NCBI RefSeq assembly: GCF_000455825.1 | Contig: NZ_ATAO01000217.1 | Coordinates: 62,001 to 126,000 of the forward strand | Reading direction: 5' to 3' | Length of the DNA stretch: 64,000 bases | From: Microbacterium maritypicum MF109 | GTDB taxonomy: Bacteria > Actinomycetota > Actinomycetes > Actinomycetales > Microbacteriaceae | Part shown: positions 1 to 64,000 of the stretch, in pieces | Layout: each line of letters opens with the position of its first letter | Numbering within the stretch: the stretch's first letter is position 1 | Position numbers and translations under genes: made by a program | The notes under the pieces: model-generated | Told to the model about the DNA's origin: nothing | The model's database searches: none | The model's input: the letters and a program-made list of their open reading frames with translations, nothing else

Positions 1-573
1 CTGCACGGTCTGAGCGAAGGGGTCATCACGGTCGACGGCACCGGGCGGATCACGCTCGTCAACGACGCCGCCGCCCGATTCCTCGACAGGGATGCCGCCG
101 ATCTCGATGGCGAACCCGCCGCCGAGGTCCTGGGCACAGAGCTCGCCACGGTGCTCCGGGAGGGCGAGTCCGCCGGCCGGCCGGTGATCGTCGGGGCGCA
201 CGTGCTCGTCGCCCGCAGCACCGGAAGCGAGGCAGACGGCGAAGGCATCGGAGCGACGCTGCTGTTGCGCGATCACACCGAGTTGCATGACGTGGTGCGA
301 CGGGTCGAGGCCGCGGATGCGATCATCGCGTTCCGACAGCGACTCGGGCTCCCCAAGGGACTGAGCGCCGAGACGCTCGATCGTGTCTGCGCAGCTCTCG
401 CTGCGCGCCCCGACGCTTCGGCGACCGAGATCGGCGACGACCTCGAGATCTCGCGCGTCAGCGCCCGCCGCTACCTCGAGCATCTCGCCGGCTCCGGCCG
501 AGCGACCCGCACGCTCGACTACTCGACCAAGGGCCGCCCGAGTACCCGCTACCGGTCGAACGACGCCGTCTGA
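1..573 (+). CDS. PAS/HTH regulator, CitA-CitB-like chimera (5' partial)
   Basis: The reading frame is open from the first base and ends at TGA 571-573, so the N-terminus lies outside the window (190 residues visible). Residues 1 to about 95 look like the PAS sensor region of a CitA/DcuS-type histidine kinase (GVITVDGTGRITLVNDAAA, then LLLRDHTEL, the usual link to the kinase core). No histidine-phosphotransfer or ATPase domain follows. The chain passes directly into LPKGLSAETLDRV and SRVSARRYLEHL, which is the C-terminal helix-turn-helix of a CitB/DctR-type response regulator. No receiver domain is visible. The simplest reading is an in-frame fusion left by deletion between adjacent kinase and regulator genes; a natural one-component PAS-HTH regulator is the alternative. 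The domain assignments come from motif recognition. Confidence 0.6.
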   Translation: MHGLSEGVITVDGTGRITLVNDAAARFLDRDAADLDGEPAAEVLGTELATVLREGESAGRPVIVGAHVLVARSTGSEADGEGIGATLLLRDHTELHDVVRRVEAADAIIAFRQRLGLPKGLSAETLDRVCAALAARPDASATEIGDDLEISRVSARRYLEHLAGSGRATRTLDYSTKGRPSTRYRSNDAV

Positions 574-664
574 AGCCCGTCACCCCTGGGACGCAGTGCC
601 ATTGTGTGCGACACTGGATCGCATTCGACGTCGTCGTCAGCCTGCCCGGATCGAAGGAGATCTC

Positions 665-2239
665 ATGGTTCGCAGTACCTATCCCGATGTGGAGATCCCC
701 GAGGTCTCCATCCACGAGTTCCTGTTCGGCGATCTCTCCGAAGCCGAACTCGACACCATCGCCCTCGTCGACGGGATGAGCGGGGCGACCACCACCTACC
801 GGCAGCTCGTCGGACAGATCGACCTTTTCGCCGGCGCCCTCGCGGCACGCGGAGTCGGGGTGGGCACCACTGTCGGCGTCCTCTGTCCGAACATCCCGGC
901 CTTCGCCACCGTTTTCCACGGCATCCTCCGCGCGGGGGCGACGGCCACCACCATCAACTCCCTCTACACCGCCGACGAGATCGCGAACCAGCTCACCGAC
1001 GCCGGAGCGACCTGGCTCGTGACGGTCTCCCCTCTGCTTCCCGGCGCACAGGCCGCCGCGGACAAGCTCGGGTTCGACGCCGACCACGTGATCGTTCTCG
1101 ATGGCGCCGAGGGCCACCCGTCCCTCCCCGCGCTGCTCAGCGAAGGGCACCCCGCACCGGACGTGACATTCGACCCGGCGACCCATCTCGCCGTCCTCCC
1201 CTACTCCTCGGGAACGACCGGCCGCCCGAAGGGCGTCATGCTCACGCACCGCAACCTGGTGGCCAACGTGTCGCAGTGCCGTCCGGTCCTCGGCGTCGAT
1301 GCCAGTGACCGGGTGCTCGCCGTCCTGCCCTTCTTCCACATCTACGGCATGACGGTGCTGCTGAACTTCGCGCTGCGTCAACGGGCCGGGCTCGTAACGA
1401 TGCCGAAGTTCGACCTCCCCGAGTTCCTGCGCATCATCGCCGATCACCGCACCACCTGGGTGTTCGTCGCTCCCCCGATCGCAGTCGCGCTCGCGAAGCA
1501 TCCGATCGTCGACCAGTACGACCTCTCCGCCGTGAAGGTGATCTTCTCCGGCGCCGCGCCTCTCGACGGCGCCCTGGCCTCGGCGGTGGCCAACCGCTTG
1601 GGGTGCATCGTGACCCAGGGGTACGGCATGACCGAGACCAGCCCCGCGGTCAACCTCATCTCCGAGGCGCGCACCGACATCGACCGTTCGACCATCGGGC
1701 CGCTCGTCCCGAACACCGAAGCACGGCTCGTCGATCCCGATTCGGGCGAAGACGTCACAGTGCCGGCAGAGGGCGCGAGCGAGCCCGGCGAACTGTGGGT
1801 GCGGGGACCGCAGGTCATGGTCGGCTACCTCAACCGCCCGGACGCCACGGCAGAGATGCTCGATGCCGACGGCTGGCTGCACACCGGTGATGTCGCCACC
1901 GTCACCGATGAGGGCATCTACCGTATCGTCGACCGGCTCAAGGAACTCATCAAGTACAAGGGCTACCAGGTGGCTCCGGCCGTGCTGGAAGCCGTGCTGC
2001 TCGAGCATCCCTCCATCGCCGATGCCGCCGTGATCGGCGCACTCGATGAGGACGGCCAGGAGGTGCCCAAGGCCTTCGTCGTACGCCAGCCGGAAGCCGA
2101 ACTCGATGCCGAGGCGGTCATGGCCCACGTCGCCTCGCATGTCGCGCCGCACGAGAAGGTACGCCAGGTGGAGTTCATCGATGTGATCCCCAAGTCGAGC
2201 TCGGGGAAGATCCTGCGCAAGGATCTGCGTACCCGCTGA
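665..2239 (+). CDS. AMP-forming acyl-CoA synthetase, 4-coumarate-CoA ligase family
   Basis: A 524-residue adenylate-forming enzyme that activates a carboxylic acid to an acyl-AMP and then a CoA thioester. The phosphate-binding box I YSSGTTGRPKG is at about 180-190, GYGMTE at 319-324, GWLHTGD at 403-409, and the catalytic lysine in GKILRK near 515, so all landmarks of an active ANL enzyme are present. Length fits 4-coumarate-CoA ligase or medium-chain/aryl acyl-CoA ligases; the acid substrate cannot be read from the sequence. The ATG at 665 is chosen because GAAGGAGA lies 5 bases upstream; the longer open frame to the left overlaps the preceding gene and has no ribosome site. It stands alone and ends at a terminator facing rplQ. 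Confidence 0.88.
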   Translation: MVRSTYPDVEIPEVSIHEFLFGDLSEAELDTIALVDGMSGATTTYRQLVGQIDLFAGALAARGVGVGTTVGVLCPNIPAFATVFHGILRAGATATTINSLYTADEIANQLTDAGATWLVTVSPLLPGAQAAADKLGFDADHVIVLDGAEGHPSLPALLSEGHPAPDVTFDPATHLAVLPYSSGTTGRPKGVMLTHRNLVANVSQCRPVLGVDASDRVLAVLPFFHIYGMTVLLNFALRQRAGLVTMPKFDLPEFLRIIADHRTTWVFVAPPIAVALAKHPIVDQYDLSAVKVIFSGAAPLDGALASAVANRLGCIVTQGYGMTETSPAVNLISEARTDIDRSTIGPLVPNTEARLVDPDSGEDVTVPAEGASEPGELWVRGPQVMVGYLNRPDATAEMLDADGWLHTGDVATVTDEGIYRIVDRLKELIKYKGYQVAPAVLEAVLLEHPSIADAAVIGALDEDGQEVPKAFVVRQPEAELDAEAVMAHVASHVAPHEKVRQVEFIDVIPKSSSGKILRKDLRTR

Positions 2240-2256
2240 CGACGTCACCGGGTACA

Positions 2257-2298
2257 CGAAGAAGCCCGCCATCCCTTTCGGGGTGGCGGGCTTCTTCG
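2257..2298. terminator. Bidirectional terminator between the CoA ligase and rplQ
   Basis: A 15-bp perfect stem (CGAAGAAGCCCGCCA at 2257-2271 with its complement at 2284-2298) continues through a CCC/GGG extension to a 4-base loop. The stem has A/T-rich ends on both sides, so it can stop transcription from both convergent genes. Confidence 0.85.
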
Positions 2299-2310
2299 TG
2301 AGCGAAGTAC

Positions 2311-2868
2311 TTACTCGGACTTCTTCTCGACAGCGTCCTCGGCGGCAGCCTCGGCTGCTTCGCCCTCGGCCTGCGACTCGGCGCCGGCCTCGACGGTCTC
2401 GTCGGCGGGAGCCTCCTCAGCGGGAGCCTCCTCGACGACCTCAGCCGGCTTCTCGGCCTTCTCGGCCTTCGGAGCAGCAGCCTTCTTGGTCGACTTCGCC
2501 TTCGGGGTGACGGGCTCGAGGACGAGCTCGATCACGGCCATAGGCGCGTTGTCGCCCTTGCGGTTGCCGACCTTCGTGATGCGGGTGTAGCCGCCCTCAC
2601 GGTCAGCGACGAGCGGCGCGATCTCGGAGAACAGGACGTGCACGACTTCCTTGTCACCGATGACCGACAGCACGCGACGACGCGCGTGCAGGTCGCCACG
2701 CTTGGCGAAGGTGATCAGACGCTCGGCGAGCGGACGAAGGCGCTTGGCCTTGGTCTCGGTCGTCTTGATCGACTTGTGGGTGTAGAGCGCCGCCGCGAGG
2801 TTGGCAAGCATCAGGCGCTCGTGTGCGGGGCCGCCTCCGAGGCGGGGACCCTTAGTGGGCTTGGGCAT
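2311..2868 (-). CDS. rplQ: Large-subunit ribosomal protein L17 with acidic/alanine-rich tail
   Basis: Ribosomal protein bL17 of the 50S subunit, near the exit tunnel. The first ~118 residues are the conserved domain ([20 protein letters not shown], then [11 protein letters not shown]). Residues ~120-185 form an Ala/Glu/Lys-rich low-complexity tail not found in the ~120-residue E. coli protein. It is the last gene of the block, 33 bases after rpoA, and ends at the shared terminator. The tail is probably disordered and its role is unknown. Confidence 0.96.
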
Positions 2869-2901
2869 AATCGTCTAACTCCTGGTCAGAAAGGTCGGGT
2901 A

Positions 2902-3891
2902 TCAGAAGGACTCGTCTTCGCTGCCGCCGTAGAAGTGGGCGCCGTCGAAACCGGGCACCGAATCCTTGAGCGACAGACCGAGCGAGATGAGCTTGTCGCG
3001 CACCTCGTCGACCGACTTCTGGCCGAAATTGCGGATGTTCATGAGCTGCGTCTCCGACAGGGCGACGAGCTCGGAAACGGTGTTGATGCCCTCACGCTTC
3101 AGGCAGTTGTACGAGCGGACCGACAGGTCGAGGTCCTCGATCGGCATCGACAGCTCGCTGGAGTTCACTGCCTCCACCGGCGCCGGGCCGATCTCGATGC
3201 CCTCGGCCTCGACGTTCAGCTCGCGGGCGAGACCGAACAGCTCGGTGAGCGTCTTCGCAGCCGAAGCGACGGCGTCGCGGGGGCTGATGGCCGACTTGGT
3301 CTCGACGTCGAGGACGAGCTTGTCGAAGTCGGTGCGCTCCCCGGCACGGGTCGCGTCGACGCGGTAGCTGACCTTGAGGACCGGCGAGTAGATCGAGTCG
3401 ATCGGGATCTGACCGGCCTCGGCGTACTCGTTGCGGTTCTGCGTCGCCGAGACGTAGCCACGGCCACGCTCGATGGTGAGCTCGAGCTCGAACTTCGCGG
3501 TGTCGTTCAGCGTCGCGATGACGAGCTCGGGGTTCTGCACCTCGACACCGGCCGGAGCCGAGATGTCAGCGGCGGTGACTTCGCCCGCACCGGTCTTGCG
3601 CAGGTACGCGGTGATGGGCTCATCACGCTCCGACGAGACGACGAGCTGCTTGATGTTGAGGATGATCTCGGTGACATCCTCCTTCACGCCGGGGATGGTG
3701 CTGAACTCGTGCAGCACGCCGTCGATGCGAACGCTGGTGACAGCAGCACCGGGGATCGACGACAGCAGGCTGCGACGCAGCGCGTTGCCGATCGTGTAAC
3801 CGAAGCCGGGCTCCAGAGGCTCGATGATGAACCGGCTACGGTTCTCGACGATCTTTTCCTCGGTCAGTGTGGGACGCTGTGCAATAAGCAC
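2902..3891 (-). CDS. rpoA: RNA polymerase alpha subunit
   Basis: The 329-residue alpha subunit. The N-terminal assembly domain (1 to ~230, with [20 protein letters not shown]) dimerises and holds beta/beta-prime. The C-terminal domain (~245-310, with [15 protein letters not shown] and GQKSVDEVR) contacts UP elements and activators. The start is GTG at 3891, with AAGGAA six bases upstream. Unlike the usual rpsK-rpsD-rpoA order, rpsD is absent and 134 noncoding bases precede the gene. Confidence 0.97.
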
Positions 3892-4025
3892 TCTGTGTTC
3901 CTTTCGATCACATGCCCGCTATATGACATGTGGTGGGGTGAGGTTTTGAGTTGTGGAAGTCGATGCCCGCACGCGGGCGTCGAGCCGCTCAGACCACGAA
4001 GGGACCGAGCGGCTCGACACGCGAA
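3892..4025 (-). other. rpsK-rpoA gap where rpsD usually lies
   Basis: These 134 bases hold no gene. They contain the hairpins annotated at 3965-3978 and 3979-4018, then an AT-richer stretch with a -10-like TATAGC before the rpoA ribosome site. No good -35 was found. The stretch may give rpoA-rplQ a separate transcription or processing unit. Confidence 0.5.
3979..4018 (-). terminator. Hairpin after rpsK (terminator or processing site)
   Basis: A 12-bp perfect stem (GTCGAGCCGCTC 3979-3990 with GAGCGGCTCGAC 4007-4018, 16-base loop) lies just downstream of the rpsK stop. A second small stem (GCCCG/CGGGC, 3965-3978) follows. There is no U-tract, so partial termination or RNA processing is as likely as full termination. 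Confidence 0.55.
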
Positions 4026-4424
4026 TCAGACGCGGCGACGCTTCGGCGGACGGCAGCCGTTGTGCGCCTGCGGGGTGACGTCCTGGATCGAACCCACCTC
4101 GAGGCCGGCGGCCTGCAGCGAGCGGATCGCGGTCTCGCGGCCGGAGCCCGGACCCTTCACGAGGACGTCGACCTTCTTGACGCCGTGCTCCGCAGCCTGG
4201 CGGGCAGCCGACTCGGCGGCCATGCCTGCGGCGTACGGGGTCGACTTGCGGGAGCCCTTGAAGCCCACGCCACCCGACGATGCCCAGGCGATGACGGCGC
4301 CGGACGGGTCGGTGATCGAGACGATCGTGTTGTTGAACGTCGACTTGATGTGGGCCTGGCCCAGCGCGATGTTCTTCTTTTCCTTGCGGCGCGGCTTGCG
4401 CGCGGCGGCCTTGGGTGCAGCCAT
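4026..4424 (-). CDS. rpsK: Small-subunit ribosomal protein S11
   Basis: uS11 (132 residues), a platform protein of the 30S subunit next to the mRNA exit. Conserved segments include [33 protein letters not shown] and the basic C-terminus [14 protein letters not shown]. The length is normal. It follows rpsM with a 31-base spacer, and rpsD does not follow. Confidence 0.97.
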
Positions 4425-4455
4425 GAAAGTGTTCTCCTAGTCCCTGGGGCCGCGC

Positions 4456-4830
<375 letters not shown>

Positions 4831-4970
4831 GCGGTTCTCCTGGGTGTTGTGGAGGTATGGAACAGGATCGGTGCCCGGGCCTCCGCCCCGAGGTGTCCCC
4901 CGCTTCCGCGAGTTCTGATCCTGCCGTTGTGTTTTCAGTTGTGAGATGTGCGTGAGCGATGCCGCGCAGC

Positions 4971-5001
4971 GCGGGCCCGTCGATCAGACCGGCGGGCCCG
5001 C
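4971..5001 (-). terminator. Hairpin just after rpmJ
   Basis: GCGGGCCCG (4971-4979) pairs with CGGGCCCGC (4993-5001), beginning 7 bases past the rpmJ stop. It could end or attenuate the infA-rpmJ transcript ahead of rpsM. Confidence 0.55.
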
Positions 5002-5008
5002 CAGGGAC

Positions 5009-5125
5009 TCAGCCCTGGCGCTGCTTGTGACGCGGGTTGCTCTTGCAGATCACCATGACGCGGCCGTGACGGCGGATCACCTTGCAGTGATCGCAGATGG
5101 GCTTGACGCTGGGGTTGACCTTCAT
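5009..5125 (-). CDS. rpmJ: Large-subunit ribosomal protein L36 (zinc-binding form)
   Basis: A 38-residue bL36 found by translating the gap between rpsM and infA. It starts [20 protein letters not shown] and ends NPRHKQRQG. The zinc ligands C11, C14, C27 and H33 are all present, so this is the zinc-ribbon form. It is placed next to infA, as in most bacteria. Confidence 0.96.
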
Positions 5126-5189
5126 GATGTTTCCTGTTCGCTGTCTTCGTACCGCCCCAGGCAGGGGCAGGCCGTTACTTCTCGACCGA

Positions 5190-5411
5190 TCAGCGGTAGC
5201 GGTAGACGATACGGCCGCGGGTCAGGTCGTAGGGGCTGAGCTCCACGACCACACGGTCCTCGGGGATGATACGGATGTAGTTCTGCCGCATCTTGCCGGA
5301 GATCGTTGCAAGGACCTTGTGTCCGTTGCTGAGCTCAACGCGGAACATCGCGTTGGGCAGAGCCTCGGAGATCACGCCCTCGATCTCGATGACACCGTCT
5401 TTCTTAGCCAT
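5190..5411 (-). CDS. infA: Translation initiation factor IF-1
   Basis: A 73-residue S1/OB-fold protein that binds the 30S A site during initiation. The sequence ([14 protein letters not shown]..., then [19 protein letters not shown]) is a near-standard IF-1. The ATG at 5411 is the conserved start; the longer open frame is leader sequence. A good promoter lies about 100 bases upstream, so infA starts its own unit rather than depending only on secY-adk-map. Confidence 0.97.
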
Positions 5412-5429
5412 AGCCTCGCTGACGCTTCT

Positions 5430-5447
5430 GCAGATCGGTCGATCTGC
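5430..5447 (-). promoter_or_regulatory. Hairpin in the infA leader
   Basis: GCAGATC (5430-5436) and GATCTGC (5441-5447) form a 7-bp stem, 8 with the closing C-G, around 20 bases upstream of the infA start. It may be a leader structure or a weak terminator for readthrough from map and the dsb-like gene. Confidence 0.4.
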
Positions 5448-5516
5448 GGTGGGTGATTGGTTTGTGGTGCTGCACCGCCGGACACGCCGAATCAAGGCAC
5501 AAAGCACCAAAGATCT

Positions 5517-5545
5517 ATGTTAGACGCTCCGGAGCCATCCGGCAA
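5517..5545 (-). promoter_or_regulatory. Probable infA promoter
   Basis: On the minus strand TTGCCG (5545-5540) and TAACAT (5522-5517) are spaced 17 bases apart. This is a good sigma-A arrangement, giving a start near 5510 and a leader of roughly 100 bases to infA. Confidence 0.5.
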
Positions 5546-5575
5546 CTTGACGGCCAGGGCCGGGAAGCCGCCGGT

Positions 5576-6244
5576 TCAGCTGATCAGGTCGGTGAACTTC
5601 TTCAGGTCGGCCTGGTCCTGCAGGTTGAGGCGCGTGCCGTTGATGTCCACCGTCGGCGTGCCGGCGATCTCGTGGGACTTCGCCTGCGCCGCACCGAACT
5701 TGCGGTACGTCTCGTCGGTGATGCACGAGACCGCGTCGTCCGCACCGACCTGTGTCGCGAAGCCGGCCAGCTGGTCGTTCGTCAGACCGGTCGAGTTCTC
5801 CTCGGGCTGGTTCTCGAAGAGCGTCTTGGCGAAGTCGAGGTACAGGTCAGGGTTCGACTCGGCGACGCAGAACGCGGCACCTGCCGACCGCGAGGAGTAC
5901 TCGGTGCCCTGCGAGAAACGGTCGAGGATCGCGATCGGGTGGTACTCGAGCGTGATGCGGCCGTCGGCAGCCGCGGCTTCGAGCTGAGCACCGAACTGGT
6001 CCTCGAAGGTCTTGCAGACCGGGCACTGGAAGTCGACGAACACCGCGATGGTGTCTTCACCGTCGCCGAACGAGACCGCACCGGTCTCGGAGTTGAAGGT
6101 GTCGTTGGCCTTCGGCGCCGCGCCGGGCGAGGTCGCCTGGTTGTTGAGGAACACCACGAGTCCACCGATCGCCACCAGCACCACGACGACGGCGATGGAG
6201 ACGCCGATCGCGAACCAGTTGGTGTTGCTCTTCGCCGCTGCCAT
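5576..6244 (-). CDS. Membrane-anchored DsbA-like thiol-disulfide oxidoreductase
   Basis: A 222-residue protein with an N-terminal transmembrane anchor (~12-33), a short linker and a thioredoxin-fold DsbA domain outside the membrane. The active-site motif is CPVC (C74, C77) in VFVDFQCPVCKTF, and a cis-proline loop appears as GTPT near the C-terminus. Two further cysteines (FCVAES, SCITD) may form a second disulfide. It probably oxidises or reduces exported proteins. The stop of map is directly adjacent to its start (6244), so it is cotranscribed with map. An exported redox protein between map and infA is unexpected within a translation cluster. Confidence 0.85.
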   Translation of the reverse strand: MAAAKSNTNWFAIGVSIAVVVVLVAIGGLVVFLNNQATSPGAAPKANDTFNSETGAVSFGDGEDTIAVFVDFQCPVCKTFEDQFGAQLEAAAADGRITLEYHPIAILDRFSQGTEYSSRSAGAAFCVAESNPDLYLDFAKTLFENQPEENSTGLTNDQLAGFATQVGADDAVSCITDETYRKFGAAQAKSHEIAGTPTVDINGTRLNLQDQADLKKFTDLIS

Positions 6245-7095
6245 TACTTTCCGATCTCTCGAGGCTCGACCCCGAACGGGGCGAGTCCGGCTCTTCCACC
6301 ATCGGGCGCAGTCAGCACCCAGATACCCCCATCATGCAGGGCGACGCTATGTTCCCAATGGGAGCCGTCTGTGCCGTCCACCGTGGTGACGGTCCAGTCG
6401 TCCTCCTCGATGAAGGTCGCCTCCCCACCGGCGGTGACCATCGGCTCGATCGCGAGCACGAGGCCGGGCTTCACGTCTTCACCGCGGTCGGGTGTGCGGT
6501 AGTTGAAGACGCTGGGGGCTTCGTGCATCTTGCGACCGATGCCGTGTCCGACGTATTCGCGCAGGATGCCGTATGGCTCGCCGGAGACCGCTGACGGTCC
6601 CTGAGCCTCGATGTAGTCCTGGATGGCCGCACCGATCTCGTCGATGGACGAGACCGAGGCCATGGCGGCGATTCCCGCCCACATGGACCCCTCGGTCACG
6701 CGGGAGAGCTCCTCGCGACGGGCGACCACCTCGGGGCGCTCCGGGTCGGGCACGACCACGGTGATGGCGCTGTCGCCGTTCCACCCCTGGAACTGCGCAC
6801 CGCAGTCGACCGACACGATGTCACCCGGCTGGAGCACCCGCTCCCCCGGGATCCCGTGCACGACCTGCTCGTTCACCGAGATGCAGGTGGTGTGGTGATA
6901 GCCGCGCACCAGCTGGAAATTCGACTCGGCGCCGCGGGCGAGGATCGTGCGGTTCGCCACCGTGTCGAGCTCGAGCGTCGTCACACCGGCCTTGATCAGC
7001 GGGCGGACAGCATCCAGTGCCGCCGCCGTGATGAGGCCGGGCTCCACCATGGCTCGCAGCTGAGCCGGGGTCTTGTAGATCGACCGGCGGAACAT
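6244..7095 (-). CDS. map: Type I methionine aminopeptidase
   Basis: A 283-residue dinuclear metallopeptidase that removes the initiator methionine from nascent proteins. The pita-bread fold metal ligands are visible: D in VSVDCGAQ, D in GWNGDSA, H in YVGHGIGRKMHEAP, E in LAIEPM and E in the WEHSVA segment. The ATG at 7095 (MFRRSIYKTPAQLRAM) is chosen; it lies a few bases after the adk stop, and the longer frame overlaps adk. Cotranscribed with secY-adk. Confidence 0.95.
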   Translation of the reverse strand: MFRRSIYKTPAQLRAMVEPGLITAAALDAVRPLIKAGVTTLELDTVANRTILARGAESNFQLVRGYHHTTCISVNEQVVHGIPGERVLQPGDIVSVDCGAQFQGWNGDSAITVVVPDPERPEVVARREELSRVTEGSMWAGIAAMASVSSIDEIGAAIQDYIEAQGPSAVSGEPYGILREYVGHGIGRKMHEAPSVFNYRTPDRGEDVKPGLVLAIEPMVTAGGEATFIEEDDWTVTTVDGTDGSHWEHSVALHDGGIWVLTAPDGGRAGLAPFGVEPREIGK

Positions 7096-7096
7096 C

Positions 7097-7702
7097 TCAG
7101 GAGGCGGAGGCCGCGAGACGCAGACCGCGCGCGGCCAGGGCCTCGGCGATGCGCTCGGTGATCTCGTCGAGGGAGCCGACGCCGTCGATACGGTCGACGA
7201 TGCCCTTGGCCCCGTAGACCTCGAGGATCGGGGCGGTCTCGCGCTCGTAGATGTCGAGGCGGTGGCCGATGGCCTCCGGGGTGTCGTCGGAGCGTCCCTG
7301 CTCGGTCGCACGGAGCGTCAGACGCTCCAGACTCTCCTCGCGCGGCACGTCGAGGAGGATGACGGCGTCGAGCGCCTGTCCCCGTTCGGCGAGGAACGAC
7401 TCGAGGTGGGCGACCTGCGCGGTGTTGCGCGGGTAGCCGTCGAGCAGGAAGCCGTGAGCGGCATCCTCCTGTGACAGGCGGTCGCGCACGATCTCGCTCG
7501 TCAGCTCGTCCGGAACGAGGTCGCCCTTGTCGAGGATCGCGGTGACCTGCTGCCCGAGGGGCGTCCCCTCCTTGATGTTCGCCCGGAAGATGTCGCCGGT
7601 CGAGACGACCGGGATGCCGTAGGACTCGGCGATGCGCACGCCCTGCGTGCCCTTGCCGGAGCCCTGCGGGCCGACGATGAGAAGACGTGCGGATGCTGTC
7701 AT
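7097..7702 (-). CDS. adk: Adenylate kinase (short-lid form)
   Basis: A 201-residue enzyme for ATP + AMP <-> 2 ADP. The Walker A loop GPQGSGKGTQ is at 11-20, the nucleotide-binding DGYPRN follows, and the lid is the short form (LRATEQGRSDDTPEA) with no zinc-finger insert. Its ATG overlaps the secY stop by four bases (ATGA), so the two are translationally coupled. Confidence 0.96.
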   Translation of the reverse strand: MTASARLLIVGPQGSGKGTQGVRIAESYGIPVVSTGDIFRANIKEGTPLGQQVTAILDKGDLVPDELTSEIVRDRLSQEDAAHGFLLDGYPRNTAQVAHLESFLAERGQALDAVILLDVPREESLERLTLRATEQGRSDDTPEAIGHRLDIYERETAPILEVYGAKGIVDRIDGVGSLDEITERIAEALAARGLRLAASAS

Positions 7703-9021
7703 CGGAGGAGCCCTTCATAGTGTCGCTGCTGCAGCTGCGCGTCGATCTGCTTGACCGTCTCGAGACCCACACCGACGATGATGAGGATCGAGGCGCCGCC
7801 GAACGGGAAGTTCTGGTTGGCGCCGACGGTGGCCAGAGCGATGAGCGGGATGAGCGCGATCAGACCGAGGTACAGGGAGCCGGGGAGCGTGATGCGGGTG
7901 AGCACGTAGTCGAGGTACTCGGCCGTCGGGCGGCCCGCGCGGATGCCGGGGATGAAACCGCCGTACTTCTTCATGTTGTCCGCGACCTCGACCGGGTTGA
8001 ACGTGATCGCCACGTAGAAGTACGTGAACCCGATGATCAGCAGGAAGTACGCGGCCATGTAGACCGGGCTGTTGCCCGACGTGAAGTTCGTCGTGATCCA
8101 GGTCACCCAGGCGGCCGGAGTCGATCCGTCCTGCGGGGTGTTGAACTGCGCGATGAGCGCCGGGATGTACAGCAGCGACGAGGCGAAGATCACGGGGATC
8201 ACGCCCGCCATGTTCACCTTGATCGGGATGTAGGTGTTCGTGCCACCGTAGGTGCGTCGACCCACCATGCGCTTGGCGTACTGCACCGGGATGCGTCGCT
8301 GGGATTGCTCGACGAACACGACGAGCCCCATCACGATGATTCCGACCAGCAGCACCAGCAGGAAGACCTCGAAGCCCTTGGTCTGCCAGATGAGGCTCAT
8401 GGCACCGGGGAACGTGGCGGCGATCGAGGTGAAGATGAGCAGCGACATGCCGTTGCCGATGCCGCGCTCGGTGACGAGCTCGGCGAACCACATGATCAGG
8501 CCGGTACCGGCCGTCATCGCCATGATGATGAGCAGCTGCGCCCACCACACATCGTTCGTCAGAAGCTGCTGGCAGGCCGCGAGATCGGTCGTGCCGAAGA
8601 GCTGGCCGCTACGGGCCACCGTGACGAGAGTCGTCGACTGGAGCAGCGCGAGGGCGATCGTGAGGTAACGCGTGTACTGGGTCAGACGGGCCTGGCCGGC
8701 CTGTCCTTCCTTGTGCAGCGCCTCGAAGTGCGGGATGACCACGCGCAGGAGCTGCGTGATGATCGTCGCGGTGATGTACGGCATGACGCCGAGCGCGAAG
8801 ATCGACAGCTGCAGCAGCGCGCCGCCGGAGAAGAGGTTGACCAGTCCGAGCAGCCCATCGGTGCCCGCGTTGGCGGCAAGACACTCTTCGACGTTCGGGA
8901 AGTTCACGAACGGCGCCGGGACGTTGGAGCCGAGCCGGTAGATCGCAACGATGGCGAGTGTGAAACCGATCTTCCGACGCAGGTCGGGGGTGCGGAAGAT
9001 CCGCGCGATGGCGCTAAACAA
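7699..9021 (-). CDS. secY: Preprotein translocase channel subunit SecY
   Basis: A 440-residue, ten-helix channel of the Sec translocon. Conserved segments include FTLAIVAIYRLGSNVPAP near the start, GTGLIMWFAELVTERGIGNG and the cytoplasmic loop before FIPGIRAGRPTAEYLDYVL. The start chosen is TTG at 9021 (LFSAIARIFRTPDLRRK), preceded by AGGAGG with a 7-base spacer; it gives the family length. The upstream in-frame ATG at 9108 lies in untranslated leader. A terminator separates it from rplO. Confidence 0.96.
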   Translation of the reverse strand: MFSAIARIFRTPDLRRKIGFTLAIVAIYRLGSNVPAPFVNFPNVEECLAANAGTDGLLGLVNLFSGGALLQLSIFALGVMPYITATIITQLLRVVIPHFEALHKEGQAGQARLTQYTRYLTIALALLQSTTLVTVARSGQLFGTTDLAACQQLLTNDVWWAQLLIIMAMTAGTGLIMWFAELVTERGIGNGMSLLIFTSIAATFPGAMSLIWQTKGFEVFLLVLLVGIIVMGLVVFVEQSQRRIPVQYAKRMVGRRTYGGTNTYIPIKVNMAGVIPVIFASSLLYIPALIAQFNTPQDGSTPAAWVTWITTNFTSGNSPVYMAAYFLLIIGFTYFYVAITFNPVEVADNMKKYGGFIPGIRAGRPTAEYLDYVLTRITLPGSLYLGLIALIPLIALATVGANQNFPFGGASILIIVGVGLETVKQIDAQLQQRHYEGLLR

Positions 9022-9160
9022 GGACGTTCCTCCTGAAAAGGTTGCCGATTCCCGAAGGACGGCTGAAAGACCAGGGTAACGCAAACCGGGCTTCCCGGAA
9101 TTCGCCACCGATACCAGGCCCGCCGGATGCGGCCCCAGAGCGAGGTCTCGGAGTGTGAAA
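9022..9160 (-). promoter_or_regulatory. secY leader and promoter region
   Basis: After the rplO terminator about 140 bases lead to secY. A -10-like TACCCT and TGGTAT are present on the minus strand but neither has a convincing -35. The AGGAGG at 9034-9029 is the secY ribosome site. Confidence 0.35.
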
Positions 9161-9163
9161 CCA

Positions 9164-9196
9164 CAAGAGGGGCCGGAGAATCTCCGACCCCTCTTG
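9164..9196 (-). terminator. Terminator after rplO
   Basis: CAAGAGGGG and CCCCTCTTG flank an inner CGGAG/CTCCG pair (one mismatch between them), only 8 bases past the rplO stop. It separates the spc ribosomal-protein unit from secY-adk-map. Confidence 0.75.
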
Positions 9197-9204
9197 CTAA
9201 GCGG

Positions 9205-9840
9205 TTACTTGACGGATCCGCCAGCCGCGACGATCTTCTGCTCGGCAGAACCCGAGACCTTGTCGACCGAAACGGTGAGCTTCACGGCGATGTCGCCGTT
9301 TCCGAGAACCTTGACCTTCTCGTTCTTGCGAACGGCACCCTTGGCGACGAGGTCGCCGATGGTGACATCGCCACCCTTCGGGTACAGCTCCGCGAGCTTC
9401 TCCAGGTTCACGACCTGGTACTCCACGCGGAACGGGTTCTTGAACCCGCGCAGCTTCGGGGTGCGCATGTGCAGCGGCATCTGCCCACCCTCGAAGCCGA
9501 CGCGAACGGTGTTGCGCGCCTTGGTGCCCTTGGTTCCACGACCAGCGGTCTTACCCTTGGAGCCCTCACCACGGCCGACGCGAGTCTTGGCGGTGTTGGA
9601 TCCGGGCACGGGACGCAGGTGGTGCACCTTCAGCACGCCGGGGCGGGACGCCGGAGCATCCTTCTTCGGCGCAGCCTTCTTGGCGGCCGGCTTCTTGGCA
9701 GCGCCCTCAGCCTTGGCGTCGGCGGCAGCGGTCTTGGCCGGAGCCTTCTTCGCGGCCGGCTTCTTCTCGGCGGCAGCCTTGGGAGCTGCAGCCTTCTTCG
9801 TGGCCTTCTCAGCCTCGACGGCCTCGTTCTTCTCAGCCAT
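9205..9840 (-). CDS. rplO: Large-subunit ribosomal protein L15 with Ala/Lys N-terminal extension
   Basis: uL15 (211 residues) of the 50S subunit. The conserved protein begins around residue 67 at [20 protein letters not shown], with [17 protein letters not shown] after it. The first ~65 residues are Ala/Lys/Pro repeats such as [11 protein letters not shown], histone-tail-like low complexity. E. coli L15 is 144 residues, so the extension is a lineage addition. It overlaps the rpmD stop by one base, so the two are coupled. Confidence 0.95.
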
Positions 9841-10025
9841 TAGTCGATCTCCTCAACCTTGACGAGGTGGGCGACGGTCTTGACGTAACCGCGCGTCTGC
9901 GCGTCGTCGGGGCGGACGGTGGTGTCACCGATCCGCTTCAGACCGAGGCTGCGCAGCGTGTCACGCTGGTTCTGCTTCTCGCTCACCTTGGACTTGATCT
10001 GCGTGACCTTCAGTCGCGCGGCCAT
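9840..10025 (-). CDS. rpmD: Large-subunit ribosomal protein L30
   Basis: uL30 (61 residues) with the expected [20 protein letters not shown] start and [14 protein letters not shown] core. The ATG at 10025 overlaps the stop of rpsE by one base (TGATG), so a longer start inside rpsE is not needed. Confidence 0.96.
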
Positions 10026-10726
10026 CAGGCACCTACCTTCTGTGCGGCGATGGCCTCGGCCTCGGCGCGCACGAGGCGCGCAGGGGCGACCTGGTCGAAC
10101 TCGAGGCCACGACGCGCGGCGACCGCACGAGGCTCCTCGAGCTGCTTCAGGGCGGTGACCGTCGCGTGCACGATGTTGATCGTGTTCGACGAGCCGAGCG
10201 ACTTCGACAGCACGTCGTGGATACCGGCGCACTCGAGCACGGCGCGGACCGGACCACCGGCGATGACACCGGTACCGGCAGCGGCCGGACGGAGCAGGAC
10301 CACACCAGCGGCCGCCTCACCCTGCACGGGGTGCGGGATGGTGCTGCCGACGCGCGGAACGCGGAAGAAGTTGCGCTTGGCCTCTTCGACACCCTTCGAG
10401 ATCGCCAGAGGGACCTCGCGGGCCTTGCCGTAGCCGACGCCGACCAGACCGTTGCCGTCACCGACGACCACGAGGGCGGTGAAGCTGAAGCGACGACCAC
10501 CCTTCACGACCTTCGAGACGCGGTTGATGGTGACGACGCGCTCCAGGAACTGGTTGTCGCCACGGTCACGGGAGTTGCGGTCACGGCCGCCACCCTGGTT
10601 GCGGTCACGACCGCCGCGGCGGCCATCACGCGAATCGCGAGCCGGCTCAGCCTGCGTGGTGCCGGCAGCCGTCTCGGAAGTGGCAGCAGCCGCTTCGGTC
10701 ACTTCGTTCTCCTTGTTGTCACTCAC
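10025..10726 (-). CDS. rpsE: Small-subunit ribosomal protein S5 with disordered N-terminus
   Basis: uS5 (233 residues) helps keep decoding fidelity and mRNA helicase activity of the 30S subunit. The conserved part starts near residue 58 ([20 protein letters not shown]) and runs through [15 protein letters not shown] and [18 protein letters not shown]. Residues 1-55 are acidic then Arg/Gly/Asp-rich ([15 protein letters not shown]), longer than in E. coli (167 residues total). It overlaps rplR by ATGA. Confidence 0.96.
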
Positions 10727-11082
10727 AGTGCCAGACCCCCCTCGCGGGCGCCGTCGGCGATGGCGGCGACACGACCGGCGTAGCGGTTGCCGCCACGGTC
10801 GAACACTGCCTCGGAAACGCCGGCAGCCTTCGCACGCTCGGCGAGGAGCTCGCCGACCTTGCGGGCCTTGGCGGTCTTGTCACCCTCGAGCGAGCGCAGG
10901 TCGGTCTCGAGCGTCGAAGCCGACGCCACGGTGTGACCCTTGCTGTCGTCGACCAGCTGCACGAAGACGTGGCGGGCCGAGCGGTTGACGACGAGACGCG
11001 GACGCGCCTCGGTGCCGACGACCTTCTTGCGAAGGCGGGCGTGACGACGCGCGCGGGCGTCAGACTTTGACTTGAGAGCCAT
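10723..11082 (-). CDS. rplR: Large-subunit ribosomal protein L18
   Basis: uL18 (119 residues), a 5S rRNA-binding protein of the central protuberance. Conserved parts include [31 protein letters not shown] and [14 protein letters not shown]. It sits between rplF and rpsE in standard spc order. Confidence 0.97.
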
Positions 11083-11084
11083 GG

Positions 11085-11621
11085 TTACTTACCACTCTTT
11101 CCGGCCTTGCGACGCACGTTCTCGCCGGCGTAGCGCACACCCTTACCCTTGTACGGCTCGGGCTTGCGGATCTTGCGGATGTTGGCAGCTGCCTCGCCGA
11201 CAGCCTGCTTGTCGATCCCGCTGACGGTGAGCTTGGTGGTGCCCTCGACCGTGAGCGTGATGCCGGCGGGCGGGTCGATCAGGACCGGGTGCGAGAAGCC
11301 GAGGGCAAACTCGACCGAGCTGCCCTTCTGCTGCACGCGGTAACCGGTGCCGACGACCTCGAGACCCTTGGTGTAGCCCTGGGTCACGCCGATGATGTTG
11401 TTGTTGATGAGCGTGCGGGTCAGGCCGTGAAGCGACCGCGACTCGCGCTCGTCGTCGGGACGGGAGACCAGAACCTGGTTCTCCTCGACCGCGACCTCGA
11501 TGGGGCTGGCCACCGTGAGGGTGAGTTCACCCTTGGGGCCCTTCACCGCGACCTCGCGGCCGTCGACCGAAACGGTCACGCCCGCGGGAACGTCGATGGG
11601 AAGTCGTCCAATACGCGACAT
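11085..11621 (-). CDS. rplF: Large-subunit ribosomal protein L6
   Basis: uL6 (178 residues), a two-domain protein by the sarcin-ricin loop. It starts [20 protein letters not shown], carries [18 protein letters not shown] in the middle and ends in the L6 signature [14 protein letters not shown]. Normal length. Confidence 0.97.
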
Positions 11622-11627
11622 TTCGAA

Positions 11628-12026
11628 TTACCACACGTAGGCGAGAACTTCTCCGCCCACGCCCTTCTGCTCTGCCTGACGGTCGGTGAGAAGACCGGAG
11701 GAGGTGGACAGGATCGCCACGCCAAGGCCGCCGAGGACCGTGGGAAGCTCGGTCGACTTCGCGTAGACGCGGAGACCGGGCTTCGAGACGCGCTTGATGC
11801 CAGCGATGGAGCGCTCACGGTTGGGACCGTACTTCAGCGTCAGCGTGAGGTTCTGTCCGACGCGGGCGTCAGAGGTCTCCCAGCCGGCGATGTAGCCCTC
11901 CTGCTGGAGGATCTGAGCGATGTGCGTCTTGAGCTTGCTCGACGGCAGGGTCACGGAATCGTGGTGCGCCGAGTTCGCGTTGCGCAGACGGGTCAGCAGA
12001 TCTGCGACCGGGTCTGTCATTGTCAT
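11628..12026 (-). CDS. rpsH: Small-subunit ribosomal protein S8
   Basis: uS8 (132 residues), an early 30S assembly protein. Seen are [26 protein letters not shown] and the C-terminal [12 protein letters not shown]. Two ATGs (12026 and 12020) are close together; the first is taken because AAGGAA lies six bases before it. rpsN, which usually precedes it, is absent, and 132 noncoding bases take its place. Confidence 0.96.
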
Positions 12027-12158
12027 TGTTGATTTCCTTTGTTCATGAGGTTCCGGCTGCCGTTACACGACAGACGGCCTGCGATGACACGCAATTTTCA
12101 ATTGTACGTGCACATCGACGGGCTCAGTGACACGAGACCACTGAGCCCGTCGAGGGTG
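12027..12158 (-). other. rplE-rpsH gap where rpsN usually lies
   Basis: These 132 bases carry no reading frame that resembles S14. They hold the 14-bp hairpin at 12116-12152 and a small AT-rich palindrome (CAATT-TTC-AATTG, 12092-12104). Confidence 0.55.
12116..12152 (-). terminator. Strong hairpin between rplE and rpsH
   Basis: A 14-bp perfect stem (CGACGGGCTCAGTG 12116-12129 with CACTGAGCCCGTCG 12139-12152, 9-base loop) starts 7 bases past the rplE stop. There is no U-run. It may terminate, attenuate or protect the 3' end of the S10 transcript. Confidence 0.65.
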
Positions 12159-12749
12159 TTACGCCTGTGCGTCTTCCGAGCGGAACGGGAATCCGAGGTG
12201 ACGGAGCAGTGCCCGGCCCTCTTCATCCGTCTTCGCGGTGGTGACGACGGTGATGTCGAAACCGCGAACCCGGTCGATCTTGTCCTGATCGATCTCGTGG
12301 AACACGCTCTGCTCCTGGAGACCGAAGGTGTAGTTGCCGTTGCCGTCGAACTGCTTGCCCGAGAGACCGCGGAAGTCGCGGATACGGGGCAGTGCGAGCG
12401 AGACGAGGCGATCCACGAACTCCCACGCGCGGTCACCACGGAGGGTGACGTGCGCGCCGATGGCCTGACCCTCGCGCAGCTTGAACTGCGCGATGGACTT
12501 GCGAGCCTTCGTGACGATCGGCTTCTGGCCGGTGATCTTGGTGAGATCGTCGACCGCGCCATCGATCACCTTGCTGTCGCGAGCTGCCTCGCCGACACCG
12601 GTGTTCACGACGACCTTGACCAGTCCGGGGATCTGCATGACGTTCGCGTAACCGAACTCGTCCTGCATCGCCTTCTTGATCTCGGTGTTGTACTTCTGCT
12701 TCAGGCGCGGCTGGATCTTGCCAGCCGGCGCGGCAGTGTCGGTGCTCAT
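12159..12749 (-). CDS. rplE: Large-subunit ribosomal protein L5
   Basis: uL5 (196 residues), a 5S rRNA-binding protein that contacts P-site tRNA. Seen are [55 protein letters not shown] and the C-terminal [19 protein letters not shown]. It overlaps rplX by one base. Confidence 0.97.
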
Positions 12750-13108
12750 CAGAGGTCCTTACCGCTCTTCTTCGCGTAGCGCACGCGGACGGTGCGCTTG
12801 ACGCCGTCCTTGGTCTGCTCCTCGACCCGGTGGCCGACCTTGGTCGGCTTCTTGGTCGAGGGGTCGACGAGTGCGACGTTCGAGATGTGGATGGAGGCTT
12901 CGACGGTCTCGATGCCTCCGGTCTTGGTGCCACGCTGCGTCTGGCCGACGCGGGTGTGCTTGGTGACGTAGTTCACGCCTTCGACGATGACGCGGTTCTT
13001 GTCGGAAAGGACGTCGAGGACCTTGCCCTGCTTGCCGCGGTCGCCGCCACGCTCCTGCGTGGCACCGGTGATGACCTGAACCAGGTCACCCTTCTTGATC
13101 TTCGCCAT
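12749..13108 (-). CDS. rplX: Large-subunit ribosomal protein L24
   Basis: uL24 (119 residues) with a KOW motif ([20 protein letters not shown], then [11 protein letters not shown]). It is an early assembly protein of the 50S subunit. It lies two bases after rplN. Confidence 0.97.
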
Positions 13109-13110
13109 GA

Positions 13111-13479
13111 TTAGATGACCTCCGGCGCCAGCGAGACGATCTTCATGAACTTCTTGTCGCGAAGCTCACGACCGACCGGCCCGAAGATACGGGTGCCGCG
13201 GGGCTCCCCGTCGTTCTTCAGGATCACTGCGGCGTTCTCGTCGAACTTGATGTAGGAGCCGTCCGGACGACGGACCTCCTTCTTGGTGCGGACGATGACC
13301 GCCTTGACGACATCGCCCTTCTTGACGTTGCCACCGGGGATCGCGTCCTTGACGGTCGCGACGATGGTGTCGCCGAGTCCCGCGTAACGGCGCTTCGAGC
13401 CACCGAGAACACGGATGGTGAGCAGCTCCTTGGCGCCGGTGTTGTCGGCGACCTTGAGTCGGGATTCCTGCTGGATCAC
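13111..13479 (-). CDS. rplN: Large-subunit ribosomal protein L14
   Basis: uL14 (122 residues), at the subunit interface. The sequence [41 protein letters not shown] and [16 protein letters not shown] is close to the bacterial consensus. Its start overlaps the end of rpsQ. Confidence 0.98.
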
Positions 13480-13808
13480 TTGGCCTTCTCCAGAATCTCC
13501 ACCAGGCGCCAGCGCTTCGTGGCGCTCAGCGGGCGGGTCTCGTTGATCAGGACCAGGTCGCCGATGCCGGCGGAGTTCGCCTCATCGTGCGCCTTGACCT
13601 TCGAGGTGCGGCGGATGACCTTGCCGTAAAGCGGGTGCTTCACGCGGTCCTCGACCTCGACCACGATGGTCTTGTCCATCTTGTCGCTGACGACGTAGCC
13701 GCGACGTGCCTTGCGGTAACCGCGGGCAGCGGAGTCGCGGACGTCGTGCTCGGACGACTCGTGTCCTGCGGCCTGCGTCTCCACAGTCGCTTCCTTCTTG
13801 GTGGCCAT
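13476..13808 (-). CDS. rpsQ: Small-subunit ribosomal protein S17
   Basis: uS17 (110 residues), an OB-fold primary binder of 16S rRNA. The conserved core begins near residue 29 with [20 protein letters not shown] and contains [19 protein letters not shown]. The ATG at 13808 overlaps the rpmC stop as TGATG; an in-frame GTG one codon upstream is possible but less likely. Confidence 0.96.
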
Positions 13809-14125
13809 CACTCAGCCTCTTCCTTCACGGCGTCGTCGGCGGAGTCCGCCTTCTTCGCCTTCGACTTGGTCGCCTTCTTGGCCGGAGCCTCGACCGGAGC
13901 GGGCGTCGCACGGATGCCCAACTCGCGTTCGCGGATCACGGTGTAGAGGCGCGCGATGTCGCGCTTGACGGCGCGGATGCGGCCGTGGCTCTCCAGCTGG
14001 CCCGTGGCCGACTGGAAACGGAGGTTGAACAGCTCCTCCTTGGCCTTGCGCAGCTCCTCGACGAGGCGCTGGTCTTCGAATGTGTCGAGCTCTGCCGGGG
14101 CGAGCTCCTTGGTGCCGATCGCCAT
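13808..14125 (-). CDS. rpmC: Large-subunit ribosomal protein L29 with C-terminal tail
   Basis: uL29 (105 residues) near the polypeptide exit. The two-helix core covers about the first 73 residues ([20 protein letters not shown], then [20 protein letters not shown]). The remaining ~32 residues are an Ala/Lys/Glu-rich tail ([20 protein letters not shown]) absent from the 63-residue E. coli protein. It overlaps rplP by one base. Confidence 0.96.
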
Positions 14126-14544
14126 TACGCGTCGCCCTCCTCGCGCTTGATGATGCGTGCCTTGAGCGGCAGCTTGTGAATTGCACGGGTCAGAGCTTCG
14201 CGTGCGAGCTCCTCGTCGACACCCGCGACCTCGAAGAGGACACGGCCCGGCTTGACGTTGGCGACCCACCACTCGGGGGAACCCTTACCGGAACCCATGC
14301 GGGTTTCGGCAGGCTTCTTCGTGAGCGGACGGTCGGGGTAGATGTTGATCCACACCTTTCCACCACGCTTGATGTGACGGGTCATCGCGATACGAGCGGA
14401 CTCGATCTGACGGTTCGTCACGTAAGCGGGCGTGAGGGCCTGGATACCGTACTCGCCGAAGGAGACCTTCGTGCCGCCGGTGGCCTGACCCGAGCGACCC
14501 GGGTGGTGCTGCTTGCGGAACTTGACCTTACGGGGGATGAGCAT
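14125..14544 (-). CDS. rplP: Large-subunit ribosomal protein L16
   Basis: uL16 (139 residues), organises the A-site side of the peptidyl-transferase centre. Seen are [38 protein letters not shown] and [18 protein letters not shown]. It overlaps rpsC by one base. Confidence 0.98.
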
Positions 14545-15299
14545 TATGCCGACGCTCCTTCTGCGACAGGTGCCTCGTTGCGCGGGGCACGGCGGCGGTC
14601 GCCACCACGGTCGTCACGACGAGCCTTGGGTGCGTTGGCCTGCTCGCGAGCGAGCTCCTTCGCGGTCAGGTCGCCCTTGTAGATCCAGACCTTCACGCCG
14701 ATGCGGCCGAAGGTGGTCTTCGCCTCGTAGAAGCCGTAGTCGATGTTCGCGCGCAGCGTGTGCAGCGGCACACGACCCTCGCGGTAGAACTCCGAACGGC
14801 TCATCTCGGCGCCGCCGAGGCGGCCGGAGACCTGGATGCGGATGCCCTTGGCGCCGGCGCGCTGCGCGCCCTGCAGACCCTTGCGCATCGCACGACGGAA
14901 CGCCACACGAGCAGAGAGCTGCTCGGCGATGCCCTGTGCGACCAGCTGAGCGTCGGCCTCGGGGTTCTTGACCTCGAGGATGTTCAGCTGGATCTGCTTG
15001 CCCGAGAGCTTCTCGAGGTCGCCGCGAATGCGCTCCGCCTCGGCCCCACGACGACCGATCACGATGCCCGGACGGGCGGTGTGGATGTCGACGCGGACGC
15101 GGTCACGGGTGCGCTCGATCTCGATGTTCGAGACACCGGCGCGGTCGAGCTGCGTCTTGAGCAGGTTACGGATCTTGATGTCCTCGGCGACGTAGTCGGC
15201 GTAGCGCTGACCCGGCTTCGTCGAGTCAGAGAACCAACGCGAGACGTGGTCCGTCGTGATGCCGAGACGGAAGCCGTACGGGTTTACCTTCTGTCCCAT
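14544..15299 (-). CDS. rpsC: Small-subunit ribosomal protein S3
   Basis: uS3 (251 residues), head protein of the 30S at the mRNA entry. It starts [20 protein letters not shown], has the KH domain with GRRG ([17 protein letters not shown]), and the C-terminal domain [20 protein letters not shown]. The final ~30 residues are Arg/Asp/Gly-rich. Confidence 0.98.
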
Positions 15300-15697
15300 T
15301 ACTTGCTCGCCTTCTTGTTGCTGTCGCCCGTGGCGGCCGGAGCTGCCTCAGGCGTCGAGAGCACGACCGTGATGTGGCTCGTGCGCTTCTTGATCTGGAA
15401 AGCGCGACCCTGAGCACGGGGCTGGAAACGCTTGAGCGTGGTGCCCTCGTCGACGTACGCGTTGGCCACGTACAGGTCCTGCTCGTCGAGGAACTCGCCG
15501 TCGCGATCCGCCTTCACCTGCGCGTTGGCCATGGCCGACGCGACAAGCTTGTAGATCGGTTCGCTGGCGCTCTGCTGTGCGAACTTGAGGATCGCGAGAG
15601 CTTCCTGTGCCTGCTTGCCCTTGATGAGCGCGACGACACGACGAGCCTTCTGAGGGGTCACGCGGATGTGTCGCACGCGTGCGATCGATTCGACCAT
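15299..15697 (-). CDS. rplV: Large-subunit ribosomal protein L22
   Basis: uL22 (132 residues), with a beta-hairpin lining the exit tunnel. Conserved parts are [20 protein letters not shown] and [20 protein letters not shown]. It overlaps rpsS by one base. Confidence 0.97.
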
Positions 15698-15978
15698 TAG
15701 CGGCGCCGCCCCTTCTTGTCGTCCTTCTCGTGGCCGCGGAAGGTGCGGGTGGGCGCGAACTCGCCCAACTTGTGACCGACCATGGTCTCGGACACGAACA
15801 CAGGGATGTGCTTGCGTCCGTCGTGGACCGCGATCGTGTGACCCAGCATGGCCGGGATGATCATGGACCGACGGGACCAGGTCTTGATGACGTTCTTGGT
15901 GCCGGCTTCGTTCTGCACGACCACCTTGCGAAGCAGGTGATCGTCGACGAAGGGGCCCTTCTTAAGACTGCGAGGCAT
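15697..15978 (-). CDS. rpsS: Small-subunit ribosomal protein S19
   Basis: uS19 (93 residues), a head protein that forms a bridge with S13. [19 protein letters not shown] and [20 protein letters not shown] are near-consensus. It lies 12 bases after rplB. Confidence 0.98.
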
Positions 15979-15990
15979 CTTCTCTTACTC

Positions 15991-16830
15991 CTACTTACGC
16001 TTCTTGCCGGCGTTACGACGACGCACGATGTACTTGTCGCTTTCCTTGTTGGCATGACGGGTACGACCCTCAGCCTGGCCCCACGGGGAGACGGGGTGAC
16101 GACCACCGGAGGTCTTACCCTCACCACCACCGTGCGGGTGGTCGACCGGGTTCATCGCGACACCACGCACGGTCGGGCGGACGCCCTTCCAGCGCATGCG
16201 GCCGGCCTTACCCCAGTTGATGTTCGACTGCTCGGCGTTGCCGACCTCGCCGATGGTCGCGCGGCAGCGCGCATCGACGTTGCGGATCTCGCCCGAGGGC
16301 AGACGCAGCTGGGCGTAGGGGCCGTCCTTGGCGACGAGACGGACGGATGCACCGGCCGAACGTGCCATCTTCGCGCCGCCGCCGGGGCGGAGCTCGATCG
16401 CGTGGATGACGGTACCCGTGGGGATGTTCTTCAGCGGGAGGTTGTTGCCCGGCTTGATGTCAGCCCCGGCACCCGACTCGACGATGTCGCCCTGCTTCAG
16501 CTTCGCCGGAGCGAGGATGTAGCGCTTCTCACCGTCGAAGTAGTGCAGCAGCGCGATGCGCGCGGTGCGGTTGGGGTCGTACTCGATGTGAGCGACCTTG
16601 GCGTTGACGCCGTCCTTGTCGTTACGACGGAAGTCGATGACACGGTACTGGCGCTTGTGGCCACCACCGATGTGACGGGTCGTGATGCGGCCCTGGTTGT
16701 TGCGACCACCGGTCTTCGAGAGCGGGCGCAGCAGCGACTTCTCCGGCGTCGATCGAGTGATCTCGGCGAAGTCAGCCACCGACGAGCCGCGACGGCCCGG
16801 GGTCGTGGGCTTGTACTTGCGAATAGCCAT
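15991..16830 (-). CDS. rplB: Large-subunit ribosomal protein L2
   Basis: uL2 (279 residues), needed for subunit association and peptidyl transfer. Seen are [40 protein letters not shown] and the signature [20 protein letters not shown] with its catalytic-centre histidine. Normal length. Confidence 0.98.
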
Positions 16831-16850
16831 TATTGTCCTTATCCCCCGGA

Positions 16851-17174
16851 TCAGCCGATTGCCGTGAAGATGTCGATGGTGCCCGACTTCAGGGTGACGA
16901 TGGCGCGCTTGGTGTCCTTGCGCTTGCCGGTGCCGAAGCGGGTGCGGCGTGCCTTGCCGACGCGGTTGAGGGTGTTGACCCCTGCGACCTTGACGCCGAA
17001 GATCTTCTCGATGGCGAGCTTGATCTCGGTCTTCGAAGCGCGCGGGTCGACGAGGAAGGTGTACTTGCCTTCATCGATGAGACCGTAGCTCTTCTCGGAC
17101 ACGACCGGCTTCAGGATGATGTCGCGCGGGTCCTTGTTCAGGGCCGTCTGGAGAACAGATGCCTGCTCGCTCAT
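16851..17174 (-). CDS. rplW: Large-subunit ribosomal protein L23
   Basis: uL23 (107 residues), docking site for SRP and trigger factor at the tunnel exit. [20 protein letters not shown] and [15 protein letters not shown] are typical. It overlaps rplD by four bases (ATGA). Confidence 0.97.
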
Positions 17175-17833
17175 GCGGAGACCTCCTGGTTGGCGCCGGA
17201 CTTGGAGGCGATGAAGCCCTCGAGCGCGGCCTGGGTGAAGACGATGTCGTCGGAGACGAGCACGTCGTATGCGTTGAGCTGGTCGAACGTCAGCACGTGC
17301 AGGTTCGACAGGTTGCGGATGCTCTTCAGCGTCACGTCGTCGTTGCGCTCGATCACGACGAGCACGTTCTTCGACGAGACGACGTTGGTGAGGAAGTTCA
17401 CCGCGGTCTTGGTCGAAGGCGTTCCGTCGATCCCGAAGGACTCGATGGCGTGGATGCGGTCACCGCGGAAGCGGTCGCTGAGCGCGCCCAGCAGGGCGGC
17501 GGCGATCATCTTCTTGGGGGTGCGCTGCGAGTAGTCGCGCGGCTTGGGGCCGTGCACGATGCCACCACCGGTCATGTGCGGCGCGCGGATGGAACCCTGA
17601 CGGGCGTTACCCGTGCCCTTCTGCTTGAAGGGCTTGCGACCGGCACCCGAGACCTCGCCACGACGCTTGGTCGAGTGCGTGCCCTGGCGAGCCGCCGCGA
17701 GCTGCGCGACGACGACCTGGTGGATGAGCGGGATGTTCGTCTTGGCGTCGAACAGCGCGGCGGGAAGCTCGATCGAGCCTGCCTTCTTGCCGTCTGCCTT
17801 GAGGACGTCGAGCGCGAGAGTGGAGTCAGCCAT
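17171..17833 (-). CDS. rplD: Large-subunit ribosomal protein L4
   Basis: uL4 (220 residues), with an extended loop reaching the exit tunnel ([20 protein letters not shown], then [14 protein letters not shown]). In E. coli L4 autoregulates the S10 operon. The ATG at 17833 ([20 protein letters not shown]) is taken; the frame is open further upstream but overlaps rplC. Confidence 0.97.
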
Positions 17834-17835
17834 GA

Positions 17836-18495
17836 TCAGGCACCCTTCACTGCGTTGCGGACATAGACGATGCGGCCACGAGCACCGGGGACTGCGCCCT
17901 TGACGAGCATGAGTCCCTTCTCGATGTCGATGGAGTGCACCGTGAGGTTGAGGACGGTCACGCGCTCGCCACCCATACGGCCGGCCATGCGCATGCCCTT
18001 GAAGACGCGGCTCGGGGTCGACGATGCGCCGATCGAGCCGGGCTTGCGGTGGTTGCGGTGCGAACCGTGCGAAGCCGAGACGCCCTTGAAGTTGTGACGC
18101 TTCATGACACCGGCGAAGCCCTTGCCCTTGCTCGTGCCGACGACGTCGACGAGCTGGCCCGCTTCGAAGGTGCCGTCGACCGTGAGCTCCTGGCCCAGGT
18201 TGTAGTCGCCGGCGTCCGCGGTGCGGATCTCGGTGACGTGACGACGCGGCGTGACGCCGGCTGCCTCGAAGTGAGCGGAGAGCGGCTTGTTGACCTTGCG
18301 GGGGTCGATCTGGCCGTACGCGATCTGCACGGCGTTGTAGCCGTCCTTCTCGGGCGTGCGGACCTGGGTGACCACGTTGGGTGCCAGCTCGATGACGGTG
18401 ACGGGAACGAGCTTGCCGCTCTCGTTCCACACCTGGGTCATGCCGAGCTTCGTGCCCAGCATGCCCTTGGAAACCTTGGAGTTGATGTCAGCCAT
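17836..18495 (-). CDS. rplC: Large-subunit ribosomal protein L3
   Basis: uL3 (219 residues), an early 50S assembly protein. [40 protein letters not shown] and [20 protein letters not shown] are the landmarks. The ATG at 18495 gives the family start ([14 protein letters not shown]) two codons before the rpsJ stop region. Confidence 0.97.
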
Positions 18496-18503
18496 GTCGA
18501 ACC

Positions 18504-18812
18504 TCAGAGCTTGATCTCGATGTTGACATCGGCCGGCAGGTCGAGACGCATCAGCGAGTCGACGGCCTTGGGCGTCGGGTCGACGATGTCGATCAGACGC
18601 TTGTGGGTGCGCATCTCGAAGTGCTCGCGGCTGTCCTTGTACTTGTGCGGCGACCGGATGACGCACACGACGTTCTTCTCGGTCGGAAGGGGCACGGGGC
18701 CGACGACGGTTGCGCCCGCACGGGTCACGGTGTCGACGATCTTGCGTGCGGACGTGTCGATGACCTCGTGGTCATACGACTTCAGGCGAATGCGGATCTT
18801 CTGTCCCGCCAT
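18504..18812 (-). CDS. rpsJ: Small-subunit ribosomal protein S10
   Basis: uS10 (102 residues; also NusE, which binds NusB and NusG in antitermination). [20 protein letters not shown] and [20 protein letters not shown] match the family. It is the first gene of the S10 unit. The frame is open another 126 bases upstream, but the family start and the long leader argue for ATG at 18812. Confidence 0.97.
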
Positions 18813-19145
18813 TGTCTGCTCTCTCTCTTTAAGCGTCTTACCGACCGGGACCGGGTGGCCCTGGGGCATTGGACGCACGTCGGCGCTGTTCGCGCCTCGG
18901 CACGAGAACGACCCTCGCGAGTCGATCTGCTGCACCACTGTTCTTCTGTCAGCCGGAAGCCGTGAGGCGACCGGATGCCGACCTTCCGCCGCGCACGGCG
19001 GAAGCCTTCGTGAAGAAGGGTGTCGGGGTGTGTTCTGCTACCCGCGGCCTAGAACCCTGCACCGTCCCGGAGGAGGCGCCGTCTATGCACTGCCCTGGCA
19101 GTGATCCGACGCACGCACAGCGGCGACGGAATATCGAACCTGTCT
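18813..19145 (-). promoter_or_regulatory. S10-operon leader (about 330 bases)
   Basis: No gene is seen here. The stretch lies between the predicted transcription start near 19139 and rpsJ. It contains an 8-bp hairpin at 18983-19004 and several shorter complementarities. A long structured leader is known for S10 operons regulated by L4 in other bacteria; whether that applies here is inference. Confidence 0.5.
18983..19004 (-). promoter_or_regulatory. Hairpin in the S10 leader (attenuator candidate)
   Basis: CTTCCGCC (18983-18990) pairs with GGCGGAAG (18997-19004) across a 6-base loop, about 180 bases upstream of rpsJ. It has the shape of an attenuator stem but no U-run follows. Confidence 0.4.
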
Positions 19146-19175
19146 ATTCTGCCACGGCTGATTTCACTTGTGCAA
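19146..19175 (-). promoter_or_regulatory. Promoter of the S10 operon
   Basis: On the minus strand TTGCAC (19175-19170) and CAGAAT (19151-19146) are separated by 18 bases. It lies downstream of the 14-bp terminator at 19246-19277, as expected for a fresh start of transcription. Confidence 0.65.
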
Positions 19176-19239
19176 ACCCGGGCGTGTCGCGGTCCGTCGA
19201 ACGCGACTCCAGACGGTGCGTGAACAGGTCAGAGTGCGG

Positions 19240-19530
19240 GAGATAGCGGGGCGAGGCATCCCCATGCCTCGCCCCGCTTGGGGAGGGCGTTCAGTGCGAG
19301 GGGGCACACCGAACGCGAGTAGCCCGGCGTGAAGGGACGCCGAACTCCTCGACCGAGGGCGCGGCGGAAGACCCGCCGCGCAGGCGGGGTGACGCTCAGG
19401 CGCAATGAGTGCGCGCGTCGCACGATGATCCCCAAGATCGCATATCCCCAGTTTGTACGCGGAACTCCGCGTGCTTCGGGAAACCGAACCCCTTCGGCTC
19501 CCCCGACCGCAAGATCCCCAGGCGGTCGAG
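19240..19530 (-). ncRNA. Candidate structured small RNA between two terminators
   Basis: Read on the minus strand, this stretch forms a series of local hairpins: CGACCGC/GCGGTCG, CCGAA/TTCGG, CGCGGA/TCCGCG, GCGGCGG/CCGCCGC, and finally the 14-bp terminator stem at 19246-19277. A -10-like TAGGAT lies near 19535 but no clear -35 was found. The upstream gene ends in its own terminator (19610-19640) and the S10 promoter follows at 19175, so the segment would be an independent transcript of about 280 nt. An open frame crosses it but lacks a ribosome site and family resemblance. It does not resemble RNase P RNA, tmRNA or SRP RNA. The RNA identity is inference. Confidence 0.4.
19246..19277 (-). terminator. 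Terminator upstream of the S10 promoter
   Basis: GCGGGGCGAGGCAT (19246-19259) pairs perfectly with ATGCCTCGCCCCGC (19264-19277) over a CCCC loop. It would end the candidate small RNA and insulate the S10 promoter. Confidence 0.75.
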
Positions 19531-19609
19531 ACGATCCTACTGGATACAACCGTGAATGCGCCACATCCGACGACATTCCGGCACGGACGCTGCCCCTCCA
19601 GCACGCACG

Positions 19610-19640
19610 AGCGGCGACCCACAGGTCGTGGATCGCCGCT
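19610..19640 (-). terminator. Terminator after the antitoxin-like gene
   Basis: AGCGGCGA/TCGCCGCT with an inner CCAC/GTGG pair (one mismatch pair between), 19610-19640, lies 18 bases past the stop of the gene at 19659. Confidence 0.6.
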
Positions 19641-19658
19641 CGGGGCTTGCGGTCTTTC

Positions 19659-19871
19659 TTACTCGTTGCCGACGGCCTTGTCAGCGCCGTCGCGGATCTC
19701 ATCGATCTTGTCCGCGGCGCCGGGGGCGATCTTCTTGGCGAAGTCCGCGACGCCGTCGAGCACCTTGTCGCTGATGTCCTCGGCCTGCTCGCTCTTGACG
19801 GCCTCGGCGATCTTGTCCTTGTTCTGCTCGTACAGATCCTTGCCCTTGTTCACGGCGTCTTCGATACCCAT
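19659..19871 (-). CDS. Small charged protein, Rv0909/MT0933-like antitoxin family
   Basis: A 70-residue acidic/lysine-rich helical protein ([20 protein letters not shown], then [20 protein letters not shown]). The amphipathic repeats resemble the MT0933-like antitoxin family of actinobacteria. No toxin gene adjoins it. The ATG at 19871 is preceded by AGAAGGGG. Because many such proteins are orphans, antitoxin function is only a family label; a stress-related CsbD-like role is an alternative. Confidence 0.65.
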
Positions 19872-20006
19872 GTGATTCCCCTTCTGAAGGTGTGCCGCCG
19901 ACCGATCGAGTCGACCACACTCATTGTGCATGTCCACCCCGGCAAACGGAACCCTCGCGTCCCGGGTCTACGACAGCACCGCGCCCCACAGGGCGGCATC
20001 GACGAC

Positions 20007-20038
20007 AAAGGGGTCGGACCCGAAGGTCCGACCCCTTT
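20007..20038 (-). terminator. tuf terminator
   Basis: AAAGGGGTCGGACC (20007-20020) pairs perfectly with GGTCCGACCCCTTT (20025-20038) around a CGAA tetraloop, 16 bases after the tuf stop. Confidence 0.85.
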
Positions 20039-20054
20039 GCGAGGAAGCAGATGC

Positions 20055-21245
<1,191 letters not shown>

Positions 21246-21357
21246 TGGGTCCTCCTCAGGACGTCGTTGTAGAGGTGACCGGGCACTGGTTTGCGACCGG
21301 TTCTCTACGGGTTAGGTTCTCAGTTTAGTAGAGAGGGAATGTGAAGTTGTAGGTGTC

Positions 21358-21387
21358 CTGGGAGCCGGACCGGGGCCCGGCTCCCAG
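21358..21387 (-). terminator. Hairpin between fusA and tuf
   Basis: CTGGGAGCCGG (21358-21368) pairs with CCGGCTCCCAG (21377-21387), 9 bases past the fusA stop. A downstream AT-rich stretch contains -10-like TAAACT/TACTAA, so tuf may also have its own promoter. Confidence 0.65.
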
Positions 21388-21395
21388 AAGGACGA

Positions 21396-23510
21396 TTACT
21401 CGCCCTTGGTCTTCTGGACGATCTCGTCGGCCACTGCGCGGGGAACCTCAGCGTAGCTGTGGAACTCCATCGAGTAGACGGCGCGGCCCGAGGTCTTCGA
21501 GCGCAGGTCGCCGATGTAGCCGAACATCTCGGACAGCGGGACCTGAGCGCGGACGACCTTGACGCCTGCGGCGTCTTCCATCGACTGGATCTGGCCACGA
21601 CGCGAGTTCAGGTCGCCGATGACGTCGCCCATGTACTCCTCGGGAGTACGGACCTCGACGGCCATCAGCGGCTCGAGCAGCACGGGGTTGGCACGACGAG
21701 CGGCCTCCTTGAAGCCCATGGAGCCCGCGATCTTGAACGCCATCTCCGAGGAGTCGACGTCGTGCGCTGCACCATCGACGATGGTCGCCTTGACGCCGAC
21801 CATCGGGTAGCCCGCGAGCACGCCGACGTTCATCGCGTCCTGGAAACCGGCGTCGATCGAGCCGATGTACTCACGAGGGATGCGACCACCGGTGACGGCG
21901 TTCACGAACTCGTAGGTCTTCTCGGAGTCGAGGTCGAGCGGCTCGATGGTGAACTGGATCTTTGCGAACTGTCCAGAACCACCGGTCTGCTTCTTGTGCG
22001 TGTAGTCGTGCTTCTCGACGGTCTTGCGGATCGTCTCGCGGTACGCCACCTGCGGCTTGCCGACGTTGGCCTCGACGTTGAACTCGCGCTTCATGCGGTC
22101 CACGAGGATGTCGAGGTGCAGCTCGCCCATGCCCTTGATGGTCGTCTGACCGGTCTCGGGGTTGAGCTCCGTGCGGAAGGTCGGGTCCTCTTCAGCGAGC
22201 TTCTGGATGGCGACACCCAGCTTCTCCTGGTCGGCCTTGGTCTTCGGCTCGATCGCGACCTCGATGACGGGCTCGGGGAACGTCATCGACTCGAGGACGA
22301 CCGGAGCCGTCGGGTCGGTGAGGGTGTCACCCGTGGTGGTGTCCTTGAGGCCGATGACCGCGTAGATGTTTCCGGCGGTGACCGAGGGAACCGGGATCTC
22401 CTTGTTGGCGTGCATCTGGAAGATCTTCCCGATGCGCTCCTTCTTGTTCTTGGTCGAGTTGACGACCGCAGAACCGGAGTCCAGGTGACCCGAGTAGACG
22501 CGCACGTAGGTGAGGCGACCGAAGAACGGGTGCACGGCGACCTTGAACGCGAGGGCGGCGAACGGGTCATTGGCGTCGGGGTGACGCTCGATGATCGTGT
22601 CGTAGTCCTTCGGGTCGTGCGCCTCGATCGAGCCCACGTCGAGCGGGTTCGGGAGGTAGTCGACGACCGCGTCGAGCATCGGCTGGACGCCACGGTTCTT
22701 GAACGCGGAACCGCAGAGCACCGGGTAGATCTCGCTGGCGACGGTCAGCTTGCGGATCGCACCCTTGATCTCGGCGACCGTGAGCTCCTCGCCACCGAAG
22801 AACTTCTCGAGCAGCGCGTCGTCGGTCTCGGCGACGGTCTCGAGGAGCTGCTGGCGGTACTCCGCTGCCTTCTCCTTGAGGTCCTCCGGGATCTCCTGGA
22901 TCTCGTAGGAGGCGCCCATGGTGACATCACCCTTGGCGTCTCCGGCCCAGACCAGTGCACGCATCTCGATCAGGTCGACGACGCCGATGAAGTCGCTCTC
23001 CGCGCCGATGGGCAGCTGGATCACGAGCGGCTTGGCGCCGAGGCGGTTGATGATGGTGTCGACAGTGAAGTAGAAGTCGGCGCCGAGCTTGTCCATCTTG
23101 TTGACGAAGCAGATGCGCGGGACGTTGTACTTGTCGGCCTGACGCCAGACGGTCTCGGACTGGGGCTCGACGCCCTCCTTGCCGTCGAACACGGCGACCG
23201 CACCGTCGAGCACGCGGAGCGAGCGCTCCACCTCGACCGTGAAGTCCACGTGGCCGGGGGTGTCGATGATGTTGATCTGGTTCTTGTTCCAGTAGCAGGT
23301 CACGGCGGCAGACGTGATCGTGATGCCGCGCTCCTTCTCCTGCTCCATCCAGTCGGTGGTCGAAGCGCCATCGTGCGTCTCACCGAGCTTGTGGTTGACG
23401 CCCGTGTAGAACAGGATGCGCTCGGTCGTCGTGGTCTTGCCGGCATCGATGTGCGCCATGATGCCGATGTTGCGGACCTTGCTCAGGTCCGTGAGCACGT
23501 CTTGTGCCAC
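21396..23510 (-). CDS. fusA: Elongation factor G
   Basis: A 704-residue translocase GTPase. AHIDAGKT (19-26), DTPGHVDFT and NKMDKLGA give the G1, G3 and G4 motifs. Domains II-V follow, with GMGELHLDI in domain III and [10 protein letters not shown]-type text near the C-terminus. The start is GTG at 23510 ([16 protein letters not shown]). It lies 87 bases after rpsG. Confidence 0.98.
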
Positions 23511-23597
23511 AGGAGTGTCCTTATCTTTTCGAGCAGTCGTACTGCGAAGAGGGGGTGCCCGCCCCGCGGCGAGTGGCCGAGGGGCGGGCGAAGCTGT

Positions 23598-24068
23598 TTA
23601 CCAGCGGTAGTGAGCGAACGCGCGGTTCGACTCGGCCATCTTGTGCGTGTCCTCGCGGCGCTTGACCGCGGCACCCAGGCCGTTGGATGCGTCGAGGATC
23701 TCGTTCTGCAGACGCTCGGTCATCGTCTTCTCACGACGGCCCTTCGCGTAGCTCACGAGCCAGCGCAGAGCGAGCGTGTTGGCGCGGTGAGGCTTGACCT
23801 CGACCGGCACCTGGTAGGTCGAGCCACCGACGCGGCGGCTGCGGACCTCGAGGGTCGGGCGCACGTTGTCGAGCGCCTTCTTCAGCGTGGCGACGGCGTC
23901 CTGACCGTTCTTCGCCTCGACGCCGCGGAGGGCGCCGTAGACGATCGACTCGGCCAGCGACTTCTTGCCGTCGACGAGGATCTTGTTCACCAGCGAGGTG
24001 ACGATGGGTGCGCCGTATACCGGGTCGTTGACGACGGGGCGCTTCGGGGCGGGTCCCTTACGAGGCAT
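23598..24068 (-). CDS. rpsG: Small-subunit ribosomal protein S7
   Basis: uS7 (156 residues), primary head assembly protein at the E site. [20 protein letters not shown] and [20 protein letters not shown] are typical. It lies five bases after rpsL. Confidence 0.98.
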
Positions 24069-24073
24069 CTAAC

Positions 24074-24442
24074 TCAACCCTTCTTCGCGCCGTAGCGGGA
24101 ACGAGCCTGCTTACGGTTCTTGACTGCCTGGGTGTCCAGGGCGCCACGGACGATCTTGTAACGCACACCGGGGAGGTCCTTGACACGACCGCCACGCACG
24201 AGCACGAGCGAGTGCTCCTGCAGGTTGTGACCCTCACCGGGGATGTACGCGGTGACCTCGGTGCCGTTGCGGAGCTTCACACGAGCGACCTTGCGCATCG
24301 CCGAGTTCGGCTTCTTCGGGGTGGTGGTGTAGACGCGGGTGCAGACCCCGGCCTGCTGCGGGTTCGACTTGAGCGCCGGCGCCTTGGTCTTGGTGACCTT
24401 GGGCGAGCGACCCTTGCGAACCAACTGCTGAATGGTTGGCAC
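24074..24442 (-). CDS. rpsL: Small-subunit ribosomal protein S12
   Basis: uS12 (122 residues), at the decoding centre. The loop [16 protein letters not shown] keeps the lysine equivalent to K43, and [13 protein letters not shown] keeps K88, so the protein looks like the streptomycin-sensitive wild type. The start is GTG at 24442 ([15 protein letters not shown]). It is the first gene of the str unit. Confidence 0.98.
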
Positions 24443-24608
24443 GTTCTCTCCTCATAGTGCTGCACGGTGACAGCGTGATGGGTTTCACATCATGACCCAC
24501 CGGCACGCCGGAACCGACGAGCTTTTGGTGTGATGGGTATGCCGTGGGGGCGGACCGGCATGGTGCCGGCGCCCAGCGCACACGCGGAGGCGTGCACACA
24601 CCTGATCA

Positions 24609-24637
24609 AGTGTAATGCCGCGTAACGTAGCGGTCAA
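24609..24637 (-). promoter_or_regulatory. Promoter of the str operon
   Basis: Minus-strand TTGACC (24637-24632) and TACACT (24614-24609) lie 17 bases apart, a near-consensus sigma-A promoter. The start would be near 24602, giving a leader of about 160 bases before rpsL. Confidence 0.75.
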
Positions 24638-24674
24638 ATGAGCGCAACTCCGGCCGCGCGACCCGAGTGCAGGA

Positions 24675-25322
24675 TCAGGGCAGATCGGGATCGAACGGCG
24701 AGTCCAGCGATTCGGTCAGCTCAGCCAGCAGTGCCTCGATCTGCGGTTCGACGTGCTGAGAGATCGCGGCCTGGATGTGTATGCGATGACGCAACAGGAT
24801 CCCGCAGATCTCGCGGCCGACCATGTTGGCGTACTCGTCGGCGAGGGCGACCTCCTGGCGGAGGGCGATCTTCGCCTCCTCCGTGAGCGGGGGCAGCGCG
24901 GGCAGCGCGGCGGCGGATTCGTCTGCGAGCCCCGCGATCGTGAACAGGAACGGTGCTCCGGGCACCGGATCCGGATCGAGGGGCAGCCCGTCGAACTCGG
25001 GATCGAGGTCCTCGGCCGGGCGGTAGCTGCGGGCGCGGTTCCGCGCAGCCTGCTGATCCAGCTCGCGCTGCAGCATCGGCAGATTCCGCGCCGTGTACTC
25101 CGCGACGGCGTGATCGACGATGGTCTTGATACGCGTCGAGAGGCCGTGCTGCACGCCGTGCGGCACGTTGGCACCAATACCGGCTGCGGAGAGGATCGGC
25201 GATCCGAGGCACCGGCGGCATGGCGCGACGCGACCACGATGGGTTGCCGGCTCCCAGCGCGGCACCCAGCGCAACCATGCCTCCACGGCCTGGTCCACCT
25301 GCGTCTCCAACGAGCGCTCCAC
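24675..25322 (-). CDS. Conserved hypothetical protein with CxxC near the N-terminus
   Basis: A 215-residue soluble protein I cannot assign. It has a CRRC pair (C35, C38) after a tryptophan-rich segment (WLRWVPRWEP), then long helical stretches and an acidic C-terminus. The GTG start at 25322 is chosen because a -10-like TACTCT ends six bases before it, which gives a leaderless transcript; an upstream in-frame ATG (25352) would overlap that promoter. It stands alone behind the str promoter region. The CxxC could bind a metal, but only one pair is seen. Confidence 0.65.
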   Translation of the reverse strand: MERSLETQVDQAVEAWLRWVPRWEPATHRGRVAPCRRCLGSPILSAAGIGANVPHGVQHGLSTRIKTIVDHAVAEYTARNLPMLQRELDQQAARNRARSYRPAEDLDPEFDGLPLDPDPVPGAPFLFTIAGLADESAAALPALPPLTEEAKIALRQEVALADEYANMVGREICGILLRHRIHIQAAISQHVEPQIEALLAELTESLDSPFDPDLP

Positions 25323-25403
25323 CCCACCAGAGTACGGCGCGTCGCCCGTCACCGTCGCGATTTCCCGGTCCCGGCGGGGCGCGGAGGGAGGATCGCTCGG
25401 ACG

Positions 25404-25904
25404 TCATTCCTCTTCGTCGCGCTCCCACGGCCAACGCGGATGCTCGGCGCGCGTGCGACGCAGCGCGATCCCACCCCATCCGGCGATCAGGCCCGCCAGC
25501 ACGAGGACGGCGCTCGCGCCGCCTCGCACGAGACCGCCGGCGACCGCTGTCGCGAGCACGATGCTCCCGGCGCCGACGAGGACGGCGACCCATACCGCGA
25601 TCAGATGGACGAGGCCGGCGACCAGCGCGATCGCGATCGTGGCGACATACGACGGATGCGGTCGACGCAGAGTGGACCACAGCACGAGCGCGAACGAGAC
25701 GACAGCCGCGATCATGCCGAGCACGCCAGGGGTCTGGCCGAGATCGGGGACCGCGATGATGTCCGTGTCGGTGGCGATGCTCACGGCGCCGAGCCCGAAC
25801 ACCGCGAGCGCGAAGAAGCTGATGGTGGCGAGCACCACCGCCAGGATGGCCGAAACCCCCGCGGACTCGGGTCCCCGGGGGTTCGGCGTGGTGGAGTTCG
25901 TGAT
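25404..25904 (-). CDS. Multi-helix membrane protein, apparent ATC start
   Basis: A 166-residue membrane protein with about four transmembrane segments (for example ILAVVLATISFFALAVFGLG and a GSIVLATAVAGGLV region) and a charged tail (PRWPWERDEEE). Function unknown. No ATG, GTG or TTG lies in frame near the expected start. An ATC at 25904-25902 overlaps the TAA stop of the upstream gene by one base, exactly where a TAATG coupling start would be. The first good canonical start, GTG at 25838, would cut away the N-terminus and begin inside helix 1. The coordinates use the ATC. Confidence 0.6.
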   Translation of the reverse strand: MTNSTTPNPRGPESAGVSAILAVVLATISFFALAVFGLGAVSIATDTDIIAVPDLGQTPGVLGMIAAVVSFALVLWSTLRRPHPSYVATIAIALVAGLVHLIAVWVAVLVGAGSIVLATAVAGGLVRGGASAVLVLAGLIAGWGGIALRRTRAEHPRWPWERDEEE

Positions 25905-26935
25905 TACCTCGACAACGTCGGGCCGGCCTCGAGCGTGCGCTCGTACTCGCGCTGCGCCTCGGCATTCAGCTCGGTCTTGCGAGCACCGCTTCGGGCGACC
26001 CAGGCACCGAACCAGATGGTCAGCTCGCGGGCGAACACGAAGGCCGCGATCGCGAGCGGGGCGAGCATCTGCTCCCCGACGAGGTCGAGTCCCTGGCTGG
26101 CGCTGAGCTTCCAGAACGGAGCTTCGAAGAGCTGCCCGAGGATGTGGCCCCCATACGCGATGACGCCGACGATGAGGCCGAAGACGACCCAGAGGCCCCA
26201 GCGTCCACGGTTGATGACCGCACCCAGCAGCCAGAATCCGAGGAAGAACACGACGACGGGCGTCCAGAACCCCCATGTCATCAGGGGTGCGATCGCGGTC
26301 TGGCCGATGTTCTCGCCGGTCACATCTCCGGCGATGGCACCGAGTCCGAGCGCAGCCCCCAGGTAGAGCACCGCGAAGACGAGTGTCGCCAGGAGTCCGA
26401 TGGCTCCCGCGGTGCCGCGGTTGCCGCGGTCACGGGGCGGTTCGGGCGCCTGGACGAAGATGGGCTGCGGCTGTGCGGCGGCAGCGGCGACGAGCGGCTC
26501 CGACGGGACGACGCGCGTCTCGACCTCATCGCCGTACTGGGCGTACGCCGCACCGGCCATCCCAGACTGCTCGTGGCCGAACGGGACGGGCTCGCCCACG
26601 ACGGGCTCGGGGTAGAACGAGGTGGTCTCGGCGTCGGCCTGAGCCCTGACCTCGTCGGCGTAGTCGCGCGACGGAGCGACCGGAGCAGGCGTCACGGCCG
26701 GCGGCGGGGAGGCGAACGTACCGGGGTGATCACGCTCGGCCTCTTCGAAAGCGGCGAGGTCGGGGTCGACCGGCGTTGCGACGGGCTTCTGATCGATGCC
26801 GTCGTTCACGCCGTCGTTGTTGCCGGGAACGCCAGCACCCGCAGCCGCAGCGGCGTCCAGGCCTTCGTTCGCACTGCCGACGACGTCGTCAACGTCAGCC
26901 GGCTTCTCGGGCTGGGGAACGTTGGGGTCACTCAT
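25904..26935 (-). CDS. Membrane protein with long disordered N-terminus
   Basis: A 343-residue protein of unknown function. The first ~170 residues are Pro/Ala/Asp-rich and lack structure; then come four hydrophobic segments (AIGLLATLVFAVLYLGAALG, WTPVVVFFLGFWLLGAVI, GLWVVFGLIVGVIAYGG, and a last one around PLAIAAFVFA) and a charged C-terminus. It overlaps the next gene by one base, so the two probably work together at the membrane. A GAGAGG ribosome site precedes the ATG. Confidence 0.7.
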   Translation of the reverse strand: MSDPNVPQPEKPADVDDVVGSANEGLDAAAAAGAGVPGNNDGVNDGIDQKPVATPVDPDLAAFEEAERDHPGTFASPPPAVTPAPVAPSRDYADEVRAQADAETTSFYPEPVVGEPVPFGHEQSGMAGAAYAQYGDEVETRVVPSEPLVAAAAAQPQPIFVQAPEPPRDRGNRGTAGAIGLLATLVFAVLYLGAALGLGAIAGDVTGENIGQTAIAPLMTWGFWTPVVVFFLGFWLLGAVINRGRWGLWVVFGLIVGVIAYGGHILGQLFEAPFWKLSASQGLDLVGEQMLAPLAIAAFVFARELTIWFGAWVARSGARKTELNAEAQREYERTLEAGPTLSR

Positions 26936-26974
26936 GGGGTGCGCCTCTCATCGGATACGTGCACTGCGAGGGTA

Positions 26975-27002
26975 CCTCCGCGCGAACGACCGCTCGCGGA
27001 GG
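26975..27002 (-). terminator. Hairpin after the small membrane protein
   Basis: CCTCCGCG (26975-26982) and CGCGGAGG (26995-27002) form an 8-bp stem about 70 bases past the stop at 27071. Confidence 0.45.
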
Positions 27003-27070
27003 CGTGCCGACGTGTCGTCATACGCGGAGACGCGTCGTCATCCGCGAGGACCGGTCGTCGTGACGCGGGT

Positions 27071-27223
27071 TCAGGGGAGCGCGCTGCGCAGCGCATCGCC
27101 CGCGAACTGCGCGAGCACGGGGACCATCGGCAGGGACAGCCACACGAGAGCCCCGATGATGCCGACGCACACGATCCCGGCGAACCAGCTCATCCCGAGG
27201 TTGCGTCCCCCCACCCGTGCCAT
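27071..27223 (-). CDS. Small single-pass membrane protein
   Basis: A 50-residue reading frame (starts MARVGGRNLGMSWFAG, ends FAGDALRSALP) with one central hydrophobic helix (VCVGIIGALVWLSLPMVPVL). It fills a gap between two genes on the same strand and uses codons typical of the window. No function is known; it could be a partner of a neighbouring membrane protein. Too short for certainty. Confidence 0.5.
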   Translation of the reverse strand: MARVGGRNLGMSWFAGIVCVGIIGALVWLSLPMVPVLAQFAGDALRSALP

Positions 27224-27293
27224 GGCTCCACGCTACGGCCGAAGCCCCGACAGGCTGCGGAGCAACGCCGATATCCGGCAACGGCAGCGCCTG

Positions 27294-27947
27294 TCATCCT
27301 GCGGTGCGCCCGCGAAGTCGCCACAGCAGCCACAGCCCCGAGAGGGGGACGAGGAGGAACCCGAGGAGGATGAGGACGTGCCACTCCCCCACGCCGGGGA
27401 CGAGGGGGTTGACGGCGGCAACCTCCGGGGGCGTCCCGGTCCCCGAGGAGCTGCTTCCCGTCTCCGACGAGGCGAGGGCCGTCAGCGTCGAGACCGTGAG
27501 GAACGAGATGCCGGTGACGACGAACGGCACGACGATAGCGATCGCCTTCTCCCAGGCCCTCCAGAGTGCACTCGCGCTCACGAGCGCGGCGCCGACGAAC
27601 CAGCCGACCGCGGGCACCACGATCCCTCCGAAGCTCAACGTGAGCGCCGCAGCGATCGCGAACCCTCTCGTCGATGTCGCGGGCGGACGGGGTGTGGGCG
27701 CTGCGGCGATCGTGGGAGCACCGACGATCGTCGCCGAGGGCACCTCCGCCTGGGCTTCATCCGCGATCACGACCGGATCGCCGAGATGCGCGATGCGCGC
27801 CGCCGTCGCTTCGGCGTCGAGTCCCTGCAGCTCTTCGAGGATGCCGGCACGGATGTCGCTCGCGACACCGTGCGGCAAGTTGCGCATGGCCTCGTCGAGC
27901 CGCGCGAGGTAATCCGCACGGAGGTCGTCTGCGGTGAGCTCTGTCAT
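27294..27947 (-). CDS. HAAS-type membrane protein paired with PadR
   Basis: A 217-residue protein. The N-terminal ~60 residues form a helical cytoplasmic domain (LRADYLARLDEAMRNLPHGV, then ILEELQGLDAEATAARIAHL) like those of DUF1700/HAAS proteins. About four membrane helices follow. Such proteins are typically encoded beside a PadR regulator, as here: the ATG at 27947 overlaps the padR stop by four bases (ATGA). The role is probably envelope-stress or regulatory, but this is family inference. Confidence 0.75.
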   Translation of the reverse strand: MTELTADDLRADYLARLDEAMRNLPHGVASDIRAGILEELQGLDAEATAARIAHLGDPVVIADEAQAEVPSATIVGAPTIAAAPTPRPPATSTRGFAIAAALTLSFGGIVVPAVGWFVGAALVSASALWRAWEKAIAIVVPFVVTGISFLTVSTLTALASSETGSSSSGTGTPPEVAAVNPLVPGVGEWHVLILLGFLLVPLSGLWLLWRLRGRTAG

Positions 27948-28276
27948 GGTCGTCCCTCTCCGACGATGCCCGTGACGACACGGGCGAATGGTGTCCACTG
28001 CGCACGGAACCGCTCGAGCTGATCGGTCCCGCTGGCGGTGAGCCGGTAGTACTTGCGCACCGGACCGCTTCCGGAGGGCTGGTCGAAGGTGGTGACCCAG
28101 CCGTTGTCCTTCAGCCGCCCGAGCAGCGGGTACAGCGTCCCGATACTGGCGATCAATCCCGCGCCGGTGAGTGCGTCGGCCAGCTGCCAGCCGTACATCG
28201 GCTCACGCGCGAGCAGACCGAGCACGCAGTACTCGACCACGCCCTTGCGCATCTGGGCGCCGACGTCCGCTGTCAT
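27944..28276 (-). CDS. PadR-family transcriptional regulator
   Basis: A 110-residue winged-helix repressor. MRKGVVEYCVLGLLAREPMY, then LYPLLGRLKDNGWVTT and the KYYRLTASG wing are diagnostic of PadR. The ATG at 28276 follows a -10-like TACCTT by seven bases, so the transcript appears leaderless. A 14-bp palindrome covers the start codon and would allow autorepression. It is coupled with the downstream membrane protein. Confidence 0.88.
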   Translation of the reverse strand: MTADVGAQMRKGVVEYCVLGLLAREPMYGWQLADALTGAGLIASIGTLYPLLGRLKDNGWVTTFDQPSGSGPVRKYYRLTASGTDQLERFRAQWTPFARVVTGIVGEGRP

Positions 28277-28284
28277 GCATGACA
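28271..28284. promoter_or_regulatory. Palindromic operator at the padR start
   Basis: TGTCATGCATGACA is a perfect 14-bp palindrome overlapping the -10 edge, the transcription start and the ATG of padR. Its position suits PadR autorepression. Confidence 0.5.
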
Positions 28285-28342
28285 AGGTAGCATGCGAGAC
28301 AAGTGAGCGGGAAGCGCCGGGGAGAGGAGGACCCGGGGAGGG

Positions 28343-28375
28343 ACGGCGGTCGCCACCGAAGGGACGACCGCCCGT
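28343..28375 (-). terminator. Terminator after malG-like permease
   Basis: GGCGGTCG (28345-28352) pairs with CGACCGCC (28365-28372), immediately after the permease stop at 28380. Confidence 0.55.
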
Positions 28376-28379
28376 GCCA

Positions 28380-29318
28380 TCAGCCCTTCGTCGCGCCTGC
28401 CGTCAGCCCGCCCACGATGTACTTCTGCAGGAAGAGGAACAGGATCATCACCGGGATCGCCGCCATCACCGCGCCGGCGGAGAACGCCGACCAGTCCGCG
28501 TACCGCGGGTTCGCGACGAGCTTGGTGAGTCCGACGACGAGCGTCTGCTGTTCGACGTCGACGAGCATCACGCTGGCGATGACGTACTCGTTGACCGTGC
28601 CGATGAACGACAGCAGTCCGACCACCGCGAGAATGGGCGCGACCAGGCGCAGGATGATCGTGAAGAAGATCCGCGCGTGGCCGGCGCCGTCGATGCGCGC
28701 CGCCTCGTCGATCTCTTTCGGGATCGTGTTGAAGAAGCCGTACATCAGGTAGGTGTTCACGCCGAGCGCTCCGCCGAGATAGACCAGGATCAGCCCTGTG
28801 TGCGTGTTCAGACCGATGGCGGGGAACCAGTCCCCCAGCGTCGACATGAGCAGGAAGATCGCGACCACGGCGAGCAGCTGCGGGAACATCTGCACGACCA
28901 CGATCGTCACCAGTCCCACGCGGCGCCCGGCGAAGCGCATACGCGAGAAGGCATATGCGGCGCAGGCTCCGATGAACACGGTGACCGCTCCGGTGACGAC
29001 CGCGATCAGAAGCGTGTTGAGGAACCACGTGCCGTAAGGGTTCTGCGGGTCGCTCAGGATGCGCACGTAGCTGTCGATCCCGATCGCGGAGAAGAGCTGG
29101 TTCGAGCCCGTCAACGTCCCCTTCGGGTTCAGCGAGGCGGAGACCACGTACAGCAGCGGGAACAGCGCGAACGCACTCACGACGATCGCGACGAGGTGCC
29201 GCCATCCGGTGTCTGCGAACCAGGCACCGAAGCTGCGGCGCCGTGGGGCGAGAGTCTGCACGTCGTCGGTCGAGCGAGGGGAGGTGGAGCGAGTGGTGGC
29301 GCGGCTTGCGGTGCTCAT
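28380..29318 (-). CDS. Sugar ABC transporter permease, MalG-like
   Basis: A 312-residue inner-membrane permease with six predicted helices. The EAA loop that docks to the ATPase is EIDEAARIDGAGHARIFFTI. The long cytoplasmic N-terminus and the segment SAFSAGAVMAAIPVMILFLF at the end are typical for MalG-type proteins that take up maltose, maltodextrins or related oligosaccharides. It follows the MalF-like gene with one base between them. No ATPase gene is in the operon, so it probably uses a shared MsmK/UgpC-type ATPase. Confidence 0.9.
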   Translation of the reverse strand: MSTASRATTRSTSPRSTDDVQTLAPRRRSFGAWFADTGWRHLVAIVVSAFALFPLLYVVSASLNPKGTLTGSNQLFSAIGIDSYVRILSDPQNPYGTWFLNTLLIAVVTGAVTVFIGACAAYAFSRMRFAGRRVGLVTIVVVQMFPQLLAVVAIFLLMSTLGDWFPAIGLNTHTGLILVYLGGALGVNTYLMYGFFNTIPKEIDEAARIDGAGHARIFFTIILRLVAPILAVVGLLSFIGTVNEYVIASVMLVDVEQQTLVVGLTKLVANPRYADWSAFSAGAVMAAIPVMILFLFLQKYIVGGLTAGATKG

Positions 29319-29319
29319 G

Positions 29320-30924
29320 TCAGTTCAGCTCCTCGAAGGCCTTGGTCTTGCGGAAGCTGATGATCGAGATCGTGGCCACCACGATGAAGATCAGGATCGT
29401 GAAGGCCGACGCCAGACCGTAGTCGCGCGTCTGGCCCGTGAACGCCACCTTGTAGACCATGGAGATCAGGATGTCGGTGTGCCCGACCGGGATCGACACG
29501 TCGCTGAACCGCGGACCACCGTTGGTCAGCATGTAGATCAGGTTGAAGTTGTTGAAGTTGAACGCGAACGACGAGATCAGCAGCGGCGCGACGGTGACCA
29601 GAAGCAGCGGAAGCTTGATCCGACGGAACACCTGCCAGGGGTTCGCGCCGTCCATCACGGCCGCCTCGTTGACGTCCTCGGGGATTCCTTGCAGAGCCCC
29701 CATGCACACGAGGAACATGTACGGGAAGCCGAGCCACAGGTTCACCAGCAGCACCGACACCTTGGCGAGCACGGGGTCGGTGAGCCACGGGATCGCGGCC
29801 CCGCCGAAGATCACCTGGTTGATGAAGCCGAAGCTCTCGTTCATCATGCCGGCCCAGACGAGCGCCGAGAGGAAGGCGGGGAACGCGTACGGGAGGATGA
29901 GGATGATCCGGTACCCGTTGCGGAATCGCATGCGGGTGTTGTTGAAGACGAGCGCGAGCAGGAGTCCGAGGAAGAACGTCGTCGCGACCGAGATCAGCGC
30001 GAACGCGAAGGTCCACAGCGTGACCGAGATCAGCGGCCCGCGGATCGAGGAGTCGGTGACCGCGCGGACGAAGTTGTCGAAGCCAACCGTGGTCTGCCAT
30101 CCGGGGAGCAGTTGCTCTCCGCCTTCGGCTGTGAAGGCTCCGTCGCCCGTGTCGGAGTACACCGTGCCCGTGGTGGTGTCGGTGATGGTGTCCGCGGCCT
30201 CGTCATACTCGAGCGTCGAGACGTACAGGTAACCCTTCTGGCCGTCAGGAGCACGCAGGCTTCCGTCGTTCGGGTCGTCACTGAACGGGACCGACAGCTT
30301 CTCGAGCTCTTCGGAGAGCGTGAAGACGGTCGCCAGGGGAAGGGTCGTCCACCCGTCGACGGCAACGGCCTTGCCGCCCTCGAACTGGGCGTCGACTTCT
30401 TCGAGCGGCTGCTCCGAAGTGCCCAGGAGCGCGTCGCCCGACTCCGGGTCGGTCGCGAGCAGACCATAGGTGCCGAACTGCTCCACCACCGTCACCGGAT
30501 AGGTCGGCGAGTCCTCGACCCGCTCCTGCGCCGAGGCGAGGAGCGAGGAGATCGCCTGATCCTTGGTGCCGTTGTGGCCGGTTCCGTAGTTGGTGAAGCC
30601 GATGTACCCCGTGTAGAGCAGGGTGAAAACCTGGAACACGATCAGGAAGATGATGCCCGGTGTGAGGTACTTCGCCGCGATGCGTTTGCGGGAGAAGTAG
30701 ATGTAGTTGACGAGCACGGCGACCACCACGACGATGCCGAGGATCAACCACTCCTGGTGGGCGAAGAGCACGAACGCGGCATAGAGCGCGATCGCGTCGA
30801 CGACGGCCAGCAGGAGGATCTTCAGCAGCATCCACCCGATCGGTCCGGATGCGGCCTCCGCGATCTTCGCGGCCTGGCGCTGGCGTCTGGTCGGAGGAGC
30901 CGTGCGCTCGTCGGTGTCAGTCAT
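29320..30924 (-). CDS. Sugar ABC transporter permease, MalF-like
   Basis: A 534-residue permease, longer than most because of the large extracytoplasmic P2-type domain between helices (roughly residues 110-270) that contacts the binding protein in MalF. Membrane helices cluster at 25-85 and after 275. The EAA loop is DVNEAAVMDGANPWQVFRRI. The presence of P2 supports a maltose/maltodextrin substrate rather than a generic sugar. It lies 69 bases after the binding-protein gene, with a hairpin between. Confidence 0.9.
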   Translation of the reverse strand: MTDTDERTAPPTRRQRQAAKIAEAASGPIGWMLLKILLLAVVDAIALYAAFVLFAHQEWLILGIVVVVAVLVNYIYFSRKRIAAKYLTPGIIFLIVFQVFTLLYTGYIGFTNYGTGHNGTKDQAISSLLASAQERVEDSPTYPVTVVEQFGTYGLLATDPESGDALLGTSEQPLEEVDAQFEGGKAVAVDGWTTLPLATVFTLSEELEKLSVPFSDDPNDGSLRAPDGQKGYLYVSTLEYDEAADTITDTTTGTVYSDTGDGAFTAEGGEQLLPGWQTTVGFDNFVRAVTDSSIRGPLISVTLWTFAFALISVATTFFLGLLLALVFNNTRMRFRNGYRIILILPYAFPAFLSALVWAGMMNESFGFINQVIFGGAAIPWLTDPVLAKVSVLLVNLWLGFPYMFLVCMGALQGIPEDVNEAAVMDGANPWQVFRRIKLPLLLVTVAPLLISSFAFNFNNFNLIYMLTNGGPRFSDVSIPVGHTDILISMVYKVAFTGQTRDYGLASAFTILIFIVVATISIISFRKTKAFEELN

Positions 30925-30941
30925 GTCGTCCTCGTCATGAT

Positions 30942-30977
30942 CCTGCCGGAGCGGGCGAATACGCCCACCCCGGCAGG
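30942..30977 (-). promoter_or_regulatory. Intercistronic hairpin between malE- and malF-like genes
   Basis: CCTGCCGG (30942-30949) pairs with CCGGCAGG (30970-30977), with an inner GGGCG/CGCCC. Such stems between a binding-protein gene and its permeases often keep the binding protein in excess by stabilising the upstream mRNA. Confidence 0.55.
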
Positions 30978-30993
30978 GTCAGTGTGCTGGCTG

Positions 30994-32202
30994 TTACTTG
31001 ATCGCGGCGGTCACGTCGTCGACGAGCTTCTGCCACGTCGTCGCCGGGTCCTCGCCATTGATGATCGCGGCCTCGGCCACGCCCCAGTACTGCCAGACCG
31101 CACCCATGGCCGGAATGGCCGGCATCGGCACAGCGTCGGCGCCGACGGCCTGGAAGCCGGCGATGATCGGGTCAGCGGCGGCAGTGTCGGCGGCAGCGGT
31201 CAGGGCGGGCAGGATGTTGCCGGCCTTGAACAGCTCGAGCTGAACGTCTTCGGTGCCGATGTAGTTGACGAGGAAGTCGTTGGCCGCGACCTTGTTCTTC
31301 GACTCCGAGCTCACGAAGAAGCCCTTCACGCCGGCGAACGGCGAAGCAGTCTCACCGGTCGGGCTCGGGATCGGGTCGATCGCGACGTTGATGCCCGCGT
31401 CGGTGGCCGCACCCACGTTCCACGGACCCGTGAGCCAGAAGGCCGCGGTGCCGTCGAGGAACTGCTGCTTGGCGATCTCGCCGTCGACGTCGGTGTTCAG
31501 AACACCCGCTGCGCCCTGCGCGCCCAGCCAGTCGGCGAAGGCGAAGCCGCCCTCGCTACCGAGCTGGAGGTCGGTGGGGTCGTAGCTGCCGGTGTCATCC
31601 GTGCCGAAGACCGGGGCTCCGAAGGCCGTCTGGAACGGGTACAGGTGGTACGGGTTGCCCTCGGCGCCCTGCTCCACGACGAACGTGCCCTTGGCGACCA
31701 TGTCGTCGAAGCTGGTCGCAGCGGTCGGGACGAGGTCGGCGTTGCGCAGCACCGCGATGTTCTCGACGGCGTACGGGAGCATGTAGACGGTGCCCTCGTA
31801 CGTGGCGGCCTGGAGGGCGACGGGAAGGTAGTCCTCCGAACTGTCGCCGAGCTCGATCGGGGCGACCACGCCGTTCGTGGAGAGCTCACCCAGCCAGTCA
31901 TGTGCGCCCATGACGATGTCGGGGCCCTTGCCGGTCGGGACCTGCTGGATGAAGTCGTCCTTCATGTCGTCGACCGACTTGCCCGTGAGCTCGACCTTGA
32001 CGCCGGTCTTCTCCTGGTAGGCGTCTGCCGCGCCCTGCAGTGCATCGACGCGCTCGGCATCGACCCAGACGACCAGCTTCCCGCTGTCGTCGGAGCCCGA
32101 GGTGTCGTCGCTGCTGGTCCCCGTGGAGCAGCCGGCAAGCGTCAGAGTCGAAACGATGGCGATCGCGCCCGCGGCGACGATGCCCCTCTTGTTCACCTTC
32201 AT
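30994..32202 (-). CDS. Sugar-binding lipoprotein of ABC transporter, MalE-like
   Basis: A 402-residue extracellular solute-binding protein (family 1). A lipoprotein signal peptide ends in LTLAGC, with C25 as the lipidated residue, then a Ser/Asp/Gly linker. The body has maltose-binding-protein features such as KLVVWVDAERVDALQGAADA, GKGPDIVMGAHDWLGEL and GPWNVGAATDAGINVAIDPI. It delivers an oligosaccharide, probably maltose or maltodextrin, to the two permeases downstream. Promoter and operators are described separately. Confidence 0.92.
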   Translation of the reverse strand: MKVNKRGIVAAGAIAIVSTLTLAGCSTGTSSDDTSGSDDSGKLVVWVDAERVDALQGAADAYQEKTGVKVELTGKSVDDMKDDFIQQVPTGKGPDIVMGAHDWLGELSTNGVVAPIELGDSSEDYLPVALQAATYEGTVYMLPYAVENIAVLRNADLVPTAATSFDDMVAKGTFVVEQGAEGNPYHLYPFQTAFGAPVFGTDDTGSYDPTDLQLGSEGGFAFADWLGAQGAAGVLNTDVDGEIAKQQFLDGTAAFWLTGPWNVGAATDAGINVAIDPIPSPTGETASPFAGVKGFFVSSESKNKVAANDFLVNYIGTEDVQLELFKAGNILPALTAAADTAAADPIIAGFQAVGADAVPMPAIPAMGAVWQYWGVAEAAIINGEDPATTWQKLVDDVTAAIK

Positions 32203-32241
32203 TGGTGTGTGCCTCTCTCAGTGCTGATCACCTGCAAGGAC

Positions 32242-32255
32242 TGCAAGCGCTTACA
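32242..32255. promoter_or_regulatory. LacI/cre-like operator O1 of the sugar operon
   Basis: TGCAAGCGCTTACA matches the LacI-family consensus TGWAANCGNTNWCA with one mismatch. It sits directly after the -10 of the malE-like promoter, where a repressor would block initiation. Confidence 0.7.
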
Positions 32256-32284
32256 GTATGCATCGAAAACGACGCTGTTTGCAA
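32255..32284 (-). promoter_or_regulatory. Promoter of the sugar operon
   Basis: Minus-strand TTGCAA (32284-32279) and CATACT (32260-32255), 18 bases apart, give a start near 32248, inside operator O1. Confidence 0.6.
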
Positions 32285-32339
32285 TGAGACCGGGCGTCGA
32301 TATCAACCCGTGACCGAGAAGAGGAGTGGCCGTCAGGTG

Positions 32340-32353
32340 TGAAAACGCTTCCA
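32340..32353. promoter_or_regulatory. LacI/cre-like operator O2
   Basis: TGAAAACGCTTCCA matches the same consensus with one mismatch. Its centre is 98 bases from O1. It lies between the sugar operon and the divergent lipoprotein gene (promoter TAGACT at 32377) and could act on both, or loop with O1. Confidence 0.6.
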
Positions 32354-32388
32354 CCTGCGGAGAAGAGGTCGCCCCGTAGACTGCCGAC

Positions 32389-32820
32389 ATGGCTGATGGT
32401 TCGCTTCGCAGCGCGCGGATGACGGCAGGGTTCGTCCTGGCGTTCTCCGCTGCTGTCCTCAGCGGGTGCACCGCGTTCGCCACCGGCTACGCCGTTCTGG
32501 ACCGTGAAGCCGAAGGCGCAGACGCCCTTCCGGACGCGTTCATCGAGCAGGACCCCGCAGACATCGCCGACCTTTCGTCGGCGCGGTACGTCGGCGAGCA
32601 TTCCGGCAGCTCGCTCTGGCTGTTGCGCGGGCTGGATCAGGGCTCTGTCTGCATACTCGCCTACCGGGACGAGACCGCAGGGATCATGGGGTGCGGCAGC
32701 GAAGGCGGCCCCGTCGAGATGAGCGGCCCCGCCGGCCATTTCGTGACCGTTCCGGACGACTACCCCGCCCCGGACGGAGCCACCCGGATCTCCGACAATG
32801 TGTACGCGCTGAGCCCCTGA
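32389..32820 (+). CDS. Small secreted lipoprotein, unknown function
   Basis: A 143-residue protein with a signal peptide ending in AAVLSGC (C27), so it is probably lipid-anchored outside the membrane. The mature part has no family I recognise; two cysteines (SVCILAY and MGCGSE) could form a disulfide. A -10-like TAGACT ends six bases before the ATG, so its mRNA looks leaderless. It is divergent from the sugar operon and 13 bases before the yajQ-like gene. Confidence 0.7.
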   Translation: MADGSLRSARMTAGFVLAFSAAVLSGCTAFATGYAVLDREAEGADALPDAFIEQDPADIADLSSARYVGEHSGSSLWLLRGLDQGSVCILAYRDETAGIMGCGSEGGPVEMSGPAGHFVTVPDDYPAPDGATRISDNVYALSP

Positions 32821-32833
32821 GTAGGATGAAACC

Positions 32834-33322
32834 ATGGCTGACAGTTCATTTGACATCGTCTCGAAGGTCGACCACCAGGAGGCGGAGAACGCCCTGAACC
32901 AGGCCCGCAAGGAGATCGAGCAGCGCTACGACTTCAAGGGCACCGGTGCGTCGATCGCCTGGAGCGGCGAGAGCATCCTCATCATCGCGAACACCGAGGA
33001 GCGGGCCAAGGCCGTGCTCGACGTGTTCCAGTCCAAGCTCATCAAGCGGGGCATCTCCCTGAAGAGCCTCGAGTCGGGCGACCCGTTCGCCAGCGGCAAG
33101 GAGTTCCGCATCGTCTCGACACTCAAGGACGGCATCTCCTCGGAGAACGCGAAGAAGATCAACAAGATCATCCGCGACGAGGGCCCCAAGGGAGTGAAGA
33201 GCCAGATCCAGGGCGACGAGCTGCGCGTGCAATCCAAGAGCCGAGACGACCTGCAGTCGGTCATCGCACTGCTCAAGGGTGCCGACCTCGATCTCGATCT
33301 GCAGTTCATCAACTACCGGTAA
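32834..33322 (+). CDS. YajQ-family nucleotide-binding protein
   Basis: A 162-residue YajQ/UPF0234 protein ([34 protein letters not shown], then [17 protein letters not shown]). Members bind nucleic acids, tRNA or cyclic di-GMP in other bacteria. Length and sequence are standard. A -10-like TAGGAT ends six bases before the ATG, suggesting a leaderless mRNA as well as readthrough from the lipoprotein. A strong hairpin follows the stop. Confidence 0.93.
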
Positions 33323-33343
33323 GCCGCCGCGACACGTCGCGGG

Positions 33344-33376
33344 GAGGGGGTCGGGTGCAGCGCACTCGGCCCCCTC
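33344..33376 (+). terminator. Terminator after the YajQ-family gene
   Basis: GAGGGGG (33344-33350) and CCCCCTC (33370-33376) close a long stem with an inner GTGC/GCAC; the loop is AGC. Confidence 0.75.
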
Positions 33377-33777
33377 TCTCGTCATTGTTGGATTGCATAC
33401 CGATATATGGGTTGCGGTGCCCAAGACTGGGAGTGGTCGACTCAATGCGACCGATGACGCGAACGCCGCATGACGCACTGCCGTCGTAGGGCTACGCGAT
33501 CTCGGGATTGCGAGCTTGCCCTCGTGGGGACGAGGCCGCGGCAGTTCCATGCGCTCGCGTCTTCGGTGGCCGGCGGATGCCCTGCATCCGCCGGCCACGG
33601 AACCGCGAGCAAGGAGACCGCGAGTAAGAAGAGCCCACCTGAGTCACGCTGCGCGCCCCCACGCGGTTCGCGGACTCGGGTGGGGCTGTTGGCATCCGAT
33701 GCGACTTCATGATGTAGTTGCCCTCCCGGGCGAATCATGGGGCGCTCGGGATCAGAAGGACAACTGGGGGCAGGTCC
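33377..33777. other. Noncoding stretch with two long hairpins and a tandem repeat
   Basis: About 400 bases with no convincing gene. It holds a 15-bp perfect stem with a 3-base loop (33566-33580 with 33584-33598), a second stem (CCCACC and GAGTC, 33634-33645 with 33673-33684), and a tandem 15-base near-repeat (33602-33616 and 33617-33631) between them. An open frame covers it but has no ribosome site or family resemblance. It may be a small RNA, the leader of the GntR gene, or remnant sequence. Confidence 0.5.
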
Positions 33778-34410
33778 ATGGCGAGTATCGGATCGACGAA
33801 CATCGGAGAGAGCAAGCAGCTCTTGGCCGAGGAGGTCTTCCACCACATCGGAAGGCAGATCATCGACGGCACGTTGGCAGAGGGTGAGCGCATCCGCGAT
33901 GTCGACGTCGCCGAAGAGCTGCATGTGTCGCGCACACCTGTTCGAGAGGCGCTTCAGCGCCTGGAGCGACTGGGAATGGTCACGATGTACCCGAGCCGGT
34001 ACACCGAGGTCACGGCGGTGACGCCCGAGACGATGGCGCAGTCGCTCGAGTTCGCGGGGTATCAGGCCGGAATCGCGGCGCGACTGGCGGTGCCGAGGCT
34101 CACGGCGGCTCAGCGCGAGCATGTCATCACGCTCGTCGCCGCGATGAATGCGTCATTGGACGACCTGGCGACGACCTCCGGCGCCCGTTGGGCCGTGTTC
34201 TCGTACCTGGGCTCGCACAGCGGCAACGAGCAGCATCGCACACTGATCGACGATGCGAGCATGGTGCTTTTCCGCAACCTTCGGGACTGGGTGGTTCCCG
34301 CGTCCGATCGGGCGCGGATGGGGCAGGTCTACGACGATTTCCGCGACGCCGTGCGCGATGCCGACGGCGATGGAGCCGAACGCCTGGTCAGGGCGATGTA
34401 CTACCTGTGA
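33778..34410 (+). CDS. GntR-family transcriptional regulator
   Basis: A 210-residue regulator with an N-terminal winged helix (LLAEEVFHHIGRQIIDGTLA, RDVDVAEELHVSRTPVREAL) and a helical C-terminal ligand domain of FCD type (VITLVAAMNASLDDLA, then YLGSHSGNEQHRTLI). The ATG at 33778 is preceded by a G-rich sequence (GGGGGCAGG). No catabolic operon adjoins, so the effector cannot be guessed. It is convergent with the hydrolase gene, 6 bases apart. Confidence 0.88.
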   Translation: MASIGSTNIGESKQLLAEEVFHHIGRQIIDGTLAEGERIRDVDVAEELHVSRTPVREALQRLERLGMVTMYPSRYTEVTAVTPETMAQSLEFAGYQAGIAARLAVPRLTAAQREHVITLVAAMNASLDDLATTSGARWAVFSYLGSHSGNEQHRTLIDDASMVLFRNLRDWVVPASDRARMGQVYDDFRDAVRDADGDGAERLVRAMYYL

Positions 34411-34416
34411 GCCCCG

Positions 34417-35424
34417 TCACAGCGCCGCGCGCCAACCCGTGACCCATCTGTCCAAGCGCCGGTAGGCGTCCTCCCGCGCGTCGTGTCGGGAGAGGAAGAC
34501 GTCGTGGAGCGCGCCGTCGATGCGCTCGACGGTCACACTGGGACCGAGGCGGAGTGCCGCACGCGCGATGTCGTCGACCACCAGCACCGAGTCGGCGGAG
34601 GTGAGATCGTTCGACCAGCGCGTCGGCGGCACGAATCGTGCCGAGAGCAGCACACATACCGGTGCGGTGATCGACAGCCCCGCGGCCACCGTCTTGTGCC
34701 CGGAGAGCACGGCGTGCAGCCACCCCGCGTACACCGCCATGGTCTGCGCGGGGCGCCACACCGGGTTGACCTCCATCGGGTCGTCGGGATCGGCGACCTC
34801 CTGCTGCGCGCGGGTGTAGAAGCCGAGGTCGATCTGCGGTGCGGCCTCCATCGGCCGGATCCGCGCCTGCAGTTCGACCATCGGCGCGATCGCGGCCCTC
34901 GCCGGCGCGAACTGGAATTCCAGCCAGGGGCTGTTGAGGATCACCGCGTCGGCCGCGCCCGGGTGCCGGGAAGCCCACAGGCTCAACGTCAGGCCGCCCG
35001 TGGAATGCCCGAGAAGAACGAGTCGTCGATCGGATTCGAGGCCGCCCTCACCTCGACCCATCCCATCCAGCGCCGCCCCGATGTCCTCGTCGTAGATGGC
35101 GAGGTCGGCGATGTAGCCCGGGGTCTGCCCGTCGCGGAGGCTGCGACCGTACTTGCGCAGGTCGAGGGCGAAGAAGCGGGCCCCCCGAGACGTCCAGAAT
35201 CGAGCGAGCCGCTTCTGGAAGAAGTAGTCGGACCAGCCGTGCACGTACAGCACATCGACTCCGTCGAGAGGCGGACGATTGCCGCTCGCCCGCGCCCACA
35301 GACCGGGCCTCTTCGGCAGCGCACGCACCAGAGTCGCCACCACGGGGCCCTGATCGTCCGTGCCGAGATCGAGCGTCAGCTGCTCGAACTCGTCGCCCAG
35401 GACATCAGGGATCCACTCGGCCAT
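34417..35424 (-). CDS. Alpha/beta hydrolase
   Basis: A 335-residue serine hydrolase (monoacylglycerol-lipase/lysophospholipase-like). The nucleophile elbow is GHSTGG with S141, the oxyanion region is LYVHGWSDYF, and a C-terminal DGALHDVFLS supplies the likely histidine. The ATG at 35424 has GGGGGAGGA before it; the much longer open frame upstream overlaps fprA in another frame. The substrate is unknown. It follows fprA on the same strand with a 71-base spacer. Confidence 0.88.
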   Translation of the reverse strand: MAEWIPDVLGDEFEQLTLDLGTDDQGPVVATLVRALPKRPGLWARASGNRPPLDGVDVLYVHGWSDYFFQKRLARFWTSRGARFFALDLRKYGRSLRDGQTPGYIADLAIYDEDIGAALDGMGRGEGGLESDRRLVLLGHSTGGLTLSLWASRHPGAADAVILNSPWLEFQFAPARAAIAPMVELQARIRPMEAAPQIDLGFYTRAQQEVADPDDPMEVNPVWRPAQTMAVYAGWLHAVLSGHKTVAAGLSITAPVCVLLSARFVPPTRWSNDLTSADSVLVVDDIARAALRLGPSVTVERIDGALHDVFLSRHDAREDAYRRLDRWVTGWRAAL

Positions 35425-35495
35425 GCGTTCCTCCCCCGTCGTCGCCAGGCTAGCCGAGAGCGCGACCGGTCGGGGGAAGGCCGACCGCGACCGCG

Positions 35496-36869
<1,374 letters not shown>

Positions 36870-36931
36870 GGGAGGTCCTTTCGTATGCCGTCGCAGCCGG
36901 TGCCCGCGGCCCGAAGGGCCGCCGCGCGGAG

Positions 36932-37993
36932 TCAGCTGGAGCGTTCGGCGAGGGTCTCAGCGAATCGGGTCAGCGCCTCGCGCACGGTTCCGCGCGGGAG
37001 AGGCCGGAGAGCGTCGACGGCGTCGCGCGTCCACGCGTGGGCGAGCTCGAGGGTCTTCTGCGTCACGACATGGTCGCGCAACTCGTCCAACGGGCCGTCG
37101 AGGATGGCCGGGTCCGCTCCGTCGGCGATGAGGGCGACGCCGTCATCGATGCGCGCCGCGAGGTCGATCGACGCCTCGTCCCCCTCCGCCTTGAGCAGCA
37201 GATACGGCATCGTCGGAACGCCGGCGCGCAGGTCGGTGCCCGGCACCTTGCCGGTCTCCTCGGGCTTCGCGGAGAGGTCGATCACGTCGTCGAGCAGCTG
37301 GAACGCGACTCCGATCTTCTCGCCGTACACGCGCAGGGGCTCCTCGTACTCCGAGGGAGCGTTCGAGAAGATCACCCCGCCCTGCGTGGCCGCGGCGATC
37401 AGGGAGCCCGTCTTGTCGGCGAGCACCTGGATGTAGAACTCGATCGGGTCGTCGCCGTCCTGCGGTCCCAGGGTCTCGTGCATCTGACCGAGCACCAGAC
37501 GCTCGAACGTGTCGGCCTGGAGACGGATGGCACGCTCCCCCAGCCGCGACATCAGCTGGCTGGCGCGGGAGAACAGGATGTCGCCCGTGAGGATCGCGAT
37601 GTTGTTGCCCCACACGGCATGCGCGGCGGGAACCCCTCGGCGGCGGTCGGCACCGTCCATCACGTCGTCGTGGTACAGCGAGCCGAGATGCGTGATCTCG
37701 AGGGCCTTCGCGACGTCGATGACCTCGGTGGTGTTGCCGTCGCCGAGCTGCGCGGCGAGGAGCGTGAGCACGGGGCGGATGCGCTTCCCACCCGCCTCGT
37801 ACAGGTAACGGCTGGCGGCGTCGGCCAGCGGGTCGGCGACGCGGACGTCGTCGGCCAGGCCGGTCTCGACGAGCTCCAGCCCGTCTTCGATGGCGCGCGC
37901 GACACGTCGGGCGGCAGGGCCGATGAAGACGCGATCGCTGAAGCCGAGACGGCTCGCCAGTCGCGAACCCGGGGCGATGGGGCTCGAAGTCAC
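36932..37993 (-). CDS. Polyprenyl diphosphate synthase (menaquinone side chain)
   Basis: A 353-residue trans-prenyltransferase. The two aspartate motifs are DDVMD (109-113) and DDVID (235-239). LYEAGGKRIRPVL at about 64 binds the isopentenyl group. Placement beside menG, menF and menD supports heptaprenyl/octaprenyl-type chain synthesis for menaquinone. The start is GTG at 37993. A -10-like TAGGCT ends six bases before it, so the transcript looks leaderless. Confidence 0.93.
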   Translation of the reverse strand: MTSSPIAPGSRLASRLGFSDRVFIGPAARRVARAIEDGLELVETGLADDVRVADPLADAASRYLYEAGGKRIRPVLTLLAAQLGDGNTTEVIDVAKALEITHLGSLYHDDVMDGADRRRGVPAAHAVWGNNIAILTGDILFSRASQLMSRLGERAIRLQADTFERLVLGQMHETLGPQDGDDPIEFYIQVLADKTGSLIAAATQGGVIFSNAPSEYEEPLRVYGEKIGVAFQLLDDVIDLSAKPEETGKVPGTDLRAGVPTMPYLLLKAEGDEASIDLAARIDDGVALIADGADPAILDGPLDELRDHVVTQKTLELAHAWTRDAVDALRPLPRGTVREALTRFAETLAERSS

Positions 37994-38039
37994 GTTCTCA
38001 GCCTACCTTCGTCGGATGTCGAGGTTTCGCCCGAGAGAC

Positions 38040-38759
38040 TCACTCCGGCTTGCGCGCTCTGTGCAGGGCCACGATGCCGAACGAGAGATTGCGGTAGGCG
38101 ACGTCGCTCCAGCCCGCCTCGCGGATCCAGGCGGAGAGCCGCTTCTGGTCCGGCCACTCGCGGATCGACTCGTTCAGGTAGTCGTAGGCCTCGCCGTTCG
38201 TACCGGCGACGCGGGCCACCCGCGGGAGCACCTGGGCGTTGTAGAAGCGGTAGGCACTGCGGAAGAGCTTTCCCGGCGGGGTCGAGAACTCGTTGATCAC
38301 GAGCCGTCCTCCGGGCTTGGTCACGCGGTAGAGCTCGCTCAGCGCCTTCTTCGGATCGTTCACGTTGCGCAGCGCGTACGACATCGTGACCGCGTCGAAC
38401 GTCGCATCCGGGAACGGAAGATCCGTGGCATCGGCCTGCACGAACGACAGGTTGCGCATGGCGCCGTGCCGGCGCTCGCCCTCGGCGAGCATGCCGGGAG
38501 AGAAATCGGCCGCGACCACCTGGGCACCGCTCCGCGCAAGGGACGCCGACGACGAGGCCGTGCCCGCCCCCAGGTCGAGGATCCGCTCCCCCGGCTTCGG
38601 AGCGACCGCTCGGGTGGTCGCCGCACGCCACAGCACGTCGTTGCCGAAGGTCATCGCGGTGTTCGTCCGGTCGTACCCTGCGGCGACCTGGTCGAACATG
38701 CCGCTGACGCGGGCGGGGTCCTTGCCGAGATCGGCGCGGTTCTTCTCGTTCGAGGTCAC
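38040..38759 (-). CDS. menG: Demethylmenaquinone methyltransferase
   Basis: A 239-residue UbiE/MenG SAM-dependent methyltransferase for the last step of menaquinone synthesis. Seen are VSGMFDQVAAGYDRTNTAMT, the SAM loop LDLGAGT (61-67), DFSPGML and the C-terminal SFGIVALHRARKPE. The GTG at 38759 overlaps the stop of the DUF402 gene (GTGA), so both are made from one mRNA. Confidence 0.96.
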   Translation of the reverse strand: MTSNEKNRADLGKDPARVSGMFDQVAAGYDRTNTAMTFGNDVLWRAATTRAVAPKPGERILDLGAGTASSSASLARSGAQVVAADFSPGMLAEGERRHGAMRNLSFVQADATDLPFPDATFDAVTMSYALRNVNDPKKALSELYRVTKPGGRLVINEFSTPPGKLFRSAYRFYNAQVLPRVARVAGTNGEAYDYLNESIREWPDQKRLSAWIREAGWSDVAYRNLSFGIVALHRARKPE

Positions 38760-39319
38760 GAGTTCAGTCTAGGCGCGAGGCCCAGCGCTTCGAGGCGGTC
38801 GAGCCAGGGATCGGCGGTCGCATCGTCGAACGGCGCGACCCGGGCCCGCACCCGCTCCTCGAGGTCGAGCGCGAGGGCTTCCAGATGCGCCATGACATCG
38901 GTCGGGTAGCCGTAACGGGCACTGTGGTCGGCCCATTCGTCGCGGTCGTCGACCCACGTTCCCCGTTCCCCTTCCACGCGCACCACGTCGAGGTCCATGT
39001 CGATCCCGGTCGCCAGCAGCGGATCATCGGACCAGCGGATGTCCCACCCCAGATCGATGTAGATGCGCATGCCCTTGCGGTGACGGCGATTGACGGTGAG
39101 CGCATGGTCACCGCTCGCCGGGACCAGGGTGACGTTCGGACCGCCCGCGTGGAACTCGGCGCCGGGGCGCACACTGTGCCATCCGACGGGCTGCCCGATC
39201 CAGTCGCCCCACTCGTCGGCGCCGAGATAGACGCACTCGTGCCGCCAGTGCGGCGAGCCATCCCATTTGCGCCATTGGAAGACCATCTCGGTGCCGGGTG
39301 CAGGACGTGCGTCGCTCAT
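38756..39319 (-). CDS. DUF402 domain protein (FomD-like)
   Basis: A 187-residue protein with the DUF402 pattern (RKWDGSPHWRHECVYLGADE, then YIDLGWDIRWSD and MDLDVVRVEGERGTWVDD). Members include nucleotide/phosphonate hydrolases such as FomD, but the substrate here is unknown. The acidic residues of the second motif are intact. A -10-like TAGGGT ends six bases before the ATG, so the mRNA seems leaderless. It is translationally coupled with menG and divergent from menF. Confidence 0.85.
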   Translation of the reverse strand: MSDARPAPGTEMVFQWRKWDGSPHWRHECVYLGADEWGDWIGQPVGWHSVRPGAEFHAGGPNVTLVPASGDHALTVNRRHRKGMRIYIDLGWDIRWSDDPLLATGIDMDLDVVRVEGERGTWVDDRDEWADHSARYGYPTDVMAHLEALALDLEERVRARVAPFDDATADPWLDRLEALGLAPRLNS

Positions 39320-39375
39320 CCGCTCACCCTACGACCACGCGGATCCATGCGCCCTGAGCGGCATAGGCTGGAGAC

Positions 39376-40629
39376 GTGCACACCACCCACCTGGTCGTGG
39401 AGACCCGCGAGATCGACCCGGTCGAAGACCTCCTGGCCTACGCGGACCCCGCCCGCCCTCTTGCCTGGCTGCGCCGCGGAGACGGGATCGTCGCCGTCGG
39501 CCGACCGCTCACGGAGATCCGTCCCGCGGTCGAAGCGGGAACGTCACGCGTCGAGACCCTCGCGGCTGCCTGGCGCACCATGGCGGCGCAGTCCGAGATC
39601 TCCGACCCGATGGGCCTCCCGGGCACGGGGCTCGTGGCCTTTGGGGCATTCGCGTTCGACGAGGACTCGGCCGCGGACAGCGTGCTCGTGGTGCCCACGC
39701 AGGTGGTGGGGCGACACGGCGACCGGTTCTGGCGCACCACGCTCCGCCTCGCCGGCGCTCCGGACGACCGTGACGAGCTCGTCACCCAGCCTTACGGCCC
39801 GCACTGGGCCGGCACCGTCGGCCCCGGAGCGCAGAGCCCGCAGGGATACCAGGATTCGGTGCGCCGCGCCCTCGCCCGCATCGCCGACGGAGACCTGAGC
39901 AAGGTCGTGCTGGCCCGCGACCTCACCGGGAGCATCCCGGCAGGCTCCGACCTGCGTCGGCTCGTGCGCGCCCTTGCGACCGGCTACCCCGACACGTGGG
40001 CGTTCGCCGTCGACGGGCTGATCGGTGCGAGCCCGGAGACGCTCGTCACCGTGCACGACGGAACCGTCACCGCACGGGTGCTGGCGGGGACGATCGGCCG
40101 TGGCGCGGACGCCGACGCCGACACCGCCGCATCCGCTCACCTCGCGTCGAGCGTCAAAGACCTCGACGAACACCAGTACGCCGTGCAGAGCGTGCTCGCC
40201 TCGCTCCGATCCCACACCCGGGCGCTGGCGGCGAGCGAGCAGCCCTTCCTGTTGAAGCTGCCGAATCTGTTCCATCTGGCCACCGACGTCGAGGGCGAGC
40301 TGGCCGATGGGGAGAGCGCGCTCGACCTGGTGCGGGCACTGCATCCGACCGCCGCCGTCGCCGGCACGCCGACACCGGCGGCGATCGACGCGATCCGCGA
40401 GCTCGAACCCTTCGACCGCGGGCGCTACGCCGGCCCCGTGGGCTGGGTGGATGCCGCCGGCAACGGCGAGTGGGCGATCGCGCTGCGCTGCGCGCAGTTC
40501 ACCGTGCGCCAGGGAGAGATCGGGGTGACGGCCTACGCGGGCGCCGGGATCGTCGCGGGCTCCGACCCGGAGAGCGAACTGCTCGAGACGCGCGTGAAGT
40601 TCCGCCCCCTGGTCGACGCGCTGGCCTGA
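39376..40629 (+). CDS. menF: Isochorismate synthase
   Basis: A 417-residue chorismate-utilising enzyme. The C-terminal catalytic half carries KVVLARDLTGSI, GASPETLVTVHDGTVTARVL, the HPTAAVAGTPTPAAI segment and FDRGRYAGPVGWVDAAGNGE. It converts chorismate to isochorismate for menaquinone; menD lies further on. Salicylate or other chorismate enzymes are less likely because of this context. The start is GTG at 39376, six bases after a -10-like TAGGCT (leaderless). Confidence 0.9.
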   Translation: MHTTHLVVETREIDPVEDLLAYADPARPLAWLRRGDGIVAVGRPLTEIRPAVEAGTSRVETLAAAWRTMAAQSEISDPMGLPGTGLVAFGAFAFDEDSAADSVLVVPTQVVGRHGDRFWRTTLRLAGAPDDRDELVTQPYGPHWAGTVGPGAQSPQGYQDSVRRALARIADGDLSKVVLARDLTGSIPAGSDLRRLVRALATGYPDTWAFAVDGLIGASPETLVTVHDGTVTARVLAGTIGRGADADADTAASAHLASSVKDLDEHQYAVQSVLASLRSHTRALAASEQPFLLKLPNLFHLATDVEGELADGESALDLVRALHPTAAVAGTPTPAAIDAIRELEPFDRGRYAGPVGWVDAAGNGEWAIALRCAQFTVRQGEIGVTAYAGAGIVAGSDPESELLETRVKFRPLVDALA

Positions 40630-40642
40630 CCGCGGCCGACCC

Positions 40643-41485
40643 TCAGCTGGCGGCGAGACGCTTCTTCTCGGCCTCGACATCGAAGTCGGCACGTGGCCAC
40701 TGCGGGTCGATGTCTTCCAGGGCCGCGAGCAGCAGTTCCTGCACGGCCAGCCGGGCGTACCACTTGGCGTTCGCCGGGATCACGTGCCACGGGGCCACCT
40801 CGGTCGAGGTGCGCTCGAACACCGTCTGGTACGCCTCCATGTACTGCGGCCACAGCATGCGCTCGTCCACGTCGCCGGGGTTGTACTTCCAGTGCTTGTC
40901 CGGACGCTCGAGTCGCTCCATCAGCCGCGACTTCTGCTCATCCGGTGAGATGTGCAGCATGACCTTGACGATGCGGGTACCGGATGCCGCGACCCGGGAC
41001 TCGAACTCGTTGATGGCGTCGTAGCGGCGCTCGATCTCGTCCGGCGGGGCGAGTTCGCGCACACGCCCGATCAGCACATCCTCGTAGTGGGAGCGGTCGA
41101 ACACCCCGATGAACCCCGGTTCAGGCAGACGCTTCTCGATGCGCCAGAGGAAGTCGTGCGCGCGTTCCTCTGCCGTCGGCGCCTTGAACGCGGCGAGCGC
41201 GACGCCCTGCGGGTCGACGCCGCCGACGACGTGCCGCACGATGCCGCCCTTGCCGGCCGAGTCCATCGCCTGCAGCACCAGCAGCACCGCATCCTTCGCC
41301 ACCCCTGCCCGGCTCTCGGCGAAGAGCCGCTCCTGCAGCACATTGAGGTCGGTGAGCCCGGCTGCGAGGTCGGAGACCCCGCGGGACTTGCCGTGGTCGT
41401 ATCCGGGCTTGGCGTCGGGGTCGATGTCGGCGAGACGGAATCCCTCGTCGACTCGCAGCGTCTGCGTCCAGGTGTGCGCGTTCAT
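40643..41485 (-). CDS. Polyphosphate kinase 2 family enzyme
   Basis: A 280-residue PPK2 enzyme that transfers phosphate between polyphosphate and nucleotides (probably a nucleotide phosphotransferase). The Walker A-like LQAMDSAGKGGIVRHV has MDSAGKGG at 74-81, the lid/Walker B region is DRSHYEDVLIGRV, and the basic segment RPDKHWKYNPGDVDER follows. The ATG at 41485 is chosen; a longer open frame overlaps menD. It is convergent with menF, 13 bases apart. Confidence 0.93.
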   Translation of the reverse strand: MNAHTWTQTLRVDEGFRLADIDPDAKPGYDHGKSRGVSDLAAGLTDLNVLQERLFAESRAGVAKDAVLLVLQAMDSAGKGGIVRHVVGGVDPQGVALAAFKAPTAEERAHDFLWRIEKRLPEPGFIGVFDRSHYEDVLIGRVRELAPPDEIERRYDAINEFESRVAASGTRIVKVMLHISPDEQKSRLMERLERPDKHWKYNPGDVDERMLWPQYMEAYQTVFERTSTEVAPWHVIPANAKWYARLAVQELLLAALEDIDPQWPRADFDVEAEKKRLAAS

Positions 41486-41501
41486 ACGCACATCCTGCCA
41501 G

Positions 41502-43169
41502 TCAACGCGCCAGTGGCACCTCGATGATCTGACGTCCACCACGAGGCGAGGTCAGGGCCTGATCCAGTGCCGTGCGGGTGGTGACCCGCTGGTACTCCCA
41601 GCCGTACGCGAGGGCGAGGTGCTCGAGGCGGACCGTGTGCGGCGTGTAGAAGGCGCGATCGAGGTCGCCGGGGCGTGCTGACGATGCGACCTCGAGAGAG
41701 TCGAAGATCGTGCCCCCGCCGTCGTTGCCGACGACGACCTGCAACCGGGGCTCGGTCTCGTCAGGCGGCAGCAGCAGGGCGCCGACGTCGTGCAGGAAGG
41801 CGAGGTCGCCCAGCAGCACCCGCGTCACGCCGGGGGCGCCGGCCGCCTGACTCGCGATCGCGACTCCGGTCGCGGTGGCGATCGTGCCGTCGATGCCGGC
41901 GAGACCGCGGTTGGCATGGACGGGGACCTTCTTGCCGCCGAGCACCTGATCGGCGACGCGGACGAGCCGGGAGGAGCCGAACACCAGGCGGTCGTGCGGC
42001 CAGGTGGCGCGCCACACGGCATCGACGAGCAGCTCGCGATCGAGCGGACGGCGGACGGCGTCGAGCTCGGCCTTCACGGCTTGCCTGCGCGCCGCGAAAT
42101 CGGAGGACGCCAGCGCTTCCGGATCGGGGGCGCGCTCGCTCAGGTCGACGGTCTCGGCCGCGGATGCTCGCATCCACTCCCCGAGCCAGCTGCGATCCGC
42201 GACGCCCGGAGCGACGACGACGGCGTCGACCCCCCTCGTACGGTGATTGAGGTTCAGCTCCTCGCCGCCGCGGTGCACGGCCACGACCTCGACATCCTGA
42301 CGCGAGAGGAGTGCCGCGACCTCGCGACTGAGTGTCGGATGCCCGAGGACGACGACCCGCTCGACGCGTCCGCCGAGATCCTCACGCGCGAGCAGTCGAC
42401 GGTAGCCGTGTACGATCTGGCGTCCGAATCGCGCGCCGCTCACGATCTCGGCGATCAGCGGCCAGCCGCCGGCGTGCGCGATCTCCTCGGCATCGGGGCC
42501 GGCGTCGGCCCCGGCGACCACGACGGTGCGCGGCCCGCGGTCGAGTTCGAACGGTGTGCTTCTCAGAGCCTCCGGCGCCTCGCCCGGGGTGATGGCGATC
42601 GAGGGCAGATCGCCCGAGAGCGGTTCCCGGGACGGGAGGTTCAGATGCACGGGTCCGGAGATCCCGCGAAGGCCGCTCTCGACCTCGCGAGCCCCCATCG
42701 CCGCGGCCACGGCCTGCGCGGCGAGTCCCGACCAGTCGCCATCCCCGGGCACCGGAGCGTCCAACTGGTCACGCACCCAGGGGTGGAAGAGGCCGTCCTG
42801 GAGCGTCGCCTGGTTGGCACCGACCCCGCGCAGCTCGGGCGGCCGGTCGGCGGTGAGCAGCAGCAGCGGCACCCCGGAGTGGAAAGCCTCCATCACCGCG
42901 GGCAGCAGGTTCGCGACGGCCGTTCCCGAGGTGCACACCACCGCGGCGGGCACGCCCGTCTCACGGGCGATTCCGAGAGCCGTGAAGCCGGCGACCCGCT
43001 CGTCAATCCGGACGTGCACCCGGACGTGTCCTTCATCGGCGGCCCGTACCGCGGCGAGCGCGAGGGCCTGCGAGCGTGAGCCCGGAGACACCACGATGTG
43101 GCGCACGCCCTGGGCGACGAGGTCGGCGATCAGGGATGCCGCAGCATCCATGGCCGGCGACGGGGTCAC
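41502..43169 (-). CDS. menD: SEPHCHC synthase
   Basis: A 555-residue ThDP enzyme that joins isochorismate and 2-oxoglutarate in menaquinone synthesis. Seen are VRHIVVSPGSRSQALALAAV, VCTSGTAVANLLPAVMEAFH, LLLTADRPPELRGVGANQA and the ThDP region NRGLAGIDGTIATATGVA, GDLAFLHD. The GTG at 43169 overlaps the stop of the upstream gene (GTGA); an ATG six codons in (43151) is an alternative. It overlaps the downstream end of no gene but is 16 bases from PPK2. Confidence 0.93.
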   Translation of the reverse strand: MTPSPAMDAAASLIADLVAQGVRHIVVSPGSRSQALALAAVRAADEGHVRVHVRIDERVAGFTALGIARETGVPAAVVCTSGTAVANLLPAVMEAFHSGVPLLLLTADRPPELRGVGANQATLQDGLFHPWVRDQLDAPVPGDGDWSGLAAQAVAAAMGAREVESGLRGISGPVHLNLPSREPLSGDLPSIAITPGEAPEALRSTPFELDRGPRTVVVAGADAGPDAEEIAHAGGWPLIAEIVSGARFGRQIVHGYRRLLAREDLGGRVERVVVLGHPTLSREVAALLSRQDVEVVAVHRGGEELNLNHRTRGVDAVVVAPGVADRSWLGEWMRASAAETVDLSERAPDPEALASSDFAARRQAVKAELDAVRRPLDRELLVDAVWRATWPHDRLVFGSSRLVRVADQVLGGKKVPVHANRGLAGIDGTIATATGVAIASQAAGAPGVTRVLLGDLAFLHDVGALLLPPDETEPRLQVVVGNDGGGTIFDSLEVASSARPGDLDRAFYTPHTVRLEHLALAYGWEYQRVTTRTALDQALTSPRGGRQIIEVPLAR

Positions 43170-43516
43170 GGGCGCTGGTCCGTGGCGGGAGGCTCGTCGG
43201 TCTCCTCGTCCAGACGGGCGAGCTCCTCTTCGAGGCGGCGGATGCGCGCATCCTGCTCGGTCTTGCTGATGCTGCGCAGGAAGGCCGGGTCGTCGTCGGG
43301 CGCGACGACCGGACGGACCCCGGGATCGTTCGCACGTCGACGGCCGATCACGAACCAGAGGATGCCTCCGATCACGGGAAGGAGCACCACGATCAGGATC
43401 CAGACGGGCTTGGACACACCGCGGTGCCGCGTCGCCGGCTGCACTGCGCAGTCGACGATGCTGAACACCCAGAACACGGCGGCGAGGAAGCCGCCGACGA
43501 TCAGTAGTCTCGCCAC
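43166..43516 (-). CDS. PLDc_N (phospholipase D-nuclease N-terminal) membrane protein
   Basis: A 116-residue protein with two membrane helices (LLIVGGFLAAVFWVFSIVD and VWILIVVLLPVIGGILWFVI) and a charged coiled tail, matching the small PLDc_N family. Function is unknown. The GTG start at 43516 follows TACACT by six bases, so the mRNA may be leaderless; GGAGGG also overlaps that gap. It is coupled to menD by a four-base overlap. Confidence 0.85.
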   Translation of the reverse strand: MARLLIVGGFLAAVFWVFSIVDCAVQPATRHRGVSKPVWILIVVLLPVIGGILWFVIGRRRANDPGVRPVVAPDDDPAFLRSISKTEQDARIRRLEEELARLDEETDEPPATDQRP

Positions 43517-43591
43517 CCCTCCAGTGTAGGCGCGCCACGGCTTCCCCGGCCCCGGGGAGGACAGAGGCGCCGTTGCTAGACTGCGCGGGAA

Positions 43592-44017
43592 ATGCTGCCC
43601 TCATCGCCGGATCCGATGCCGCGAGCGCGGGCCGAGCGGATGCTGATCGCCCGGGTGATCACCGCCGTCGGCCTCGCGCTCCTGCTCGTGGTCGGCGCCT
43701 GGTCGACCTCGCGGGGTTCGGCCGATGTGCACGCGACGCTGTGTCTCGCCTCCGGCGTCTCGGAGTCGACGGCTGCCGCCCCGACGGCAGGTGACCCGGC
43801 GGCAGCGCCCACGATCGACGTGCTCAGCTCCGGTGTCGGGATCTGCCTGCTCGCGGTGCTCGGCGGCGTCGCGCTGGTCCTGCTGTTCCGCCGGCTCGCC
43901 GGGGGCACCCGGCCGCTCGGCACCCGCGCCCCGCGCACGGTGTCGCCGAGTCGCGCGGGTCCGCGCGCCTTCGTCCCCGCCCTGACTCTCACGCAGCTCT
44001 CCATCTCCCGCACCTGA
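43592..44017 (+). CDS. Two-helix membrane protein, unknown function
   Basis: A 141-residue protein with hydrophobic segments at about 20-38 (IARVITAVGLALLLVVGAW) and 80-100 (SGVGICLLAVLGGVALVLLF). Between them lies an Ala/Thr/Pro-rich extracellular loop, and the C-terminus is basic with a LTLTQLSISRT end. The shape resembles DUF6153-type proteins, but the match is weak. A -10-like TAGACT lies nine bases before the ATG. Confidence 0.55.
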   Translation: MLPSSPDPMPRARAERMLIARVITAVGLALLLVVGAWSTSRGSADVHATLCLASGVSESTAAAPTAGDPAAAPTIDVLSSGVGICLLAVLGGVALVLLFRRLAGGTRPLGTRAPRTVSPSRAGPRAFVPALTLTQLSISRT

Positions 44018-44090
44018 CCCGCCGACGCGCGCATCGAGCCGCCCGAAAGCGGCACCCTTCCCTCGTCGTACCCGTGTGTCTGGAGACCCC

Positions 44091-44744
44091 ATGAAGAACT
44101 CTGTCAAAGCGACCCTGATCGCCATCGCCGTCACCATCGTCCTGCTGATCGCCGGAATCGTCTTCGCGATCAGCCAACAGCAACCCGCCGCGCCCGCGGA
44201 GGGCGGAGAGCCGCAGCAGACCGTCCGCACCGATTCCCATGTGCTCGACGACGGGGGCGAGGGCGCCGTGACCGTGGTCGAGTTCCTCGACTTCGAGTGC
44301 GAGGCGTGCGGGGCGTTCTACCCCGTCGTCGAAGACCTCAGGGAGAAGTACGACGGCGAGATCACGTATGTCGTCCGCTACTTCCCCCTGCCCGGGCACA
44401 TCAACTCCACCCAGGCCGCGCTGGCCGCCGAGGCCGCCGGGCAGCAGGACCGCTTCGAGGACATGTACCGCCGTCTGTTCGAGACGCAGGCGCAGTGGGG
44501 CGAGCAGCCCGAGGAGACCCCCGAGGTGTTCCGCGGGTTCGCCCAGGATCTCGGGCTCGACATGGGCGCGTACAATGCCGCGATCGCCGACCCGGCCACC
44601 GCGGAGCGCGTGCAGTCCGACAAGGCCGACGGCGAGAAGCTCGGGGTGAACAGCACGCCGACGTTCTTCATCGACGGCGAGAAGATCGTGTTGCAGGAGT
44701 GGGATGACCTCGAACAGGCCATCGAGAAGGCCGTGAACGGCTGA
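44091..44744 (+). CDS. Membrane-anchored DsbA-like thioredoxin-fold protein
   Basis: A 217-residue exported oxidoreductase. One N-terminal helix (about 7-27) anchors it; the domain outside carries FLDFECEACGAFYP with active-site cysteines C70 and C73 (CEAC) and a cis-proline loop STPTFFIDGEKI. This is the second DsbA-like protein of the window (the other has CPVC). The ATG at 44091 is preceded by TGGAGA. It ends in a clear terminator. Confidence 0.88.
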   Translation: MKNSVKATLIAIAVTIVLLIAGIVFAISQQQPAAPAEGGEPQQTVRTDSHVLDDGGEGAVTVVEFLDFECEACGAFYPVVEDLREKYDGEITYVVRYFPLPGHINSTQAALAAEAAGQQDRFEDMYRRLFETQAQWGEQPEETPEVFRGFAQDLGLDMGAYNAAIADPATAERVQSDKADGEKLGVNSTPTFFIDGEKIVLQEWDDLEQAIEKAVNG

Positions 44745-44756
44745 CATGGAAAGGCG

Positions 44757-44790
44757 GATCGCGCGGCTTCCGTGTCGAAGCCGCGCGATC
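44757..44790 (+). terminator. Terminator after the DsbA-like gene
   Basis: GATCGCGCGGCTTC (44757-44770) pairs perfectly with GAAGCCGCGCGATC (44777-44790), loop CGTGTC, 12 bases after the stop. Confidence 0.8.
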
Positions 44791-44834
44791 CCGCCGCACC
44801 GATATTCTGGCCGCCTACCCAGGAGAGGGCCAGA

Positions 44835-45647
44835 ATGACCATCGACATCACGACCGCCTTGCAGACGACCCACAACGCCCGCGAACTCGCCGGGATCCCG
44901 ACCTCGGGCGGCGGCACGCTCGCCTCCGGTCTGCTCTTCCGATCGGACGCGCTCGCAGCGCTGACCGACGAGGGGATGCAGGCGCTGGCCGACCTCCGCA
45001 TCGGCACCGTGATCGATCTGCGCACCGAGGGCGAACGCGCACGCGCCGCGGATCGCCTGCCCGACGACGGCAGCGTGACGCTCCTGACTCTGCCCATGCA
45101 GGGCGGCGCGATGGACGAGATGGTGAAGCAGCTGCTCCCTGCAACCGGCGGAGCGGGACTCTCGGTGACCCAGGTCGCCGAGGTGCTGAAGCAGGTGCCG
45201 ACGTTGGAGGAGCTGTACGTCTCGATCCTGGCGGCCAGCGCCACCCCGTTCGCGACCATCGCGCGGACGGTGCTCGAAGCCTCGCGCACCGAACGACCCG
45301 GCGTGCTGTTCCACTGCACTGCGGGCAAGGACCGCACGGGGCTCGCCGCCGCGATCCTGCTGCTCGTCGCCGAAGCACCTCGCGAGGCGATCGTCGAGGA
45401 CTACACGCAGACGGAGAAGAATCTGGCGCGGGGTTTCGCCGAAGCCCTCACCGCACTGATCACCTCGCTCGGCGTCCCCCTCACGCCGGCCCTGAAGACG
45501 CTCGCGACCGAGGCTCCGGCATCCGCCATCGAGGCTGCGATGGACTGGATCGACGACAACCACGGCGACGTCGCGGGCTATCTGCGAAGCGGCGGTCTGA
45601 CCGACGACGAGATCGCCGACCTTCGTCGAGTGCTTCGCGGGGAGTAG
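44835..45647 (+). CDS. Tyrosine/dual-specificity protein phosphatase
   Basis: A 270-residue cysteine phosphatase. The P-loop HCTAGKDRTG is at 160-169 (C161 nucleophile, R167). ARELAGIPTSGGGTLASGLL and VIDLRTEGERAR are typical of the tyrosine phosphatases related to mycobacterial PtpB. Substrates could be phosphotyrosine proteins or phosphoinositides. AGGAGAGGG lies 6-14 bases before the ATG. Confidence 0.9.
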   Translation: MTIDITTALQTTHNARELAGIPTSGGGTLASGLLFRSDALAALTDEGMQALADLRIGTVIDLRTEGERARAADRLPDDGSVTLLTLPMQGGAMDEMVKQLLPATGGAGLSVTQVAEVLKQVPTLEELYVSILAASATPFATIARTVLEASRTERPGVLFHCTAGKDRTGLAAAILLLVAEAPREAIVEDYTQTEKNLARGFAEALTALITSLGVPLTPALKTLATEAPASAIEAAMDWIDDNHGDVAGYLRSGGLTDDEIADLRRVLRGE

Positions 45648-45692
45648 GAGTGCCCGCGCCCGTGCGGACGCAGCCCTCGCTACGCTGAGCGC

Positions 45693-47768
45693 ATGACCGA
45701 GGAGCACTCCCCCTCTCCCCATCCGGTGATGGCCGTCGTCCGGCGCATTCCGGCGACGCTGACGATGGTGCTGCTGATCATCGCGGTGGGGGTCGTCTGG
45801 AGCGGCCTCTGGGCGCCGTTCGAGGACACCGCGCTCTTCCAGACAGTCGCCTACGGGCTCCCGAACCTCGCCGACGGCAAGTGGTGGACGCCCCTGACCG
45901 GCACGTTCTTCGTGAACCAGCCCTGGGTGTACCTGTTCACGATCGCAGGCTTCTGGGGTATGGGTTACCTGGAGTTCCGTCGCGGATCGCGCGTGGCGCT
46001 CGCCTACTACTGGCTCGGTCAGCTGTTCGCGATCTTCGCCACCGCCCTGCTGCTGTACGTGCTCTCGCAGTTCCCGTGGGCGTGGGCGGCGGAGCAGGCC
46101 CAGGCGCTCGACGTGGGAGCATCCGGCGGCACCATGGCGTGCATCGCCGCCGCGGTCGGCCTGTTCCGTCCGCCGTGGCGGGTGCGCGGCTGGCTCATCC
46201 TGCTCGGCTTCGTGTTCATCGCGATGCTCTTCTGGGGCAAGGTCGCCGACCTCGAGCACCTGCTCGCGGTGCTGCTGATCCTCGTCGTCGACCGATCGCT
46301 GCGGGTGCGGCACACGACGGTCCGCGAGCAGCGGCTGATCGCCGTGGTGGCGATCCTCGTCCTGGGCGCCGTCGAGATCATCACGACCTTCCTGCCCACG
46401 GACGGACCCTTCGGACCGACCGATCCCGCGTCGGGAGGATTCATCGACCTCGCGATCGACCTCGTCGTGATCGTCGTGCTCGTGAACGGGCTCCGTCGCG
46501 GGCGGCGCTTCGCGTGGGTGCTCGCGATCCTGCTCGGCCTGTTCAACATCTCGGGCGCCGCGCTGGTGCTCACCCTCATCATCATCACGAGCCAGGCGGA
46601 GCTCGATCTGCGCTGGGACGGTGAGACCGAGCTCGCGATGGCCAACGGCTTCCTGTGGCTCATCATGCTCGTATACCTGGTGTGGGTGCGACGCGCGTTC
46701 CGAGCCAAGCGCCGCGCCAAGCTGGGCATCCAGCCCGCTCCGAACGTCGATGACATGAAGCGCGAGCTGCGCACTCATGGCGGCGGAACGCTCTCGTGGA
46801 TGACCACCTGGGAGGGCAACAGCTATGCCCGGGTGGCCGGCGGCATCGTCGCGTACCAGCGTCGCAACGGCGTCGCCCTGGCCCTGGCCGACCCGATCGG
46901 CCCTGCGGAGACACGCGCAGAAGCCGTGAACGATTTCATCCACGCCGTGGAGCTCGCCGGCCTCGTTCCCTGCTTCTTCAGTGCGGATGAGGCCACGCGG
47001 GCGGCCGTCCCCTCGACCTGGCGCAGCATCGTCGTGGCCGACGACACGATCGTCGACCTGCCGGGGCTGGAGTTCACGGGCAAGCGCTGGAACTCGGTGC
47101 GCACCTCACTGAACAAGGCCGGTCGCGAGGAGATGACCTTCCGGATGACACACCTCAAAGCGGAGCCGTGGGGTGTGCAGCAGCAGCTCAGAGCGATCTC
47201 GGAGGCCTGGGTCGGAGACAAGGACCTGCCCGAGATGCGCTTCACGCTCGGCACCCTCGACGAGGCCGAGGATCCGGAGGTGCGGCTCGCCCTGGCGCTC
47301 GCTCCCAACGGCGACGTCGACGGTTTCCTCTCCTGGCTGCCGGTGTACGGCGACGACGGTGCGGTGCGGGGCTGGACCCTCGACCTCATGCGTCGCCGCG
47401 AAGGCGGTTTCGGGCCCGTCATGGAGTATCTGATCGGTTCCTCGGCCAAGCAGTTCGCCGAGGAGGGCGCGCAGATCATGTCGCTCTCCGGCGCGCCCCT
47501 CGCCCACGACTATCCGCCGGATGCCGGGATGATCGCCGCTCTCAGCGACCGGCTGGCCGATGCGCTGGAACCGGTGTACGGCTTCGGGTCGCTGCATCGG
47601 TTCAAGCAGAAGTTCCACCCCCGTTACGAGACCATGTATCTCCTCTTCCGCGACGAGAGCGACCTCACCCGCATCGGTGGAGCACTCACGCGGGCGTTCC
47701 TGCCGGATGCGACGCTGCGCCAGTTCGCGGGTGCCGGGCTCGAACTCGTACGGGGCGGGAAGGACTGA
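45693..47768 (+). CDS. Rhomboid-like/DUF2156 membrane protein (MprF-like)
   Basis: A 691-residue protein with two parts. The N-terminal ~200 residues have a rhomboid-like layout of six helices: WWTPLTGTFFVNQPW, then VGASGGTMACIAA with the GxSG serine (S144), and VADLEHLLAVLL with a histidine (H189) where the catalytic histidine sits. More helices follow up to ~335. The C-terminal half is a DUF2156/LPG-synthase GNAT-like domain (SWMTTWEGNSYARVAGGIVA, FTGKRWNSVRTSLNKAGREE, then FGSLHRFKQKFHPRYETMYL) that in MprF/LysX enzymes attaches amino acids to phosphatidylglycerol. A -10-like TACGCT ends six bases before the ATG (leaderless). Confidence 0.82.
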   Translation: MTEEHSPSPHPVMAVVRRIPATLTMVLLIIAVGVVWSGLWAPFEDTALFQTVAYGLPNLADGKWWTPLTGTFFVNQPWVYLFTIAGFWGMGYLEFRRGSRVALAYYWLGQLFAIFATALLLYVLSQFPWAWAAEQAQALDVGASGGTMACIAAAVGLFRPPWRVRGWLILLGFVFIAMLFWGKVADLEHLLAVLLILVVDRSLRVRHTTVREQRLIAVVAILVLGAVEIITTFLPTDGPFGPTDPASGGFIDLAIDLVVIVVLVNGLRRGRRFAWVLAILLGLFNISGAALVLTLIIITSQAELDLRWDGETELAMANGFLWLIMLVYLVWVRRAFRAKRRAKLGIQPAPNVDDMKRELRTHGGGTLSWMTTWEGNSYARVAGGIVAYQRRNGVALALADPIGPAETRAEAVNDFIHAVELAGLVPCFFSADEATRAAVPSTWRSIVVADDTIVDLPGLEFTGKRWNSVRTSLNKAGREEMTFRMTHLKAEPWGVQQQLRAISEAWVGDKDLPEMRFTLGTLDEAEDPEVRLALALAPNGDVDGFLSWLPVYGDDGAVRGWTLDLMRRREGGFGPVMEYLIGSSAKQFAEEGAQIMSLSGAPLAHDYPPDAGMIAALSDRLADALEPVYGFGSLHRFKQKFHPRYETMYLLFRDESDLTRIGGALTRAFLPDATLRQFAGAGLELVRGGKD

Positions 47769-47864
47769 CGGAGCCCACGCCGCCCGAGAACGCGTCGGGT
47801 GGGTCGATCTCCGGATGGCGTCTGTTCTCCGACGGCGTGAGACCACGTGAGTACGATCGGTGTC

Positions 47865-48680
47865 GTGCTCGATGAAGACCGCCTCCGCTCGATGGCCGAC
47901 GAACTGAGCCGGGTTCCCGGCGTGCGTGCCGTCGCATTGGGCGGCAGTCGCGCCCGCGGGACGCACCGACCCGACTCCGACATCGATCTGGGGCTCTACG
48001 TGGACTCGGATGTCGACCGCGCCGGTATCGCGCGCGTGGCGAGCGGGTGGACGGGCGAACCCGTCGAGGTCGCCGAGCGCGGCGGATGGGGACCCTGGGT
48101 CGACGGCGGCGCCTGGCTGATCGTCGACGGCGTGCCGGTCGACCTCATCCTCCGCGACGTCACCCGCGTCGGAGAGCAATGCGCTCGCGCCGTCCGCGGC
48201 GAGTTCGCCTTCCACACCCAACCGGGTCACCCCCTCGGCTTCCTCGATGTCGCCTATGCGGGCGAGGTGGCCACCAGCGTGCCGCTTCGCGATCCGGAGG
48301 GACTCCTGGTCGGTCTGGCACGGAGCGTCACCCCCTATCCCGCGGCGCTGCGCGAGGCGTTCCTCACGAGCCTCTGGCAGGTCGACTTCCTGCTGAACGC
48401 GGCGGTGAAGGGCGCGAAGGCGGGAGACGTCGCATACGTCTCCCTCTGCGGAACCACGACGGCCATGCTGACCGCGCACGCCTGGCACGCCGCCGCCGGG
48501 AACTGGGTGACGAACGAGAAGGGGCTGGTGCCGAACGTGGCACGCCTCCCGATCGACTCGGCGGGATTCAGCGCGTCGGCGGCACTGGCACTCGGGAATC
48601 TCGGCACGACGCCGGAGGAGTTGCTCGCCTCGATCACGCGGCTGCGGGAGCTGCCGCGTCCGGCAGCTCCCGCAACCTGA
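47865..48680 (+). CDS. Nucleotidyltransferase-domain protein
   Basis: A 271-residue protein with a pol-beta-type nucleotidyltransferase fold: ALGGSRARGTHRPDSDIDLG, with GGSRARG at 26-32 and metal-binding D39/D41. The rest is helical like kanamycin-nucleotidyltransferase or DUF4037-type proteins. The substrate is unknown; an antibiotic or a protein are both possible. GTG at 47865 is chosen because TACGAT ends seven bases before it (leaderless). A GTG at 47847 is in frame but lies in the promoter. Confidence 0.78.
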   Translation: MLDEDRLRSMADELSRVPGVRAVALGGSRARGTHRPDSDIDLGLYVDSDVDRAGIARVASGWTGEPVEVAERGGWGPWVDGGAWLIVDGVPVDLILRDVTRVGEQCARAVRGEFAFHTQPGHPLGFLDVAYAGEVATSVPLRDPEGLLVGLARSVTPYPAALREAFLTSLWQVDFLLNAAVKGAKAGDVAYVSLCGTTTAMLTAHAWHAAAGNWVTNEKGLVPNVARLPIDSAGFSASAALALGNLGTTPEELLASITRLRELPRPAAPAT

Positions 48681-48683
48681 TGC

Positions 48684-49970
48684 TCAGCCGACGGTCTCGA
48701 CGGCTTCGACCGGAGGCGCTCCCACGCCATCGGTGACCGGGCGCTTCGCGGTGTTCGCGATGTGTGCGCGGCTGACCACGATCACGGCGACGATCATGAG
48801 TGCGACCCCGAGCCAGTACGGGGCGGCGTGGCTGACCAGCGCGTAGAGCGCCCCCGCGATGAGCGGGGCGGCCGTGCCCATGGCCGCATTCAGTGACTGC
48901 GTCGCTCCGCCGAGCCAGCCCTGCTCGTCGTCGCCCACCGCGTTCGACATGGCACCGTCCATCGCCGCCTGGGATGCTCCCTGGCCGGCAGCGAGCATGA
49001 GCGCACCGACGATGAACACCCACGGCTGGGCGAAGATCGACGCGACGATGGCGAGCGCCGCGAGACCGACCATCTGCGCGACGATGCCGCTGATGATCAC
49101 GCCGCGCTCACCGATGCGCGGGAGCAGGATGCCGAGCAGCACACCCTGGATGAGGATGTCGATGATGCCGACGGCCGCGGTCAGGAGTCCGATCTGCGTC
49201 GGCCCCCACTGGATGGAGTCCAGCGCGAGGACGCTGAAGTTGTTCACGAAGAAGCCGAACGGCAGGGCGAGCAGACCGAAGCCGATCATCAGTCCGCGCA
49301 GCTCCTTGCGCCCGAACGCCTCTTTGAAGACCGCGAACGGCTGCACGTCACGCAGCCGGATGGCGCTGATGCGATTGCCGGGCTTGAGGCTCTCCGGAAG
49401 CAGGAAGATGCTGAGGATCGCGATCGTGAGGGCGACGGCGGAGGTGAGGAAGACGGGAAGCTGAATGCTCACCGCGGCGAGCAGACCACCGATCCCCGGG
49501 CCGACCATGGTGCCGATTCCCGTGAGAGCGCCGAGGAGACCGAAGCGTTTCGCCCGCTGTTCCGGCGGGGTGATGTCGGCGAGGTAGGCGAAGAGGGCGG
49601 GGAGATCTCCCGCGGTCAGGCCTTGGATCATGCGCGCGAGCACGAGGACCCAGATCGCACCGCCGATGCCGAACAGCGCCATCGAGAATGCGGCGCCGAA
49701 CGCGGCGACGATGATGACGGGTCGACGACCGAAGCGGTCGGAGAGCCGGCCGAGGAAGGGGGCGACCAGGAAGGCGCAGAGGCCGTTGACGGCCTCGAGC
49801 ACGCCCACCCAGATGGCGAGGTCGCTCTCGTGCGAGACGTATTGCAGCACGACGAAGGGCAGGACGGGAAGGACGACCGTCATACCGATGACGGTGAGCA
49901 TCGTGAGCACGATGAGCATGATCCACGCGCGGTTCTGATCCCGTCGCGTGAGGACGTTGGGTGAAGTCAT
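48684..49970 (-). CDS. MFS drug/efflux transporter, TetA-like
   Basis: A 428-residue, twelve-helix transporter of the drug:H+ antiporter type. The loop 2-3 motif A is LGRLSDRFGRRPVII, and GLTAGDLPALFAYLADITPP and LLGALTGIGTMVGPGIGGLL resemble TetA-class proteins. It is divergent from a TetR-family regulator, the classic arrangement for an inducible pump. Its promoter contains the regulator's operator, and the predicted start of transcription is the A of its ATG (leaderless). The drug cannot be predicted. Confidence 0.9.
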   Translation of the reverse strand: MTSPNVLTRRDQNRAWIMLIVLTMLTVIGMTVVLPVLPFVVLQYVSHESDLAIWVGVLEAVNGLCAFLVAPFLGRLSDRFGRRPVIIVAAFGAAFSMALFGIGGAIWVLVLARMIQGLTAGDLPALFAYLADITPPEQRAKRFGLLGALTGIGTMVGPGIGGLLAAVSIQLPVFLTSAVALTIAILSIFLLPESLKPGNRISAIRLRDVQPFAVFKEAFGRKELRGLMIGFGLLALPFGFFVNNFSVLALDSIQWGPTQIGLLTAAVGIIDILIQGVLLGILLPRIGERGVIISGIVAQMVGLAALAIVASIFAQPWVFIVGALMLAAGQGASQAAMDGAMSNAVGDDEQGWLGGATQSLNAAMGTAAPLIAGALYALVSHAAPYWLGVALMIVAVIVVSRAHIANTAKRPVTDGVGAPPVEAVETVG

Positions 49971-49976
49971 ACCGAA

Positions 49977-50004
49977 AGTGTACCGATACCAGTTTTGGTG
50001 TCAA
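49977..50004 (-). promoter_or_regulatory. Promoter of the MFS gene with embedded operator
   Basis: Minus-strand TTGACA (50004-49999) and TACACT (49982-49977), 16 bases apart. The start falls at about 49970, the first base of the ATG. Confidence 0.75.
49985..50002. promoter_or_regulatory. TetR-type operator
   Basis: GATACCA-GTTT-TGGTGTC is an 18-bp inverted repeat with one mismatched pair. It fills the spacer and overlaps the -35 of the MFS promoter, and lies 39 bases before the tetR-like start. Confidence 0.65.
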
Positions 50005-50040
50005 GCCAGGTTTGTAGTCGGTCCACGATAGACTGCTGTC

Positions 50041-50646
50041 ATGACGAACCCAGAGCCCCTCGGACGCCGCGAGCGCAAGAAGGCCGCGACCCGCAAGGCG
50101 ATCTCCGACGTCGCGACGATGATGTTCCTCGAGCGCGGCTTCGACAACGTCAGCATCCGCGAGGTCGCCGATGCGGCGGACGTCTCCCCTACGACCGTGT
50201 TCGCGCACTTCCCGCAGAAGGAGGCTCTCGTCTTCGACGAGGACGACGAACAGCGCGACCGTCTGGTCTCGGCCGTGCGCGACCGGCCCGCCGGACGCAC
50301 GATCAACCGCGCGATCCACGACTTCTTCGCCGCCGAGATCAGGGCGAACTTCGACGAGCACGGTGATGACGTCACCCGCGTGTTCATGCGCTTCCTCAAC
50401 GAGACACCCGCCCTGCGCGACTATGCCGCGAAGATGTGGCTCCGACACGAGGATGCCCTCGCCGCGGCCATCGCCGACGAGCTCGGGCTCGCCGAGCCGG
50501 TCGCCGAGATCCGCGTCTACGCCCGATTCGTCCTGCAGATGCAACTGCTGATCAACGACAGCGAAGATCCACTCGAGACGGTGGACGCGGGATTCCGGGT
50601 GCTCGCGAGTGGCTGGGACCCTGTCGAAGAGCGTCTCGCCAGGTGA
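50041..50646 (+). CDS. TetR-family regulator of the MFS pump
   Basis: A 201-residue repressor. The N-terminal helix-turn-helix is TRKAISDVATMMFLERGFDN, then VREVADAADVSPTTVFAHFP in close form; the C-terminal domain would bind an inducer. A -10-like TAGACT ends six bases before the ATG, so the mRNA seems leaderless. It ends 15 bases from the convergent arfB gene. Confidence 0.9.
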   Translation: MTNPEPLGRRERKKAATRKAISDVATMMFLERGFDNVSIREVADAADVSPTTVFAHFPQKEALVFDEDDEQRDRLVSAVRDRPAGRTINRAIHDFFAAEIRANFDEHGDDVTRVFMRFLNETPALRDYAAKMWLRHEDALAAAIADELGLAEPVAEIRVYARFVLQMQLLINDSEDPLETVDAGFRVLASGWDPVEERLAR

Positions 50647-50661
50647 TTCTCCGGCGCCGGG

Positions 50662-51102
50662 TCAGTCGTCGCGAGGGCGTCGTCGCAGACTCTTGACGTC
50701 GGTGCGCCGCTGCTTGGCCTTCAGCCGGCGCTCCTTCGACCCCCGACTCGGCTTCGTCGGCCGTCGCGGTGGTGCCGGCGGGCGCAGAGCCTCTGCGACG
50801 AGGGCGACGAGCCGCTCCCGCGCCGCATCCCTGTTGCGCAACTGGGCACGATGCTCGGACGCGGCGATCGTCAGCACTCCATCGACCAGGCGACCACTCA
50901 ATCGGTCGAGCAGCCTCTCGCGCTGATGCGGCGAGAGCACCGCGGAGTTCGCCGCATCCCAGACGAGTTCAGCGCGGGAATCCGCGGTGTTGACGCCCTG
51001 TCCCCCCGGCCCGGATGACCGCGAGAAGCGCCACGACAACTCGGCCTCGGGGATCGTGAGACCCGACGAGACCCGCAGACCGGGGCGATGGGCAGAAGGC
51101 AT
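50662..51102 (-). CDS. arfB: Alternative ribosome-rescue factor ArfB
   Basis: A 146-residue RF-1-like peptidyl-tRNA hydrolase that rescues stalled ribosomes. The catalytic GGQ is at 33-35 in SSGPGGQGVNTADSRAELVW, and the basic C-terminal tail (SRGSKERRLKAKQRRTDVKS) that enters the mRNA channel is intact. The ATG at 51102 gives the family length. Confidence 0.93.
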   Translation of the reverse strand: MPSAHRPGLRVSSGLTIPEAELSWRFSRSSGPGGQGVNTADSRAELVWDAANSAVLSPHQRERLLDRLSGRLVDGVLTIAASEHRAQLRNRDAARERLVALVAEALRPPAPPRRPTKPSRGSKERRLKAKQRRTDVKSLRRRPRDD

Positions 51103-51211
51103 GTGTCCATCATCGGGCCTCGCGGGGCGCTCGCAGCTCACCCGGATAGCATGGCGAGGGCGGCAGGACCTGTTTTCCCGCGCAGTCGGCGCCGCCTCAC
51201 GCGGAGCACGA

Positions 51212-52054
51212 ATGAACTCTTACCGGCAGGACGACTGGGCGGCGAGCCCGTCGTATCCGTCGACCGTGAACGAGCCGTACCTGATGGGCACCGGCGTGGT
51301 CACCGCCGAGGACACCGGCACCCGCCCGCTCTCCCCTCCGCACAGCCACGCCGACCCGATGCTCGCCTGGTGCTACCGCGGCACGGTGTGGGTGCACCTG
51401 CAGGACGCACGGTGGCGCCTCGCCCCCGGTCAGGGCGTGTGGATCCCCGCGCACACGCCGCACACGGCCCACCACGAGCCCGACTCGACCGGCTGCTACA
51501 CCTACATCCCCGACTCATCGCTGATCGCCCCGATCGACGACATCACTCGGGTGCTCGTGCCGCGCGCGGTGCAGGAGATGCTGCTCCACCTCGGCATCAA
51601 CGACATGCCCACCGACCTGCGCGTGCGCATCCAGTCGGTGCTCATCGAGATGCTGCAGCAGCCGCTTCCCGAGGCCGCGAGCGAATGGGGCGAGGTGCCG
51701 ATGCCGGCGGATGAGCGGGTCGCCGCGCTCGTGCAGGCCGTTCTCGCCGACCCCGGCGACCCCCGCAGTGCGATCGAGCTGTTCCTCGCGCACGGGCTCC
51801 ACGAGCGTACAGTCCTGCGCATCTTCCAGAACGACGTCGGCATGAGCTTCGGGCGGTGGCGCACCGGCGTGCGGATGACCCTCGGGGCGCGCCTGATCGT
51901 CGACGGCACTCCGATCGGTGCGGCCGCGCACCGCTGCGGTTACGCCACGACGAGCGCCTTCTCCGCCGCGTTCAAGGAGCGCTTCGGGCTCACTCCCCGG
52001 CAGCACGTGGCGCGCGTGCAGGCCGACGCGGCGCACCAGCTGTACTGGCGCTGA
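51212..52054 (+). CDS. AraC-family transcriptional regulator
   Basis: A 280-residue regulator with an N-terminal cupin sensor (HSHADPMLAWCYRGTVWVHL, GQGVWIPAHTPHTAHH) and a C-terminal AraC double helix-turn-helix (HERTVLRIFQNDVGMSFGRW, AAHRCGYATTSAFSAAFKER, then FGLTPRQHV). GGAG lies five bases before the ATG at 51212. It directly precedes the siderophore operon on the same strand, so it may respond to an iron-siderophore, though YbtA-like function is only a guess. Confidence 0.88.
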   Translation: MNSYRQDDWAASPSYPSTVNEPYLMGTGVVTAEDTGTRPLSPPHSHADPMLAWCYRGTVWVHLQDARWRLAPGQGVWIPAHTPHTAHHEPDSTGCYTYIPDSSLIAPIDDITRVLVPRAVQEMLLHLGINDMPTDLRVRIQSVLIEMLQQPLPEAASEWGEVPMPADERVAALVQAVLADPGDPRSAIELFLAHGLHERTVLRIFQNDVGMSFGRWRTGVRMTLGARLIVDGTPIGAAAHRCGYATTSAFSAAFKERFGLTPRQHVARVQADAAHQLYWR

Positions 52055-52168
52055 CGGCGGGGCGATCCTGATCCCCTGACGGCGAATCCGACCGTCGTTG
52101 TCGGTTCCGCGATACAAGTCGTCGCTCCCGCGACACTGAGCGCAGGATCCGCGTTCTAGCATCGTTCT

Positions 52169-52187
52169 GTTAGGGCATGCTTACCTA
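52169..52187. promoter_or_regulatory. IdeR/DtxR-like iron box
   Basis: TTAGGGCATGCTTACCTAA has the outer TTAGG and CCTAA arms of the 19-bp DtxR/IdeR consensus. It is next to a -10-like TAGCAT (52156) and 54 bases before the binding-protein gene, so iron-replete cells would shut the operon off. Confidence 0.75.
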
Positions 52188-52240
52188 ACTTCTCGCCGCG
52201 TCGACGCGGCAACACCCTCCCCCCTTCCCGAAGGAGAACC

Positions 52241-53302
52241 ATGTCGCTCGCTTCTGCGCGCCCGAAGATCCGCCGAGGCTCGGCCCTCGTCGCCGCGGCC
52301 GTCGCCGCCGCCCTCGCCCTCGCCGGGTGCTCGTCCACCCCTGAGGAATCGAGCTCCGCCTCGACCGCAACGGACGGCGTGGTGATCGAGCACGGCCATG
52401 GAAAGACCGTGATCCCGGAGAAGCCGCAGCGCATCGTCACCCTCGGCTGGATGACGGCCGACATCGTCGCCGCCCTCGGCACCAACCCCGTCGGCATGGA
52501 GGAGGTCTGGGGCGCAGGCGAGAGCGGCTACCAGCCCTGGTTCGAGGACTATGTCACCGAGGAGTACGGCGAGACCCCCGAGATCATCCCCTTCCTCGAA
52601 GACGGCCCCAACTACGAGGCCATCAAGGAGCTCAAGCCCGACCTGATCCTGAGCCTCTACTCCGGCGTCTCCGACATCGAGTACGAGCGCCTGACCGAGA
52701 TCGCCCCGACCGTCCCCTACATCGAAGGCCCCTGGAACCCGGGGACCTGGGAGGACATGACCCGCACGGTCGGCAAGGCACTGTCCGAAGAGGACAAAGC
52801 CGATGAGCTGATCGCCGAGACCGAGAAGCAGATCACCACCCTGGCCGGCGAGCACCCCGAGTTCGAGGACAAGACCTTCGTCTGGGGTCTGACCCTGAAC
52901 GAGGGCGGCACCGACCTCGGCGTCTACCTCGAGTACGACCCCCGCGTGCGCATCACCGAAGCCCTCGGATTCACCTCGACCCCGGCGATGGACACCTTCC
53001 TCCAGACCGCGGAAGGCGACAACTGGTACACCGGCGTCAGCCTCGAGAACCTCTACGACGTGGAGGCCGATCTGTTCGCGGCCTGGGGCGGCAGCGCCGA
53101 CGAGGGCACGTACACGGTCGAGAACAAGGTCGTGTCGCGCTGGAACCCGATCGCCAACGGCTCGTACGTGATCTACGCCGACGACGCCGAGGCCTCGGCC
53201 ATCAGCGCGCCCACCGTGCTCTCGCTGAAGTACATCCTGCCGACGTACGTCGACGACCTCGCCGGGGCGCTCCAGGGCGAGCCCACCATCACCGGCAAGT
53301 GA
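52241..53302 (+). CDS. Iron-siderophore-binding lipoprotein
   Basis: A 353-residue FepB/FhuD-type binding protein. The lipobox ALALAGC gives lipidated C30. The ligand-binding fold is visible in PEKPQRIVTLGWMTADIVAA, KELKPDLILSLYSGVSD and GVSLENLYDVEADLF. It captures ferric siderophores for the two permeases downstream. GAAGGAGA precedes the ATG. It is the first gene after the iron box. Confidence 0.93.
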   Translation: MSLASARPKIRRGSALVAAAVAAALALAGCSSTPEESSSASTATDGVVIEHGHGKTVIPEKPQRIVTLGWMTADIVAALGTNPVGMEEVWGAGESGYQPWFEDYVTEEYGETPEIIPFLEDGPNYEAIKELKPDLILSLYSGVSDIEYERLTEIAPTVPYIEGPWNPGTWEDMTRTVGKALSEEDKADELIAETEKQITTLAGEHPEFEDKTFVWGLTLNEGGTDLGVYLEYDPRVRITEALGFTSTPAMDTFLQTAEGDNWYTGVSLENLYDVEADLFAAWGGSADEGTYTVENKVVSRWNPIANGSYVIYADDAEASAISAPTVLSLKYILPTYVDDLAGALQGEPTITGK

Positions 53303-54384
53303 TCCGAGAGATGTCCCTGGCGACGGATGACGGCACGGACGTCTCGAACACGGGTGCGGGGAGTCGTGCAGTCGACTCCCCGCACCGTAACGGGACGCTC
53401 GTGGCGGGACTGGTCATCTCGGTCGTGGTGCTGGCCATCGCCGCCATCGCCTCGCTCGCCGTCGGTGCCCGCGCGATCGACCCCGTCACCGTGCTGCAGT
53501 CCCTCTTCTCCTACGACGACGAGAACCCGCTGCACCTCATGGTCATGGAGCTGCGTGTGCCGCGCACCCTGCTCGGCATCGTCGTGGGTGCCGCTCTCGC
53601 GGTGTGCGGCGGCCTGATCCAGGCCTTCACCCGCAACCCGCTGGCCGACCCCGGCATCCTCGGTGTGAACGCCGGTGCATCCTTCGCCGTCACGTTCGCC
53701 GTCGGTGTGCTCGGCCTCACCGCCCCCGGCGCCTACGTGCCCTTCGCCCTCGGCGGAGCCTTCGTCCTCACCATGCTCGTCTACATACTGGGCTCGTTCG
53801 GAGCCTCGGGGGCGACCCCCATGAAGCTCACCCTCGCCGGCGTCGCCCTCGGCGCGGCCTTCACCGGCTTCACCACAGCGATCGTGCTGCGCGACCACAG
53901 CACCCTGCAGGTGATGCGGTTCTGGGGCGTCGGCTCGATCGGTGGACGCACCCTCGACCAGCTCACCTGGGCCGTGCCCCTGATCGTCGCCGGTCTCCTG
54001 ATCGGGCTCCTGTGCGCGCGCTCCCTGAACGCCCTGGCCCTCGGCGACGACCTGGCGCAGGCCCTCGGTGCACGCGTGCGCGTGACCCGCATCCTCGTCA
54101 TCATCGCCGTCACCCTGCTGGCCGGAACCAGCGTCGCCGCCGCCGGACCCATCGCCTTCGTCGGGCTCATGATCCCGCACATCGTCCGCTGGTTCACCGG
54201 CCCCGACCAGCGCTGGGTGCTCGGGTACTCGATGATCATCGGCCCCGCCTTCCTGCTGTTCGCCGACGTCCTCGGCCGCATCGTGCTCCCGAACGGGGAG
54301 ATGCGCGTCGGCATCGTCACCGCACTCCTCGGAGCCCCCATCCTGATCATGCTCGTGCGTCGCAAGCGGGTGAGCGGGCTGTGA
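53299..54384 (+). CDS. FecCD-type siderophore permease 1
   Basis: A 361-residue permease with about ten membrane helices. LRVPRTLLGIVVGAALAVCG, then FTRNPLADPGILGVNAGASF and AAAGPIAFVGLMIPHIVRWF are the family hallmarks. The GTG at 53299 overlaps the stop of the binding protein (GTGA); an ATG four codons in (53311) is an alternative. It pairs with the next permease to form the channel. Confidence 0.93.
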   Translation: MIREMSLATDDGTDVSNTGAGSRAVDSPHRNGTLVAGLVISVVVLAIAAIASLAVGARAIDPVTVLQSLFSYDDENPLHLMVMELRVPRTLLGIVVGAALAVCGGLIQAFTRNPLADPGILGVNAGASFAVTFAVGVLGLTAPGAYVPFALGGAFVLTMLVYILGSFGASGATPMKLTLAGVALGAAFTGFTTAIVLRDHSTLQVMRFWGVGSIGGRTLDQLTWAVPLIVAGLLIGLLCARSLNALALGDDLAQALGARVRVTRILVIIAVTLLAGTSVAAAGPIAFVGLMIPHIVRWFTGPDQRWVLGYSMIIGPAFLLFADVLGRIVLPNGEMRVGIVTALLGAPILIMLVRRKRVSGL

Positions 54385-55484
54385 GCATCGACCAGAAGAC
54401 CCGCACCGCGCCCCACACTGAGGCATCGCCCGCCGCGTTCACCCCGGTCGATCACGGTCGACGCCTGTTCCGGATCGAGACCGCGCGGATCGCCACGCTC
54501 ATCCCGGTGCGATCCGTCATCGTCAGCCTCCTGCTGGTCGTCGTGATCATCGGCGCGGGCCTGTTCTCCATGACTCTCGGCGCCTACGAGGTCGACTTCG
54601 CGGCCGTCATCCGAGCGATCTTCGACCCCGCATCCGACCCCGACATCCGCCAGGTGGTGTTCGAATGGCGCCTGCCGCGCGTGCTGTTCGCGGTGCTGTG
54701 CGGAGCAGCCCTCGCCCTCGCCGGCGGCATCTTCCAGTCCCTCACCCGCAATCCGCTCGGCTCCCCCGACATCATCGGCTTCGGCATCGGCGCACAGTTC
54801 GGTGTGACGCTGGTCATGATCGTCTTCGAGCTCAACACCTACATGTTCAAGGCGGCGGGTGCGCTCGTCGGAGGCCTGTTCACCGCGCTGCTCGTCTACG
54901 TGCTCGCCAGCAAGAACACGATGTCGTCGTTCCGGCTCATCATCGTCGGCATCGGCGTCTCGGCGGGACTCGGATCCCTCACCTCGTGGATCCTGATCTC
55001 GGTCAGCGTCGAGAAGGCCATGATGGCGGCGACCTGGGGTGCGGGCTCGATCGCCTCGCTCGGCTTCGACCAGCTGATCCCGGCGGCGATCGTGTTCGCG
55101 ATCGTGACCCTGCTCTCCCTCCCCCTCGCCCGCACGCTTCCCGTGCTCGAGATGGGCGACGACGCGGCGACCGCCCTCGGTATCAGTCCCGGTCGCACCC
55201 GTCTCGCAGCGATGGTGTTCGGCGTCGCCCTGGTCGCGCTGGTGACCGCCGCGGCCGGCCCCATCTCCTTCATCGCCCTCGCGGCCCCGCAGATCTCGCA
55301 GCGCCTCACCCGCTCGAACACCCCGATGGGCACGGTGCCCGTGATGCTGACCGGCGCCGCCCTCGTCGTGGTGTCGGACGCCGTGGCCCAGCTCGTCGCT
55401 GTGCCGGTCGGCGTCGTGACGGTGTCGGTCGGCGGCCTCTATCTCGCCTGGCTGCTCGCTGCCCAGTACGCGCGCCGCACCTGA
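54381..55484 (+). CDS. FecCD-type siderophore permease 2
   Basis: A 367-residue partner permease. WRLPRVLFAVLCGAALALAG, LTRNPLGSPDIIGFGIGAQF and AAAGPISFIALAAPQISQRL match the FecCD family. The GTG at 54381 overlaps the previous stop (GTGA). The first ~40 residues before the first helix are polar. Confidence 0.93.
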   Translation: MSIDQKTRTAPHTEASPAAFTPVDHGRRLFRIETARIATLIPVRSVIVSLLLVVVIIGAGLFSMTLGAYEVDFAAVIRAIFDPASDPDIRQVVFEWRLPRVLFAVLCGAALALAGGIFQSLTRNPLGSPDIIGFGIGAQFGVTLVMIVFELNTYMFKAAGALVGGLFTALLVYVLASKNTMSSFRLIIVGIGVSAGLGSLTSWILISVSVEKAMMAATWGAGSIASLGFDQLIPAAIVFAIVTLLSLPLARTLPVLEMGDDAATALGISPGRTRLAAMVFGVALVALVTAAAGPISFIALAAPQISQRLTRSNTPMGTVPVMLTGAALVVVSDAVAQLVAVPVGVVTVSVGGLYLAWLLAAQYARRT

Positions 55485-55495
55485 AAGGAACACCC

Positions 55496-56284
55496 ATGAC
55501 CGCTTCGCTGCGGGCCCGCGACATCACGCTGGGCTACGGGGACACCCCGATCATCTCCGACCTCACTCTCGAGGTTCCCGACAACTCGTTCACGATCATC
55601 ATCGGACCCAACGCGTGCGGCAAGTCGACCCTGCTGCGCGGATTCGCCCGGCTGCTGCGCCCGACCACCGGCGCCGTGCTGCTCGACGGCGACGAACTGC
55701 GTTCGCTCAAGCCGAAAGAAGTCGCCCGCAAGCTGGGACTGCTTCCGCAGTCGTCCATCGCCCCCGACGGCATCACGGTCGCTGATCTCGTCGGGCGCGG
55801 ACGCTTCCCGCACCAGAGCGCCCTGCGCACGTGGAGCAGCGCCGACGAACGCGCCGTGTCCGAGGCCATGGCCGCGACCGGGGTGACCGACCTGTCGCGC
55901 CGCCTGGTCGACGAGCTCTCCGGTGGGCAGCGGCAGCGCGTCTGGGTGGCCATGGCCCTCGCCCAGCAGACCACGCATCTGCTGCTCGACGAACCGACGA
56001 CCTTCCTCGACATCGCGCACCAGATCGACCTGATGGAGCTGTTCGCCGACCTGCACCGCAGCGGCACCACGCTCGTCGCCGTGTTGCACGACCTCAACCA
56101 TGCGGCCCGTTACGCGACGCACCTCGTGGCGATGCGCGACGGGGCCATCGTGGCGCAGGGCGACCCGCGCGCGATCATCACGGCCGAGCTCGTACACGCC
56201 GTGTACGACCTTCCGTGTCGTGTGATCACCGACCCCGTCTCCGGGACGCCGCTGGTGCTCCCGCTCGGTCGGCGGACACCGTGA
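55496..56284 (+). CDS. Siderophore ABC transporter ATPase, FecE-like
   Basis: A 262-residue ATPase for the FecCD permeases. Walker A is GPNACGKST (37-45), the signature is LSGGQRQRVWVAMALAQ, Walker B is HLLLDEPTTFLD, and the switch histidine is VLHDLNHA. All motifs are intact. AAAGGAA precedes the ATG at 55496. Confidence 0.95.
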   Translation: MTASLRARDITLGYGDTPIISDLTLEVPDNSFTIIIGPNACGKSTLLRGFARLLRPTTGAVLLDGDELRSLKPKEVARKLGLLPQSSIAPDGITVADLVGRGRFPHQSALRTWSSADERAVSEAMAATGVTDLSRRLVDELSGGQRQRVWVAMALAQQTTHLLLDEPTTFLDIAHQIDLMELFADLHRSGTTLVAVLHDLNHAARYATHLVAMRDGAIVAQGDPRAIITAELVHAVYDLPCRVITDPVSGTPLVLPLGRRTP

Positions 56285-57918
56285 CGCCCACGCCGCGGAG
56301 GCTCTTCGGGATCGCGCTGAAGTCGGAGGGGCGTGGCATCGCCCTCGCCGGAGCGACCGCGCTGCTCATCGTGCATGCGCTCGCCGAGGCGACGATCCCC
56401 GTCATCATCGGTGCGACGATCGACCGCGCCGTGCTCCCCGCCGACCCCGCAGCACTCGCCCTCTGGCTCGGCGCCCTGGTCGGCACGTTCCTCGTGCTGA
56501 CGGCGAGTTACCAGTCGGCGTCCCACCTCATGGTGTCGATCTACGGCTACGGCGAGCAGGCGCTGCGCCACCTCACGCTCTCTCGGATGCTGCGCCCCCG
56601 GCTCTCCCGCCGCACGGTGACCCCCGGCGAGGCACTCACCTTCGTCACGTCGGACACCTATCGGGTCGCCGGCGTCGCCTGGTCGGTCGCACAGCAGTGC
56701 TCCACGATCGCCGCGATCATCGGAGCCGGTCTCGCGATGCTGGTGATCTCGCCCGTCGCGACGCTCGTCGTATTCGGCTCGACCATCGCGATGATGCTCG
56801 TGATGCAGGTCGTGTCGCGCCCGCTGGAACGCCGTGGCCTCGTCGAGCAGCAGGCGGCCACCGAGGCCGGGGCGGTCGCCGCCGACTTCATGAGCGGATT
56901 CCGGGTGCTCGTGGGCATCGGCGCCCGCGAGGAGGCCGTGCGCCGCTACATCGCCGCGAGCGACACCTCTCGGCGGGCGGCGACCGCGGCAGGTCGCTCC
57001 CTCGCGTCATACGAGGCGGTGAGCGGCACGCTGGCGGCGATCGCGACCACCGCGCTGGCAGGTATGTCGGCCTGGTTCGCCTCCGAGGGCCGCATCAGCA
57101 TCGGCGAGCTGGTCACGGTGCTCGGGCTCGCTCAGTTCATCAGCGGCTACCTCGCGTATGCGGGCTCCTTCCCCTCGAACTGGATCCACAAGCTCGCCTC
57201 GGCCAAGCGACTCGCCGAGGTGATCGACGCCGACGACCTGCTCGATGCGCCCGTCGCGGCGGCCGCCCCGGTACGACCGGCGGAGGACGTCGTCCTGACC
57301 TTCCGCGCGGGATCCGCCTCCGCGCCCGTCGAGGTGCGCGAGCGCGAACTGCTCGGCATCCGTCCCGCCGACAGCGACACGGCCCGTGCCCTCTCGCGCC
57401 TGCTCGGTCTGCACACCCGACCCGACCGCGGCCGGGTCGCGCTCGCGATCGACGGTGAATTGCACGATCTGACCGACCTCGACCCGGTCGAGTATCGGCG
57501 TCGGGTCGTCGCCCCTCCGCACAGGCAGACGATCGTGAGCGGCTCCCTGCGCGAGGCCGTGCGCGGCCACGGCGTGGAGGACCAGCCGCACGCGCCCTTC
57601 ATCGAGATGGCGGCGCTGCACGACACCGTGGTGCAGGTCGGAGGGTGGGAGTCACAGGTAGGAGAGGCCGGGCGACGCCTCTCGGGCGGACAGCGCCAGC
57701 GCATCGGCATCGCCCGAGCCCTGCACGCGGAGGCCGACGTGCTCGTGCTCGACGAGCCCACCTCGGCCGTCGACGCCATCACCGAGGCGCACATCGCCCG
57801 CGCCCTTGCAGAGCACACCGAGACCGTGATCGTGATCACCACCTCTCCGGTGCTGCTCGGGGCGTGCGACCGGGTCGTCGAGCTTCCCTCCGAACGATCG
57901 GATACACGCCATGAGTGA
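56281..57918 (+). CDS. Exporter-fold ABC half-transporter with degenerate Walker A (IrtA-like)
   Basis: A 545-residue half-transporter: six membrane helices (~15-310) and a nucleotide-binding domain (~330-545). The signature LSGGQRQRIGIARAL, Walker B ADVLVLDEPTSAVD and D-loop are intact. The P-loop is lost: the expected GxxGxGKS/T position reads GIRPADSDTARALSRL, without the lysine. The H-loop histidine is also missing (VITTSPVLL). It therefore cannot hydrolyse ATP at its own site, but can lend its signature to the partner. The GTG at 56281 overlaps the fecE-like stop (GTGA). The context suggests import of ferric siderophores, as with mycobacterial IrtAB. Confidence 0.85.
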   Translation: MTPTPRRLFGIALKSEGRGIALAGATALLIVHALAEATIPVIIGATIDRAVLPADPAALALWLGALVGTFLVLTASYQSASHLMVSIYGYGEQALRHLTLSRMLRPRLSRRTVTPGEALTFVTSDTYRVAGVAWSVAQQCSTIAAIIGAGLAMLVISPVATLVVFGSTIAMMLVMQVVSRPLERRGLVEQQAATEAGAVAADFMSGFRVLVGIGAREEAVRRYIAASDTSRRAATAAGRSLASYEAVSGTLAAIATTALAGMSAWFASEGRISIGELVTVLGLAQFISGYLAYAGSFPSNWIHKLASAKRLAEVIDADDLLDAPVAAAAPVRPAEDVVLTFRAGSASAPVEVRERELLGIRPADSDTARALSRLLGLHTRPDRGRVALAIDGELHDLTDLDPVEYRRRVVAPPHRQTIVSGSLREAVRGHGVEDQPHAPFIEMAALHDTVVQVGGWESQVGEAGRRLSGGQRQRIGIARALHAEADVLVLDEPTSAVDAITEAHIARALAEHTETVIVITTSPVLLGACDRVVELPSERSDTRHE

Positions 57919-59722
57919 CTCGACCTCGACCGCCGCGCTGCTCCCGATCGCCTCCGGCTCCCGTGTGCGGGCCGTCGTGGGTGGGTTGCTGCGACAGCAT
58001 CCCGGTCGTACCGCCGCTGTCGCCACGCTGTTCCTCGCGGCATCCGCTCTCGGGATCGTGATGCCCGCGTGCCTGGGGCGCATCGTCGATGCCGTGTCGT
58101 CCGACGCGGGCTTCGCGACCATCGCCGGCTGGGTCGCCGGGGCGGGTCTGGGCGCCATCGGCGCCGCTGTGGTGATGCTGTGGGCCGTGCGCGTGCTCAC
58201 CGGCTTGGTGCAGGACATGCTCGCGAGCCTGCGTGAAGACGTGTTCGCCTCGGCGATGCGACTGCCGGTCAGCGAGGTCGACGACGGCGAGAGCGCCGAC
58301 CTGCTCTCCCGCGTGACCGGTGACGTCGATGCCGTTGCCGAAGCCGGAGGGAACGTCGCTCCGACCCTGCTGTCGGCGGGGTTCGCGATCGGCGTCTCGG
58401 TGGTCACGCTGACCGTTCTGGATCCCTGGCTGGCACTCGCGGGCCTCGCCTCCGCGCCGTTCTACATCCTCGGTACGCGCGCTTTTCTGCGGAAGTCCCG
58501 CGTGGTGTTCCGCGAGGTACGGGTGCGCGAGGCCGCGCGCAGCCAGGCCGTGCTCGACGCGGTGGAGGGCATCGAGACCCTCACCGCGTTCAACGAGCAG
58601 GAGCCCGCTCTCGAGCGGGTGCGCGAGCGCGCGGTGGCGTCGATCCACATGCAGATCGAGGGCGTGCGGGTGACGAATCGCCTGTTCCGCTGGATCAACG
58701 GCGGTGAGCTCGTCGGGCTGGCCGCGATCCTCGGCGCCGGATTCCTGCTGCAGTCCGCCGGCGCTGTCACGGTAGGCGCGGTCACCACTGCTGCGCTGCT
58801 GTTCCATCGCCTGTTCGGCCCGGTCGGACAGCTGATCTTCGGACTCGACGACATCCAGCGGGCAGCCATCGGTCTCGCGCGACTCGTCGGAGTCATCGAT
58901 CTCGCGCCCGCGCCGGCCGCCCAGAGCCCGGAGACGGAAGCTGCACCACCGGTATCCGCGGGCATCGAGGTGCGGGACGTGACGTTCCACTACCCCACCA
59001 CCGGCCGGGGGATCAGCGGCGTGAACCTGCGGGTCGACCACGGCACCACGGCGGCGCTGGTGGGCACCTCGGGGTCGGGCAAGAGCACGCTGGCGCGCGT
59101 CATCGCCGGGCATCACCCGCCGACGTCGGGAAGCGTGCACCTGGCATCCCGCACAGACGCCCCGTACTACCTGTCGCAGGAGCTGCACCACTTCCGGGGC
59201 AGCATCGCCGACAACCTGCGCCTCGTCGCCCCCGAAGCGAGCGGCGAGGAGATGGTGGCGGCGCTGCGGGCGGTCGGGGCGCAGTGGGCGGTCGAGGCCT
59301 TGATCCGCGAGAGCGAAGGCGCTTCCACAGACACTGTCGCGCCCATGGACGAGGGACGCATCCAACAGCTCGCGGTCGCGCGGGCTTTCCTCGCCGACCC
59401 GGATGTGGTGATCCTCGACGAGGCCACCGCCGATGTCGGGCTCCAGCACCGGGACGCCGTGGAAGAGGCGATCGCCGCACTGCGCAAGGGACGGACCGCT
59501 CTGCTCATCGCGCACCGGCTGCAGCAGGCCGTCACCGCGGAGCAGATCGTGGTGTTCGCCGATGGCAGGGCGACCCAGCGCGGCACCCACGAGGAGCTCC
59601 TCGCGACCGACGGCCCCTACCGCGACTCCTGGCTCGCCCAGACCCGCAGCACATCCCACCCGGCCCCCACCGACCCATCCCCCACCGAAGAGATTCGCCC
59701 TACAGAGACGGAGACTCCGTGA
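57911..59722 (+). CDS. Exporter-fold ABC half-transporter with degenerate signature (IrtB-like)
   Basis: A 603-residue half-transporter. The N-terminal ~330 residues hold six helices; the nucleotide-binding domain starts near 355. Walker A is intact (GTSGSGKST), Walker B reads DVVILDEAT, and the H-loop is LLIAHRLQQ. The signature LSGGQ is replaced by MDEGRIQQ and the D-loop SALD by ADVG. It overlaps the previous gene by 8 bases, so the two are made together. With the partner it forms one complete ATP site (this Walker A and H-loop plus the partner's LSGGQ) and one dead site. Confidence 0.85.
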   Translation: MSDSTSTAALLPIASGSRVRAVVGGLLRQHPGRTAAVATLFLAASALGIVMPACLGRIVDAVSSDAGFATIAGWVAGAGLGAIGAAVVMLWAVRVLTGLVQDMLASLREDVFASAMRLPVSEVDDGESADLLSRVTGDVDAVAEAGGNVAPTLLSAGFAIGVSVVTLTVLDPWLALAGLASAPFYILGTRAFLRKSRVVFREVRVREAARSQAVLDAVEGIETLTAFNEQEPALERVRERAVASIHMQIEGVRVTNRLFRWINGGELVGLAAILGAGFLLQSAGAVTVGAVTTAALLFHRLFGPVGQLIFGLDDIQRAAIGLARLVGVIDLAPAPAAQSPETEAAPPVSAGIEVRDVTFHYPTTGRGISGVNLRVDHGTTAALVGTSGSGKSTLARVIAGHHPPTSGSVHLASRTDAPYYLSQELHHFRGSIADNLRLVAPEASGEEMVAALRAVGAQWAVEALIRESEGASTDTVAPMDEGRIQQLAVARAFLADPDVVILDEATADVGLQHRDAVEEAIAALRKGRTALLIAHRLQQAVTAEQIVVFADGRATQRGTHEELLATDGPYRDSWLAQTRSTSHPAPTDPSPTEEIRPTETETP

Positions 59723-60609
59723 GCATCCACCGCGGCATCGTCAGCAGCACGACCACCCTCACCCCGACCCTGGTCCGCGTCACGCTCGGCGGCGAGGGCG
59801 TCGCCGACTTCCTCAGCACCGGCATCGGCGACGAATACGTGCGGGTGTTCTTCCCGCACGGCGACGACCCGAAGGAGGTGTCGCTGCCGGTGCCGGCGGG
59901 CGACTGGTGGGAGACGCCCGAGGGTGCGCCCGAGGCCCCGATGCGCACGTACACCATCAGCGGCGTGCGCCCGGACGCCGGCGAACTCGACATCGACTTC
60001 GTGATCCACGAGGCAGGTGTCGCGGGCCCCTGGGCCGCGCGGGCGGAGCCGGGGCACGTGCTCGGGTTCAACTCCCCGACGGGCCTGTACTCGCCGCCGG
60101 AGGGCATCACGTGGCAGGTGCTCGTCGCCGACCTCACCGGGCTTCCGGCCGTGGCGCGCATCATCGCCGAGGCCCCGGAGGGCGTGCGCACGCGGGTCGT
60201 GCTCGAAGTGCCGAGCGAGGCGGACCGCGTCGCTCTCGAGGTGGGCGCCGACGTCGAGGTCACCTGGGTGGTCGGCGGCAACAACCACGGGCCCAGTGCG
60301 CTCGGTCCGCTCGTGCGCGGCATCGTCGACGACCGGCTTCCGCTCGACGAGGGCTACGTCTGGGCGGCCGGTGAGACCGTGGCACTGCGCGACGTGCGCA
60401 AGTACCTGCGCAAGGAGCTCGGCCTGCCCGCGACCCGCTTCAAGGTCGTCGGCTACTGGACGCCGGTCGTCGCGTGGGACGAGAAGTTCGCCGCCCTGCC
60501 CGAGTCGGTGCAGAAGGAGTTGGACGCGATCTGGGCCGAGTCCGAGGGCGATGAGCCGGAAGACGTGCAGGTGCGCTTCGAGGAGAGACTGGACCAGTTG
60601 GGGCTGTGA
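59719..60609 (+). CDS. Siderophore-interacting FAD reductase
   Basis: A 296-residue SIP/ViuB-type flavoprotein that reduces and releases iron from ferric siderophores in the cytoplasm. The FAD site is PMRTYTISGVRPD, the domain link is FNSPTGLYSPPEG, and the C-terminal WAAGETVALRDVRKYLRKEL is a family signature. In mycobacterial IrtA a SIP domain is fused to the transporter; here it is a separate gene overlapped with it (GTGA). Confidence 0.92.
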   Translation: MSIHRGIVSSTTTLTPTLVRVTLGGEGVADFLSTGIGDEYVRVFFPHGDDPKEVSLPVPAGDWWETPEGAPEAPMRTYTISGVRPDAGELDIDFVIHEAGVAGPWAARAEPGHVLGFNSPTGLYSPPEGITWQVLVADLTGLPAVARIIAEAPEGVRTRVVLEVPSEADRVALEVGADVEVTWVVGGNNHGPSALGPLVRGIVDDRLPLDEGYVWAAGETVALRDVRKYLRKELGLPATRFKVVGYWTPVVAWDEKFAALPESVQKELDAIWAESEGDEPEDVQVRFEERLDQLGL

Positions 60610-60637
60610 GGCGGATCCTCCCCGGGAACCCCGTCGT

Positions 60638-60698
60638 GTTCCGGTCGCAGTTCCTGCCGTTCTGCGTGCGTCGAGGCAGCAGCAACTGCGACCGGAAC
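60638..60698. repeat. Long hairpin after the siderophore operon
   Basis: A 15-bp perfect stem (GTTCCGGTCGCAGTT 60638-60652 with AACTGCGACCGGAAC 60684-60698) encloses a second stem (CTGCC/GGCAG). It begins 28 bases after the SIP stop and may terminate the operon or be a palindromic intergenic element. Confidence 0.65.
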
Positions 60699-60716
60699 GG
60701 GTGAGATGGCTTCAAG

Positions 60717-60792
60717 TGGACGCGACGGCGGGAGTCGAACCCGCAACGCCTTCAGGTATGAACTGAGGCCCGGGACCGCCCGGATCGCCGCG
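60717..60792 (-). tRNA. tRNA-like gene, anticodon CAT, degenerate D-arm
   Basis: On the minus strand this 76-mer folds as a tRNA: acceptor CGCGGCG with CGTCGCG (7 bp, one G-U), anticodon loop TTCATAC (CAT) on a stem with 4 of 5 pairs, a perfect T-arm GCGGG-TTCGACT-CCCGC, and an encoded CCA (60719-60717). The D-arm does not fit: position 8 is A rather than U and the D-loop has no GG pair to kiss the T-loop. It may be a decayed or unusual tRNA-Met/Ile2, not a normal one. Confidence 0.4.
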
Positions 60793-60879
60793 ATGGGAAT
60801 GACGTTACCCGGCCGTGATCTTCCCCGCCAGGATGGTTGCCTGGGATAACCCTATGAGTCTGCGGATGACGCCTCTTCG

Positions 60880-61866
60880 TCACCCGGCGTCATCCGGCTC
60901 CGGGGCGTCGAGGGCACGCATCAGCCGTGCGACCGCCTCGCGCAACTCGCTCCGGTGCGGTTCGGCGAGCGCCACCGCGTACTCGACGCCCTCGGGGATC
61001 CAGAGCAGCGCGTACATGGCCTCGCGCCAGTCCGACCCGCCGACGGGCCAGCGCGTGTGCTCTTCCCCCACAGCGGTCGCGCCCTGCCACCACGGCCCGA
61101 AGCGCTCCTGCATCTCGGCGAGCGGCAGCTCCATCACGGCGGCCGCCTCGACCTTCTGCGGCGACCACGACGAGGCGACGAGCACGCGCTCCTCGATCTC
61201 GTCCTCCATGATCTCGCGACGGGTGAACAGCACACGCGTGTGTTCCACCGCGGCGATGCGGTCGACGCGGAACGTGCGCCAGTCGTCCCGATCGAGGTCC
61301 CAGCACAACAGGAACCACTTGCGACCGGCCGGGGCCAGGGCATGCGGCTCGACGCGGCGCACGCTCTCGCGCCCTTCCCCGTCGAGGTACCGCAGGCGCA
61401 GCCGCTCGGTGTCGCGGGTGGCGAGCGCGATCTCCCCCAGCACCTCGGGTGAGACCACCGGCCCTTCTCCGATGCGCGGCGCCTGCACCGATGCGGCGAG
61501 CGCGTTCACCCGTTGCCGCAGCGCCGATGGAAGCACCTGCTCCAGCTTGGCGAGCGCCGTGAGCGTCACGTCGGGCCCGCCGACCAGCTGCTGCGTGGCG
61601 GCGATGCGGAGTCCGATCGCCATGGTCACCGCCTCGTCGTCGTTGAGCAGCAGCGGAGGCACGGCGCTCCCCGCCTCCAACCGGTATCCGCCGGCGGCAC
61701 CGGGCGTCGACTCGACCCGATAGCCGAGTTCGCGCAGCCGATCGACGTCGCGGCGCACGGTGCGCTCGGTCACTCCCAGCCGGGCGGCGAGTTCCGTCCC
61801 CGGCCAGTGCCGGTGCGTCTGCAGCAGGTTGAGCAGAGCGAGGGCACGGGAGGTGGTGTCGGTCAT
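60880..61866 (-). CDS. WYL-domain helix-turn-helix regulator
   Basis: A 328-residue regulator: DeoR/YafY-type winged helix (MTDTTSRALALLNLLQTHRH, then LAARLGVTERTVRRDVDRL) and a WYL domain (GRKWFLLCWDLDRDDWRTFR), which senses small ligands or nucleic acids. It is divergent from a DrrAB-type ABC transporter. A 23-bp inverted repeat lies between them and suits its control of both genes. The ATG at 61866 follows TATTCT by 15 bases. Confidence 0.9.
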   Translation of the reverse strand: MTDTTSRALALLNLLQTHRHWPGTELAARLGVTERTVRRDVDRLRELGYRVESTPGAAGGYRLEAGSAVPPLLLNDDEAVTMAIGLRIAATQQLVGGPDVTLTALAKLEQVLPSALRQRVNALAASVQAPRIGEGPVVSPEVLGEIALATRDTERLRLRYLDGEGRESVRRVEPHALAPAGRKWFLLCWDLDRDDWRTFRVDRIAAVEHTRVLFTRREIMEDEIEERVLVASSWSPQKVEAAAVMELPLAEMQERFGPWWQGATAVGEEHTRWPVGGSDWREAMYALLWIPEGVEYAVALAEPHRSELREAVARLMRALDAPEPDDAG

Positions 61867-61886
61867 GCGTCTCAGATTGTCAGAAT

Positions 61887-61909
61887 ATGCGGACAGGATC
61901 TGTCCGCAT
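61887..61909. promoter_or_regulatory. Operator between the WYL regulator and DrrA-like gene
   Basis: A TGCGGACA-GGATC-TGTCCGCA inverted repeat (9 bp per arm with the flanking A/T) overlaps the -10 of the regulator (TATTCT) and lies in the spacer of the ABC gene's promoter. Confidence 0.6.
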
Positions 61910-61929
61910 TGGTTCTTACGCTCGCTCCC

Positions 61930-62982
61930 ATGAACGAATCCCTCATCGAGACCGAAGGCCTGACCAAGGTCTTCACCGTCAAGAAGACGCCGGTCCACGC
62001 CGTGACCGATGTCTCCTTCACCGCCGTGCGCGGAGAGCTTGTCGCCTTCCTCGGTCCCAACGGCGCCGGCAAATCGACGACTCTGCGGATGCTGACCACC
62101 CTGATCCCGCCCACCTCCGGCCATGCGCGGGTCGTCGGCCACGACATCCGCTCCGACGCGGCCGGGGTACGCGCACGCATCGGGTATGTCGGTCAGCTCA
62201 CGAGCGGTAGCTTCTCGCAGCGCGTACGCGACGAGCTGCTCAGCCAGGGCGCCTTCTACGGCATGTCGCGTCGGGACAGCGCCCGGCGAGCGGACGAGCT
62301 CATCGACTCCCTCGATCTCACGTCCTTCGCGACCCGCAGTGTGCAGCAGCTCAGCGGCGGACAGAAGCGCCGACTCGACATCGCGCTCGGACTCATGCAC
62401 GCGCCGCCGCTGATCTTCCTCGACGAGCCCTCCACCGGACTCGACCCGCAGAGCCGGGCGAACCTGTGGGAGCACATCTTGGATCTACGCACCCAGCACG
62501 GCACGACCGTCTTCCTCACCACGCACTATCTGGAAGAGGCCGACCGCTACGCCGAGCGGGTGATGGTGATGGACAAGGGGCGGATCATCGCCGACGACGA
62601 TGCCGACTCCCTCAAGGCGACTCTTGCCGGCGACGTGCTGACCTTCGGATTCGCGGATGCCGCCGAGGCGGCGAGCGCCCGCGCCGTGGTCGCCCGTCTC
62701 AGCCCGGCGCCGGTGACCGCGGACGGGCAATCGATCTCCCTCGCCGTGCAGGACGGCGACCGGCTGCTCCCGGTGATCGTGCGCGAACTCGACGCCGCCG
62801 GGATCCTGGTCCGTCGGGCCACAGGAGTACCGCCGACGCTCGATGACGTCTTCCTCGCCCTCACCGGCCGCACCCTCCGCGATGCCGGAGAAGGAGCGGA
62901 TGCCACGGGCGAAGCATCCGCTCCCGGCACCCCCGAGAACAGCGCCGCCTCCGAGAACCGCACGACAGGAGTCCTCTCATGA
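61930..62982 (+). CDS. ABC transporter ATPase, DrrA-like
   Basis: A 350-residue ATPase of the drug-resistance (DrrA/CcmA) type. Walker A is GPNGAGKST (42-50), the signature is LSGGQKRRLDIALGL, Walker B is LIFLDEPSTGLDP, and the switch histidine is FLTTHYLEEADR. The C-terminal ~45 residues are an Ala/Gly/Ser-rich tail. A -10-like TACGCT ends seven bases before the ATG, giving a leaderless mRNA. It is coupled to the permease by ATGA. Confidence 0.92.
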   Translation: MNESLIETEGLTKVFTVKKTPVHAVTDVSFTAVRGELVAFLGPNGAGKSTTLRMLTTLIPPTSGHARVVGHDIRSDAAGVRARIGYVGQLTSGSFSQRVRDELLSQGAFYGMSRRDSARRADELIDSLDLTSFATRSVQQLSGGQKRRLDIALGLMHAPPLIFLDEPSTGLDPQSRANLWEHILDLRTQHGTTVFLTTHYLEEADRYAERVMVMDKGRIIADDDADSLKATLAGDVLTFGFADAAEAASARAVVARLSPAPVTADGQSISLAVQDGDRLLPVIVRELDAAGILVRRATGVPPTLDDVFLALTGRTLRDAGEGADATGEASAPGTPENSAASENRTTGVLS

Positions 62983-63758
62983 TCACCAACGACACCCTCG
63001 TGCGCCCGAACCTCGCGCGCGACACCCGGAACGTGCTGACGCGCGAACTCAAGCCCGTGCTCCGCGACCCGTTCACGCTGATCTTCAGCCTGCTGCAGCC
63101 GCTCATCTTCCTCGGGCTGTTCGCGCCCCTGCTGATCGGCGACTCGGGTCAACCGGCCGGTGAGACGCTGGCGTGGTTCGTGCCGGGCGTGCTGGTGATG
63201 ATCGTGCTGTTCGGCACCGGGTCGACCGGGTCGAACCTGCAGTACGAGATGATGACCGGATCGCACGAGCGCACCCTGGTCGCCCCGCTCGCCCGGTCCT
63301 CGCTGCTGGTCGGACGCGCCCTCAAGGAGATCGCACCGATCGTCGTGCAGGCTCTGGTGATCGTGCTGATCGCCTGGCCGTTCGGATTCGCGGCCGACAT
63401 CCCCGGTCTGCTCATCGGCCTGGCACTGCTTGCCGTGTTCGGAGTGGGTCTCGGCTCGCTGTCGTACTCGCTGGCTCTCGCGACGAAGGATCGGGAGTGG
63501 CTGTTCTGGGGTGTGCAGCAGTCGCTGATCTTCCCGCTGCTGATCCTCTCCGGCATGCTGCTGCCCCTGGACGCGGCACCCGACTGGATGCGGGTCGTCG
63601 CCTCGGTCAACCCGGTCAACTGGGTCGTCCAGGCCGAGCGTGCCCTGTTCGCGGGAGACCTCGGCGATGTCACCGTGTTGTGGGGCTGGGTCTCGGCGCT
63701 CGCCGTCGCGGTCGTCGGACTGATCGTCGGAGTGCGCGCGATCCGTCGCAGCAACTGA
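62979..63758 (+). CDS. ABC-2 type permease, DrrB-like
   Basis: A 259-residue, six-helix permease (PFTLIFSLLQPLIFLGLFAP, VPGVLVMIVLFGTGSTG, the ISGMLLPLDAAPDWMR-like loop and NPVNWVVQAERALFAGD). It forms the membrane part of the DrrA-like exporter. The ATG overlaps the ATPase stop. The cargo is unknown; the family exports antibiotics, lipids and drugs. Confidence 0.9.
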   Translation: MITNDTLVRPNLARDTRNVLTRELKPVLRDPFTLIFSLLQPLIFLGLFAPLLIGDSGQPAGETLAWFVPGVLVMIVLFGTGSTGSNLQYEMMTGSHERTLVAPLARSSLLVGRALKEIAPIVVQALVIVLIAWPFGFAADIPGLLIGLALLAVFGVGLGSLSYSLALATKDREWLFWGVQQSLIFPLLILSGMLLPLDAAPDWMRVVASVNPVNWVVQAERALFAGDLGDVTVLWGWVSALAVAVVGLIVGVRAIRRSN

Positions 63759-63787
63759 CCGCGCCCGATGGTGCGCCGCTGCGGGCA

Positions 63788-63872
63788 TGCCGAAACCCAG
63801 ACGCAGTGGCGCATCATCCGCGCGTCGTGGCGCGACACCCCGACGGTGGAACGAAGCGTCTGGGTTTCGGCA
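63788..63872. repeat. Long inverted repeat after the DrrB-like gene
   Basis: TGCCGAAACCCAGACGC (63788-63804) pairs over 17 bases with GCGTCTGGGTTTCGGCA (63856-63872) around a 51-base loop. It is much longer than a terminator stem and could be a palindromic mobile element (MITE/REP-like) between the ABC operon and the next gene. Confidence 0.6.
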
Positions 63873-63890
63873 GCGCCTGAGGACCGCGGC

Positions 63891-64000
63891 TCAACGGCGC
63901 AGGGAGTCGTCGAACGGGTTCGGCTCCAACGTGTAGTCGGTCAACGCGTCCGCCCAGGTTCCCCCGTCGGCGGGCAGTCGGCGTCCGCGCACCGCGGCCA
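63891..64000 (-). CDS. 3' end of an unidentified gene (partial)
   Basis: The minus-strand frame is open from the window edge to TGA 63893-63891 and encodes about 36 residues (ending DALTDYTLEPNPFDDSLRR). The codon use is like the rest of the window. No family is recognised. Confidence 0.45.
   Translation of the reverse strand, partial: AAVRGRRLPADGGTWADALTDYTLEPNPFDDSLRR

Follow-up and report, generated by a model that had tools for sequence, protein, structure and literature searches.

A lineage-specific, probably regulatory structured RNA family in part of the genus Microbacterium

CsrB and RsmZ are sponge RNAs that titrate the protein CsrA. 6S and Ms1 RNAs take the shape of a rod with a central bubble, formed by pairing of the 5' end with the 3' end. 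Ms1, of about 300 nt (PMC11077062), adjoins the gene of a HAD-IB hydrolase (PMC9130861), while CoRP of Corynebacterium is an example of how RNA polymerase-binding RNAs may be confined to one genus (PMC11077062), according to the parts of these two papers that were available. For 6C RNA the accessible part of PMC9569102 reports C-rich loops and a suggested regulation of multiple genes. Among the papers listed, the one nearest to the RNA described here is a prediction of ANTAR-target RNAs across actinobacteria, which covers Microbacterium in the portion of the paper at hand (PMC8164766); the genus is also named in a soil survey available in part (PMC9331176). No report of the Microbacterium RNA was found among the open-access papers listed, which in one case were 20 of 516.

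The RNA is encoded on the minus strand, from about 19527 to 19246, of a 64,000-nucleotide stretch of the Microbacterium maritypicum MF109 genome (hereafter the window). Its length of ~282 nt follows from ends placed according to a -10 box and the last hairpin. The -10 box TAGGAT (19534-19539, minus strand) begins 12 nt upstream of hairpin H1, and its form TANNNT is invariant in all 66 non-redundant homologues, with variation at the inner three bases. When the 66 sequences are aligned on this box, a block of consensus GNTNTNGCG with six columns at 73-83% conservation stands out amid variable upstream DNA; it lies at 19559-19567 (minus strand) in the window and probably acts as a -35 element. 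Transcription would thus start near 19527. It would end at the terminal hairpin (19246-19277, minus strand), the putative terminator of the RNA gene, which has no U tract.

The flanks of the gene agree with a first-pass annotation of this DNA, which had placed another terminator upstream of the RNA and a new promoter downstream. Read by eye, an inverted repeat at 19641-19608 forms a terminator-like hairpin behind the preceding CsbD/MT0933-like gene, and a sequence resembling a promoter of the S10 operon lies 3' of the RNA at about 19178-19140, both on the minus strand. A CCGGGTTTG block is also found upstream of rpsJ in 8 of 15 Microbacterium loci that lack the RNA. The stretch of more than 300 nt from the S10 promoter-like sequence to rpsJ (18813-19140) seems conserved among the loci compared and may hold a regulatory leader. 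A consensus scanner reported neither promoter nor terminator in 18500-20200, but it looks for promoters of the E. coli type and for a T tract, and the latter is missing from these hairpins. The arrangement of promoter, structured transcript and terminator hairpin points to an independent small-RNA gene, proper to one part of Microbacterium, whose transcription and function are deduced from sequence.

The same annotation had proposed a structured RNA between the tuf and S10 transcripts, an observation that is confirmed by its folding energy and by compensatory base changes. At -168.9 kcal/mol the fold of the minus strand of 19240-19530 is more stable than those of shuffled sequences (mean -135.3, z -5.9), and none of 200 shuffles folds as well. 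The structure, drawn from the window's own sequence together with consensus folds, has 86 pairs in nine hairpins (H1 to H8 and the terminator), where the annotation had counted at least five consecutive ones. Pairs were counted in 52 of the 66 sequences; of the other 14, L096 and L099 are divergent and 12 are closely similar to others. In these 52 distinct sequences 95.1% of the cells are paired and 44 of the 86 pairs vary at both positions, and none of 500 shuffles is as high on any of five pairing measures. Kinship alone can lift related sequences above shuffles. Controls in which the partner was slid by 1-3 columns keep the descent, yet only 31-48% of the cells then pair and 11-16 pairs are double-changed, although a structure drawn from the same sequences tends to outscore its slid versions.

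The hairpins, all on the minus strand, differ in the share of their pairs that are double-changed. H1 (19505-19527) has loop CUGGGGAUCUU and changes on both sides in 6/6 pairs, H2 (19478-19502) carries a GGGG tetraloop and does so in 6/10, and H3 (19457-19472) in 5/6. The UGGGGA segment at 19445-19450 has its predicted partner, UCCCCA, at 19279-19284. This long-range helix is uncertain, as one of its six pairs is double-changed and three never vary; in H2 two of the four outer pairs mostly fail to form in A5. Support is poor for both the long-range helix and the outer part of H2. H4 (19423-19440), with loop CUUGGGGAUC, is paired in 97.1% of cells and has one double-changed pair of four. H5, made of two stems (19391-19419), and H6 (19359-19381) have 5/10 and 4/9, respectively. 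Two hairpins with C-rich loops follow: H7 (19317-19350; CCCUUC), in which 4/6 inner and 0/3 outer pairs are double-changed, and H8 (19287-19316; CCCCCU), with 5/12. The terminal hairpin has the perfect 14-bp stem that had been read beforehand as a terminator: it spans 19277-19246, closes on a GGGG loop within an invariant AUGGGGAU apex, and is paired in 100% of cells with 7/14 pairs double-changed.

Two further contacts were considered and abandoned. Permitting G-quadruplexes left the minimum energy unchanged in 5/5 sequences tried. A kissing interaction of H2 with H7 (GAAGGG with CCCUUC) found no support in alignments inspected by eye, where H7 reads CCCUCC in some sequences with no matching change in H2.

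The loops are more constant than the stems that present them. The RNA profile is matched by 98 loci, of which the 66 non-redundant ones served for motif counts; members found by the covariance model alone (G264, G317, G067 and G324) stand outside the 66. Four GGGG tracts (H1, UGGGGA segment, H4 and terminator apex) are present in 66/66 sequences and the GGGG loop of H2 in 64/66. The H7 loop reads CCCUYC in 66/66 and the H8 loop contains CCCCUC in 66/66, the latter count being biased in L048-L083, which were fetched by an H8-region pattern that itself contains CCCCUC. A CUCCCC linker is found in 63/66. Single-sequence folds give mean unpaired probabilities of 0.51 for the H1 tract, 0.04 for the UGGGGA segment and 0.32 for the H4 tract; the values are 0.94 for the H2 loop, 1.0 for the terminator apex, 1.0 for the H7 loop and 0.84 for the H8 loop. 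Pooled, G residues in GGGG runs reach 0.44 and other G residues 0.11. Two of the five GGGG tracts (H2 and terminator) and both C-rich loops are therefore predicted to be clearly exposed, the other three tracts less so or not at all. An apex that does not change on a stem that does is, to our mind, unusual and suggests a function beyond termination.

The family has a narrow distribution. Among 366 Microbacterium genomes, blastn at E 1e-10 finds it in 79, and R1, a covariance model of the 3' domain (113 positions, built from 54 of the 66 sequences), in 83, in one copy each and always at 71 bits or more. The rapid prefilter of the genus scan makes this last count a lower bound. With that filter 283 of the 366 genomes give no match, which indicates that the RNA is not generally needed. 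In 23 rpsJ loci of RNA-lacking genomes searched with filters off, the best score was 22.3 bits (E 0.033). A separate blastn search of 58 genomes located the element in 8, the own genome included, at E below 1e-30. A family-wide sample of 398 genomes yielded two Microbacterium matches, one of them the own genome, and a single weak, non-syntenic one outside the genus (G545, 38 bits), which was rejected as an unrelated locus that shares little beyond a terminator-like hairpin.

An exact match to the H8 region occurs in 36 named genome stretches, 35 of them titled Microbacterium and including M. oxydans, M. paraoxydans, M. hydrocarbonoxydans, M. murale and M. galbinum; the remaining one, a Chloroflexi MAG (L082), fails the RNA profile. 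Weak blastn matches (L009-L012) were likewise set aside, their sequences looking unrelated and mostly coding. A mobile origin was not retained either: blastn gave no match in plasmids or phages, and the exact H8-region pattern is absent from viral contigs. Sequence comparison thus identifies a real, lineage-specific structured RNA family that is conserved in part of Microbacterium.

Searches against described families bore out the earlier remark that the RNA does not resemble housekeeping RNAs. Rfam 15 gave no match at gathering threshold in the 64,000 bases, and relaxed thresholds in region 18820-19680 gave eight matches at chance level (E 0.31 to 7.9). The family matches none of the described families searched and is apparently new. 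The likeness to 6C RNA (RF01066) is that of an actinobacterial sRNA with C-rich hairpin loops, and the two may work alike. However, the 6C model has two hairpins in 75 positions, while nine hairpins are drawn for the Microbacterium RNA. 6C RNA is recognized by two adjacent hairpins with loops of about six C; here the H8 loop has five C and its neighbour H7 reads CCCUUC. RF01066 has no match in the window at gathering threshold, in 18820-19680 up to E 10, or in L001, L065, L096, L098 and L099 up to E 1, and 6C was not detected in the own genome at E 0.001. Identity with 6C was rejected as 6C forms a separate locus in the Microbacterium relative G013, beside genes that look by eye like acs and tadA. 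The 6C RNA of a relative was seen at L110 1501-1581 (51.7 bits), between acs- and tadA-like genes.

The function of the RNA is probably regulatory. Its stems vary and its exposed loops do not, which suggests contact with a partner. The favoured reading is that of a trans-acting sRNA that base pairs through its C-rich loops, a protein sponge ranking second as the main rival. Its targets would be mRNAs whose purine-rich ribosome-binding regions pair with the exposed loops of H7 (CCCUUC) and H8 (CCCCCUC). Two roles are proposed for the invariant GGGG tracts, which may cover the C-rich segments through contacts within the RNA or may serve as binding sites for a protein partner; for one tract, pairing with the CUCCCC linker is predicted. 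Persistence of the RNA in locus L057, in spite of ~2.2 kb of added distance to rpsJ, counts for action in trans. Points against pairing are that the CUCCCC linker is missing in 3/66 sequences and that most genomes of the genus (283/366) give no match. Loops invariant to the last base would fit protein binding or tertiary contacts as well. With every one of its inferred steps included, pairing through the C-rich loops is a tentative proposal that falls somewhat short of an even chance.

In the rival reading, which we consider unlikely, the (U)GGGGA(U) repeats soak up an RNA-binding regulator as CsrB or RsmZ do with CsrA. The likeness lies in a G-rich motif repeated in several covarying hairpins, the terminator apex included. 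A csrA gene is present in the own genome within a putative flagellar operon. This csrA (L152, 3966-4217) follows open frames that by eye resemble the flagellar export genes fliR and flhA. Across the genus csrA accompanies 59 of 83 RNA-bearing and 47 of 283 RNA-lacking genomes (Fisher p 3e-20, ancestry ignored), a co-occurrence that possibly reflects shared ancestry only. RNA-bearing genomes classified for csrA, drawn from the blastn loci, keep all four tracts as GGGGA in 29/30 cases with csrA and 12/16 without it (Fisher p 0.04, ancestry ignored), a retention that leans towards CsrA.

The same genomes also supply the evidence that weakens a CsrA sponge, despite GGGGA being slightly better kept where csrA is present. 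A csrA match is absent from 24 of the 83 RNA-bearing genomes, so the gene is not found wherever the RNA is kept, and all four GGGG tracts persist in 16/16 aligned RNA-bearing genomes that lack csrA. The core recognized in CsrB/RsmZ is ANGGA, compared with GGGG in the Microbacterium RNA, and the H2 loop (GGGGUU) has no GGA. When GGA was looked for in loops, 41 of the 46 csrA-classified sequences had the four GGGGA tracts, with mean unpaired values of 0.51, 0.04, 0.32 and 1.0. Good exposure is predicted in single-sequence folds for the H2 and terminator tracts only, the UGGGGA segment and H4 being mostly paired. Unlike CsrB and RsmZ, the Microbacterium RNA is thus kept without csrA, exposes its motif only in part and has invariant C-rich loops in addition.

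The first-pass annotation had also suggested an RNA that binds RNA polymerase, and a clade-specific analogue of 6S, Ms1 or CoRP now appears very improbable. The size of ~280 nt is close to that of Ms1, and CoRP sets a precedent for restriction to a genus, being reported from one genus only in the available part of PMC11077062. It was also counted in favour that the Ms1 neighbourhood was not found in the own genome, where all HAD-IB model matches remain below cut-off and the highest-scoring one is a gene that follows a glgC-like gene. Against this, no end-to-end rod is predicted: between the first 30 and the last 60 nt of the 66 sequences the expected pairs average 1.4, with a maximum of 7.1, and both ends form separate covarying hairpins. 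The neighbours differ as well, a CsbD/MT0933-like gene and rpsJ standing where Ms1 has its hydrolase gene, and the lack of a match in 283/366 genomes of the genus further separates the RNA from these systems.

A cis element of the S10 operon, whether leader, attenuator or insulating terminator, is about as improbable as an RNA polymerase ligand. In its favour, rpsJ lies 333-626 nt downstream on the same strand in 62/66 loci; of the other four, two are truncated and two show no rpsJ in the 1.5 kb of sequence covered. However, a promoter-like sequence lies between RNA and rpsJ, and an insulator would not need invariant loops. In L057, moreover, the RNA is intact although rpsJ is ~2.6 kb downstream, ~2.2 kb beyond the usual distance, with an open stretch of 691 codons between them. 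The extra DNA of L057, ~2.2 kb, is found within 4626-7247.

The upstream neighbour in the window is a small protein gene of 70 aa (19659-19871, minus strand), called CsbD-like by eye and similar to MT0933_antitox (PF14013, 24.4 bits, below the 27-bit cut-off). Such a gene precedes the RNA in 62/66 loci. The end of tuf is found farther upstream in 41/66 and was not found in 25, two of which are too short to tell. Loci inspected without it (L003, L007 and L021) have other open frames in the place of tuf, one of which, in L003 and L007, resembles a polysaccharide sugar transferase. The proposed tie of the RNA to the tuf and S10 operons therefore looks incidental, given the missing tuf ends and the distance to rpsJ in L057. 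Among 15 rpsJ loci that lack the RNA, 9 have the CsbD-like gene 415-528 nt before rpsJ, with no room for the RNA, which was thus probably gained or lost as a unit; the gene was not found in the other 6. The small MT0933_antitox/CsbD-like gene accordingly adjoins the S10 operon in 9/15 RNA-lacking loci too.

There is only a remote likelihood of an element acting as DNA, such as a protein site made of inverted repeats, or of an RNA transcribed from the plus strand. Folding of the plus strand is about equally good (z -6.5), as inverted repeats would lead one to expect. Read on the minus strand, however, the 80 nested pairs contain 217 G-U and 69 A-C cells, an excess that favours this strand, 89 of the G-U cells coming from two H8 pairs; the order of -10 box, RNA and terminal hairpin also suits the minus strand. 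A protein-coding gene is practically out of the question, in keeping with the early view that no protein frame is credible: the region has minus-strand open frames of 152 and 157 aa, and in every one of the 66 homologues one or more of the six frames can be read through without a stop, as expected of G+C-rich DNA at their base composition, but none of these frames stays open across the whole set (best offset 40/66), gap runs measure 1 nt in 84 of 131 cases, and RNA lengths spread evenly over the three frames (23/22/21), which argues for a non-coding gene. The proposal of an independent, non-coding structured RNA gene is upheld by these frame statistics, the covarying conserved structure and the lack of a credible Rfam match.

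Beyond the favoured pairing through C-rich loops, the RNA might represent a new regulatory class, a hub of several hairpins in which four or five invariant GGGG tracts, one on the terminator apex, sequester a global regulator that binds G tracts while the likewise invariant C-rich loops act on mRNAs. We give this proposal a low probability; if true, it would mean a CsrB-like control circuit independent of CsrA in these actinobacteria. Microbacterium are easily cultured bacteria. In them this RNA, present in a single copy, strongly conserved and invariant in its loops, is a well-defined subject for northern blots, pull-downs and deletion, for which the sister species with a short site provide natural controls.
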